35,350 bases of DNA from Prevotella sp. (GTDB lineage: Bacteria > Bacteroidota > Bacteroidia > Bacteroidales > Bacteroidaceae): positions 1 to 35,350 of the forward strand of contig JAFZCU010000004.1 of assembly GCA_017556145.1 (NCBI GenBank), given 5' to 3'. The translations under genes and the position numbers were made by a program. Of this stretch, positions 1 through 35,350 are shown piece by piece; position 1 is the first letter of the stretch; each line of letters begins with the position of its first letter. Below the pieces are notes generated by a model, which saw only the letters and a program-made list of their open reading frames with translations, did no database searches and was not told where the DNA came from.

Positions 1-1278
1 CAGCTGGAACTCCTCAGCGACGACCAGAAGTCGACCTTGAACAATCTGGGTACCTCGACAGTAGCCGATCTTCAGTCTGAGCTTAACCCCATCGCCAGTT
101 CGGAACCCATGCAGCATATTAAAGCCGTGCTGAGTGCAATGGGCCTTAGTTTCGACGGACTTCATCAGATGACGGGTCAGGGTCTACAGAACATCGCCGC
201 CAAACTCAATGGTCTGGGCGAAAATCTGGTGGATGCCCTCGATACCGACACGCGTAACCTCTTTGCAGCAACGGTGATGGTGGTGCAGCCCGTCTATATG
301 GGTGGAAGCCTGATTGCGCTGAACAAGATGGCCGACATCAACGAGGAGATGCAGCAGAACTCTGCCGATGCCCGCAGACAGTCCACCATCTACAACATCG
401 ACAAGGCCTACTGGCAGGTGGTCTCGCTGAAGCACAAGCAGAAGCTGGCCGCAGGCTATCTCGACCTGATCAGGAAACTCAGTTCGGATGTCCACAGGAT
501 GATCGACGAGGGCGTGGCCACTAGGAGCGACGGCCTGAGTGTCGACGTGAAGCTCAACGAGGCTGAGATGACCCTACAGAAGGTCGACGACGGTCTGGTG
601 CTCTCGAAGATGCTGCTCTGCCAGAACATCGGCCTGCCCATTACCGAGGAGATCACCCTGGCCGACGAGGATGCGGAGAATATTGCCTTGGAAGAAACAG
701 TTAAGATATTCGACGAAACCACTGCCATGTACAACCGTCCTGAGCTGAGGATGCTCGAGAATGGTGTGCAGCTCTCCCGTCAGCTGACGAATGTGCTGAA
801 GGCCGGCAATCTGCCGATGGTGGCCCTCACAGGTGGCTATGTCGTCAGCAATCCCAATGTGCTCAACGGCTTCCAGCGTAAGTTCGGCGGCTTCTGGAAT
901 GTGGGAGTCCTCGTACGTGTGCCTATCTGGAACTGGGGCGATGTGATGTATAAGGTACGTGCCTCGAAGGGGGCTACCACCATCGCCAACCTCGAGCTGG
1001 CAGAGGCCCGTGAGCTGATCGAGCTGCAGGTGAACCAGAACACCTTCCGTGTGAAGGAGGCCGATAAGAAACTCACCATGGCGCAGTCGAATATTGCCCG
1101 TGCCGAGGAGAATCTCCGTACGGCCAATCTCGGTTTCCAGGAGGGTGTCATCACGCCTACCACGGTGATGGAGGCGCAGACGGCCTGGCTCCAGGCACAA
1201 TCGCAGAAGATCGATGCCGAAATTGATGTCAAACTTAGTCGAGTGGAACTGAAGAAGTCACTTGGCACGTTGGAATAG
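1..1278 (+). CDS. TolC family outer-membrane efflux protein (5' end outside window)
   Basis: The reading frame is open from base 1, so the N-terminus and signal peptide lie upstream; about 425 residues are visible. TolC proteins form the trimeric outer-membrane channel of tandem efflux or secretion systems. The visible part has the long heptad-like helices rich in Ala, Gln, Leu and Glu expected of the periplasmic barrel. It also has a strand segment containing VQPVYMGG, typical of the first half, and an equivalent NVGVLVRVPIWNWGD segment in the second half, so both structural repeats are present. The C-terminus ends cleanly in a helix. A HlyD adaptor gene follows after 30 bases, then two ABC permeases, so this is the outer-membrane component of that exporter. 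The spacer is a low-complexity stretch built on GTTTA and AGTTTA. The substrate cannot be inferred. Confidence 0.9.
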   Translation, partial: QLELLSDDQKSTLNNLGTSTVADLQSELNPIASSEPMQHIKAVLSAMGLSFDGLHQMTGQGLQNIAAKLNGLGENLVDALDTDTRNLFAATVMVVQPVYMGGSLIALNKMADINEEMQQNSADARRQSTIYNIDKAYWQVVSLKHKQKLAAGYLDLIRKLSSDVHRMIDEGVATRSDGLSVDVKLNEAEMTLQKVDDGLVLSKMLLCQNIGLPITEEITLADEDAENIALEETVKIFDETTAMYNRPELRMLENGVQLSRQLTNVLKAGNLPMVALTGGYVVSNPNVLNGFQRKFGGFWNVGVLVRVPIWNWGDVMYKVRASKGATTIANLELAEARELIELQVNQNTFRVKEADKKLTMAQSNIARAEENLRTANLGFQEGVITPTTVMEAQTAWLQAQSQKIDAEIDVKLSRVELKKSLGTLE

Positions 1279-1308
1279 TTTAGTGTTTAGAGTTTAAAGT
1301 TTATAGAT

Positions 1309-2295
1309 ATGTCAGCAAAAAGTCAACATAACAACATTCTGCTCGCCATTGCAGGCTTTGTGGCAGTTGTGATAATCGTGGCCCTGATCGGTTTCCTCGC
1401 CCTTGACCGTGAGCCTAACGTGATTCAGGGGCAGGTGGAGGTTTCCGAGTATCGCGTGTCGAGCAAGGTGCCAGGCCGTATCCTCGAGTTGCGTGTCAAG
1501 GAGGGCGATTATGTGAAGGCTGGTGATACGGTTGCCATCCTCGATGCCCCTGAGGTGCGAGCCAAGATGGAGCAGGCCCGCAGTGCTGAGAATGCTGCTG
1601 CCGCCCTTGAACTGAAGGCGCAGAACGGTGCTCGTAAGGAGCAGATCCAGGGGGCTTTCTCCGTGTTGCAGCAGGCCAAGGCGGGCTATGAGATAGCAGA
1701 GAAGTCGTATAACCGCATCCAGCGTCTGTATGATGAGGGCGTGGTGAGTGCGCAGAAGCGCGACGAGGTCTATGCCAACTACAGGGCGATGGAGGCTCAG
1801 ATGAAAGCCGCCCAGAGCCAGTACGACATGGCGGTGAATGGTGCCCGTATGGAGGACAAACTGGCCGCTGCTGCGCAGGTGGGCCGTGCCAAGGGTGCTG
1901 TCCAGGAAGTCAACTCGTATATCCATGAGACCGTCCAGATAGCCCAGAAGGAGGGTGAGGTGGTCGATGTCTATCCGAAGGTCGGCGAACTCGTGGGCAC
2001 AGGCTCTCCCATCATGTCGATTGCCGTGATGGATGATATGTGGGGCACGTTCAATGTCCGTGAAGACCAGTTGAACGATATGAAGGTGGGTTCTGAATTC
2101 ACCGCTTTTGTGCCAGCCTTTAATAAAGACATCAAGATGAAGGTCTACTATCTGAAGGATCAGGGCTCGTATGCCGTCTGGAAGGCCACGAAGGCTAACG
2201 GCCAGTATGATCTGAAGACCTTCGAGGTGAAGGCCCGTCCTGTCGAGAAGCTCGATGGTCTCCGTCCTGGCATGTCGCTAATTATTAAGAAGTGA
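1309..2295 (+). CDS. HlyD/EmrA family periplasmic adaptor subunit
   Basis: A 328-residue membrane fusion protein that links an inner-membrane transporter to TolC. Residues about 10-32 form one N-terminal transmembrane anchor. The first lipoyl/biotinyl half-motif follows (GRILELRVKEGDYVKAGD, about 60-80). A long Ala/Glu/Gln-rich coiled-coil hairpin spans about 85-210. The second lipoyl half then appears (EGEVVDVYPKVGELVGTG), followed by a beta-barrel domain ending in GLRPGMSLIIKK. The ATG at 1309 is the first start after the TolC stop. The gene overlaps the next permease by four bases (GTGA), which suggests translational coupling in one operon. Confidence 0.93.
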   Translation: MSAKSQHNNILLAIAGFVAVVIIVALIGFLALDREPNVIQGQVEVSEYRVSSKVPGRILELRVKEGDYVKAGDTVAILDAPEVRAKMEQARSAENAAAALELKAQNGARKEQIQGAFSVLQQAKAGYEIAEKSYNRIQRLYDEGVVSAQKRDEVYANYRAMEAQMKAAQSQYDMAVNGARMEDKLAAAAQVGRAKGAVQEVNSYIHETVQIAQKEGEVVDVYPKVGELVGTGSPIMSIAVMDDMWGTFNVREDQLNDMKVGSEFTAFVPAFNKDIKMKVYYLKDQGSYAVWKATKANGQYDLKTFEVKARPVEKLDGLRPGMSLIIKK

Positions 2296-3461
2296 GATAC
2301 CTTTGTAATATATGGCGGATTGCGATACGCGAGATGAAGATTCTGATGAAGAATCCCATCTATCTGTGCTGTATGCTCGTGTTTCCTTTGCTGACGATGC
2401 TGTTCTTCACCACGCTGCTGGATGAAGGTGTGCCTCAGGAGTTACCGGTGGGCGTGGTCGACCTCGACAATACCTCCACTTCGCGGGCACTGGTTCGTCG
2501 GCTCGACGGTTTCCAGAGCTCCCATGTGGTGGCTCATTATGCTTCCGTCGCTGAGGCCCGTCATGCCATGCAGGAGAATGAGATCTACGGATTTCTCTAT
2601 TTCCCCAAAGGTACTACTGAAAAACTTCTCTCCGCCCGTCGTCCGAAAGTCTCTTTCTATTATAGTAACATCTCGCTGGCGGCAGGATCCATGGTGATGA
2701 AGGATCTGAAGACCATCACCACGCTTGGCTCAGCAGCGGTGGGGCAGGCCACGATGCGTGCCCGTGGCTTTACGCCAGAGCAGATACAGGCATTCCTGCA
2801 ACCCGTCCGCATCGACCTGCATCAGATTGCTAATCCCTGGAGCAACTACAACATGTATCTCTCCACCGTTTTCGTTCCTGGTGTGATGATGCTCTTCATG
2901 TTCCTCATCTCGGCTTATTCCCTCGGTATGGAGCTGAAGTTTGATCGCGGCAAGGAGTGGATTGCGAAGGCCAAAGACAATATCGTTGTCGCCTTGCTTG
3001 GGAAATTCCTGCCTCATGTATTTGTGTTCCTCGTGTTGATATTCTTCTATGAATACTATATTTATAATGTGCTCCACTTCGCTCATATTGGGGGTGTCTG
3101 GACCATCGTCCTGCTGGCCTTGCTTCAGGTGATAGCCTCCATAGGCTTTGGCATCTTCATCTTCGGCCTCATGCCGTCGCTGCGTATGTCCATGAGTATC
3201 TGTTCGCTGTGGGGCGTGCTCAGTTTCTCACTGGCTGGCTCTGCTTTCCCCATGATGGGCATGGACACACCGATACAGGCGCTGACGTGGCTCTTCCCGT
3301 TGCGCCACTACTATATGCTTTATCAGATCACCGTCTTCAACGGTTTCCCGCTCATCGACGCGTGGTTCCATCTGGTGGGTCTCATCGCCTTTACGCTGCT
3401 GCCCTGGTTCGTCCTCCGTAAGATCAAAAATGCAATGCTCACGTATGTCTATATACCGTAA
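2292..3461 (+). CDS. ABC-2 type transporter permease, first of pair
   Basis: A 389-residue inner-membrane permease of the YhhJ/YbhR-like ABC-2 group. Layout: a cytoplasmic N-terminal helix with the REMKILMKNP motif, transmembrane helix 1 at about 25-45, and a large extracytoplasmic domain at about 48-185 (it begins with PVGVVDLDNTSTSR, common in this group). About five more membrane helices fill the C-terminal half, between about residues 190 and 380. The start is GTG at 2292, overlapping the adaptor stop. No ATPase domain is present in this protein or anywhere downstream, so the energising subunit must lie upstream of the window or elsewhere. The next permease overlaps its 3' end. Confidence 0.9.
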   Translation: MRYLCNIWRIAIREMKILMKNPIYLCCMLVFPLLTMLFFTTLLDEGVPQELPVGVVDLDNTSTSRALVRRLDGFQSSHVVAHYASVAEARHAMQENEIYGFLYFPKGTTEKLLSARRPKVSFYYSNISLAAGSMVMKDLKTITTLGSAAVGQATMRARGFTPEQIQAFLQPVRIDLHQIANPWSNYNMYLSTVFVPGVMMLFMFLISAYSLGMELKFDRGKEWIAKAKDNIVVALLGKFLPHVFVFLVLIFFYEYYIYNVLHFAHIGGVWTIVLLALLQVIASIGFGIFIFGLMPSLRMSMSICSLWGVLSFSLAGSAFPMMGMDTPIQALTWLFPLRHYYMLYQITVFNGFPLIDAWFHLVGLIAFTLLPWFVLRKIKNAMLTYVYIP

Positions 3462-4707
3462 AATCATAAAATGGCTTGACGATGCCGCTTACGTGTGGCG
3501 TTTTGAACTACGGCAGGTGCTTCGCGACGAGGGCGTGCTGTTGTTCTGCATCGTGGTGCCCCTCGTCTATCCCTTGCTCTATTCGTGGATATACAACAAT
3601 GAGCATATCCATGAGGTGCCCGTGGTGGTGGTAGACAAGTCCCACTCCCAGCAGTCGCGCCAGTTCATACGGATGTGCGATGCCTCGGCTGATGTGCATG
3701 TCGCCTATTATGCCGAGGACCTCGACGATGCGCAGTCGTTGGTGAGCCGTCAGGTGGTGAAGGGCATTTACTACATCCCCGAGGACTTTGCCACCCATCT
3801 CAATCGCATGGAGCAGGGCACTGTCAGCGTGTATTGTGACATGGCGCTGATGCTCACCTATAAGGCCATTTACCAGACGGCGATGGCTGTCAGCCAGCAG
3901 ATGGGCGCCCAGATACAGACCAAGCTCTCTGGCAACTATACCGCCCGCGAGGACGTTGTGACCACCAGTCCCCTCGATGTCGAGGAGGTGGCGATGTTCA
4001 ATCCGCAGGGCGGCTACGGCACCGCTGTGCTGCCTGCTGTGCTCATGCTGATCATCCAGCAGACCCTTGCCCTCGGTATCGGCCTGGCTGCAGGAACGGC
4101 GCGTGAGCGTAACCGTTATGGCAACCTGATACCGATCCATCCCTGCTACGGTGGGATAGGGCGTATCATCAGCGGTAAGGCACTCTGCTATCTGATGGTG
4201 TATGCTGTCATGAGCACATACCTGATTGTTGTGGTGCCGAAGCTTTTCCGCTTCATCCATATCGCGCCCTGGCAGAATCTGTTGCAGTTGATGATCCCGT
4301 ATCTGCTGGCCTGCGTATTCTTCGGTATGACGGTATCGTGTCTGGTGCGTTATCGTGAGAATGTCATTCTGCTGATGGTGTTCGTATCTTTGCCGCTGCT
4401 GTTCCTAACTGGCGTCTCTTGGCCTCAGTCTTCTATCCCCGGCTATCTGCAGGGCGTGTCGTGGCTCTTCCCCAGCACCTTCGGTGTCAGGGCCTACCTC
4501 CGTCTGAACAGCATGGGCGGCTCGATAGGCGACGTGTCGCTCGAACTGCGCTGTCTCTGGATCCAGGTAGCCGCCTACCTCGGGGCCGCCAGCCTTGTCT
4601 ATGGCCATCAGCTCCGCATTTCCCAGCGCTGTGCACAGGAGCGCCTCGACTATCTCCGCAAGAAGCGCGAAGTGCGCCTCGCCCTGAAAAAACACGCAAA
4701 AAGCTAA
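3430..4707 (+). CDS. ABC-2 type transporter permease, second of pair
   Basis: A 425-residue paralogue of the preceding permease with the same plan: N-terminal amphipathic segment (RFELRQVLRDEGVLLF), transmembrane helix 1 at about 35-52, an extracytoplasmic domain starting VPVVVVDKSHSQQSR, then about five C-terminal membrane helices and a basic cytoplasmic tail (LDYLRKKREVRLALKK). ATG codons at 3430 and 3445 are both possible; the second gives a shorter overlap (17 bases) and a protein beginning MSIYRKIIKW. The two permeases presumably form a heterodimer working with the adaptor and TolC. The family match is strong; the substrate is unknown. Confidence 0.9.
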   Translation: MQCSRMSIYRKIIKWLDDAAYVWRFELRQVLRDEGVLLFCIVVPLVYPLLYSWIYNNEHIHEVPVVVVDKSHSQQSRQFIRMCDASADVHVAYYAEDLDDAQSLVSRQVVKGIYYIPEDFATHLNRMEQGTVSVYCDMALMLTYKAIYQTAMAVSQQMGAQIQTKLSGNYTAREDVVTTSPLDVEEVAMFNPQGGYGTAVLPAVLMLIIQQTLALGIGLAAGTARERNRYGNLIPIHPCYGGIGRIISGKALCYLMVYAVMSTYLIVVVPKLFRFIHIAPWQNLLQLMIPYLLACVFFGMTVSCLVRYRENVILLMVFVSLPLLFLTGVSWPQSSIPGYLQGVSWLFPSTFGVRAYLRLNSMGGSIGDVSLELRCLWIQVAAYLGAASLVYGHQLRISQRCAQERLDYLRKKREVRLALKKHAKS

Positions 4708-4719
4708 AGTCTCTGTCCC

Positions 4720-6009
4720 ATGTTGACGGAAAAGACCATGGAGAAGTTGCGGATCCTCGCCGAGTCGGCGAAGTACGATGTGTCGTGCTCGTCGAGTGGC
4801 ACCGTGCGCAAGGGCAAGCAGGGCATGGTCGGCTCTACCGTCGGAGGTGTGGGCATCTGCCATTCCTTCGCCGACGATGGCCGGTGCATCTCGCTGCTGA
4901 AGGTCATGCTCACCAATTATTGCATGTACGACTGTGCCTATTGCATCAATCGCCGTTCGAATGATATCCGTCGGGCTACGCTCTCTGTGAGCGAACTCGA
5001 GGAAATCACGATGGAGTTCTACCGTCGTAACTATATCGAGGGACTGTTCCTGAGCAGCGGTGTCGTGCGCAATCCCGACTATACCATGGAGCGCCTGGCG
5101 GCCATTGCCCGTGACCTGCGCCTGGTGCATCGCTTCAATGGCTATATCCACCTGAAGAGCATCCCCGGCTGTTCGCAGGAACTGCTCAACGAGGCAGGGC
5201 GTTATGCCGACCGTATGAGCGTGAATATCGAGATTCCCAAGGAGGAGTCGCTCAAGCTGCTCGCCCCTGAGAAAGACCACCAGAGCGTGTTCCAGCCCAT
5301 GCGGCTGATCCAGCAGGGGGTGTTGGAGAACAAGGAGGATTGCCGTAAGTACCGCCATGCACCCCGTTTCGTGCCTGCCGGACAGTCCACGCAGATGATT
5401 GTCGGTGCGACGAAAGAGACGGATAAGGACATCCTCACCATGTCGTCGATGCTCTATGGCCAGCCCACCATGCGCCGTGTCTATTATTCGGGCTATATCA
5501 GTGTCAACACCTACGATCCGCGCCTGCCTGTGCTCAAGCAGCCGCCTCTGGTGCGTGAGAATCGTCTCTATCAGGCCGACTGGCTCCTGCGCTTCTATCA
5601 TTTCAACGTTGATGAGATTGTCGACGACCTGCATGCCAACCTCGACCTTGAGGTCGATCCCAAGCTGGCCTGGGCGCTGCGCCATCCGGAGGCCTTCCCC
5701 GTGGATATCAACACCGCCGACTATGAGCAGCTGCTGCGCGTGCCGGGCCTTGGCACCAAGTCGGCATGGCTCATTGTCAATTCGCGACGTTTCAGCCGCC
5801 TCACCTCCTTCGACCTGAAGAAGATGGGCGTGGTCATGAAAAAGGCGAAATACTTCATCACCTGCCATGAGCTGGCCTCTACCTATTCCACACCTATCGT
5901 CGGCATCAACGAACTCCGACCTGAGCGCCTGCGCCCCCTGCTGGTATCGAAGGCCCAGCAGAAGCGAGCTGCTGAGGAACAGCAATTGAAACTCGATTTC
6001 GGCGAATGA
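4720..6009 (+). CDS. Putative DNA modification/repair radical SAM protein
   Basis: A 429-residue member of the radical SAM family that usually sits beside a DUF4130 or uracil-DNA-glycosylase-linked gene (TIGR03916 type, by recall). Cysteines C68, C72 and C75 form CxxxCxxC (CMYDCAYC) and should bind the 4Fe-4S cluster that cleaves S-adenosylmethionine. A helix-hairpin-helix DNA-binding motif lies at about 328-358 (VDINTADYEQLLRVPGLG). The extreme C-terminus reads QLKLDF at 422-427, which fits the hexameric bacterial sliding-clamp-binding motif QLxLxF. The start at 4720 is 12 bases after the permease stop, and ATG 4738 is an alternative. The DUF4130 gene overlaps by four bases. The chemical reaction is not known; a DNA-directed role is inferred from the HhH motif, the partner gene and the clamp-like tail. 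Confidence 0.92.
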   Translation: MLTEKTMEKLRILAESAKYDVSCSSSGTVRKGKQGMVGSTVGGVGICHSFADDGRCISLLKVMLTNYCMYDCAYCINRRSNDIRRATLSVSELEEITMEFYRRNYIEGLFLSSGVVRNPDYTMERLAAIARDLRLVHRFNGYIHLKSIPGCSQELLNEAGRYADRMSVNIEIPKEESLKLLAPEKDHQSVFQPMRLIQQGVLENKEDCRKYRHAPRFVPAGQSTQMIVGATKETDKDILTMSSMLYGQPTMRRVYYSGYISVNTYDPRLPVLKQPPLVRENRLYQADWLLRFYHFNVDEIVDDLHANLDLEVDPKLAWALRHPEAFPVDINTADYEQLLRVPGLGTKSAWLIVNSRRFSRLTSFDLKKMGVVMKKAKYFITCHELASTYSTPIVGINELRPERLRPLLVSKAQQKRAAEEQQLKLDFGE

Positions 6010-6776
6010 CGGTCTATACGTTTGACGGAACGATGGATGGGCTTCTGACCGCCGTGTTCGATGCTTTCGCCCTGCATGAGCAACCCGAGCAGTTGCTGAA
6101 GACGGGCGATCCCTTGCCCCTGTTCTGCGAACATACCTACCATGTGACTTCTGACGACGAGAAGGCGCAGCGTGTCTGGGTGGGTTTGGAGAAGCAGCTG
6201 ACGTGTGAGGCGATGCGGCTCATCTATGTTAGTTGGCTATCCGAATTGCCTGAGCTCCCTACGCCGTTGTTCCGATATGTCTGCAAGGTGTTCCGTCAGG
6301 GCGACATCTCTAAGAATTTCGCCGATCCTGATGTGCTGATGGTCACCAACATCGCCCGTCGTGTACTGCACGAACAGCTGCGCATGAAGCAGTTCATCCG
6401 TTTCCAGAAGGCGAAGGACGGTACCTACCTCGCCGTCGTCAGTCCAGACCACGATGTGCTGCCGCTTATCACCGACCATTTCAGCGACCGCTTCAACGAT
6501 CAGCCCTGGCTCATCTACGATGCCCACCGGCATTACGGCTTCTATTATCATGATCGGAAGGTCATCCGCATCACCTTCGAGGATGAGGCTGCCGTGCCCT
6601 TCAATCTGGCCAATGGTAAGCTCAATGAGGAGGTCATCAGCAGCGACGACCAGCTATTGCAGAATCTCTGGCGCACCTATTTCAAGGCCATCTGCATCCG
6701 TGAGCGCATGAATCCCCGCAAGCAGCTCAGCGACATGCCCCGTCGCTATTGGAAATATATGACAGAGAAACAATAA
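6006..6776 (+). CDS. DUF4130 family probable DNA metabolism protein
   Basis: A 256-residue protein of the family that accompanies the radical SAM gene just upstream (TIGR03915/DUF4130 type). Recognisable segments are the N-terminal YTFDGTMDGLLTAVFDAF, the central ISKNFADPDVLMV region, and the C-terminal LWRTYFKAICIRERMNPRKQ motif with PRRYWKYM. In many bacteria this domain is fused to a C-terminal uracil-DNA glycosylase domain. Here the protein stops directly after its own domain, so the glycosylase is absent. ATG 6006 overlaps the upstream stop (ATGA). The function is unknown; joint action with the radical SAM enzyme on DNA is the standard inference from conserved linkage. Confidence 0.9.
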   Translation: MTVYTFDGTMDGLLTAVFDAFALHEQPEQLLKTGDPLPLFCEHTYHVTSDDEKAQRVWVGLEKQLTCEAMRLIYVSWLSELPELPTPLFRYVCKVFRQGDISKNFADPDVLMVTNIARRVLHEQLRMKQFIRFQKAKDGTYLAVVSPDHDVLPLITDHFSDRFNDQPWLIYDAHRHYGFYYHDRKVIRITFEDEAAVPFNLANGKLNEEVISSDDQLLQNLWRTYFKAICIRERMNPRKQLSDMPRRYWKYMTEKQ

Positions 6777-6781
6777 AACAG

Positions 6782-6806
6782 GCTGGCATCCTCGTGAGAT
6801 GCCAGC
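6782..6806. terminator. Hairpin between converging DUF4130 and mrp genes
   Basis: GCTGGCATC and GATGCCAGC form a perfect 9-bp stem with a 7-base loop. On the minus strand the stem is followed by CTGTTTTATTG, so it can terminate mrp transcription. It has no T-run on the plus strand but may still block transcription or protect the 3' end. Confidence 0.7.
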
Positions 6807-6832
6807 TACTATCACCAATCGCCAAGAGTTTG

Positions 6833-7987
6833 TTATTTCGTGCCGACGATCTTGGTCTGCGGCTGCTCGCGGTTGCGGCGGTTGACGACGGTGACGACAG
6901 CCTGCGCCAGGTTGATGAAGGAGAGGCCGGTGGCAGAGTCGCTGTTGAGGGCGGCAGGAGTGCCGTTGTCGCCGTTGTCGCAGATGCTCTGTACGAGCGG
7001 GATCTGCGCCAGCAGGGGCACGTTCATCTCTTCTGCCAATTGCTTGCAACCTTCTTTGCCGAAGATATAATATTTGTTCTCAGGCAGTTCGGCAGGGGTG
7101 AACCATGCCATATTCTCGATGAGACCGAGGATGGGCACGTTCACCTTGTCGTTGCGGTACATATCGATACCCTTGCGGGCATCGGCGAGGGCCACCTGTT
7201 GCGGGGTGCTGACGATGATGGCTCCCGTGATGGGGAGCGTCTGCAAGAGCGTCAGATGGATGTCGGAGGTGCCTGGGGGCGTGTCGAGGATGAAATAGTC
7301 GAGCTCGCCCCAGTCGGCATCGGCGATGAGCTGTTTCAGCGCATTCGTGGCCATGCCGCCGCGCCAGAGGGTGGCGGTGGTGGGAGAGACGAAGAAGCCG
7401 ATGCTGAGGAGTTTGACACCGTACTGCTCGATGGGGCAGATGAGGTCGCGCCCGTCTTTATGGATGGCGTAGGGACGCTGGTCTTCGACATTGAACATCT
7501 TGGGCATTGAGGGGCCGAAGATATCGGTATCGAGCAGTCCCACACGATAGCCTAAACGGGCGAGGGCGATGGCGAGGTTGGCAGAGACCGTGCTTTTGCC
7601 GACGCCACCCTTGCCGCTGCTGACGGCGATGATGTTCTTCACGCCAGGCAGCTGCTGGCCCACCTCAGGGCGTGGGGCGTTTTTGAATTCTGTCACAATC
7701 TCGACCTCGATGGAGTCGGAGTAATCGGAATTCTCGGATGACTCTGAGGATTTCTTGCAGTGATAGCGAATAGCTGCCTCAGCGGCCTTGACGGTGGACT
7801 TCAGGAAGGGGTCGGTATCGCGGGGGAATTCGAGCACGACCTTTACACGCCAGTGGTCGCCCTCCTTCGCCGGTGCAGCGACGGATGGTGTATCAGCCAC
7901 CATATTGCTCTCGACGAGATTCTTCTTCGTGCCGGCATACATCACTGTTGCCAGCGCGTCCATGATTATCTTGGGATATAATGTCAT
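6833..7987 (-). CDS. mrp: Mrp/NBP35 family iron-sulfur carrier ATPase
   Basis: A 384-residue P-loop ATPase that carries and delivers Fe-S clusters in the cytoplasm (ApbC/Mrp family). The N-terminal MIP18/DUF59-type domain covers about 1-105. It is followed by the deviant Walker A motif SSGKGGVGKST (about 121-131), the Mrp signature DTDIFGPSMPKMF, and FILDTPPGTSDIHLT. The CxxC motif seen in many Mrp homologues near the C-terminus is not present. An acidic, serine-rich run (residues about 80-92, bases 7712-7750) interrupts the DUF59 domain between a helix and a strand and looks like a lineage-specific insertion. The ATG lies one base after the stop of the leucine-rich repeat gene, so the two are co-transcribed and probably translationally coupled, although no functional link is known. 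Confidence 0.95.
   Translation of the reverse strand: MTLYPKIIMDALATVMYAGTKKNLVESNMVADTPSVAAPAKEGDHWRVKVVLEFPRDTDPFLKSTVKAAEAAIRYHCKKSSESSENSDYSDSIEVEIVTEFKNAPRPEVGQQLPGVKNIIAVSSGKGGVGKSTVSANLAIALARLGYRVGLLDTDIFGPSMPKMFNVEDQRPYAIHKDGRDLICPIEQYGVKLLSIGFFVSPTTATLWRGGMATNALKQLIADADWGELDYFILDTPPGTSDIHLTLLQTLPITGAIIVSTPQQVALADARKGIDMYRNDKVNVPILGLIENMAWFTPAELPENKYYIFGKEGCKQLAEEMNVPLLAQIPLVQSICDNGDNGTPAALNSDSATGLSFINLAQAVVTVVNRRNREQPQTKIVGTK
7712..7750 (-). repeat. 9-base (Ser-Glu/Asp-Xaa) tandem repeat inside mrp
   Basis: Read on the coding strand, 13 codons carry units TCA GAG TCA, TCC GAG AAT, TCC GAT TAC and TCC GAC TCC, giving SES, SEN, SDY, SDS. The unit TCNGANNAN matches those inserted in trmB (9923-9973) and xseA (13967-14011). 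It lies in a loop of the DUF59 domain, which in the Mrp proteins I remember is several residues shorter. Confidence 0.8.
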
Positions 7988-7988
7988 C

Positions 7989-9722
7989 TTATTCTTTCTC
8001 TTTAAGGACGTAGACCTTCACCCAGTCCTTGTTGGCCATGTAGAGCGTCTTGCTGTTCTTGGGAATCCAGAAGGAGCAGCTGATCACATCCTTGAAGGTG
8101 CTCTTGGAGATGGCTGGCGGCGTGGGACAATTGAGGATGACGTCACGCAGCGACGGACACTTGGCGAAGGCCTCACCGCCAATCTTCTTCAGGGCGACGG
8201 GCAGTTCCACCTTGCTGAGCATAGTACACTCGAAGAAGGCGTCGCTGCCGATGCTGGTGACAGCGATGGGAACCTTGATGCTCTCCAAGGAGCTGCACTT
8301 CTCGAAGGCATCGTCGCCAATACTGGTGAGCGCCACAGGGAGTTCGATGCTCCGCAGGGCTGTACACTCCTGGAAGGCCTTCGTGCCGATCTTCTTGATG
8401 GTGTTAGGCAGGGCGATGCTGCGGAGGGTACTACATTTATAGAAAGTTTTGCTCTCAATTTCGGGGATGATACCCTGTATGACCACACTGTCGAGGGTAG
8501 CACAGCCTTCAAAGGCACTGTTGCCAAGCGATTTCACCTGAGCGGGGATGATGGCCTCGCGCAGGCTGGTACACTCGGCAAAGGCCTCGTCGCCGATCTT
8601 CGTCAGGGCTGAGGGGAATTCTATCTCTGCCAGGCTGCGGCACTGCTCGAAGGCACTGCTACCGATGGCCTTCACGCTCGAGGGGATGCTGATGCTATTG
8701 AGGCTGGTGCAGCCGAGGAAAGTGTTGGAGCCGATCTCGCTGAGGCTTCCCTGAAGGCTGACGGTGGTGAGGGCGGTACAATTCTTGAACACGCCGCTGC
8801 CGAGTTTGGAAACCTTGTCGAGGGTGACGGCGTCAAGGCTCTTGCAGTCCTCGAAGGCATTGCTGCCGATCTTGCTGACCATGGTCATCTCGATGGATCT
8901 GAGATTGTCGCAGTCCTCGAAAGCGGAATTGCCGATTTCGTCGACATCTTCAGGCAGGTCGATCATCTCAAGGCTCTTGCAGTCGCGGAAGGCATCGTTG
9001 CCGATGGATTTCATGCTCTCGGGGAAGCTGACGCTTGTGAGGGCCTCGCAACCTTTGAAGGCTGCGTTGCTGATCTTATTGATCTTGCCGATGATATTGA
9101 CGCTGGTGAGGGCCTTGCAACCGTTGAAGGCCTGCACGCCCAGGTCGTTAACGTTTTCCGGAATCTCTACGCTGCTGAGGGCCTTGCAATCCTCGAAGGC
9201 CTCATCGCCGATAACGGTGACATTCTTGGGAATCGAGATGCTGGCCAGACTCTCACAGCCCTGGAAGGCCTGATTCTCGATGGCGGTCACACTCTCGGGA
9301 ATCTGTATCTCAGGCAGGGCGGCACAGCCGTCGAAACAGCTCTTGCTGATGCTGGTGATACCTTGCGGGAGGGACACCTTCAGCAGTTGCTTGGCACCAG
9401 AGAAAAGCCCATTGGGCAGTTTGCTGGTGGGTTTGGCATCCTTGCCTTCTGTGAAGACGGCTTCAGAGATGTCGACACGGGTGACCACGCACTCGCCCTT
9501 CTTCTCATTGGCCTTGCTGCGGTTGACAATCTGCTGGAGCAGTTTGACATCGGCACTGTTGAGCGGGCCGCTGACTTTCAACTCAGAGATTTTGAACTTC
9601 TCGTCATTCTGGATTTGTGTCGAGAGTTGGCCGGCGGCGTCGACCGTCACATTCTTTGAAACTTGTGCGGTAGCAAATAAGGGGATAAAAGTAAAAAGGA
9701 AAATTAAACGATTGCTTGTCAT
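7989..9722 (-). CDS. BspA-like leucine-rich repeat exported protein
   Basis: A 577-residue protein with a signal peptide (about 1-19, MTSNRLIFLFTFIPLFATAQ) and a short mixed N-terminal domain (about 20-110). It then has 18 consecutive leucine-rich repeats of the LRR_5/BspA type, with a 23-residue period and the pattern C-x-x-L-x-x-I-x-(I/L)-P. The repeats run from about 120 to 545, so the DNA has a 69-base periodicity. The C-terminus is a capping segment ending YVLKEKE. No obvious Por-type sorting domain or lipobox is visible, so periplasmic or surface location is uncertain. BspA-like proteins often bind host matrix or other cells, but the ligand here is unknown. It sits between trmB (20-base gap) and mrp (one-base gap) in one minus-strand unit. 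Confidence 0.9.
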   Translation of the reverse strand: MTSNRLIFLFTFIPLFATAQVSKNVTVDAAGQLSTQIQNDEKFKISELKVSGPLNSADVKLLQQIVNRSKANEKKGECVVTRVDISEAVFTEGKDAKPTSKLPNGLFSGAKQLLKVSLPQGITSISKSCFDGCAALPEIQIPESVTAIENQAFQGCESLASISIPKNVTVIGDEAFEDCKALSSVEIPENVNDLGVQAFNGCKALTSVNIIGKINKISNAAFKGCEALTSVSFPESMKSIGNDAFRDCKSLEMIDLPEDVDEIGNSAFEDCDNLRSIEMTMVSKIGSNAFEDCKSLDAVTLDKVSKLGSGVFKNCTALTTVSLQGSLSEIGSNTFLGCTSLNSISIPSSVKAIGSSAFEQCRSLAEIEFPSALTKIGDEAFAECTSLREAIIPAQVKSLGNSAFEGCATLDSVVIQGIIPEIESKTFYKCSTLRSIALPNTIKKIGTKAFQECTALRSIELPVALTSIGDDAFEKCSSLESIKVPIAVTSIGSDAFFECTMLSKVELPVALKKIGGEAFAKCPSLRDVILNCPTPPAISKSTFKDVISCSFWIPKNSKTLYMANKDWVKVYVLKEKE

Positions 9723-9742
9723 ATTCTTGTTCTTTTAGGGGT

Positions 9743-10540
9743 TTATCTTGCTTTGTCGAGGCTGCTGCGCTTCGAGCGGTGGTAGGAGCGGTAGTCGTCG
9801 AGCTCGATCTCAACATCCGGCTCTTTGAGTTCGCCGTTGCGAGGCAGTTGCCATTTCATGTATTTGATGTTCAATCCGCGGGCAATCCACATGGATTCGT
9901 AATAGGTCTGGATAGAGGCGGCTTCGGAGAACTCGGAGTTTTCAGATTTTTCTGAGTTCTCCGAGTCATCTGAGAACTCAGCATATAAATCGGTCGTTCT
10001 CAGAAGGATGGGCAGGTGGTTATGCCCTACCATATAGGTGGTGTAGGTAAAAAGGAAGTTGGAGTCGGTCTTCAGGTGGATGATGCCACCGTCGACGAGG
10101 AACTTGCGATAGCGCTCCATAAAGTAAGTTGACGTGAGACGCTTGCGGGGGTTCTTCATCTGGGGGTCGGAGAAGGTGAGCCAGATTTCCTGCACCTCGT
10201 CGGCAGCGAAGAACCGCTCGATGATCTCGATGTTGGTGCGGAGGAAGGCGACATTCTTCAGACCTTCCTTAAGGGCCTGTGTCGCGCCTGTCCACATACG
10301 GGCGCCCTTGATGTCGACGCCGATGAAGTTGATGTCGGGATAGCGCCTGGCGAGTTCCACGGTGTATTCTCCCTTGCCGCAGCCCAGCTCGAGCACGATG
10401 GGATGCTGGTTGTGGAAATACTGCTCATGCCAGTGACCCTGCATCTCAAAGGGAACATGTTCCACTACCGAATAAGGGTACTGGAACACGTTCTTATAGG
10501 TTTCCATGTCGGCGAACTTCGCCAGTTTGCCTTTGCCCAT
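9743..10540 (-). CDS. trmB: tRNA (guanine-N7)-methyltransferase
   Basis: A 265-residue SAM-dependent methyltransferase that makes m7G46 in the tRNA variable loop. Motif I is [15 protein letters not shown] (about 49-63), followed by [12 protein letters not shown] and the [17 protein letters not shown] motif, the Bacteroidota version of the usual FPDPWPK block. The conserved C-terminal portion is [18 protein letters not shown]. Between LYAEF and IQTYYE there is a 17-residue serine/glutamate-rich run (190-206) where the homologues I recall have a short loop. The gene follows the DUF975-like gene by three bases. Its length and order of motifs are otherwise normal. Confidence 0.95.
9923..9973 (-). 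repeat. 9-base (Ser-Glu-Xaa) tandem repeat inside trmB
   Basis: Seventeen codons on the coding strand read [17 protein letters not shown]. They consist of units TCG GAG AAC, TCA GAA AAA, TCT GAA AAC, TCC GAG TTC and TCC GAA. Synonymous codons differ between units while the Ser-Glu-Xaa pattern is kept. The run replaces a short surface loop shortly before the conserved C-terminal tRNA-binding part of TrmB. Confidence 0.85.
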
Positions 10541-10543
10541 ATA

Positions 10544-11176
10544 TTACATGAACTGTGACACTTCCGGCTTCTCTGCCTTCAGATCCTCGTAGGCGTGAGC
10601 CAGGGCGCTCTGCATGTACGGGTAAAGGAAAAGGAAACCGATACCGAGGGTCAGACCGGCCAGAATCATCCAGCCGAAGAAGCTCAGGAGCAGCCAGACG
10701 AGCTCACCCTTGTGGCCATCGGTCAGTTGCCAGCTCTTCTTCATGGCGTCGATGGCACCGATAGTCGGATCGTCCTTCAGGATGAAGCTGGTCATGACCA
10801 GACCTGCAGCGGCGATGATGCCAGGGACAATCAGCAGAATGAAGCCGATAACCTCGATCAGTTCACACAAGAATCCTGCAATGAAGATGCGCAGGAAATC
10901 CTTGTAGCCGTCGAAGAGATGGCCGTAGCCCAGATCCTCATCACGGATGAGACGGAGGAAGTAAACGACGAAACCCCAGCCCAATGGCAGACAGAGGAGT
11001 GTCCAGATACCCGACGTGCTATAGCTCATGACAAGATCGTTGCCCATGGGGGTCGTGATGGTCCAGTTGATACCAGCGGTGAGGATTAAAAAGATGAACG
11101 TGGCGATGATGCCCTTAGTCCACTTGCCCTCCAAACTGGCGAGCGCCTTGTTCTTGTAAAATTGATTTGATTGCAT
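10544..11176 (-). CDS. DUF975-like multi-spanning membrane protein
   Basis: A 210-residue integral membrane protein. Predicted helices lie near 22-40, 55-75, 95-130 (a long hydrophobic block containing IGFILLIVPGIIAAAG) and 160-190. The features KNKALASLEGKWTKGI at the N-terminus, the VPGI element and DAMKKSWQLTDGHKGEL in the cytoplasmic loop are typical of DUF975-like proteins. Their function is unknown. It lies 28 bases after ilvE and three bases before trmB, so it belongs to that transcription unit. Nothing in the context gives a specific role. Confidence 0.8.
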   Translation of the reverse strand: MQSNQFYKNKALASLEGKWTKGIIATFIFLILTAGINWTITTPMGNDLVMSYSTSGIWTLLCLPLGWGFVVYFLRLIRDEDLGYGHLFDGYKDFLRIFIAGFLCELIEVIGFILLIVPGIIAAAGLVMTSFILKDDPTIGAIDAMKKSWQLTDGHKGELVWLLLSFFGWMILAGLTLGIGFLFLYPYMQSALAHAYEDLKAEKPEVSQFM

Positions 11177-11204
11177 AATGTTATTTGTTTAATTGTTGGT
11201 AAAA

Positions 11205-12221
11205 CTATTCAATGACAACGGTTGTCCATCCGTGTTTGTCCTCGATCTCACCATACTGGATGCCACGCAGGGTGTCGAAGAGTTTCTTCGACTGTGGGCC
11301 TGGCTTGTCGCCAAATGAATAACGCTTGCCCGTGTCGAGATCGTCGATATAAGAAATAGGTGAGATGACGGCGGCTGTTCCGCAGGCACCTGCCTCCTCG
11401 AAGGTCTCGAGCTCCTCTTCAGGAATCGGACGACGCTCCACCTTCATGCCCAGATCCTCAGCCACCTGCATCAACGACTTGTTGGTGATAGAGGGCAGGA
11501 TAGAGCTGGACTTCGGTGTGACATAGGTGTTGTCCTTGATGCCGAAGAAGTTGGCAGCACCACACTCATCCATGTATTTCTTCTCCTTGGCATCGAGATA
11601 GAACTCGCAGGCGTAGCCTTTCTCATGGGCCAGGTTGTTGGCGAAGAGGGAGGCAGCATAGTTACCACCTACCTTATATTTACCTGTGCCGAGAGGCGCA
11701 CTGCGGTCGTAGTCGCGGATAATGACGTATGGATTAGCGGCGAAGCCTCCCTTGAAATATGGGCCTACGGGCGTAACGAAGATCAGGAAGCAGTACTCCT
11801 TAGCGGGATGAACACCCACCTGGGCGCTGGTTCCAATGAGCAGCGGACGGATATAGAGCGTGGCACCGCTCTCGTAGGTGGGAATCCACTCCTGGTTCAG
11901 GCGGACCACCTTCTTCACCATCTCACAGAACAGCTCTGTGCTTACCTCGGGCATCATGATACCACGACAGGTAGACTGCAGACGGGCTGCATTCTCGTCC
12001 ATGCGGAACACGCGCACCTTGCCGTCAGGACAACGATAGGCCTTCAGACCCTCGAATGCCTCCTGACCGTAGTGCAGACAGGTAGCGGCCATGTGCAGGT
12101 TCAGATACTCATCGGAGCAAACCTCGATCTCGCCCCATTTACCATCGCGGTAGTAACAACGTACGTTGTAGTCGGTCTTCATGTAGCCGAATGACAGACT
12201 ACCCCAGTCTAAATTTTTCAT
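11205..12221 (-). CDS. ilvE: Branched-chain amino acid aminotransferase
   Basis: A 338-residue class IV PLP aminotransferase of the long (BCAT II) type. It transfers the amino group between glutamate and the keto-acids of leucine, isoleucine and valine. Visible motifs are YGQEAFEGLKAYR near 51-63, RPLLIGTSAQVGVHP near 125-139 and GTGKYKVGGNYA, with K183 as the expected Schiff-base lysine. The C-terminus has EEAGACGTAAVISPI. Start ATG 12221 lies about 43 bases downstream of a consensus Bacteroidota promoter (12264-12294). It is the first gene of the minus-strand unit ilvE, DUF975-like, trmB, LRR protein, mrp. Confidence 0.96.
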   Translation of the reverse strand: MKNLDWGSLSFGYMKTDYNVRCYYRDGKWGEIEVCSDEYLNLHMAATCLHYGQEAFEGLKAYRCPDGKVRVFRMDENAARLQSTCRGIMMPEVSTELFCEMVKKVVRLNQEWIPTYESGATLYIRPLLIGTSAQVGVHPAKEYCFLIFVTPVGPYFKGGFAANPYVIIRDYDRSAPLGTGKYKVGGNYAASLFANNLAHEKGYACEFYLDAKEKKYMDECGAANFFGIKDNTYVTPKSSSILPSITNKSLMQVAEDLGMKVERRPIPEEELETFEEAGACGTAAVISPISYIDDLDTGKRYSFGDKPGPQSKKLFDTLRGIQYGEIEDKHGWTTVVIE

Positions 12222-12263
12222 TTGCTTATATCTTTTTTAATGTGATTTATGCATATTTGCTTG

Positions 12264-12294
12264 CAAAAGTAATCAAAATCTTGCTTTTAAGCAA
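12264..12294 (-). promoter_or_regulatory. Bacteroidota-type promoter of ilvE
   Basis: On the minus strand TTG (12294-12292), a 20-base gap, then TACTTTTG (12271-12264) match the -33/-7 consensus of the primary sigma factor in this phylum. The ilvE start follows about 43 bases later. Confidence 0.75.
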
Positions 12295-12332
12295 CAAAAT
12301 CGAACGAAAAATCACTTTTTCCTTCCTTTTTC

Positions 12333-12363
12333 TTGTCGGTTAGCACGAAAATCGCTACCTTTG
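12333..12363 (+). promoter_or_regulatory. Bacteroidota-type promoter of the outer-membrane protein gene
   Basis: TTG (12333-12335), a 20-base gap, then TACCTTTG (12356-12363), about 20 bases before the start at 12385. It is divergent from the ilvE promoter with 38 bases between the two -33 elements. Confidence 0.8.
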
Positions 12364-12384
12364 CTGCGTTTTTAAACATTATTA

Positions 12385-13101
12385 ATGATGAAAAAATTAC
12401 TTTTATTGGCATTTCTGGCAGTTGGAATGACGGCTAATGCCGAAACCATCGTTACCAACGATGATGAAGAACAAATTGAGAATAAGGGTGGTATTGATCT
12501 TGGCAAGGGTAAGGATGAAGATGACCGTTGGTCGATGCACCTCGCCTTGGGTGTTAACATCCCCACAGGTGCCCCTGATGGTGTGGAGTTTGCACCTTTC
12601 CGTTCATGGGAGTTCAACTGGACTATTGCTCAGTATGACTATACACCCGGCAAGTCAAATACGACACTTTCTGCCGGCTTGGGCTTCAACTGGCGCTTTT
12701 ATACGCTGAGCGGGCACAAGAACGGATTTGTCAAGGCCAATGATTTCGTTTCAGTACATGAGATTGGAACACAACTCGATGATTTCTCATCAAGTATCCA
12801 CACGACAGCCTTGACAATGCCTCTGCTCGTCAAGCAGAAGTTCAGCAAGAGCTTTGCCGTTTCACTGGGTGCCCAGCTGAACTGGAACTTCTATGCTTGT
12901 ACCAACAATTATTATGAGCAAGGTGACCGTGAGACAGATGAGTATGTGAAGAAGATCGGCCAGCGCCCCATCACCGTCGATGTGCTGGGTATGCTGCACT
13001 TCGGAGACTTTGCCGTTTATTGCAAGTATTCTCCGATGAGCGTGCTTAAGAAGGACCGTGGTGTTGACTTCAAGTCACTCGCCGTCGGCATTTATTTCTA
13101 A
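12385..13101 (+). CDS. Outer-membrane beta-barrel protein
   Basis: A 238-residue exported protein. It has a signal peptide (about 1-19, MMKKLLLLAFLAVGMTANA), an acidic linker rich in Asp and Glu (about 24-50) that may bind cations or be exposed, and then alternating amphipathic strands ending in an aromatic residue (SLAVGIYF). This is typical of a small outer-membrane beta-barrel. Segments such as WSMHLALGVNIPTG, TTLSAGLGFNWRFYTL and SFAVSLGAQLNWNFYA look like strands. It has its own promoter and converges on xseB with only five bases between stops. No specific function can be given. Confidence 0.8.
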   Translation: MMKKLLLLAFLAVGMTANAETIVTNDDEEQIENKGGIDLGKGKDEDDRWSMHLALGVNIPTGAPDGVEFAPFRSWEFNWTIAQYDYTPGKSNTTLSAGLGFNWRFYTLSGHKNGFVKANDFVSVHEIGTQLDDFSSSIHTTALTMPLLVKQKFSKSFAVSLGAQLNWNFYACTNNYYEQGDRETDEYVKKIGQRPITVDVLGMLHFGDFAVYCKYSPMSVLKKDRGVDFKSLAVGIYF

Positions 13102-13106
13102 GGCGA

Positions 13107-13301
13107 TTATTCGCGTTCGGCCTGAATCTTCTGGATTTCCTGTTCTGTACAGGTCAGTTTGTCCTTGCAGAACTTGATGAGTCGCTGTGCTTCCTTGAGT
13201 TGCACAGCGATTTCGTCGATGCTGTATTCATCGTTTTCCATCTTGCGCACGATGTCTTGAAGCTGGGCAAAGGCGGCTTCGTATTTCATTTCTTGATTCA
13301 T
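13107..13301 (-). CDS. xseB: Exodeoxyribonuclease VII small subunit
   Basis: A 64-residue helical protein, normal for XseB. It shows the family pattern YEAAFAQLQDIVRKMENDEYSIDEI followed by LKEAQRLIKFCKDKL. Several copies bind each XseA subunit to form exonuclease VII, which degrades single-stranded DNA to oligonucleotides. The ATG overlaps the xseA stop by four bases, so the two are translationally coupled. Confidence 0.95.
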   Translation of the reverse strand: MNQEMKYEAAFAQLQDIVRKMENDEYSIDEIAVQLKEAQRLIKFCKDKLTCTEQEIQKIQAERE

Positions 13302-14632
13302 TTTACTATGGATTTGATGGTTCCTTTTTCTAAACGGGTCTCAATCTCGTCGCCTTGGTGCAGCACCTGAGGGTCGCGGACAATCTTGCCGTCTTTCATC
13401 GTCATGCTATAGCCGCGGCTGAGCAAGAGGGCAGGGTCAAGGTTCTTGGCTTTCTCCTCGAGGAGTTGTAAGCGATGCTTCTCTGTCATCAGACGACGAT
13501 CGAGCAGGATAGGCAGTCTTCCCTCTAAGGTTCTGATTTTAGACTGGTGGGTGAGAATATGTTCTCTAACAGCTGATACCAACTGGTTGTTGAGCGCATC
13601 GAGGCGGGCCTCCTGGCGCACCTTGACATTGGCGAAGAGTCTGGGCAACAGCTCGGCGATGGTGGCAAACTGCGACTTGTAATAGGCCAGTTTTTGTTGC
13701 GCCAACCGTACGATTTGTTCCTGAGCATCGTTGAGGCTGTCCAAGACGGTTTTCAGGTGGTCGATGAGGAAAGTCGCTGCTGCAGTAGGTGTCTTCACCC
13801 TGGTGTGTGAGACCATGTCGAGAATGCTCTCATCGCGCTCGTGGCCAATACCTGTGATGATGGGTAGGGGGAAGTTTGCGACGTTTTCGGCCAGGGCCAA
13901 GGTGTCGAAACCAGACATGTCGCTGGTGGCACCACCGCCTCGGATGATGACGACGCAGTCGAAGGGGCTGTCAGAGTAATCAGAATACTCTGAATACTCC
14001 GAATACTCAGAGAAAATCTTCCCAAGGGCGGCGATGATGCTCTGCTCCACGCCCTCGCCTTGCATGATGGCTGGGAAAAGCTGGGTCTCAAACTTAAAGC
14101 CGTAGGGATTGTCGAAGAGCTGGTTGCAGAAATCGCCATAGCCAGCTGCCGTCTCACTGCTGATGACGGCAATGCGCTGACAAAAGAGTGGGAGTCGTAA
14201 TTCTTTCTGAAGGTCGAATACACCCTCCTCCTTGAGCTGACGGATGATCTCCTGTCGCTTGCGGGCCATGTCGCCGAGAGTGTAGGTGGGGTCGATGTCT
14301 GTCACGATCCAAGAGAAGCCATAGGCCTCGTGGAACTGTGCATAGACTTTCAACAGCACCTTCATGCCTGCGTGGAGCTGCTGGCCTGTGGTGCGCTCGA
14401 AATAGGGGCGTATAAGTATCCATTTCGAGGCCCAGCATCTGGCTGAGGCCTTGGCGATGGGGGTGGCTGTCTGCTCGTCTTTTTGGATAAGTTCCATATA
14501 ACAGTGGCCCCGGTTCTCGCGACACTCCGACAATTCTGCCTCTACCCAATATTCATCGGGCATCTCGTACTCAATCACGTCCTTTACCAGACTGTTGAGT
14601 TCATACAGCGTCAGTCTCTTGTCACTATTCAT
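13298..14632 (-). CDS. xseA: Exodeoxyribonuclease VII large subunit
   Basis: The catalytic subunit of exonuclease VII, 444 residues from ATG 14632; an in-frame GTG at 14641 is less likely. The N-terminal OB fold contains YWVEAELSECRENRGHCYMELI. The catalytic region has IAVISSETAAGYGDF, the IIRGGGATSDMSGFD loop, GHERDESILDMVSHTRVKTPTAAA, and then a long coiled coil. A run of Ser-Glu/Asp-Tyr repeats (about 208-222, bases 13967-14011) lies just before the strand CVVIIRGGG, where homologues have a short loop. The start overlaps the end of the protease gene by eight bases; GAGGTGAGAG upstream could serve as a ribosome binding site. Coupled to xseB downstream. Confidence 0.95.
   Translation of the reverse strand: MNSDKRLTLYELNSLVKDVIEYEMPDEYWVEAELSECRENRGHCYMELIQKDEQTATPIAKASARCWASKWILIRPYFERTTGQQLHAGMKVLLKVYAQFHEAYGFSWIVTDIDPTYTLGDMARKRQEIIRQLKEEGVFDLQKELRLPLFCQRIAVISSETAAGYGDFCNQLFDNPYGFKFETQLFPAIMQGEGVEQSIIAALGKIFSEYSEYSEYSDYSDSPFDCVVIIRGGGATSDMSGFDTLALAENVANFPLPIITGIGHERDESILDMVSHTRVKTPTAAATFLIDHLKTVLDSLNDAQEQIVRLAQQKLAYYKSQFATIAELLPRLFANVKVRQEARLDALNNQLVSAVREHILTHQSKIRTLEGRLPILLDRRLMTEKHRLQLLEEKAKNLDPALLLSRGYSMTMKDGKIVRDPQVLHQGDEIETRLEKGTIKSIVK
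13967..14011 (-). repeat. 9-base (Ser-Glu-Tyr) tandem repeat inside xseA
   Basis: Fifteen codons read SEYSEYSEYSDYSDS on the coding strand, from units TCT GAG TAT, TCG GAG TAT, TCA GAG TAT, TCT GAT TAC and TCT GAC AGC. This is the most regular of the three copies of the TCNGANNAN repeat. The unit is near self-complementary, so both strands show the same pattern. Confidence 0.88.
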
Positions 14633-16100
14633 ATCTCTCACCTCTTACCTCTGCTTTCCCTATCATATACGCCCGCCAGAAGTTTGGGATGCCATAACCA
14701 TAGATATTGTCAGGCTCCTGATATTGGCTGCTGGTCTGGCGCAAGAGGTTGATAATCTCAAGGGCGGTCTTATCGGGCAGGGCCTGCCACAGGCACGCCA
14801 CGAGCCCTGCGACGACGGGCGTTGAGAATGAGGTGCCCATGTCTCTGATCATAGTCCCTCTTCCTGATATCAGTGAGGTCGGACTGCCGAGGGCCATCAC
14901 ATCAGGTTTCACCCGTCCGTCCTGTGTCGGACCAACGCCACAGAAAGGGGCTACCCTTCTATCATAATTGACTGCGCCTACGGTCAGTATGTCGTTGGCA
15001 TCAGCAGGGAAGGTGATTTTCTTCCAAGGTCCTATGCCGAGGTTGCCTGCTGAATTAATCAGGATGATGCCCTTATTGGCCAGCATCGATGCCGTACGGC
15101 TGATGACGGCTGTATTCCCGTCGAGGTCGCGCAGGCGATAGTCGCCCAGATGATGGTCGTATTCATTGTATCCGAGGCTTGAACTGATGATGTCTACGCC
15201 TGCGGAGTCGGCAAATTCTGCCGCCATCGTCCAATAGTCTTCCTCTACAGGCTGTTCTGTCTGTTGATCCTCGCAGCGCAGCAGCCAGTAACGGGCTTCA
15301 GGGGCAGTGCCAACAAGAATCTGCGGCTCGTTGGCAGCCATCGCTGAAAGGACCTTTGTGCCATGATCTGTCTCGCGATAGAAATGTGGGCTCTTGGGGT
15401 AGACAAAGTCCTCTGCACCAAGAATGTTGGCCCGTAGGATGGCTGGTATCTGGTCGCAATTCTGAAAGCCTCCGTCGAGCACGGCAATGGTCATGCCCCA
15501 GCCTTTGTGTCCGAGATTATGCAGGCGGTGTCCATTGAGCATCTCAATCTGATCCCTGCCGTTGCCATAATGTTCACCTCGGATACTGTCCCAGGGGTTC
15601 CATTTGTCGTGAACCTTTACTTTCGGCAATCCGCGATCAATGGAGTCGGGGGATACCCACACCTGACGGGAAGCCTTGATGAAGTCGAGCGTTGCCAGAT
15701 GCTGCAATAAGGTCGTGTCATTGGAGCGCACAAGAACAGTGTTTTGCCATCGGCTGGTGCCAATAATCGTCCATTCCATTGATGATTTCCTGTCTTGATG
15801 GGCGAATCCGTTAGCTGTTTTTTCAATAGTTTTCAAGTATAGATGACTAACGGGCAGGTCTGTGGAGTCGAGTTGCAGTCCTTGTCTTCTGCGACGTTCA
15901 ATAGACTTATGGGAAAGCCATCTTCCCGGGTGCTCAAGGGAATAGGGCGAGCCTTGCTTGTCGTTGAGGGTATAGCGCCAGATATAATATTTCCCTCCAG
16001 GATATTCTTTCTTGGAGGAGGCTGCCGATGCTGATATCGTCATGGTGAGAAGCACGGCAATCATACATAGTATGGTCTTCAATGGCCTGACTGTTCTCAT
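14625..16100 (-). CDS. S8 family subtilisin-like serine protease, exported
   Basis: 491 residues from ATG 16100, which I prefer over the upstream in-frame ATG 16139 because a consensus promoter lies between them and the 16100 start gives a clean signal peptide (MRTVRPLKTILCMIAVLLT, cleavage near ASA-AS). The catalytic domain has Asp209 in AVLDGGF, His246 in DHGTKVLSAMA, Asn353 in INSAGN and Ser424 in GTSFSTPVVAG, so the enzyme should be active. Residues about 30-170 form an N-terminal prodomain-like region with SHKSIERRRRQG, seen in Bacteroidota subtilases. No C-terminal sorting domain is visible. Expected location: periplasm or outside the cell. The 3' end overlaps xseA, an unexpected pairing with a DNA exonuclease. 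Confidence 0.92.
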   Translation of the reverse strand: MRTVRPLKTILCMIAVLLTMTISASAASSKKEYPGGKYYIWRYTLNDKQGSPYSLEHPGRWLSHKSIERRRRQGLQLDSTDLPVSHLYLKTIEKTANGFAHQDRKSSMEWTIIGTSRWQNTVLVRSNDTTLLQHLATLDFIKASRQVWVSPDSIDRGLPKVKVHDKWNPWDSIRGEHYGNGRDQIEMLNGHRLHNLGHKGWGMTIAVLDGGFQNCDQIPAILRANILGAEDFVYPKSPHFYRETDHGTKVLSAMAANEPQILVGTAPEARYWLLRCEDQQTEQPVEEDYWTMAAEFADSAGVDIISSSLGYNEYDHHLGDYRLRDLDGNTAVISRTASMLANKGIILINSAGNLGIGPWKKITFPADANDILTVGAVNYDRRVAPFCGVGPTQDGRVKPDVMALGSPTSLISGRGTMIRDMGTSFSTPVVAGLVACLWQALPDKTALEIINLLRQTSSQYQEPDNIYGYGIPNFWRAYMIGKAEVRGERYE

Positions 16101-16108
16101 TCCGGCTG

Positions 16109-16140
16109 CAAAGTTACGAAAAAACGAATGAAAAGCCAAA
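16109..16140 (-). promoter_or_regulatory. Promoter of the S8 protease gene, decides its start
   Basis: On the minus strand TTTG (16140-16137), a 20-base gap and TAACTTTG (16116-16109) fit the Bacteroidota consensus. Transcription would begin only a few bases before ATG 16100, giving a very short leader and excluding ATG 16139. Confidence 0.8.
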
Positions 16141-16210
16141 TATATTTAGGCTTTTCTGAGTGCCAAGTAAGTTCGGCGTAGCCAAAGATACAAATATTTT
16201 CTGGAAATAC

Positions 16211-16241
16211 TTGTTTGGCACAATTATTTTTTGTACCTTTG
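16211..16241 (+). promoter_or_regulatory. Promoter of the MATE transporter gene
   Basis: TTG (16211-16213), a 20-base gap and TACCTTTG (16234-16241), followed by the coding start at 16264. It is divergent from the protease promoter. Confidence 0.8.
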
Positions 16242-16263
16242 CATCACGATAAGAAAACATGAC

Positions 16264-17634
16264 ATGACAGATAACAAGCAAGCCGCTCTTGAATTGGGAC
16301 AGAAGCCAGTGGGCCAACTGCTTTGGCAGTATGCCCTACCGGCTATTGTGGCCATGACGGCGTCGAGTCTCTACAATATCATCGACCGTGCCATGATCGG
16401 CCAGATTGTTGGTCCGGAGGCGATAGCAGGTCTAGGTATCACGTTTCCCTTCATGAACCTGAGTGCGGCCTTCGGTGCTGCGGTGGGCGTAGGCTCCTCG
16501 ACGTGCATCAGCGTGAAACTGGGGCAAAGGGATTACCAGACGGCGGAGCATCTGTTGGGCAACACGGTGACGCTCAACCTTGTTATCGGATTCGTCTTCA
16601 TGGTTGTGAGCCTTCTGTTCCTCGACCCCATCCTGCGTTTCTTTGGTGCCAGTGACGTGACTTTGCCCTACGCCCGTGAGTTTATGATCGTTATCCTGTT
16701 GGGTAATATGGTGACGCACATGTACTTCGGTATGAACGCTGTGTTGCGCGCTGCTGGCAAACCTCGTCATGCGATGTACGCAACGCTGTTTACCGTAGCC
16801 TGTAATATCGTGCTGGTCATTGCCTTCGTCTGGTGGTTCCGTTGGGGTATCCGAGGTGCGGCTTTGGCCACCATCACCTCGCAGTCGCTGGCGCTCTGCT
16901 GGCAGATGTGGATATTCTCCGACAAAAAGGAAATGCTGCACCTGAAGAAGGGCATTTATCGTCTGAAATCACAATTGGTGAGGAATATCATTGCCATTGG
17001 CATTTCACCTTTCTTGATGAATGTTACGAGCTGTGTCATCGTGATTTTCATGAACAACCAGTTTGTGCGTTATGGTGGCGATATGGCCGTGGGTGCCTAT
17101 TCAATCGCCAACTCGGTGGTGATGATGTTCTTCATGTTCGTGATGGGTATGAATCAGGGCATGCAGCCTATCGTGGGCTATAACTACGGTGCAGAGAAAT
17201 ACGACCGTATGTTCCGCTGTCTGTGGCTGACCATCGCCTGCGCCACTGTTATCCTGTTGGTGGGATGGACGTTGTCGATGCTCTTCTCGCAAGGGATTGC
17301 CCGTATCTTCACGACAGACCAGACGCTGATCAATCTGGCTGCGAAAGGCATCAAGATCGACATGCTGGTGTTCTTCGTGGTGGGTTCGCAGGCGGTGATT
17401 ACCAATTTCTTCCAGTGCATCGGCAAGGTGAAGGTGTCCATCTTCCTCTCGCTGTCGCGCCAGCTGTTCCTGTTGTTGCCGATGGCGTATGTGTTCCCGT
17501 TGTTCTGGGATCTCGACGGTGTGTGGTATTCAATGCCTGCCTCTGACTTCGGTTCGTTTGCAATGACAATACCCATGCTGATGTGGTATATGAAGAAGAT
17601 AAGAAGTGAAAAACGAGAAGTGAAAAGTGAATAG
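16264..17634 (+). CDS. MATE family multidrug/sodium efflux transporter
   Basis: 456 residues with about 12 transmembrane helices in two similar halves, the plan of MATE exporters that expel cationic compounds using a sodium or proton gradient. Typical segments are LWQYALPAIVAMTASSLYNIIDRAMIG (helix 1), GLGITFPFMNLSAAFG (helix 2) and the second-half equivalents GAYSIANSVVMMFFMFVMGMNQGMQPIVGYNYGA. Start ATG 16264 is in frame; ATG 16259 is out of frame, and the open frame above it runs into the promoter. The C-terminus is a basic tail (KKIRSEKREVKSE) that appears to be created by the reading frame running into a GAAGTGAAAA-type intergenic repeat. The next gene starts five bases after the stop. 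Confidence 0.94.
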   Translation: MTDNKQAALELGQKPVGQLLWQYALPAIVAMTASSLYNIIDRAMIGQIVGPEAIAGLGITFPFMNLSAAFGAAVGVGSSTCISVKLGQRDYQTAEHLLGNTVTLNLVIGFVFMVVSLLFLDPILRFFGASDVTLPYAREFMIVILLGNMVTHMYFGMNAVLRAAGKPRHAMYATLFTVACNIVLVIAFVWWFRWGIRGAALATITSQSLALCWQMWIFSDKKEMLHLKKGIYRLKSQLVRNIIAIGISPFLMNVTSCVIVIFMNNQFVRYGGDMAVGAYSIANSVVMMFFMFVMGMNQGMQPIVGYNYGAEKYDRMFRCLWLTIACATVILLVGWTLSMLFSQGIARIFTTDQTLINLAAKGIKIDMLVFFVVGSQAVITNFFQCIGKVKVSIFLSLSRQLFLLLPMAYVFPLFWDLDGVWYSMPASDFGSFAMTIPMLMWYMKKIRSEKREVKSE

Positions 17635-17636
17635 TG
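17604..17636 (+). repeat. Degenerate AAGTGAAAA tandem repeat at a gene junction
   Basis: Units of GAAGTGAAAA, GAGAAGTGAAAA and GTGAATAGTG cover the last codons of the MATE gene and the spacer. Similar tracts occur at 21431-21449 and 32905-32935, also at gene junctions. Confidence 0.6.
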
Positions 17637-17638
17637 GT

Positions 17639-18256
17639 ATGAAGCATATTATCATTAACGTAGGAAGACAGTTGGGAAGCGGCGGCCATGACATCGGAAG
17701 GATGCTGGCGCTCGACTTCCAGGCGAAGTACTATGACCGTGAATTGCTGAATCTTGCGGCCAAGGAGAGTGGATTCTCTGAGAAGTTCTTTGAGCAGAAC
17801 GACGAGAAGAAAGGTTTCTTCAAGGGGCTTTTCAATATGCAGACCTCGCACATCAGTGGTGGCAGTATGTATAAGACCAACTTTTCGCAGGAGAGTCTTT
17901 TCCAGTTTCAGAGCGATGCCATCCAGAAAGCTGCCAAGGAGGGCTCGTGCGTGTTTGTGGGTCGCTGTGCCGACTATATCCTGCGCGATTTCCCGAATAC
18001 GGTGAACATCTTTATCACCGCCTCGATGAAATATCGTATTGACCAGATCATGAACAAGCAGCACATGGATCATGAGGAGGCAAGGAGGTTTATTGAGTCG
18101 AAAGAGTCGAAGCGCTCTGCTTACTATAATTACTATACTGGCAAGAAATGGGGCGCGGCTGAGAGCTATGACCTCTGCATCGATTCCAGCATCCTCGGAC
18201 TGATGGAAACAGAGAAAATCATTGCTGCATTTATCCGCAAGCGGTTTGAATTATGA
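17639..18256 (+). CDS. Cytidylate kinase-like family protein
   Basis: 205 residues from ATG 17639 (GTG 17627 overlaps the previous stop and is less likely). The N-terminus IIINVGRQLGSGGHDIGRMLA is the P-loop of the cytidylate kinase-like (Cytidylate_kin2) group. YYDRELLNLAAKESG and CVFVGRCADYILRD follow, as in this family, then a lid-like arginine-rich segment (ARRFIESKESKRSAYYNYYTGKKWG) and a terminal YDLCIDSSILGLMET. True cmk is a different gene in Bacteroidota, so the substrate is uncertain. The gene overlaps the next by four bases (ATGA). Confidence 0.88.
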   Translation: MKHIIINVGRQLGSGGHDIGRMLALDFQAKYYDRELLNLAAKESGFSEKFFEQNDEKKGFFKGLFNMQTSHISGGSMYKTNFSQESLFQFQSDAIQKAAKEGSCVFVGRCADYILRDFPNTVNIFITASMKYRIDQIMNKQHMDHEEARRFIESKESKRSAYYNYYTGKKWGAAESYDLCIDSSILGLMETEKIIAAFIRKRFEL

Positions 18257-18741
18257 AAAGAATTGGCATATTGAGCGATACACATAGCTATTGGGACGAG
18301 AAATATCTGCACTACTTCGAACCCTGTGACGAGATCTGGCACGCTGGAGACATCGGGAGTGTCGAGGTGGCTGAAAAGCTGGCGGCCTTCCGTCCTTTCA
18401 GAGCCGTTTGTGGCAATTGCGACGGAGGTGATTTGAGGCTGATGTATCGTGAACTGAACCGCTTTAAGGTCGAGGATGTGGATGTGTTGATTAAACATAT
18501 TGGGGGCTATCCGGGGAATTATGATTTCTCTGTGCGCTCCACGCTTTTTGCCAATCCGCCGCAGTTGTTTGTGGCTGGTCACTCGCATATCTTAAAGGTG
18601 AAGTACGACAAGACGCTGAATCTGCTGCACATCAATCCAGGAGCCGCAGGCATCCAGGGCTGGCATAAGGAGCGGACGCTCGTTCGCCTCACCATCGAAG
18701 GGAAGGAATTCAAGGATTTAGAAGTAATAACATTAGGATAA
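18253..18741 (+). CDS. YfcE/MJ0936-type metallophosphoesterase
   Basis: 162 residues with the calcineurin-like metal-binding motifs in order: D9-x-H11 (SDTH), GD33 (HAGDIG), GN55CD and the GHSH block (H110, H112). Members of this group are manganese-dependent phosphodiesterases with broad activity in vitro; the cellular substrate is unknown. The size is normal for the single-domain YfcE family. Translationally coupled to the kinase-like gene upstream, and four bases before rmlB. Confidence 0.92.
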   Translation: MKRIGILSDTHSYWDEKYLHYFEPCDEIWHAGDIGSVEVAEKLAAFRPFRAVCGNCDGGDLRLMYRELNRFKVEDVDVLIKHIGGYPGNYDFSVRSTLFANPPQLFVAGHSHILKVKYDKTLNLLHINPGAAGIQGWHKERTLVRLTIEGKEFKDLEVITLG

Positions 18742-18745
18742 GAAT

Positions 18746-19879
18746 ATGAAGACAATCGTCATTACCGGAGGCGCAGGCTTTATTGGAAGTCATGTGGTGC
18801 GCCTGTTTGTGAACAAGTACCCCGAGTATCACATCATCAACCTCGACAAGTTGACGTATGCGGGCAACCTCGCAAACCTGAAGGACATCGAGGACAAGCC
18901 CAACTACGAGTTTGTAAAGATGGATATCTGCGATTTCGATGCCTTCTACAAACTGATGCAGGACAAGAAGGTGGATGGTATTATCCATCTGGCTGCAGAG
19001 AGTCATGTGGACCGCTCAATCAAAGATCCTTTCACCTTTGCCAAGACCAACGTGATGGGTACGCTGTCTCTGCTTCAGGCTGCGAAACTCTATTGGGAGA
19101 GCCTGCCTGAGAAGTATGAGGGCAAGCGCTTCTATCATATCTCTACGGATGAGGTATATGGCGCACTCGAACTGACGCATCCGGAGGGTATAGAGCCTCC
19201 TTTCTCAACGACCGCATCGAGCTCGGAGCATCATCTGGCATACGGCGACAAGTTCTTCTTGGAGACTACCAAGTATAATCCGCATTCGCCATACAGCGCT
19301 GCCAAAGCATCGAGTGATCACTTTGTGCGTGCCTATCATGATACCTACGGCATGCCTGTGGTTGTGACGAACTGCTCGAACAACTACGGCCCTTATCAGT
19401 TTCCTGAAAAACTGATTCCGCTCTTCATCAATAACATCCGTCATCGCAAACCGCTGCCCGTTTATGGCAAAGGTGAGAATGTACGCGACTGGCTCTATGT
19501 CGAGGATCATGCGCGTGCTATCGATGTGATTTTCCATGAAGGCAAGATTGCTGATACTTATAATATCGGCGGCTTCAACGAGTGGAAGAACATCGATATT
19601 ATCAAGGTTGTCATCAATACCGTGGATCGCTTGCTGGGTCGCAAGGAAGGCGAGGATATGGATTTGATTACCTTCGTGACTGATCGTGCTGGCCATGATC
19701 TTCGCTATGCCATCGACTCCACGAAGCTCCAGAAGGAACTCGGTTGGGAACCCTCGCTCCAGTTCGAGGAGGGTATTGAGAAGACCGTCCGCTGGTATCT
19801 TGACAACCAGGAGTGGCTTGACAATGTCACCTCTGGCGACTATCAGAAGTATTACGATAATATGTACGCCAACCGCTAA
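18746..19879 (+). CDS. rfbB: dTDP-glucose 4,6-dehydratase
   Basis: 377 residues of the short-chain dehydrogenase fold. It turns dTDP-glucose into dTDP-4-keto-6-deoxyglucose, the branch point for deoxysugars. The NAD-binding motif GGAGFIG is at 8-14, the catalytic Thr134-Asp135-Glu136 is in ISTDEVYG, and Y183xxxK187 is in PYSAAKASSDH. The substrate loop NNYGPYQFPEKLIP and the ERAGHDLRYAID-like C-terminal motif (here DRAGHDLRYAID) are present. It is slightly longer than the roughly 355-residue standard because of the segment around GALELTHPEGIEPPF, common in Bacteroidota. Together with the ketoisomerase at 21464 and aminotransferase at 22794 it would make a dTDP-3-amino-3,6-dideoxyhexose. No rmlA is in the window. 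Confidence 0.96.
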   Translation: MKTIVITGGAGFIGSHVVRLFVNKYPEYHIINLDKLTYAGNLANLKDIEDKPNYEFVKMDICDFDAFYKLMQDKKVDGIIHLAAESHVDRSIKDPFTFAKTNVMGTLSLLQAAKLYWESLPEKYEGKRFYHISTDEVYGALELTHPEGIEPPFSTTASSSEHHLAYGDKFFLETTKYNPHSPYSAAKASSDHFVRAYHDTYGMPVVVTNCSNNYGPYQFPEKLIPLFINNIRHRKPLPVYGKGENVRDWLYVEDHARAIDVIFHEGKIADTYNIGGFNEWKNIDIIKVVINTVDRLLGRKEGEDMDLITFVTDRAGHDLRYAIDSTKLQKELGWEPSLQFEEGIEKTVRWYLDNQEWLDNVTSGDYQKYYDNMYANR

Positions 19880-19889
19880 CGTCTTGTCT

Positions 19890-19908
19890 GTTGTCGTTCC
19901 ACGACAAC
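19890..19908. other. Hairpin between rfbB and the sigma-region-4 gene
   Basis: GTTGTCG and CGACAAC form a perfect 7-bp stem with loop TTCCA. No T-run follows, so it is more likely an mRNA processing or stability element than a terminator. Confidence 0.5.
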
Positions 19909-19924
19909 CACTCAACGCTCTCCT

Positions 19925-20227
19925 ATGGATGCATTGACCCGCTCTCTTCACAGCTTTCTCGTGCGCATCGGCCTGAACCCAGAAAGCCTTTCCCCCCAGA
20001 TGGAGCATTATCTGGAGCATCTGCTCTACCTGCTTTCACCTGAGGAAGAGGAAGCCGTGACGCATTATTACGGCCTCTTTGGTTTTCAACGCCTCTCCCT
20101 ACAGGAGATTGCCGCAGAACTGGAGTTGTCGCAGGAAGAGGCCATGGAGCGCATCGACCAGTGTGTCCGTAAGCTCGCTGTTACCCCCGAGTGGCAAATG
20201 ATGAAACAAATACTCAAGAAGAAATGA
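19925..20227 (+). CDS. Small protein with a lone sigma-70 region 4-like domain
   Basis: 100 residues. The C-terminal part (about 37-85) reads [48 protein letters not shown], split here by position: the 'YYGL...SLQEIAAEL' block followed by 'SQEEAMERI' has the spacing of sigma region 4 helix-turn-helix. Regions 2 and 3 are absent. It may be a regulator or anti-sigma-like factor, or a DNA-binding domain with another role. It lies 45 bases after rfbB, and its stop overlaps the PurT start (ATGA), so it is translationally coupled to a purine-synthesis gene. The function is unknown; domain assignment is by pattern only. Confidence 0.75.
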
Positions 20228-21426
20228 AGAAGATATTGCTTTTAGGCTCAGGAGAACTCGGTAAGGAGTTCGTGATAGCCGCCATGCGTGCAGGCCAGTA
20301 TGTGATTGCCTGCGACCGTTACGACAATGCGCCAGCCATGCAGGTGGCTGATGAGCGTGAGGTGTTTTCAATGCTCGATGGTGATGCCCTCGAGGCTGTC
20401 GTGAAGAAACACAAGCCCGACATCATTGTGCCTGAGATTGAGGCCATCCGCACGGAGCGCCTCTTCAAGTTCGAGGAACAGGGTATCCAGGTGGTGCCCT
20501 CGGCACGGGCCGTCAACTACACGATGAACCGTCGTGCCATCCGCGACCTCGCTGCCAAGGAGCTGGGCTTGCGTACGGCGAAGTATTTCTATGCCAAGAC
20601 CTTCGAGGAATTCAAGGCAGCAGCCGACGAGATAGGCTTCCCTTGTGTGGTGAAGCCCTTGATGTCGTCGAGTGGTCATGGCCAGAGCTATGTGCATAAC
20701 GACTCAGAACTCGAAACGGCTTTCAAGGAGGCGATGGAGGGCTCGCGTGGCGATGTGAAGGAGGTGATCATCGAGGAGTTCATCGACTTTGATTCTGAGT
20801 TCACACTCCTTACAGTCACCCAGCAACATGGTTGGCCTACGCTGTTTTGTCCGCCTATCGGACATGTGCAGAAGAGTGGCGACTATCGTGAGTCGTGGCA
20901 ACCCTACAAGATTTCCGATGAGGCTTTGAAACAGGCTCAGATGATGGCCGACAAGGTGACGAAGGCACTCACTGGTGCTGGTATCTGGGGCGTTGAGTTC
21001 TTCCTGACAAAGCAGGGCGAGGTGATCTTCTCTGAGCTCTCTCCGCGTCCGCATGACACGGGTATGGTGACGCTGGGACATACCACCAACCTGAGTGAGT
21101 TCGAGCTCCATTTCCGTGCTGTGATGGGTCTGCCGATTGCTGGCATCCATCTGGAGCATGCTGGCGCTTCGGCTGTCATCCTCTCTCCAAAGGAGGCTTC
21201 GACACCAGTGGATCGTTCGTTGCTCGACTACAATTTCGTGGATGCCCTGAAAGAAGACCGCACCCGTATCCGTATCTTTGGCAAGCCTGAGGCTCACAAG
21301 GGCCGTCGCATGGGTGTGGTGCTCTGTTATGGTGATGTGGGGGATGATACGGATGCCTTGCGGGATAAGGCCAAGCGTCTGGCGAAGACCGTCCTTGGTA
21401 CTGACCCCTATGCAAAGCTTAGGTAA
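20224..21426 (+). CDS. purT: Formate-dependent phosphoribosylglycinamide formyltransferase
   Basis: 400 residues of the ATP-grasp superfamily. It formylates GAR with formate and ATP in purine synthesis, an alternative to the folate-dependent PurN. The start at 20224 ([20 protein letters not shown]) is favoured over the in-frame codon at 20191 because it overlaps the previous stop by four bases and begins with the conserved nucleotide-binding strand. Family marks are [62 protein letters not shown] with [16 protein letters not shown], and GRRMGVVL near the end. Its place inside a sugar-nucleotide cluster is unusual. Confidence 0.95.
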
Positions 21427-21430
21427 AAGG

Positions 21431-21449
21431 TAATAGTGAAAAGTGAATA
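21431..21449 (+). repeat. Short AAAAGTGAA-type repeat tract
   Basis: TAATAGTGAAAAGTGAATA sits between purT and the ketoisomerase gene and closely matches the tracts at 17604-17636 and 32905-32935. Confidence 0.55.
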
Positions 21450-21463
21450 ATTTGCTACCGCTG

Positions 21464-21865
21464 ATGGATATCAAGATTATCGACCTGCCCAAGATTACTG
21501 ACCCTCGTGGTAATCTGACGTTTGCTGAGGCCCAGCAGATGGTGCCCTTCGACATCAAGCGTGCCTATTGGGTGTATGATGTGCCTGGAGGCGAGAGTAG
21601 GGGAGGTCATGCGCACAAGCGGCTGAAGCAGTTTGTCATTGCCTTGAGTGGCAGTTTCCACGTGACGCTGGATAATGGCCATGAGCGCAAGACGGTGCTC
21701 CTGAACCATCCTTGGCAGGGACTGCTCATTGATACCAATACCTGGCGAACGCTCGATGATTTTTCATCAGGTGCTGTCTGTCTCGTGCTGGCTTCTGAGC
21801 ATTATGAGGAGGATGACTATATCTATGATTACGACGAGTTTCTGAAATACGTAGGATGCAGGTAA
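21464..21865 (+). CDS. dTDP-4-keto-6-deoxyglucose 3,4-ketoisomerase (FdtA/QdtA/WxcM type)
   Basis: 133 residues from ATG 21464; GTG 21443 in frame lies inside the repeat tract and is less likely. It is a single cupin domain. The diagnostic segments are DPRGNLTFAEAQ, KRAYWVYDVPGGESRGGHAHK with the active-site histidines in GGHAHKRLKQFV, SGSFHVTLDNG, and LASEHYEEDDYIYDYDEF. These enzymes shift the keto group from C4 to C3 so that an aminotransferase can act at C3. Whether the product has galacto or gluco configuration (Fuc3N or Qui3N) cannot be told from the sequence. It overlaps the following acyltransferase-like gene by ten bases. Confidence 0.9.
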   Translation: MDIKIIDLPKITDPRGNLTFAEAQQMVPFDIKRAYWVYDVPGGESRGGHAHKRLKQFVIALSGSFHVTLDNGHERKTVLLNHPWQGLLIDTNTWRTLDDFSSGAVCLVLASEHYEEDDYIYDYDEFLKYVGCR

Positions 21866-22797
21866 ATCTATATCAGTGCGGCCTTCAGCAGTTTGAGGAA
21901 TGGAACGCGTTTGTAGCTCAGTCGAAAAACGGCACCTTCCTCTTCGATAGACGATTCATGGACTATCATGCCGATCGTTTTCAAGACTATTCCCTGATGT
22001 TCTATGACGAGGATCGTCTGCTGGCCGTCATGCCTGCCAATGTAGATGGTGACAGCCTTATTACTCACGGTGGACTGACCTACGGTGGCTTGGTGATGAG
22101 CCCAGGAATTAGGGCGGCCCAGGTGTGTGAGCTTTTCCGCAATCTCAATGATGTGCTCAGATTGCAAGGTTTTCATCGCGTGGTATATAAGGCTGTGCCT
22201 TGGATTTATCACCAGCAGCCGGCCGAAGAAGATTTGTATGCTCTGACGAGCGTCTGTCACGCTCACCTCACCATCCGCGATATTTCATCGGTTATCGTCG
22301 GCGACAGAAAGATGCACTTCTCTGGGTCTCGCAAAGACGGCATCCGAAAGGCTCATAAAAAGGGCTTGGAAGTGCGCGAGAGTACGGACTATGCTGCTTT
22401 CTGGCAGATACTCAATGACAATCTGACGGCCAAATATGGTGTACGACCTGTTCACTCGGTTGCAGAGTTGGAACTGTTGCATGGCCGATTCCCAGATCAG
22501 ATCAGGCTCTATATGGTCTTCGATGGTGAGACGCCCCTTGGAGGGACTGTCTTGTTCCTCACGCCTCAGGTGCTCCATACCCAGTATATCTCTGCCACGC
22601 CTGAGGGCAAGGCCACTGGAGCTATCGATCTCCTGTTCGACCATCTCATCCATCAGGTCTATTCAGACTACTGCTACATCGATTTCGGCAAATCCACCAC
22701 CAGCGACAGCGCTGACCTGAATGAGAATCTGATCTTCCAGAAAGAAGGCTTTGGCGCAAGGGCTGTTTGTTACGACACTTACGAATGGGAGTTATGA
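21856..22797 (+). CDS. FemAB/GNAT-like acyltransferase in dTDP-sugar cluster
   Basis: 313 residues with the arrangement of FemAB-type or BioF2-like GNAT proteins. One half begins [27 protein letters not shown] and contains GLTYGGLVM. The second half has [29 protein letters not shown] and YIDFGKST near the C-terminus. It lies between the ketoisomerase and aminotransferase genes, where Fdt/Qdt pathways normally have a hexapeptide-repeat N-acyltransferase. I infer that it acylates the 3-amino group of the sugar, or a later glycoconjugate. That specific role is not proven. Both neighbours overlap it, so the three genes form one translational unit. Confidence 0.78.
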
Positions 22798-23918
22798 TAA
22801 AGTATTTGCCATTGGGTGACATCAATGCCCGTTACGATGCTGAGATTCGCCAAGCTGTCAGTCGCGTGTTAGACAGCGGCTGGTATCTTAAGGGTGAGGC
22901 CACGCGACGTTTTGAGCAAGCCTACGCTGATTTTATCGGCACAAAGCATTGCATTGGCTGTGGCAACGGTCTCGATGCGCTGAAACTCATCTTTCGTGCT
23001 TATATGGAGATGGGTGTGATGCAGGAGGGTGACGAGGTCATTGTGCCTGCCAATACCTACATTGCCTCCATCCTTGCCATTACGGAATGCAGACTCACCC
23101 CCATCCTTGTAGAGCCTTCGCCCGATACGCTTCAGATCGACGATGCCCTTATCGAGCAGGCCATTACTGAGCGAACGAAGGCCATCATGATTGTCCATCT
23201 TTATGGCCGCTGTGCCTATACGCCCCTCATTGGCGATCTCTGCCAGAAATTTCATCTGAAGCTCATCGAAGACAACGCCCAAGCCCACGGTTGCCACTTC
23301 GTTCCGTCTGTTGCTGTGCCACAGCAATACACAAAGACGGGAGCCTTAGGCGATGCCGCTGGCCACAGCTTCTATCCCGGCAAAAATCTTGGCGCGCTTG
23401 GCGATGCGGGCGCTGTGACTACTAATGACGATGACCTCGCCCGTACCATCGAGGCCCTCGGCAATTACGGCAGCCATCAGAAATACATTCACGACTACTG
23501 CGGCTACAACTCCCGCATCGACGAGATCCAAGCCGCCATTCTTGACGTAAAGCTAAAGCATCTCGATGCCGACAATGCCCGTCGCAAAGAGATTGCTGCG
23601 CGCTATGAGCGAGAACTATCCAATCCCCTTGTGCGCATAGTTCAATCAGATCGTGACTGCGTCTACCATATCTTCCCCGTTTTCAGTCCTCGTCGTGACG
23701 AACTCCAAAGATATCTCTCAGATAGTGGCATCGAGACCCAGATTCATTATCCCATTCCGCCCCACAAGCAGAAATGCTATCCGGAATGGAATAATCTTGA
23801 ATTGCCTATCACAGAGCTGATTCATGAACAGGAGCTTTCCATCCCCTGCCATCAGGCTCTGACCTATGATGAAGTCACGCAGATCATCGCTCTTCTCAAC
23901 TCTTTTCAAGTAAAGTAG
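22794..23918 (+). CDS. DegT/DnrJ/EryC1/StrS family sugar aminotransferase
   Basis: 374 residues from ATG 22794 ([19 protein letters not shown]), overlapping the previous stop by four bases; in-frame codons further upstream lack the family start. It is a PLP-dependent sugar aminotransferase with the pattern GSGWYLKGE-like (here [19 protein letters not shown]), [17 protein letters not shown], the EDNAQAHG block and Schiff-base lysine K197 in [28 protein letters not shown] and HIFPVF follow, as in FdtB and QdtB. With RmlB and the ketoisomerase it should make a dTDP-3-amino-3,6-dideoxyhexose for surface glycans. Confidence 0.93.
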
Positions 23919-23942
23919 TAAGAAGTTAATTGTTTGAATGAA

Positions 23943-24521
23943 ATGAAAAGAATGCTGATACTGGTTGTGGTCGCCATGATGACCATGATGACGGTGAATG
24001 CTCAGAGCCTCGCCGGACATACCTATTACAACGCCAATATCCTGGCTGGTGAAATGAACAAGAAGATGAAGGAAGTAGACCAGAAGATTCCGGAAATCAA
24101 GGCCGAGAAATACGCTAAATTCGAAAAGCAGAAAGGGCGCAAGCCTACAGCTGCCGAAAAAGCCAAGCTCGACAAGGAAGTCAATGATGCCGTCGCACAG
24201 GCAAAAACGTTGGCCAAAGGGGCGTCGACAGCCATCACTGTGGAGTTCAAGACGGAGAAGAATGCCGTGATGAAGGCCGACATGAAAATCAGCGACGATG
24301 CCATGAAGGCTGCTGGTATCGGCTGGCTGAAGCGCAAGGCCATGAAGGCTGCGCTGGCCGTCGCCCCCTCATCGAGCAAGGTTACCTATGTGGTGAAGGG
24401 CGATCTCATCATCTTAGACGACGGTGAAGAAAAGGATACCCTTCGCCTGAGCAGCGATGGCAAAAACCTCTATGGCAAATTCGAAAAAGATGTCAGCTTT
24501 AAGCTCACAAGAACCAAATAA
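23943..24521 (+). CDS. Exported alanine/lysine-rich protein of unknown function
   Basis: 192 residues from ATG 23943, with a signal peptide (MKRMLILVVVAMMTMMTVNA). The mature part has a charged helical segment at about 30-85 (KMKEVDQKIPEIKAEKYAKF, with many Lys, Glu and Ala) and a C-terminal part with beta character (VTYVVKGDLIILDDGEEKD, then DGKNLYGKFEKDVSFKL). The ending resembles the ligand or lipocalin-like 'residual value' domains common in small Bacteroidota periplasmic proteins. I do not recognise a named family with confidence. It follows the aminotransferase by 24 bases and precedes the CPBP protease by 12, so it is probably co-transcribed. Confidence 0.78.
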   Translation: MKRMLILVVVAMMTMMTVNAQSLAGHTYYNANILAGEMNKKMKEVDQKIPEIKAEKYAKFEKQKGRKPTAAEKAKLDKEVNDAVAQAKTLAKGASTAITVEFKTEKNAVMKADMKISDDAMKAAGIGWLKRKAMKAALAVAPSSSKVTYVVKGDLIILDDGEEKDTLRLSSDGKNLYGKFEKDVSFKLTRTK

Positions 24522-24533
24522 ATCATAAAAAGG

Positions 24534-25319
24534 ATGAAGATTACCGCGAAGCAGTTTCTGCTTTATCTCTTACTAAGTCAGGGAATCTTGGCCTTGGGAT
24601 TAATCTTTGCAATGGCGATGGCGCCAAAAGGGCTCGACGAAGATGCCATGATGGAGTTTGCTCTCAATTCCAGCATAACAAAAATCTTTACGGCATTGGG
24701 GTACATCGTAACGATAGCCGTATTCTTGGGCAAGCGCTATGTCAAGCTGTCTACGGGCCGCCTTGAGCGCAGCAAGCTCTGGCAGATAGCCTGTATGGCG
24801 GCACTCGTCAGTTGGGGATGGATGTTTACTGAAGCAGGTTTTCTGCAACTCATCGACGCAGAAAAACTCTTTCCAGACGAGGCTGACGAACTGGAAGAAT
24901 TTGGCGAGTTGATGGGAGGCGTCTATGGACTCGTTGTCGGAGGCATATTGGCGCCGATAGCCGAAGAGATCGGATTCAGAGGCGTGCTGACGGGTGGTCT
25001 GCTCAGGATGCGCTGCAAGCCCTGGGTCGCCATCATCATTTCGGCACTCGTCTTCGCATTTTTCCACGGCACGTATCTGCAACTGCTGGGCACCACCGTG
25101 TTCGGCATCATCACAGGCTGGCTCTTCTGGCGCACAAAGAGTCTCATTCCAGGCATGATTATCCATATAGTGAACAATTCAACAGCTTTCAGCCTGGAAA
25201 TGATCATCGGCGATGAAGACCCCAGCAAAAAAGTCTGCGTGCTGCTCATCATCGTCTTCCTGCCTCTGTTGCTGTTCGGCCTGAAGTGGTTTTCCGGCCC
25301 ACAAGCATTCGGGAAGTGA
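24534..25319 (+). CDS. CPBP family intramembrane metalloprotease
   Basis: 261 residues with about seven membrane helices. The three CPBP (CAAX protease and bacteriocin-processing, Abi) motifs are visible: E144-E145-I-G-F-R149 (EEIGFRG), FAFFH178, and the HIVNNSTAF segment with the conserved Asn. Such proteins are thought to cleave substrates within the membrane; in bacteria roles in bacteriocin immunity and protein maturation have been reported. No bacteriocin genes are near. The gene is the last of the plus-strand series and is followed within 24 bases by the first copy of the GCAACG repeat. Confidence 0.92.
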   Translation: MKITAKQFLLYLLLSQGILALGLIFAMAMAPKGLDEDAMMEFALNSSITKIFTALGYIVTIAVFLGKRYVKLSTGRLERSKLWQIACMAALVSWGWMFTEAGFLQLIDAEKLFPDEADELEEFGELMGGVYGLVVGGILAPIAEEIGFRGVLTGGLLRMRCKPWVAIIISALVFAFFHGTYLQLLGTTVFGIITGWLFWRTKSLIPGMIIHIVNNSTAFSLEMIIGDEDPSKKVCVLLIIVFLPLLLFGLKWFSGPQAFGK

Positions 25320-25342
25320 CACAGAAGTTTTTTTTGTGTCAT

Positions 25343-25377
25343 ATACACCTTACGCAACGTTGGCAACGCGGCAACGT
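25343..25377 (+). repeat. GCAACG-type repeat, copy A
   Basis: ATACACCTTACGCAAC starts the copy, followed by GTTGGCAACGCGGCAACGT. The first 16 bases are identical in copies C (26676) and D (30730, inverted). The core is three GCAACG units spaced 8-9 bases apart. Confidence 0.8.
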
Positions 25378-25383
25378 AAACAA

Positions 25384-25415
25384 AATGGCCCAAGGAAAAA
25401 TTTCCCTGAGCCATT
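25384..25415. terminator. Bidirectional hairpin terminator candidate
   Basis: AATGGC (25384-25389) pairs with GCCATT (25410-25415), and the stem continues inward with two mismatches to GGAAA/TTTCC. On the plus strand it is followed by TTATATTTTT; it also faces the end of the minus-strand small genes. Confidence 0.65.
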
Positions 25416-25447
25416 CTTATATTTTTAGTATTTTAATTCTTTTTTGT

Positions 25448-25537
25448 CTACGCTGATTTTTGGAAGTAGTAATGAGACCATACTATTCCTACGACTGCAA
25501 TAATACCTAAAATTGCAAACAATACGATTAATGCCAT
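25448..25537 (-). CDS. 29-residue single-pass membrane peptide (small ORF)
   Basis: The frame reads MALIVLFAILGIIAVVGIVW, then SHYYFQKSA and TAG: one hydrophobic helix of about 20 residues followed by a short polar tail. The ATG lies one base after the stop of the upstream 91-residue membrane protein gene, an arrangement typical of translational coupling. Single-helix peptides of this size are often regulatory subunits of membrane complexes or toxins, but no family is recognised. It ends 33 bases before a hairpin terminator candidate. Support is the coupling, the clean membrane-helix composition and the lack of any other gene here. Confidence 0.6.
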   Translation of the reverse strand: MALIVLFAILGIIAVVGIVWSHYYFQKSA

Positions 25538-25538
25538 A

Positions 25539-25814
25539 TCAATTACTTTTAATTTTACCTATCAATATAAATCCAAATACCACGAACGCCAGCACAGCGC
25601 CTAATCCTATAGATACCAGCAACCAAACATTTACATCTTGTTGCATCATACTTGCCAACACGACTCCACCTAATATAAGTTTTGCCATATCAAGACAGAA
25701 TTTGCCACCCTCGAAAATTAGTTTTTCTTTTTGAATGGGTTTAGCTCCTTCTCTCATCAGCTGCTTATTCAGTTCCTGATTCTTTGCCTTGGCTTTTTCT
25801 CTTCGATTACTCAT
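25539..25814 (-). CDS. Small two-helix membrane protein, DUF6722-like
   Basis: 91 residues from ATG 25814 (MSNRREKAKAKNQELNKQL). A basic, helical cytoplasmic N-terminus of about 45 residues is followed by two membrane helices (about FCLDMAKLILGGVVLASMM and VWLLVSIGLGAVLAFVVFGF) and a short basic end. The arrangement resembles the Bacteroidota family DUF6722, by recall only. An upstream in-frame ATG at 25868 would add 18 residues but lies in AT-rich leader. A consensus promoter lies at 25934-25965. Its base composition is much more AT-rich than the housekeeping genes around it, consistent with acquisition. Function unknown. Confidence 0.7.
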   Translation of the reverse strand: MSNRREKAKAKNQELNKQLMREGAKPIQKEKLIFEGGKFCLDMAKLILGGVVLASMMQQDVNVWLLVSIGLGAVLAFVVFGFILIGKIKSN

Positions 25815-25933
25815 GGCAAAAGTACATAAAAGGTTTGATACTACCAAGAAATCTTGGAGAATTAACACAAATTTTTGCTTTTTGGTGTTTCATAAGCTTT
25901 CAATTTAAGGGGTTGAACATTAAATATCGTGTG

Positions 25934-25965
25934 CAAAGATACAAACTATTTCCGAAACCACCAAA
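25934..25965 (-). promoter_or_regulatory. Promoter of the small membrane protein operon
   Basis: On the minus strand TTTG (25965-25962), a 20-base gap and TATCTTTG (25941-25934). It would give a leader of about 110 bases before ATG 25814. A second weaker TACTTTTG lies immediately before that ATG. Confidence 0.7.
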
Positions 25966-26456
25966 TATCCAAGGAACTTTCTTTCGATAGCAATGAAAAG
26001 CTCTTTTGATATAACGTGTGTCACAACAAAATAATAATCGAATGTCTTGGAACTCTCGTTTATTATTTGTACCGTTGCAACCATAAATAAATAAAAGGTA
26101 ATAATTCCAAGTACACACGGAGTCCCTTTTGTGTACATTCTCGGAATGTTAATTGTGTCAGTTGTTTTCTGAGTTATCCTGTTTTACTGACAAAGAATCA
26201 TTTCCCCAGTAGTCCCCGTGATAGGCAAGAAGTAAGCAACGAGGGCACGAGATTACTTCTCGAGGGCAGTGAGAATACTGCTCGTTAATAGAGAGCATGG
26301 TGAGTGATGATGAAGGGCTCGTCAGCACTTTCGGGATTTCTGTGGCGTTTTTGAGGTTTTGAAGGTTGTTTTGAAGTTTTCACGGCTGTTCTGACTGCTT
26401 TTCAGGCAACGTTTTTCGTGCGATAAGCAACGCTTTTGAGGGCTAAAGAGGCGCTT

Positions 26457-26480
26457 ATTGCTAGTATTAATAGTAGCAAT
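26457..26480. repeat. 24-base near-perfect palindrome
   Basis: ATTGCTAG, TATTAATA and GTAGCAAT: the arms ATTGCTA and TAGCAAT match exactly around a TATTAATA centre, with a single G/G mismatch per side. It could be a protein-binding site or cruciform. Confidence 0.6.
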
Positions 26481-26523
26481 TGTTCCCTCACGTGGGAATT
26501 TTTGCGGCCTAGGCAGGGAACAA
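26480..26523. repeat. 9-bp inverted repeat with 26-base loop
   Basis: TTGTTCCCT (26480-26488) and AGGGAACAA (26515-26523) are exactly complementary. The loop contains CACGTG and GGCCTAGGC. It directly abuts the palindrome on its left. Confidence 0.6.
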
Positions 26524-26560
26524 ATTCTCCCTAGTATGGAAGCAAAATGGGGGATTGTGC

Positions 26561-26595
26561 TGCCAACGTTGCCTGCGTTGCCAACGTTGCGTAAG
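26561..26595 (-). repeat. GCAACG-type repeat, copy B (inverted relative to A)
   Basis: Read on the minus strand: CTTACGCAACGTTGGCAACG, then CAGGCAACGTTGGCA. It has three full GCAACG units plus a partial fourth, with a strict 9-base period, and lacks the ATACAC start found in A, C and D. Confidence 0.75.
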
Positions 26596-26675
26596 CACTA
26601 TCCATGCATGCGGAAAATACCTACTGGATAGTATTTTGAATATTATGATAAATAGAAATCTGTTTTTCTACTATT

Positions 26676-26715
26676 ATACACCTTACGCAACACAGGCAAC
26701 GCTGCAACGTTTTTT
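26676..26715 (+). repeat. GCAACG-type repeat, copy C: left terminal inverted repeat
   Basis: 40 bases beginning ATACACCTTACGCAAC and ending GCAACGTTTTTT. They match the reverse complement of 30691-30730 at 38 of 40 positions (differences at positions 18 and 28). Confidence 0.85.
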
Positions 26716-26735
26716 GAAAAAGCAACTGCGAATAC

Positions 26736-26766
26736 TTGGCGGTATCAGAAAAAAGGATTATCTTTG
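26736..26766 (+). promoter_or_regulatory. Promoter of the cassette's first gene
   Basis: TTG (26736-26738), a 20-base gap, then TATCTTTG (26759-26766). It sets the likely start of the first gene at ATG 26791, about 25 bases downstream. Confidence 0.75.
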
Positions 26767-26790
26767 CAGTCGCATATAATTTATAGGTGT

Positions 26791-27453
26791 ATGAAGCATG
26801 TGAAGATAATGTCGATGCCCGACTGCGACAAGCTGATCTACAGCGGAGGCATCATAGCCCGTCAGATAGGGGCGCTGATGGTGGTTGACGACGAACAGCC
26901 CATCAATACGATGAGTTATCCGATAGTGGCTGGCGGTCAGAAATTGGCTGATGGCTGGCTGGCACCAGGCGAGGAGTGCATGCAGACGCCCGTGGTATGC
27001 CGTTTGGGGCAGAAAATCTCACCAAGAACGTTTGCCAAGTACGTCAAGATGGGCATGCACGAAGAGGTGCCCTCGTCGGCTTATGAGCTATATGGCCAGC
27101 TGCGCGAGAGTGGGGCAGACCTGCAACTGCCTGTGTGGGCTCAAAACAAAGAGACTATTCGCGAATATTCGATAGAGCTCGAAATCAGCGACCTTAGTGA
27201 AGATGCCTTCTGCTATTCATCAGACACAGCCGATTTCTATTTCGAGGCTTATTTCAAGGCGGGCGACCACGATGAGCTTTACGGTGAGCTGATGTCGCAG
27301 CTGATGGACTATATGAACATCCTTGATAAGGAGGAACTGGGTGCAAAAATCATCTTCCATACACTCAATTTCGACTATCAGGACGTGATAGACAAGCTGA
27401 ATGCGACACCCATCGATACAGGCTACTGCGATATGTACGAACCCAGAAAATAG
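26791..27453 (+). CDS. Cassette protein of unknown family, 220 residues
   Basis: 220 residues from ATG 26791 (MKHVKIMSMPDCDKLIYSGG), chosen because the in-frame codon at 26764 lies within the promoter. No signal peptide or membrane segment. The N-terminal half looks beta-rich (IIARQIGALMVVDDEQP). A conserved-looking central segment (QKISPRTFAKYVKMGMHEEVP) is helical, and the C-terminal part is acidic with many Asp, Glu and Tyr (about 130-215). I do not recognise it. It is 12 bases before the next gene, and both precede the primase-helicase gene on the same strand. Codon use resembles the surrounding chromosome, so it is a normally used gene rather than debris. Confidence 0.75.
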   Translation: MKHVKIMSMPDCDKLIYSGGIIARQIGALMVVDDEQPINTMSYPIVAGGQKLADGWLAPGEECMQTPVVCRLGQKISPRTFAKYVKMGMHEEVPSSAYELYGQLRESGADLQLPVWAQNKETIREYSIELEISDLSEDAFCYSSDTADFYFEAYFKAGDHDELYGELMSQLMDYMNILDKEELGAKIIFHTLNFDYQDVIDKLNATPIDTGYCDMYEPRK

Positions 27454-27465
27454 ACGTTCATACCT

Positions 27466-28089
27466 ATGATTAACATCCGGCTGATACCTGTCGATTTCAT
27501 CGTTGAGCGGGCCAAGGCGCTTAAAACGGCGGCTGAGGCTCTGCCTTTGCGTCAGCTGATTGCCGACTGGTTTGCTTCGAACCATAATGAAGCAGAGGGC
27601 TATCAGGTACTGAATGAAATTGATCGATTCTTTCCTTCTGCCCGACAAATCAGTTTGAACGGTGAAGCGGATTCAGAGCCGGTGGTTCTGCCAGGATGCG
27701 TGTTGGGCCGTTACCGCAATAATCCGACCGAAGCCAGAATGCTGACGGCTATCATCCACGAGATTCACCGTCGTATGAATATTCCGATTGAAGACAGCCG
27801 TAAGGCAAAACGGCCAGAGGATGTGCGCCAGGATAGCTGGACGTGGCCTCATGTGATGCGTGTCATGATTCGGCATGATATCATAGCCGGCAATACCAAC
27901 AAGGCTACCTTTGGAGCCATGATAGAGCAGGTGCTGGGCGACAAGGTGAAGAAGAATTCTATTCGCCGAGCCAATTATGGCAATTATGCCATTGTGGAAA
28001 CCTATGACTTTGACCTGAGTGTGCAGGACAAAGATGTGATTCGCGAGATAACCAGCCTGTTTTTGCCACTCATCATGCCCAAAAAATGA
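27466..28089 (+). CDS. Cassette protein of unknown family, 207 residues
   Basis: 207 residues from ATG 27466, soluble and mostly helical. The middle part (AIIHEIHRRMNIPIEDSRKAKRPEDVRQ) contains HEIHR, which resembles but does not complete a zinc-protease HExxH motif. SWTWPHVMRVMIRHDIIA follows, then a segment with KKNSIRRANYGNYAIVETY. The C-terminus ends in LFLPLIMPKK. I cannot assign a family; a DNA- or RNA-binding role is possible given the basic stretches. It lies between the first cassette gene and the repeat-rich leader of the primase-helicase gene, and presumably shares the promoter at 26736-26766. Confidence 0.72.
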   Translation: MINIRLIPVDFIVERAKALKTAAEALPLRQLIADWFASNHNEAEGYQVLNEIDRFFPSARQISLNGEADSEPVVLPGCVLGRYRNNPTEARMLTAIIHEIHRRMNIPIEDSRKAKRPEDVRQDSWTWPHVMRVMIRHDIIAGNTNKATFGAMIEQVLGDKVKKNSIRRANYGNYAIVETYDFDLSVQDKDVIREITSLFLPLIMPKK

Positions 28090-28108
28090 AAATGCCGAAA
28101 CCAAAGAT

Positions 28109-28156
28109 TTGACATTTCGTTGACATTTTGACGCCCATTTGACATCCATTTGACAT
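28109..28156 (+). repeat. Five iteron-like TTGACAT direct repeats
   Basis: TTGACAT occurs at 28109, 28120, 28139 and 28150, with a degenerate TTGACGC at 28128. The starts are 11, 8, 11 and 11 bases apart, so most copies fall on one face of the helix. They lie between the 207-residue gene and the primase-helicase promoter. Confidence 0.7.
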
Positions 28157-28168
28157 TTCCCCGTAAGT

Positions 28169-28189
28169 CGCAAAAAATCCTTTTTTGCG
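28169..28189 (+). terminator. Hairpin followed by T-run before the primase-helicase gene
   Basis: CGCAAAAAA and TTTTTTGCG pair exactly around loop TCC, and CC-TTTTTT follows after two bases. It may end transcription of the two upstream genes, leaving the primase-helicase to its own promoter. Confidence 0.6.
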
Positions 28190-28203
28190 GCCTTTTTTAT
28201 TAG

Positions 28204-28211
28204 TAACTTTG
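28204..28211 (+). promoter_or_regulatory. -7 element of the primase-helicase promoter
   Basis: TAACTTTG matches the -7 consensus TAnnTTTG. The nearest TTTG upstream (28184-28187) is only 16 bases away, shorter than the usual 19-21, and overlaps the hairpin, which suggests regulated or weak use. Confidence 0.55.
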
Positions 28212-28216
28212 CATCA

Positions 28217-28264
28217 AGATCGAAGGAGATCGCAGAAGCGCGCCTGCGAGAACGGAGATCGAAA
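28217..28264 (+). promoter_or_regulatory. Structured leader of the primase-helicase mRNA
   Basis: TCGCAG (28230-28235) and CTGCGA (28244-28249) form a perfect stem with an 8-base GC-rich loop. It is flanked by direct repeats GGAGATCG (28225-28232 and 28254-28261). It begins just after the -7 element, so it is at the 5' end of the transcript. Confidence 0.5.
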
Positions 28265-28301
28265 CTAGAGTTATTAATAAAAAAAAGAAAGGTTTATTTT
28301 T

Positions 28302-30692
28302 ATGCGTGAAGAAATGAAAAAACTGATTGCGCTTAACTGCGCACAGAAGCCCAATCGAGGTCTGGCTTTCGTAAATGACCTCTCAACGTACGACCGTCTG
28401 ACTCACGAGTCTTGGCTGGCAAAGATGGTGGACGACATCCGTAGCGGCAACGATGCCCTGAAGGATGAGCTGCCCATCCGATGCTCGCACTACTACCGAT
28501 TCAGCGACAACCGCCGTCGGCAGGCTGACATGGACCCGGAGGCTTTCCTCTTTCAGACCTGTGTCGACATCGACGACCTGGAGGCTGTTGAGCCCGCCAT
28601 CGCTCGTGCGTACATTCTTAATAATGAGGAGGGCGGCCAATGGCAGAATCATCTGCTCCACATGGAGTATTCGGCCCGTAAGAAGCTGCACATCGATATC
28701 CGCATCCCCGTGGGCATGACCATCGAGGAGGCTCAGCAGGCTTATACGGAGGCGCTGGGTGTGGATTACGACAGCAGCTGTACTTCGCCCGAACGCTTCA
28801 TTCTGGTGACAGATGCCCGTCAGGAGATTTATCGCTCGGAGCATTGGTATGAGGTGCTGCCCGATGAGAAACTCAAAGTTCGTCGCGAGGCCTATCTGAA
28901 ACGGGGCCTCACCATTGACGGACGCCGGCTGAAATCTCAGCCGACATCGGAGGCCGAATCGAAAAATCGATTGGGATTGGAAGCCCAGCCGAAAAATCGA
29001 CCCGGCTCTGTTCAAATCCAGCAGGCTGAGCTCTTTCCTGAGATGAAACCGGTTGAGGCCAATGAAGGTTGCCTTCGTGCCTTTGACCTCTGTATGGAGG
29101 AGGCTGGTCTGACGGAGCGAGCCTTGCAGATAGAGGGTGTGCGACACAACTCGTTGCGAAGCATCCTCTCGGTCGGTGCTTGTCAACTAATGCCCAAGGA
29201 GCAGATGTTGGCTGTGGTTAAGACTCGCATGCCTGCGTATGCCGATGAAAAGGACTGCCAGCAGCTTATCAGCGACTTCTACGCCAACTACACCGAGTTG
29301 AACCGCCCATTGACCCGTCGTCAGCGTGAAATCCACGCCGAGGCCTTTGGCGAACAGCTCGAGGATGTTGAGCCGGAGGAGGAAGTAGAGGCAGCAGAGC
29401 AGCCCAAAAAGAAGCACCGTCTGAACGTGAAGGCTCTGCCGTCAGGACTGCGTGAGCCCGTGATGAATGCTCCCAAAAACATGCAGATGAATGTACTCTC
29501 AGCTATCATGCCTATCGCTGCGACCTATGCCGATCAGGTATCTGTCCGCTATGCCGACAACAAAGAGCAGCATCTGGGGTTGATGGGACTGATTATCGGA
29601 CGTCAGGCTGGTGGTAAGTCGAGTGTCAAAGAGGCTGTCGAACTCTGGATGCGTCCCATTAAAGAGCAGGCACGCGAGGCTCGCGAGCAGGAGGATGCCG
29701 TAAAGAAAAAGAACAAGCTTCGCAAGGCCAACGAACGAGCTGTAGAGATGCCAGAATTGGTCATCCGCAAGGTGCCCATCACCATCTCGTGCTCTACGTT
29801 GTTGAAGCGTCTTAAGAATGCGCAAGGTCACACCATCTATAGCTTCGGCGAGGAACTAGACACATTGTTGAAAACCAACGGTGCTGGTTCGTGGTCGGCA
29901 AAGTATGATGTCTACCGCTATTCGTTCGATAGGGGAGAGTGGGGACAGGATTACAACTCTGACCAGGCTGAGTCGGGCGAGGTGAACGTTGCCTACAACT
30001 GGACCATCCTTGGCACCTACGGGGCCTTCAACCGCTGCTTCAACGGCGACAATGTGGAGAACGGTCTCGGAGGTCGTGTGCTGATGTCGGAGATGCCCGA
30101 TATGCGCTTCACGAAGATTCCTAAGTATCAGCCGATGACACCAGAGCAGGAAGAGGCTGTGCTGAAGGCGGCTGAGTTGCTACAGTCGAAGGCGGGCTTC
30201 ATCGACACACCTCTGTTGCGCAAGCATATTGACAAGTGGCTTGAGGAAAAGCGTCTGGAGGCGTTGAAGAATGCTGATGAGGCTATGGATGAACTCCGCA
30301 AGCGTTCGGCTGTCATCGCCTTCCGTTGTGCCGTCGTGTTCCATCTGCTCAGTGGTTGTGAACGTGAATCGAGGGCTTGTATCGATTTCATGCTGATGAT
30401 GGCCGACTACGTGCTCGAAAACCAGATGCATCTGCTCTGTGAGAAGATGGAGAGCCAGCAGGCCAAGAACGAGCCGGCTGTGGTCAAGACGTTCCAGAAC
30501 AAGTCTGTCTACGACAAGCTGCCTCAGGTGTTCACACTCAAAGACGTGAAGAATGCCAAGGGAATGGGTCTCGAGGATTCGTCGTATCGCAGTATCATCT
30601 GCAAATGGAAGGCCAGCGGATTCATCCAAGAGCAGCCTGCTGATCCAGCATCCGCCGATCGAAAAGCACACTATGTCAAGCTGTCGGCATAA
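28302..30692 (+). CDS. PrimPol-like/BT4734-type N-terminus plus DUF3987 helicase-like protein
   Basis: 796 residues. The N-terminal domain (about 1-210) fits the BT4734/VirE_N-type PrimPol-like fold: D89-x-D91 in TCVDIDDLE, H130 in SARKKLHIDIR and SPERFILVTDA as a third motif. Residues about 213-240 form a linker with two copies of a KNR-containing segment (GAAAAATCGA at 28961 and 28991). A helical middle domain precedes the DUF3987 ATPase domain, whose Walker A GRQAGGKSS lies at about 433-441; YSFGEELDTLL, WTILGTYGAF and GLGGRVLMSEMP follow. The last 65 residues look like a winged helix (YDKLPQVFTLKDVKNAKGMG). Such proteins are taken to be replication primase-helicases of mobile elements. 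The stop codon overlaps repeat D by two bases. Confidence 0.88.
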   Translation: MREEMKKLIALNCAQKPNRGLAFVNDLSTYDRLTHESWLAKMVDDIRSGNDALKDELPIRCSHYYRFSDNRRRQADMDPEAFLFQTCVDIDDLEAVEPAIARAYILNNEEGGQWQNHLLHMEYSARKKLHIDIRIPVGMTIEEAQQAYTEALGVDYDSSCTSPERFILVTDARQEIYRSEHWYEVLPDEKLKVRREAYLKRGLTIDGRRLKSQPTSEAESKNRLGLEAQPKNRPGSVQIQQAELFPEMKPVEANEGCLRAFDLCMEEAGLTERALQIEGVRHNSLRSILSVGACQLMPKEQMLAVVKTRMPAYADEKDCQQLISDFYANYTELNRPLTRRQREIHAEAFGEQLEDVEPEEEVEAAEQPKKKHRLNVKALPSGLREPVMNAPKNMQMNVLSAIMPIAATYADQVSVRYADNKEQHLGLMGLIIGRQAGGKSSVKEAVELWMRPIKEQAREAREQEDAVKKKNKLRKANERAVEMPELVIRKVPITISCSTLLKRLKNAQGHTIYSFGEELDTLLKTNGAGSWSAKYDVYRYSFDRGEWGQDYNSDQAESGEVNVAYNWTILGTYGAFNRCFNGDNVENGLGGRVLMSEMPDMRFTKIPKYQPMTPEQEEAVLKAAELLQSKAGFIDTPLLRKHIDKWLEEKRLEALKNADEAMDELRKRSAVIAFRCAVVFHLLSGCERESRACIDFMLMMADYVLENQMHLLCEKMESQQAKNEPAVVKTFQNKSVYDKLPQVFTLKDVKNAKGMGLEDSSYRSIICKWKASGFIQEQPADPASADRKAHYVKLSA

Positions 30693-30730
30693 AAAACGTT
30701 GCCGCGTTGCCTATGTTGCGTAAGGTGTAT
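30691..30730 (-). repeat. GCAACG-type repeat, copy D: right terminal inverted repeat
   Basis: 40 bases whose reverse complement begins ATACACCTTACGCAAC and matches copy C at 38 of 40 positions. The T-run at its inner end merges with the stop codon of the primase-helicase gene. Confidence 0.85.
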
Positions 30731-30754
30731 CTGTTACTAATCTGAAAACGAAAA

Positions 30755-30786
30755 CCGCCTCTTCATTTCGAAGGGGCGGCTTTTTT
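30755..30786 (+). terminator. Intrinsic terminator after the primase-helicase gene
   Basis: CCGCCTCTTC and GAAGGGGCGG form a 10-bp stem with one G-T pair and loop ATTTC, followed by C and six T. It lies just outside repeat D and would stop transcription leaving the cassette; it also converges on lutC. Confidence 0.88.
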
Positions 30787-30790
30787 GCGA

Positions 30791-30822
30791 GAGCTCATTG
30801 GGGTCGGAGCTCAATGGGTCGG
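30791..30822. repeat. 16-base tandem direct repeat
   Basis: GAGCTCATTGGGGTCG is followed at once by GAGCTCAATGGGTCGG. It lies between the terminator and the 3' end of lutC and has no evident function. Confidence 0.55.
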
Positions 30823-30834
30823 CTCTGTCTGAGT

Positions 30835-31428
30835 TCACTCAGGCAGGAGCAGGATGGTGGCGCTGCGGGCGGCTTGTGCTCCCATGACGAGGACCTGCGC
30901 GATGTCGGCAGTTTTCGAGGGGCCGCTGATGAAGGTGCCGTAGCCGTCATACTCCTTGTCGAACTCGATGCGCTTGTAGGCCTCGTGCATGTTGTTCACG
31001 ATCTGGCTCTTGGGGAGCAGGATGACGAGGTTTTCGGAGATAAACATCACGGCCTTCTCCTTCATCGTCTGAGGAATCCACACGCAGGCATTTTCGACCA
31101 CACCGAACTTGCCGCGAATGATGCCCACGTCTGTGCCGTTCAGGTCGCGCGCACGGCCCACGGTATCCGGATTTCTCGTGGCAATCGTTATCTCTGGCAG
31201 GTTCGAGGCAAACTCTTTGGCATCTGGGTAGAGGTCACGGATCAGCTGATTGATGTCCTGACCTTCCTTCACTTCGATCACATGACCGCCTACGCTCTCA
31301 GTCATCGTAATGTATTGCACCAGCGGGTCGGGGTAGGTGATGCCCTTGATGTCGCTCAAGTCGGGCATGTCAAATTTCTCCCTGACATTCGCCCGGTATT
31401 TCTTCAGTATATCATCTTTGTTACTCAT
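30835..31428 (-). CDS. lutC: Lactate utilization protein C (LUD domain)
   Basis: 197 residues of the LutC/YkgG LUD family, one of three subunits of the iron-sulfur lactate oxidation complex (L-lactate to pyruvate). Visible family segments are the DVGIIRGKFGVVENACVW block, where VxxxTGTxx of other members is replaced, FISENLVILLPKSQIVNNMHEAY, and the C-terminal FISGPSKTADI with MGAQAARSATILLLP. This SGPSxTADIE-like motif is characteristic. It is the last gene of lutABC and is separated from lutB by 105 bases that hold an inverted repeat (31447-31531). Confidence 0.9.
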   Translation of the reverse strand: MSNKDDILKKYRANVREKFDMPDLSDIKGITYPDPLVQYITMTESVGGHVIEVKEGQDINQLIRDLYPDAKEFASNLPEITIATRNPDTVGRARDLNGTDVGIIRGKFGVVENACVWIPQTMKEKAVMFISENLVILLPKSQIVNNMHEAYKRIEFDKEYDGYGTFISGPSKTADIAQVLVMGAQAARSATILLLPE

Positions 31429-31446
31429 ATTTTTATTATTTTTTTT

Positions 31447-31531
31447 ACAACGGATTTTACGGATTTCACGGATTTGGATACCAGCGTCTCATTTTTCTTT
31501 AATCCGTTAAATCCGTGTCATCCGTTGTTGT
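31447..31531. repeat. Inverted repeat of 9-base ACGGAT-type units between lutB and lutC
   Basis: The left arm (31447-31474) consists of ACAACGGAT, TTTACGGAT and TTCACGGAT. The right arm (31504-31531, with AATCCG at 31501) is its reverse complement with 24 of 28 positions matching. The two arms are separated by about 26 bases. Sequences of this kind are scattered in many Bacteroidota and other genomes (recall) and yield spurious FTDFTD or NPLNPCHP peptides. It can fold into a long hairpin in the lut mRNA. Confidence 0.8.
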
Positions 31532-31533
31532 CA

Positions 31534-32898
31534 TTATTTGATGTCTTTGAAAATCTTGTGGAATGGTTTCTTGGGGAATTCCATCATCTTGTGACCTTCT
31601 GCCCAAGGATTCAGACCGCAGTTCATGAGCGGTGAGGGGATGATGTTAGCCCAGTGGGCAAGAGCCGTGCCGAGATTATAGATGCCCTCGCTGCCATAGA
31701 CCATCGACATGCCCTTACACATCAGCTTCTTCTGTGGATTGGCGGTGCCGAAGTCATCGAGTTGCTGGCGCCACAGATAGATCTGATCGCCGAGGTTCAC
31801 CTTCGCAGGACAGAGCGTCTGGCACGAGTTGCAGAGCGTGCAGGCGCTGACGTTGCCGGAATGTTTCTGTGGGTCGCGGAGCATGCCAAGGTTGATGCCG
31901 ATGGGACCTGGGATAAAGTAACTGTAAGAGTAGCCGCCCGAGCGACGATAGACTGGGCAGGTGTTCATGCACGAGCCACAGCGGATGCACTTCAAGGCCT
32001 CCCAGTGCTCAGGGTTGCCGATCCATTCAGAGCGGCCGTTGTCGACCAGCACAATATGCATCGGATGGGCCGTAGGGCGGGCCTTGCGGAAATGAGAAGT
32101 GAAGGTGGTGGTGGGCTGGCCTGTGCCTGCGCGGCAGAGCATGCGCTGAAAGACAGCCAGACAGTCGTAGTTGGGGATGATCTTCTCCAGGCCGATGGCG
32201 GCGATGTGCAGTTTCGGGCAGGAGGTCGACATGTCGGCATTGCCCTCGTTGGTGCAGACCACGATGTCGCCTGTTTCAGCGATACCGAAGTTGCCGCCCG
32301 TCATCCCGGCGTCGGCCGTCAGAAACTCGTTTCTCAGGCTTAGGCGGGCCACGTAAGTGAGGTAGGTGGGATCGTGATTGCCTTTTTCGCTGCCTAATTT
32401 CTCTTCAAAGAGTTCGCCCACGTCATCGTGGTTCAGATGGATGGCGGGCATGACGATGTGGCTCGGCTTCTGGCCTTTCAACTGAATGATGCGCTCTCCG
32501 AGGTCGGTCTCCACCACTTCGATGCCGTGCTCCTCCAGATAGGGGTTCATCTCGCATTCCTCTGTCAGCATCGACTTCGACTTTACAAGCTTCTTCACAT
32601 TGTGGTTCTTGAGGATGCCATAGACGATCTCATTGAACTCATGGGCATCCTTGGCCCAGTGAACGATACAGCCGTTTTCTTCGGCCTTCGTTGCAAACTG
32701 CTCAAGATACTCATCGAGATGGGTGATTGTGTGACGTTTGATCTGGGAAGCCTTCTCGCGCAACTGCTCCCATTCCTCGAGGCCGTATGCCATATTGTCA
32801 CGTTTGGTGCGTACTGCCCAGAAAGTGGCATCATGCCATTTGGCGTATGTCTGGTTCTTCAAGAACTCCTTCGCTGCTTTACTATGTCCTGTACTCAT
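31534..32898 (-). CDS. lutB: Lactate utilization iron-sulfur protein B
   Basis: 454 residues, normal for LutB/YkgF. The N-terminal LUD domain (about 60-290) contains VKSKSMLTEECEMNPYLEEHG, GERIIQLKGQKPSHIVMPAIH and TGNFGIAETGD-like GGNFGIAETGDIV. It is followed by two 4Fe-4S motifs, CIRCGSCMNTCP and CTLCNSCQTLCP, and a C-terminal tail. The protein links lactate oxidation to electron transfer together with LutA and LutC. It follows lutA after 48 bases of repeat-like sequence (TTAAAAGTAATAGTGAAAAG). Confidence 0.94.
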   Translation of the reverse strand: MSTGHSKAAKEFLKNQTYAKWHDATFWAVRTKRDNMAYGLEEWEQLREKASQIKRHTITHLDEYLEQFATKAEENGCIVHWAKDAHEFNEIVYGILKNHNVKKLVKSKSMLTEECEMNPYLEEHGIEVVETDLGERIIQLKGQKPSHIVMPAIHLNHDDVGELFEEKLGSEKGNHDPTYLTYVARLSLRNEFLTADAGMTGGNFGIAETGDIVVCTNEGNADMSTSCPKLHIAAIGLEKIIPNYDCLAVFQRMLCRAGTGQPTTTFTSHFRKARPTAHPMHIVLVDNGRSEWIGNPEHWEALKCIRCGSCMNTCPVYRRSGGYSYSYFIPGPIGINLGMLRDPQKHSGNVSACTLCNSCQTLCPAKVNLGDQIYLWRQQLDDFGTANPQKKLMCKGMSMVYGSEGIYNLGTALAHWANIIPSPLMNCGLNPWAEGHKMMEFPKKPFHKIFKDIK

Positions 32899-32904
32899 AA
32901 TCTA

Positions 32905-32935
32905 AAAGTTAAAAGTAATAGTGAAAAGTGAAAAA
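32905..32935 (+). repeat. AAAAGTGAAAA-type repeat tract between lutA and lutB
   Basis: AAAAGTTAAAAGTAATAGTG, then AAAAGTGAAAA. It closely resembles the tracts after the MATE and purT genes. On the lut coding strand it lies in the 48-base spacer. Confidence 0.55.
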
Positions 32936-32946
32936 TAAGCTTCCGC

Positions 32947-33684
32947 CTATAGGCCAGCGGCCAGAATTTCAACCACGTGCTTGAACTCGACATTCAGACC
33001 TTGCTTTTTGGCAACACCGGCCATGTGCATCAGACAAGAGCAGTCGGGACCTGTCACGAATCTCGCTCCTGTCTTCATGTGGCGCTGAACCTTGTCGATA
33101 CCCATCTGCTCGCTGATGGCCGTCTCTTCCACAGAGAACATGCCTCCAAAGCCACAGCACTCATCATTACGCTCGGGCTCCAAGACTTGGATGCCCTCCA
33201 CAAGATTCAGCAAGTCCTTGATCTTGTTGAACTTCGGAACGTTCTCTTCACTTGGAGAACTCAGGCCCAACTCTCTGACACCATGACACGAGTTGTGCAG
33301 GCTTACCTTATGCGGGAATGTGCCAAGAGGATGATTCACCTTGATGACATCATGCAAGAACTCAACGACATCCATAATCTTGCCGGAGGTCACGCACTCG
33401 TGCCTGCCCTTCAAAAGACGGGGATAGTTGATCTTAATAAAGGCTGTACAACTGACAGAGGGGGCGACAACATAGTCGAAACCCTTGAATTTCTCCTCGA
33501 ATTTCTCAGCGAGAGGAATGGCCTGCTTTTCAAAGCCGGCATTAGCCATTGGCTGTCCACAGCATGTTTGGTTGAGGGGATATTCCACGTCAAGACCAAG
33601 ATGCTTCAATAGCTTGTATGTGGCGACTCCTACCTGAGGATAAACCACGTCTACGTAACAGGGGATAAATAAACCGATCTTCAT
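32947..33684 (-). CDS. lutA: Lactate utilization protein A (CCG-domain Fe-S protein)
   Basis: 245 residues with two cysteine-rich CCG domains: NQTCCGQPMANAGF in the first half and ECCGFGGMFSVEE in the second, with the additional cysteines in IPCYVD, SVSCTAF, LHNSCHGVREL and DCSCLMHM. These bind an unusual iron-sulfur cluster and resemble heterodisulfide reductase subunits and GlcF. It is the first gene of the lutABC unit; a -7 element lies at 33727-33734. No lactate permease or LutR/LldR regulator is in the window. Confidence 0.94.
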   Translation of the reverse strand: MKIGLFIPCYVDVVYPQVGVATYKLLKHLGLDVEYPLNQTCCGQPMANAGFEKQAIPLAEKFEEKFKGFDYVVAPSVSCTAFIKINYPRLLKGRHECVTSGKIMDVVEFLHDVIKVNHPLGTFPHKVSLHNSCHGVRELGLSSPSEENVPKFNKIKDLLNLVEGIQVLEPERNDECCGFGGMFSVEETAISEQMGIDKVQRHMKTGARFVTGPDCSCLMHMAGVAKKQGLNVEFKHVVEILAAGL

Positions 33685-33726
33685 ATCGTTAGTGTATTAT
33701 TTAAGTTTTCAAGTCATTTTAGGCTA

Positions 33727-33734
33727 CAAATATA
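33727..33734 (-). promoter_or_regulatory. -7 element upstream of lutA
   Basis: TATATTTG on the minus strand, about 43 bases before ATG 33684. No good TTG lies 19-21 bases further upstream, so control by an activator is possible. Confidence 0.45.
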
Positions 33735-33808
33735 GTGAAAAATATTCAAAAAACATCATTTCTCCCTATTTTCTGGCGTGCTTTTATGTTTTATTAAAAG
33801 TATTTGCG

Positions 33809-33816
33809 TACCTTTG
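33809..33816 (+). promoter_or_regulatory. -7 element of the Bax-inhibitor-1 gene promoter
   Basis: TACCTTTG, about 52 bases before ATG 33869; the -33 region (33786-33788) is a poor match. Confidence 0.55.
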
Positions 33817-33868
33817 TGGCATAATATTTGTATGTCTATCAATGTGAAACCAATTTATTTAGAAGAAT

Positions 33869-34597
33869 ATGGATTATAAAAACGAACTCGATTTTGGATC
33901 GACAATGACTCGGGATCGCGAGCTCTCGATGTCTCAGGCTTTCCCTGTATTAATGCGAAAAGTATATGTGTGGATGTCGCTGGCATTGGCTATTACGGGT
34001 ATAACTGCCTTTGGTGTGGCCAACAGCCCGGGCGTTATGTCTGTCATCTTTAGCAACCAGATTGTTTTCTGGGGACTGGTGATTGCTGAGCTGGCACTGG
34101 TGTTTGCAATCAGTGGGGCCATCAACCGCCTGTCGCTGTCGACAGCTACGATGCTATTCGTCCTCTATTCTGTAATCAATGGCGTGGTGCTTTCCTCCAT
34201 CTTCCTCATCTATACGATGACGTCGATTGCCAGTGTATTCTTTATCACGGCGGGTACATTTGCGGTCATGGCTTTTATTGGCTATACCACAAAAACGGAC
34301 CTCACTTCGATGGGTAAGATCCTGTTGATGGCTATTATCGGATTGATTATTGCCTCGCTGGTGAATGTCTTTTTAGTGAAGAGCTCTGGCTTTGACCTGA
34401 TTATCAGCTATGCCGGTGTGCTGATCTTCGTTGGTCTGACGGCTTACGATTCGCAGAAAATCAAGAATATGTTGCAGATGGCTCCTGATGCTGGCAAGGC
34501 TTCGCAGAAGCTGGCTCTGGTAGGTGCGCTCTCGCTCTATCTTGACTTCATCAACCTCTTCATTTATCTGCTTCGTATCTTGGGTAAGAGAGAGTAA
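33869..34597 (+). CDS. Bax inhibitor-1/YccA family membrane protein
   Basis: 242 residues with seven predicted membrane helices starting at about residue 30 (VYVWMSLALAITGITAFGVA), the typical family size and topology. The polar N-terminus contains RELSMSQAFPVLMRKVYVWM, a conserved opening. The C-terminal part has the family motif LIFVGLTAYDSQKIKNM, with the Asp and Gln of the calcium/proton-sensing region, and ends ALSLYLDFINLFIYLLRILG. Bacterial members such as YccA and YetJ modulate FtsH or leak calcium. It is a single gene with its own -7 element and terminator. Confidence 0.93.
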   Translation: MDYKNELDFGSTMTRDRELSMSQAFPVLMRKVYVWMSLALAITGITAFGVANSPGVMSVIFSNQIVFWGLVIAELALVFAISGAINRLSLSTATMLFVLYSVINGVVLSSIFLIYTMTSIASVFFITAGTFAVMAFIGYTTKTDLTSMGKILLMAIIGLIIASLVNVFLVKSSGFDLIISYAGVLIFVGLTAYDSQKIKNMLQMAPDAGKASQKLALVGALSLYLDFINLFIYLLRILGKRE

Positions 34598-34617
34598 TTT
34601 TGATATGAATTAAAGCA

Positions 34618-34667
34618 AAAAAGGCCTACGCTTTATATATATAATAAGGTGTAGGTCTTTTGTTTTG
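34618..34667 (+). terminator. Terminator after the Bax-inhibitor-1 gene
   Basis: AGGCCTACGCTTTAT and ATAAGGTGTAGGTCT form a long imperfect stem (CCTAC/GTAGG exact) around an AT-rich loop, followed by TTTTGTTTTG. Confidence 0.8.
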
Positions 34668-34717
34668 TCAATATTTCCGAAAACTTTCATGTTTTTTGAA
34701 AAAAAGTTGCCGAAAAA

Positions 34718-34749
34718 TTTGGAGGGTATTGAAAATAGTCGTACCTTTG
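34718..34749 (+). promoter_or_regulatory. Promoter of the ribosomal RNA operon
   Basis: TTTG (34718-34721), a 20-base gap, TACCTTTG (34742-34749). It is AT-rich upstream (a GAAAAAAAGTT stretch), which could act as an UP-like element. Transcription should begin near 34756. Confidence 0.85.
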
Positions 34750-34755
34750 CATCCG

Positions 34756-34965
34756 CTTTCGCCCAAAAAGTTGGGCGTTTTGCATGAAAGAAAGAGTTCT
34801 TTGAGAGATTTACATAGACAGAAGTAGTACAAGAAGCAGGAGCAGAAATGCTCTTGGGTAAATGAACCGTCAATTTATAATTGAATAAGGTGCTTTAACT
34901 TGATACAGGATAGTCGTTCTGGGACAGAGATTACATTCCAGCAATGGAATAAAGATACAAATTAT
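34756..34965 (+). promoter_or_regulatory. rRNA operon leader with three perfect hairpins
   Basis: About 210 bases. CGCCCAA/TTGGGCG (34760-34777), followed by TTTTG, looks like a terminator placed directly at the transcript start. GAGCA-GAAA-TGCTC (34840-34853) and ATTCCA-GCAA-TGGAAT (34935-34950) are stable tetraloop hairpins nearer the 16S end. The segment TTCTTTGAGAGATTTAC resembles leader antitermination sequences in this phylum. No gene is seen here. Confidence 0.65.
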
Positions 34966-35350
34966 ACAATGAAGAGTTTGATCCTGGCTCAGGATGAACG
35001 CTAGCTACAGGCTTAACACATGCAAGTCGAGGGGCAGCAGGGAGAAAGCTTGCTTTCTTTGCTGGCGACCGGCGCACGGGTGAGTAACGCGTATCCAACC
35101 TGGCCCTTAGTAGGGGATAGCCCGGCGAAAGTCGGATTAATACCCTATGTTCTTCGTAGATGACATCTGAAATGAAGCAAAGATTAATCGCTAAGGGATG
35201 GGGATGCGTCTGATTAGGTAGTCGGCGGGGTAACGGCCCACCGAGCCATCGATCAGTAGGGGTTCTGAGAGGAAGGTCCCCCACATTGGAACTGAGACAC
35301 GGTCCAAACTCCTACGGGAGGCAGCAGTGAGGAATATTGGTCAATGGGCG
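34966..35350 (+). rRNA. rrs: 16S ribosomal RNA, 5' part
   Basis: The first 385 bases of 16S rRNA, continuing past the window. AGAGTTTGATCCTGGCTCAG lies at 34973; the mature 5' end is placed near 34966 by comparison with the E. coli numbering. The segment includes GGCTTAACACATGCAAGTCG, the conserved ACGGTCCAAACTCCTACGGG and TGGGGAATATTG-equivalent GAGGAATATTGGTCAATGGG. Variable regions V1 and V2 are of Bacteroidales type and closest to Prevotella by memory. The gene confirms that the window ends in an rRNA operon. Confidence 0.97.

Follow-up and report, generated by a model that had tools for sequence, protein, structure and literature searches.

A nine-base palindromic tandem repeat in Prevotella housekeeping genes and its apparent independence of reading frame

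Three runs in Mrp, TrmB and XseA

Why should the genes of unrelated enzymes carry the same nine-base repeat, read in the same phase? The question is raised by a contig of Prevotella sp., of which we analysed a stretch of 35,350 nucleotides, hereafter the window. As the initial annotation had reported, three runs of TCNGANNAN are present there, all on the minus strand and all read as Ser-Glu/Asp-X. The first (7712..7750) lies in the gene for Mrp, a P-loop NTPase of the NUBPL iron-transfer type (6833..7987, minus strand), and the second (9923..9973) in that for TrmB, a PF02390 methyltransferase (9743..10540, minus strand). The third (13967..14011), an array of TCNGANTAN read as Ser-Glu/Asp-Tyr and matching the pattern on both strands, lies in an open reading frame (ORF; 13298..14641, minus strand) which we take to be XseA, the large subunit of exonuclease VII; the names TrmB and XseA are as first annotated. 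These borders take in imperfect end units, the strict cores given by three-unit pattern matches being 7716-7738, 9933-9973 and 13971-14011. The runs go far beyond chance, with 10 three-unit matches in the window and none in 100 dinucleotide-preserving shuffles, and codons within them vary at synonymous sites, as had been claimed.

That the runs are insertions relative to homologous genes had only been inferred. A chain of three TCNGA sites at 9-base spacing is absent from the whole of the 29 XseA, 29 TrmB, 29 Mrp and 24 Era loci that we fetched from relatives, and alignments with homologues show shorter loops at the array position in all four genes (protein alignments for XseA, TrmB and Mrp). 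In the syntenic genome of a further species (G031, 77-88% DNA identity in long pieces), the TrmB array is present with exactly 27 bases less. None of the outcomes that would have refuted the initial annotation was seen: homologues lacking the insert exist among the fetched XseA, TrmB and Mrp loci, copy number varies, and the genome holds many further copies (see below).

No array was found in the XseA genes of G031, G035 and G027. The Mrp loop of G031 holds a 7-base repeat of the AGTCAGG type, the Mrp loop of G008 a repeat of the AACGCT type, and the XseA loop of G018 a 7-base repeat of the AGGAGTG type; the same loops therefore take different repeats according to the species. In Era, arrays occur in the genome to which the contig belongs (G000, hereafter the source genome), in G035 and in a third genome. 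The Era loop could be extracted in 19 of the 24 relatives fetched, and is short and of one length in 15 of them and of another, longer type in four. Different short repeats or longer loops are seen in Mrp, XseA and Era across G006, G008, G013, G014, G018, G020 and G031, and these loops look like hot spots of repeat insertion. Array sites common to more than one species are found in HisS, an M24 peptidase, an AmiA-like protein, TrpE, UvrA and Era.

Abundance and spread of the arrays

The nine-base unit, TCNGANTAN, has the consensus TCN GAN TAN. Its rotated reverse complement is TCNGANTAN again, so that an array looks alike on both strands, which explains why TA-spaced matches are found on both. 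The TCNGA sites recur every 9 bases almost without change, the TA that separates them is less strictly kept, and every third base is free. The assembly of the source genome (3.46 Mb, 82.7% complete) gives 192 forward and 222 reverse pattern matches, 414 in total, while the same pattern read backwards gives 0 and 0; the further copies that the annotation had called for are therefore there. With TA fixed in the spacer, this genome has 141 three-site and 254 two-site matches (control 3), or, by subtraction of 141 from 254, 113 separate runs of at least two sites.

The spread of TCNGA arrays is patchy. Among the first 60 genomes scanned with the TA-spacer pattern, 10 match: the source genome and 9 of 35 others in its genus, with none of 24 from other families. 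In a sample of the family, 49 of 301 genomes match, distributed over 10 of 30 genera (16 of 168 when only family genomes with a completeness of 90% or more and a contamination of 5% or less are counted). A sample of the order gives 3 matching genomes in 149: the source genome itself, one with a single match, and one of another family with 48. Within one genus, the number of matches per genome ranges from 0 to 141. Array-rich genomes include G000 (the source genome), G002, G027, G031, G035 and G303, and G013, G016, G018 and G020 are array-poor members of the genus. Low counts need care, as the reversed control reaches up to 8 matches in some genomes. Five genomes (G115, G250, G315, G151 and G295) have 4 to 8 reversed-control matches and no TCNGA arrays, and what is matched in them is possibly another repeat.

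The source genome, its relatives and 119 stretches of named public contigs, the latter among the matches listed, together yielded 193 distinct arrays, each with three or more TA-spaced TCNGA sites. Among these listed matches, 76 of 80 contig titles name Bacteroidales or Bacteroidetes, many of them from rumen or other ruminant-gut samples; the other four (Marinobacterium, Nitrosopumilus, a Lachnospiraceae bacterium and a deltaproteobacterium) were kept in the counts and may be unrelated. Once merged, the arrays carry 4 to 19 TCNGA sites each, 48 of 189 having four. All loci were found by patterns fixing TC.GA and mostly TA, and constancy was measured only outside the required run.

Arrays are also found in phages. 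A scan of viral contigs returned 68 stretches with matches, although by our estimate many of the single-match contigs could be due to chance. In one 126 kb phage contig, IMGVR_UViG_3300028805_000072, the 65.5 kb retrieved around its matches contain 16 distinct arrays (loci L201, L234, L243, L245, L253, L261 and L262, with relatives in L233, L252 and L138). The contig thus has at least one array in every 8 kb, while the source genome, under a slightly different definition, has about one in 31 kb. Among the products of the contig are a tape-measure protein, a head maturation protease and a ParA-like protein. Pieces related to it turn up in further viral contigs and in one that bears the label Prevotellaceae UBA4301. 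The tape-measure protein matched 68 phage records, all below 60% identity, and another large protein of the contig matched no phage record.

Reading frames, free base and origin of the arrays

We called an array internal when it lies in the longest ORF, provided that this ORF has at least 150 amino acids, is 1.5 times as long as the next and extends 25 codons on both sides. By this definition 74 of the 193 arrays are internal: 20 are read in the Ser-Asp/Glu-Tyr frame (hereafter SEY), 52 as CNG-ANT-ANT and 2 in the third frame. The remaining arrays are near ORF ends (46) or are ambiguous or without a long ORF (73). The single phase proposed by the annotation holds for all three runs of the window, but is not general outside it; of the 74 internal arrays it accounts for 20. 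The sample favours TA-spaced units, so that SEY arrays with a changed third residue are under-counted. When non-TA-spaced units are included, the 27 arrays examined in the source genome comprise, by our own reading, 12 internal SEY and 6 internal CNG-ANT-ANT arrays; of the others, 5 precede the first ATG, 1 lies close to the end of a gene and 3 are unclear. SEY hosts include CarA, type III glutamine synthetase, M24 peptidase, TrpE, IlvD and a class I tRNA synthetase that we have taken for IleRS; CNG-ANT-ANT hosts include HisS, Era and UvrA.

Orientation matters inside genes. Internal CNG-ANT-ANT arrays are antisense in 29 cases, sense in 11, both in 5 and neither in 7; by codons, the antisense peptide is mostly Gln-Ser/Asn-Asn and the sense peptide mostly Pro-Ile-Thr. 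This bias points to a protein sieve. At least one strand is free of stops in the SEY frame in 165 of the 193 arrays; 200 random flips gave 101 such arrays on average and never more than 112. We give this no weight as a sign of origin in SEY-coding genes, as tandem growth of one oriented unit explains it as well. Arrays lying just before start codons had suggested a role in translation starts, but of the 123 arrays outside ORFs 22 are within 20 nt of a start and 55 equally close to a stop, and such a role is not supported. For loci L128 and L166 we considered that the array had entered a structured RNA, but Rfam gave none there.

Is the free third base simply the wobble position of a coding repeat? 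In internal SEY arrays it falls at codon position 3, as expected from coding constraint. In internal CNG-ANT-ANT arrays it falls at codon position 2, with an entropy of 1.58-1.83 bits (the zero entropy at their fixed positions is a product of the search pattern), which rules out coding wobble as its cause. In arrays without an ORF of 150 amino acids, outside the required run, 15 of 376 TC.GA cells depart from the consensus, while 62 of 228 TA cells do so. That every third base is free whatever the frame, and that TCNGA is nearly constant where there is no long ORF, argues for a DNA-level element rather than a selected tag. In internal CNG-ANT-ANT arrays, however, 61 of 234 cells for the T and C of the core are mismatched (7 of 234 for GA), which goes against a simple rule; some of these arrays may be unrelated repeats left in.

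The nine-base repeat thus seems to obey a rule set by the DNA itself and not by the reading frame of its host gene. In our judgement these are probably dispersed, lineage-specific short tandem arrays of TCNGANTAN, determined at the DNA level by a process particular to the lineage, found both inside genes and in the gaps between them, changed unit by unit and sieved by proteins. Arrays would arise at new sites through a lineage-specific and sequence-specific DNA process, would grow or shrink in steps of 9 or 18 bases, and would then be sieved by the host protein. The surviving frames would be those that give hydrophilic linkers, either Ser-Asp/Glu-Tyr/Asn or, with the array antisense, Gln-Ser/Asn-Asn, while the frame giving an Arg-Leu/Ile-rich peptide would almost never be kept inside genes. 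The acidic loops of Mrp, TrmB and XseA would be by-products of this history, not tags. One of the two meanings offered by the initial annotation, a dispersed DNA repeat that survives as a soluble loop, is supported in this form, except that it has no single open frame: at least two frames are common and many arrays lie outside ORFs.

The other meaning was a selected tag. This would be an acidic linker rich in Ser and Tyr, either phosphorylated or recognised by a common partner, and maintained by selection on the peptide. The SEY frame of the three window runs and of 12 of the 18 internal arrays of the source genome (our reading) speaks for it, as does the conservation of Ser and Asp/Glu in this frame while the third residue drifts. 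Yet 54 of the 74 internal arrays are not read as Ser-Asp/Glu-Tyr (52 being CNG-ANT-ANT and 2 in the third frame), 123 of the 193 arrays are outside ORFs, and other repeats occupy the same loops in neighbouring species. The frames rule out a tag as a general account, and we regard it as highly improbable. If selection acts on the DNA instead, TCNGA at 9-base spacing may be a putative site read by a DNA-binding protein, selection keeping the core; its constancy, independent of frame, around a free central base is consistent with this. A site that is needed would fit poorly with a range of 0 to 141 matches per genome in one genus and with places inside unrelated enzymes, and such binding is quite unlikely.

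How the arrays grow and move bears on the other alternatives. Adjacent units agree at 0.49 of their free bases and units two apart at 0.59, against 0.35 for units of different arrays; this likeness of neighbours indicates that arrays grow through duplication in place, sometimes of two units at once. Exact 18-base repeats occur, and copy number changes by 27 bases in TrmB relative to G031 and by 18 bases between two phage contigs, the same array having two units more in a relative of IMGVR_UViG_3300028805_000072. Ordinary slippage, by which every array would have grown alone from a chance seed in loops that are merely tolerant, accounts for the likeness of neighbours, for the 18-base repeats and for the entry of unrelated 7-base repeats into the same loops. 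It yields arbitrary units, however, as is largely the case for the 56 period-7 arrays in 470 kb of the source genome, whereas TCNGA arrays have one consensus across genera and phages; this shared consensus already speaks against slippage as a full account. Two-site TA-spaced relics, TCNGANTANTCNGA, number 0 in a small sample of 299 kb of the source genome chosen between known arrays, and two-site chains at 9-base spacing number 8 in 470 kb, against 6-8 at four other spacings; this lack of relics is suggestive only. That slippage is the whole explanation appears very doubtful. A mobile block copied from site to site, like a Rickettsia palindromic element or a REPIN, whose free bases diverged long ago, would agree with the many dispersed sites in one genome, with the absence of arrays from the loci of near relatives and with the sites shared between species, which imply that arrays can be old. 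But sharing a genome does not make two arrays more similar: over 52 arrays, the longest shared run averages 10.25 within genomes and 10.47 between them, and 226 of 300 label shuffles reach the observed value. This speaks against recent copying and gives no support to copying between loci of one genome. Nor is there an association with PF01797, the Y1 transposase, which is present in 5 of 9 genomes rich in arrays and in 6 of 10 poor in them. A mobile block is rather unlikely. PF00078 was also considered as an agent and shows no association (4 of 9 and 6 of 10 in the same two groups).

A bolder and unlikely reading is that arrays are written anew, rather than copied, by a trans-acting system that moves horizontally and is possibly common to rumen-type phages, fixing TC-GA-TA and leaving the third base free. 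To our knowledge, no DNA-writing system has a degenerate templating or recognition rule that fixes two bases out of three. Hairpin formation was considered separately: over 46 arrays of at least five units, folding energy per base averages -0.142, against -0.081 for column-permuted tandems and -0.046 for full shuffles. Shuffling the free bases alone gives -0.153, and co-adaptation of free bases for a hairpin is not supported.

Related systems and other repeats

Dispersed short repeats that also enter genes are a known kind. Rickettsia palindromic elements, to which the initial annotation had likened the runs, occur singly, each some 100-150 bases long and able to fold into one hairpin, whereas here we have a 9-base tandem unit in several frames with a degenerate consensus. 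The likeness holds for behaviour and not for anatomy: like our arrays, these elements (compare PMC2694212) are small and palindromic, are scattered over a genome and have entered conserved genes in frame, and ours are absent from homologues. One peptide frame at intragenic sites, as the annotation implied, is not what the 20, 52 and 2 of 74 arrays show. The short tandemly repeated repetitive (STRR) sequences of cyanobacteria are degenerate tandem arrays of a short unit at many sites, with 7-base units lying mainly between genes. Short degenerate tandem arrays at many genome sites are likewise found here, but with a 9-base palindromic unit that is often inside genes, and, among the named loci, nearly all in Bacteroidales. 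REPINs are paired palindromes tied to the RAYT transposase; our arrays show no association with a Y1 (RAYT-type) transposase, at the level of PF01797, and no near-identical copies within one genome. What they share with REPINs and other small mobile sequences (PMC3116915, PMC2229807) is to be small, dispersed and often palindromic repeats of bacterial genomes. The arrays also resemble PARCELs (PMC2996958), tandem coding repeats that have DNA dyad symmetry, a patchy spread and a link to mobile elements. PARCELs are 25-residue amphipathic protein repeats in ORFs without assigned function, while the present 9-base unit has a period of three residues, enters housekeeping enzymes and does not encode one peptide in a single frame. 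Coding palindromes of Nematomorpha mitochondria similarly keep DNA palindromy inside protein-coding genes; those palindromes are long and perfect inverted repeats, with arms that code for conserved regions of the protein (PMC6649704), against short degenerate tandem arrays in loops here.

In the open-access literature searched, we found no description of a palindromic 9-base tandem unit with a free third base indifferent to frame. When small repeats enter conserved enzymes, they allow one to follow how proteins acquire loops and linkers. Here a single DNA unit is presented in several frames, and those that survive show what a protein loop accepts. The frame-blind free base, the unlike arrays of one genome, the patchy spread and the phage arrays point to an undescribed DNA process, which can be sought by comparing array-rich with array-free sister species.

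Other repeats are present in the same DNA. Period-7 tandem arrays, counted above with at least three copies, are even more frequent in the source genome and have mixed units with a weak common motif (6.2 bits, against 5.2-5.3 in shuffled units); they occur at many of its loci, and in the window at 1277-1303, 17604-17636 and 32903-32934. The window has another 9-base tandem repeat at 31450-31475, with 2.9 copies of the unit ACGGATTTC, between or at the end of genes. At 7989-9722 it encodes a 577-amino-acid protein, presumably a BspA-like leucine-rich repeat protein, with repeated Ala-Phe-X-X-Cys motifs and a 69-base tandem repeat inside the gene, and at 34966-35350 it holds the 5' part of a 16S rRNA gene that runs off the window end.
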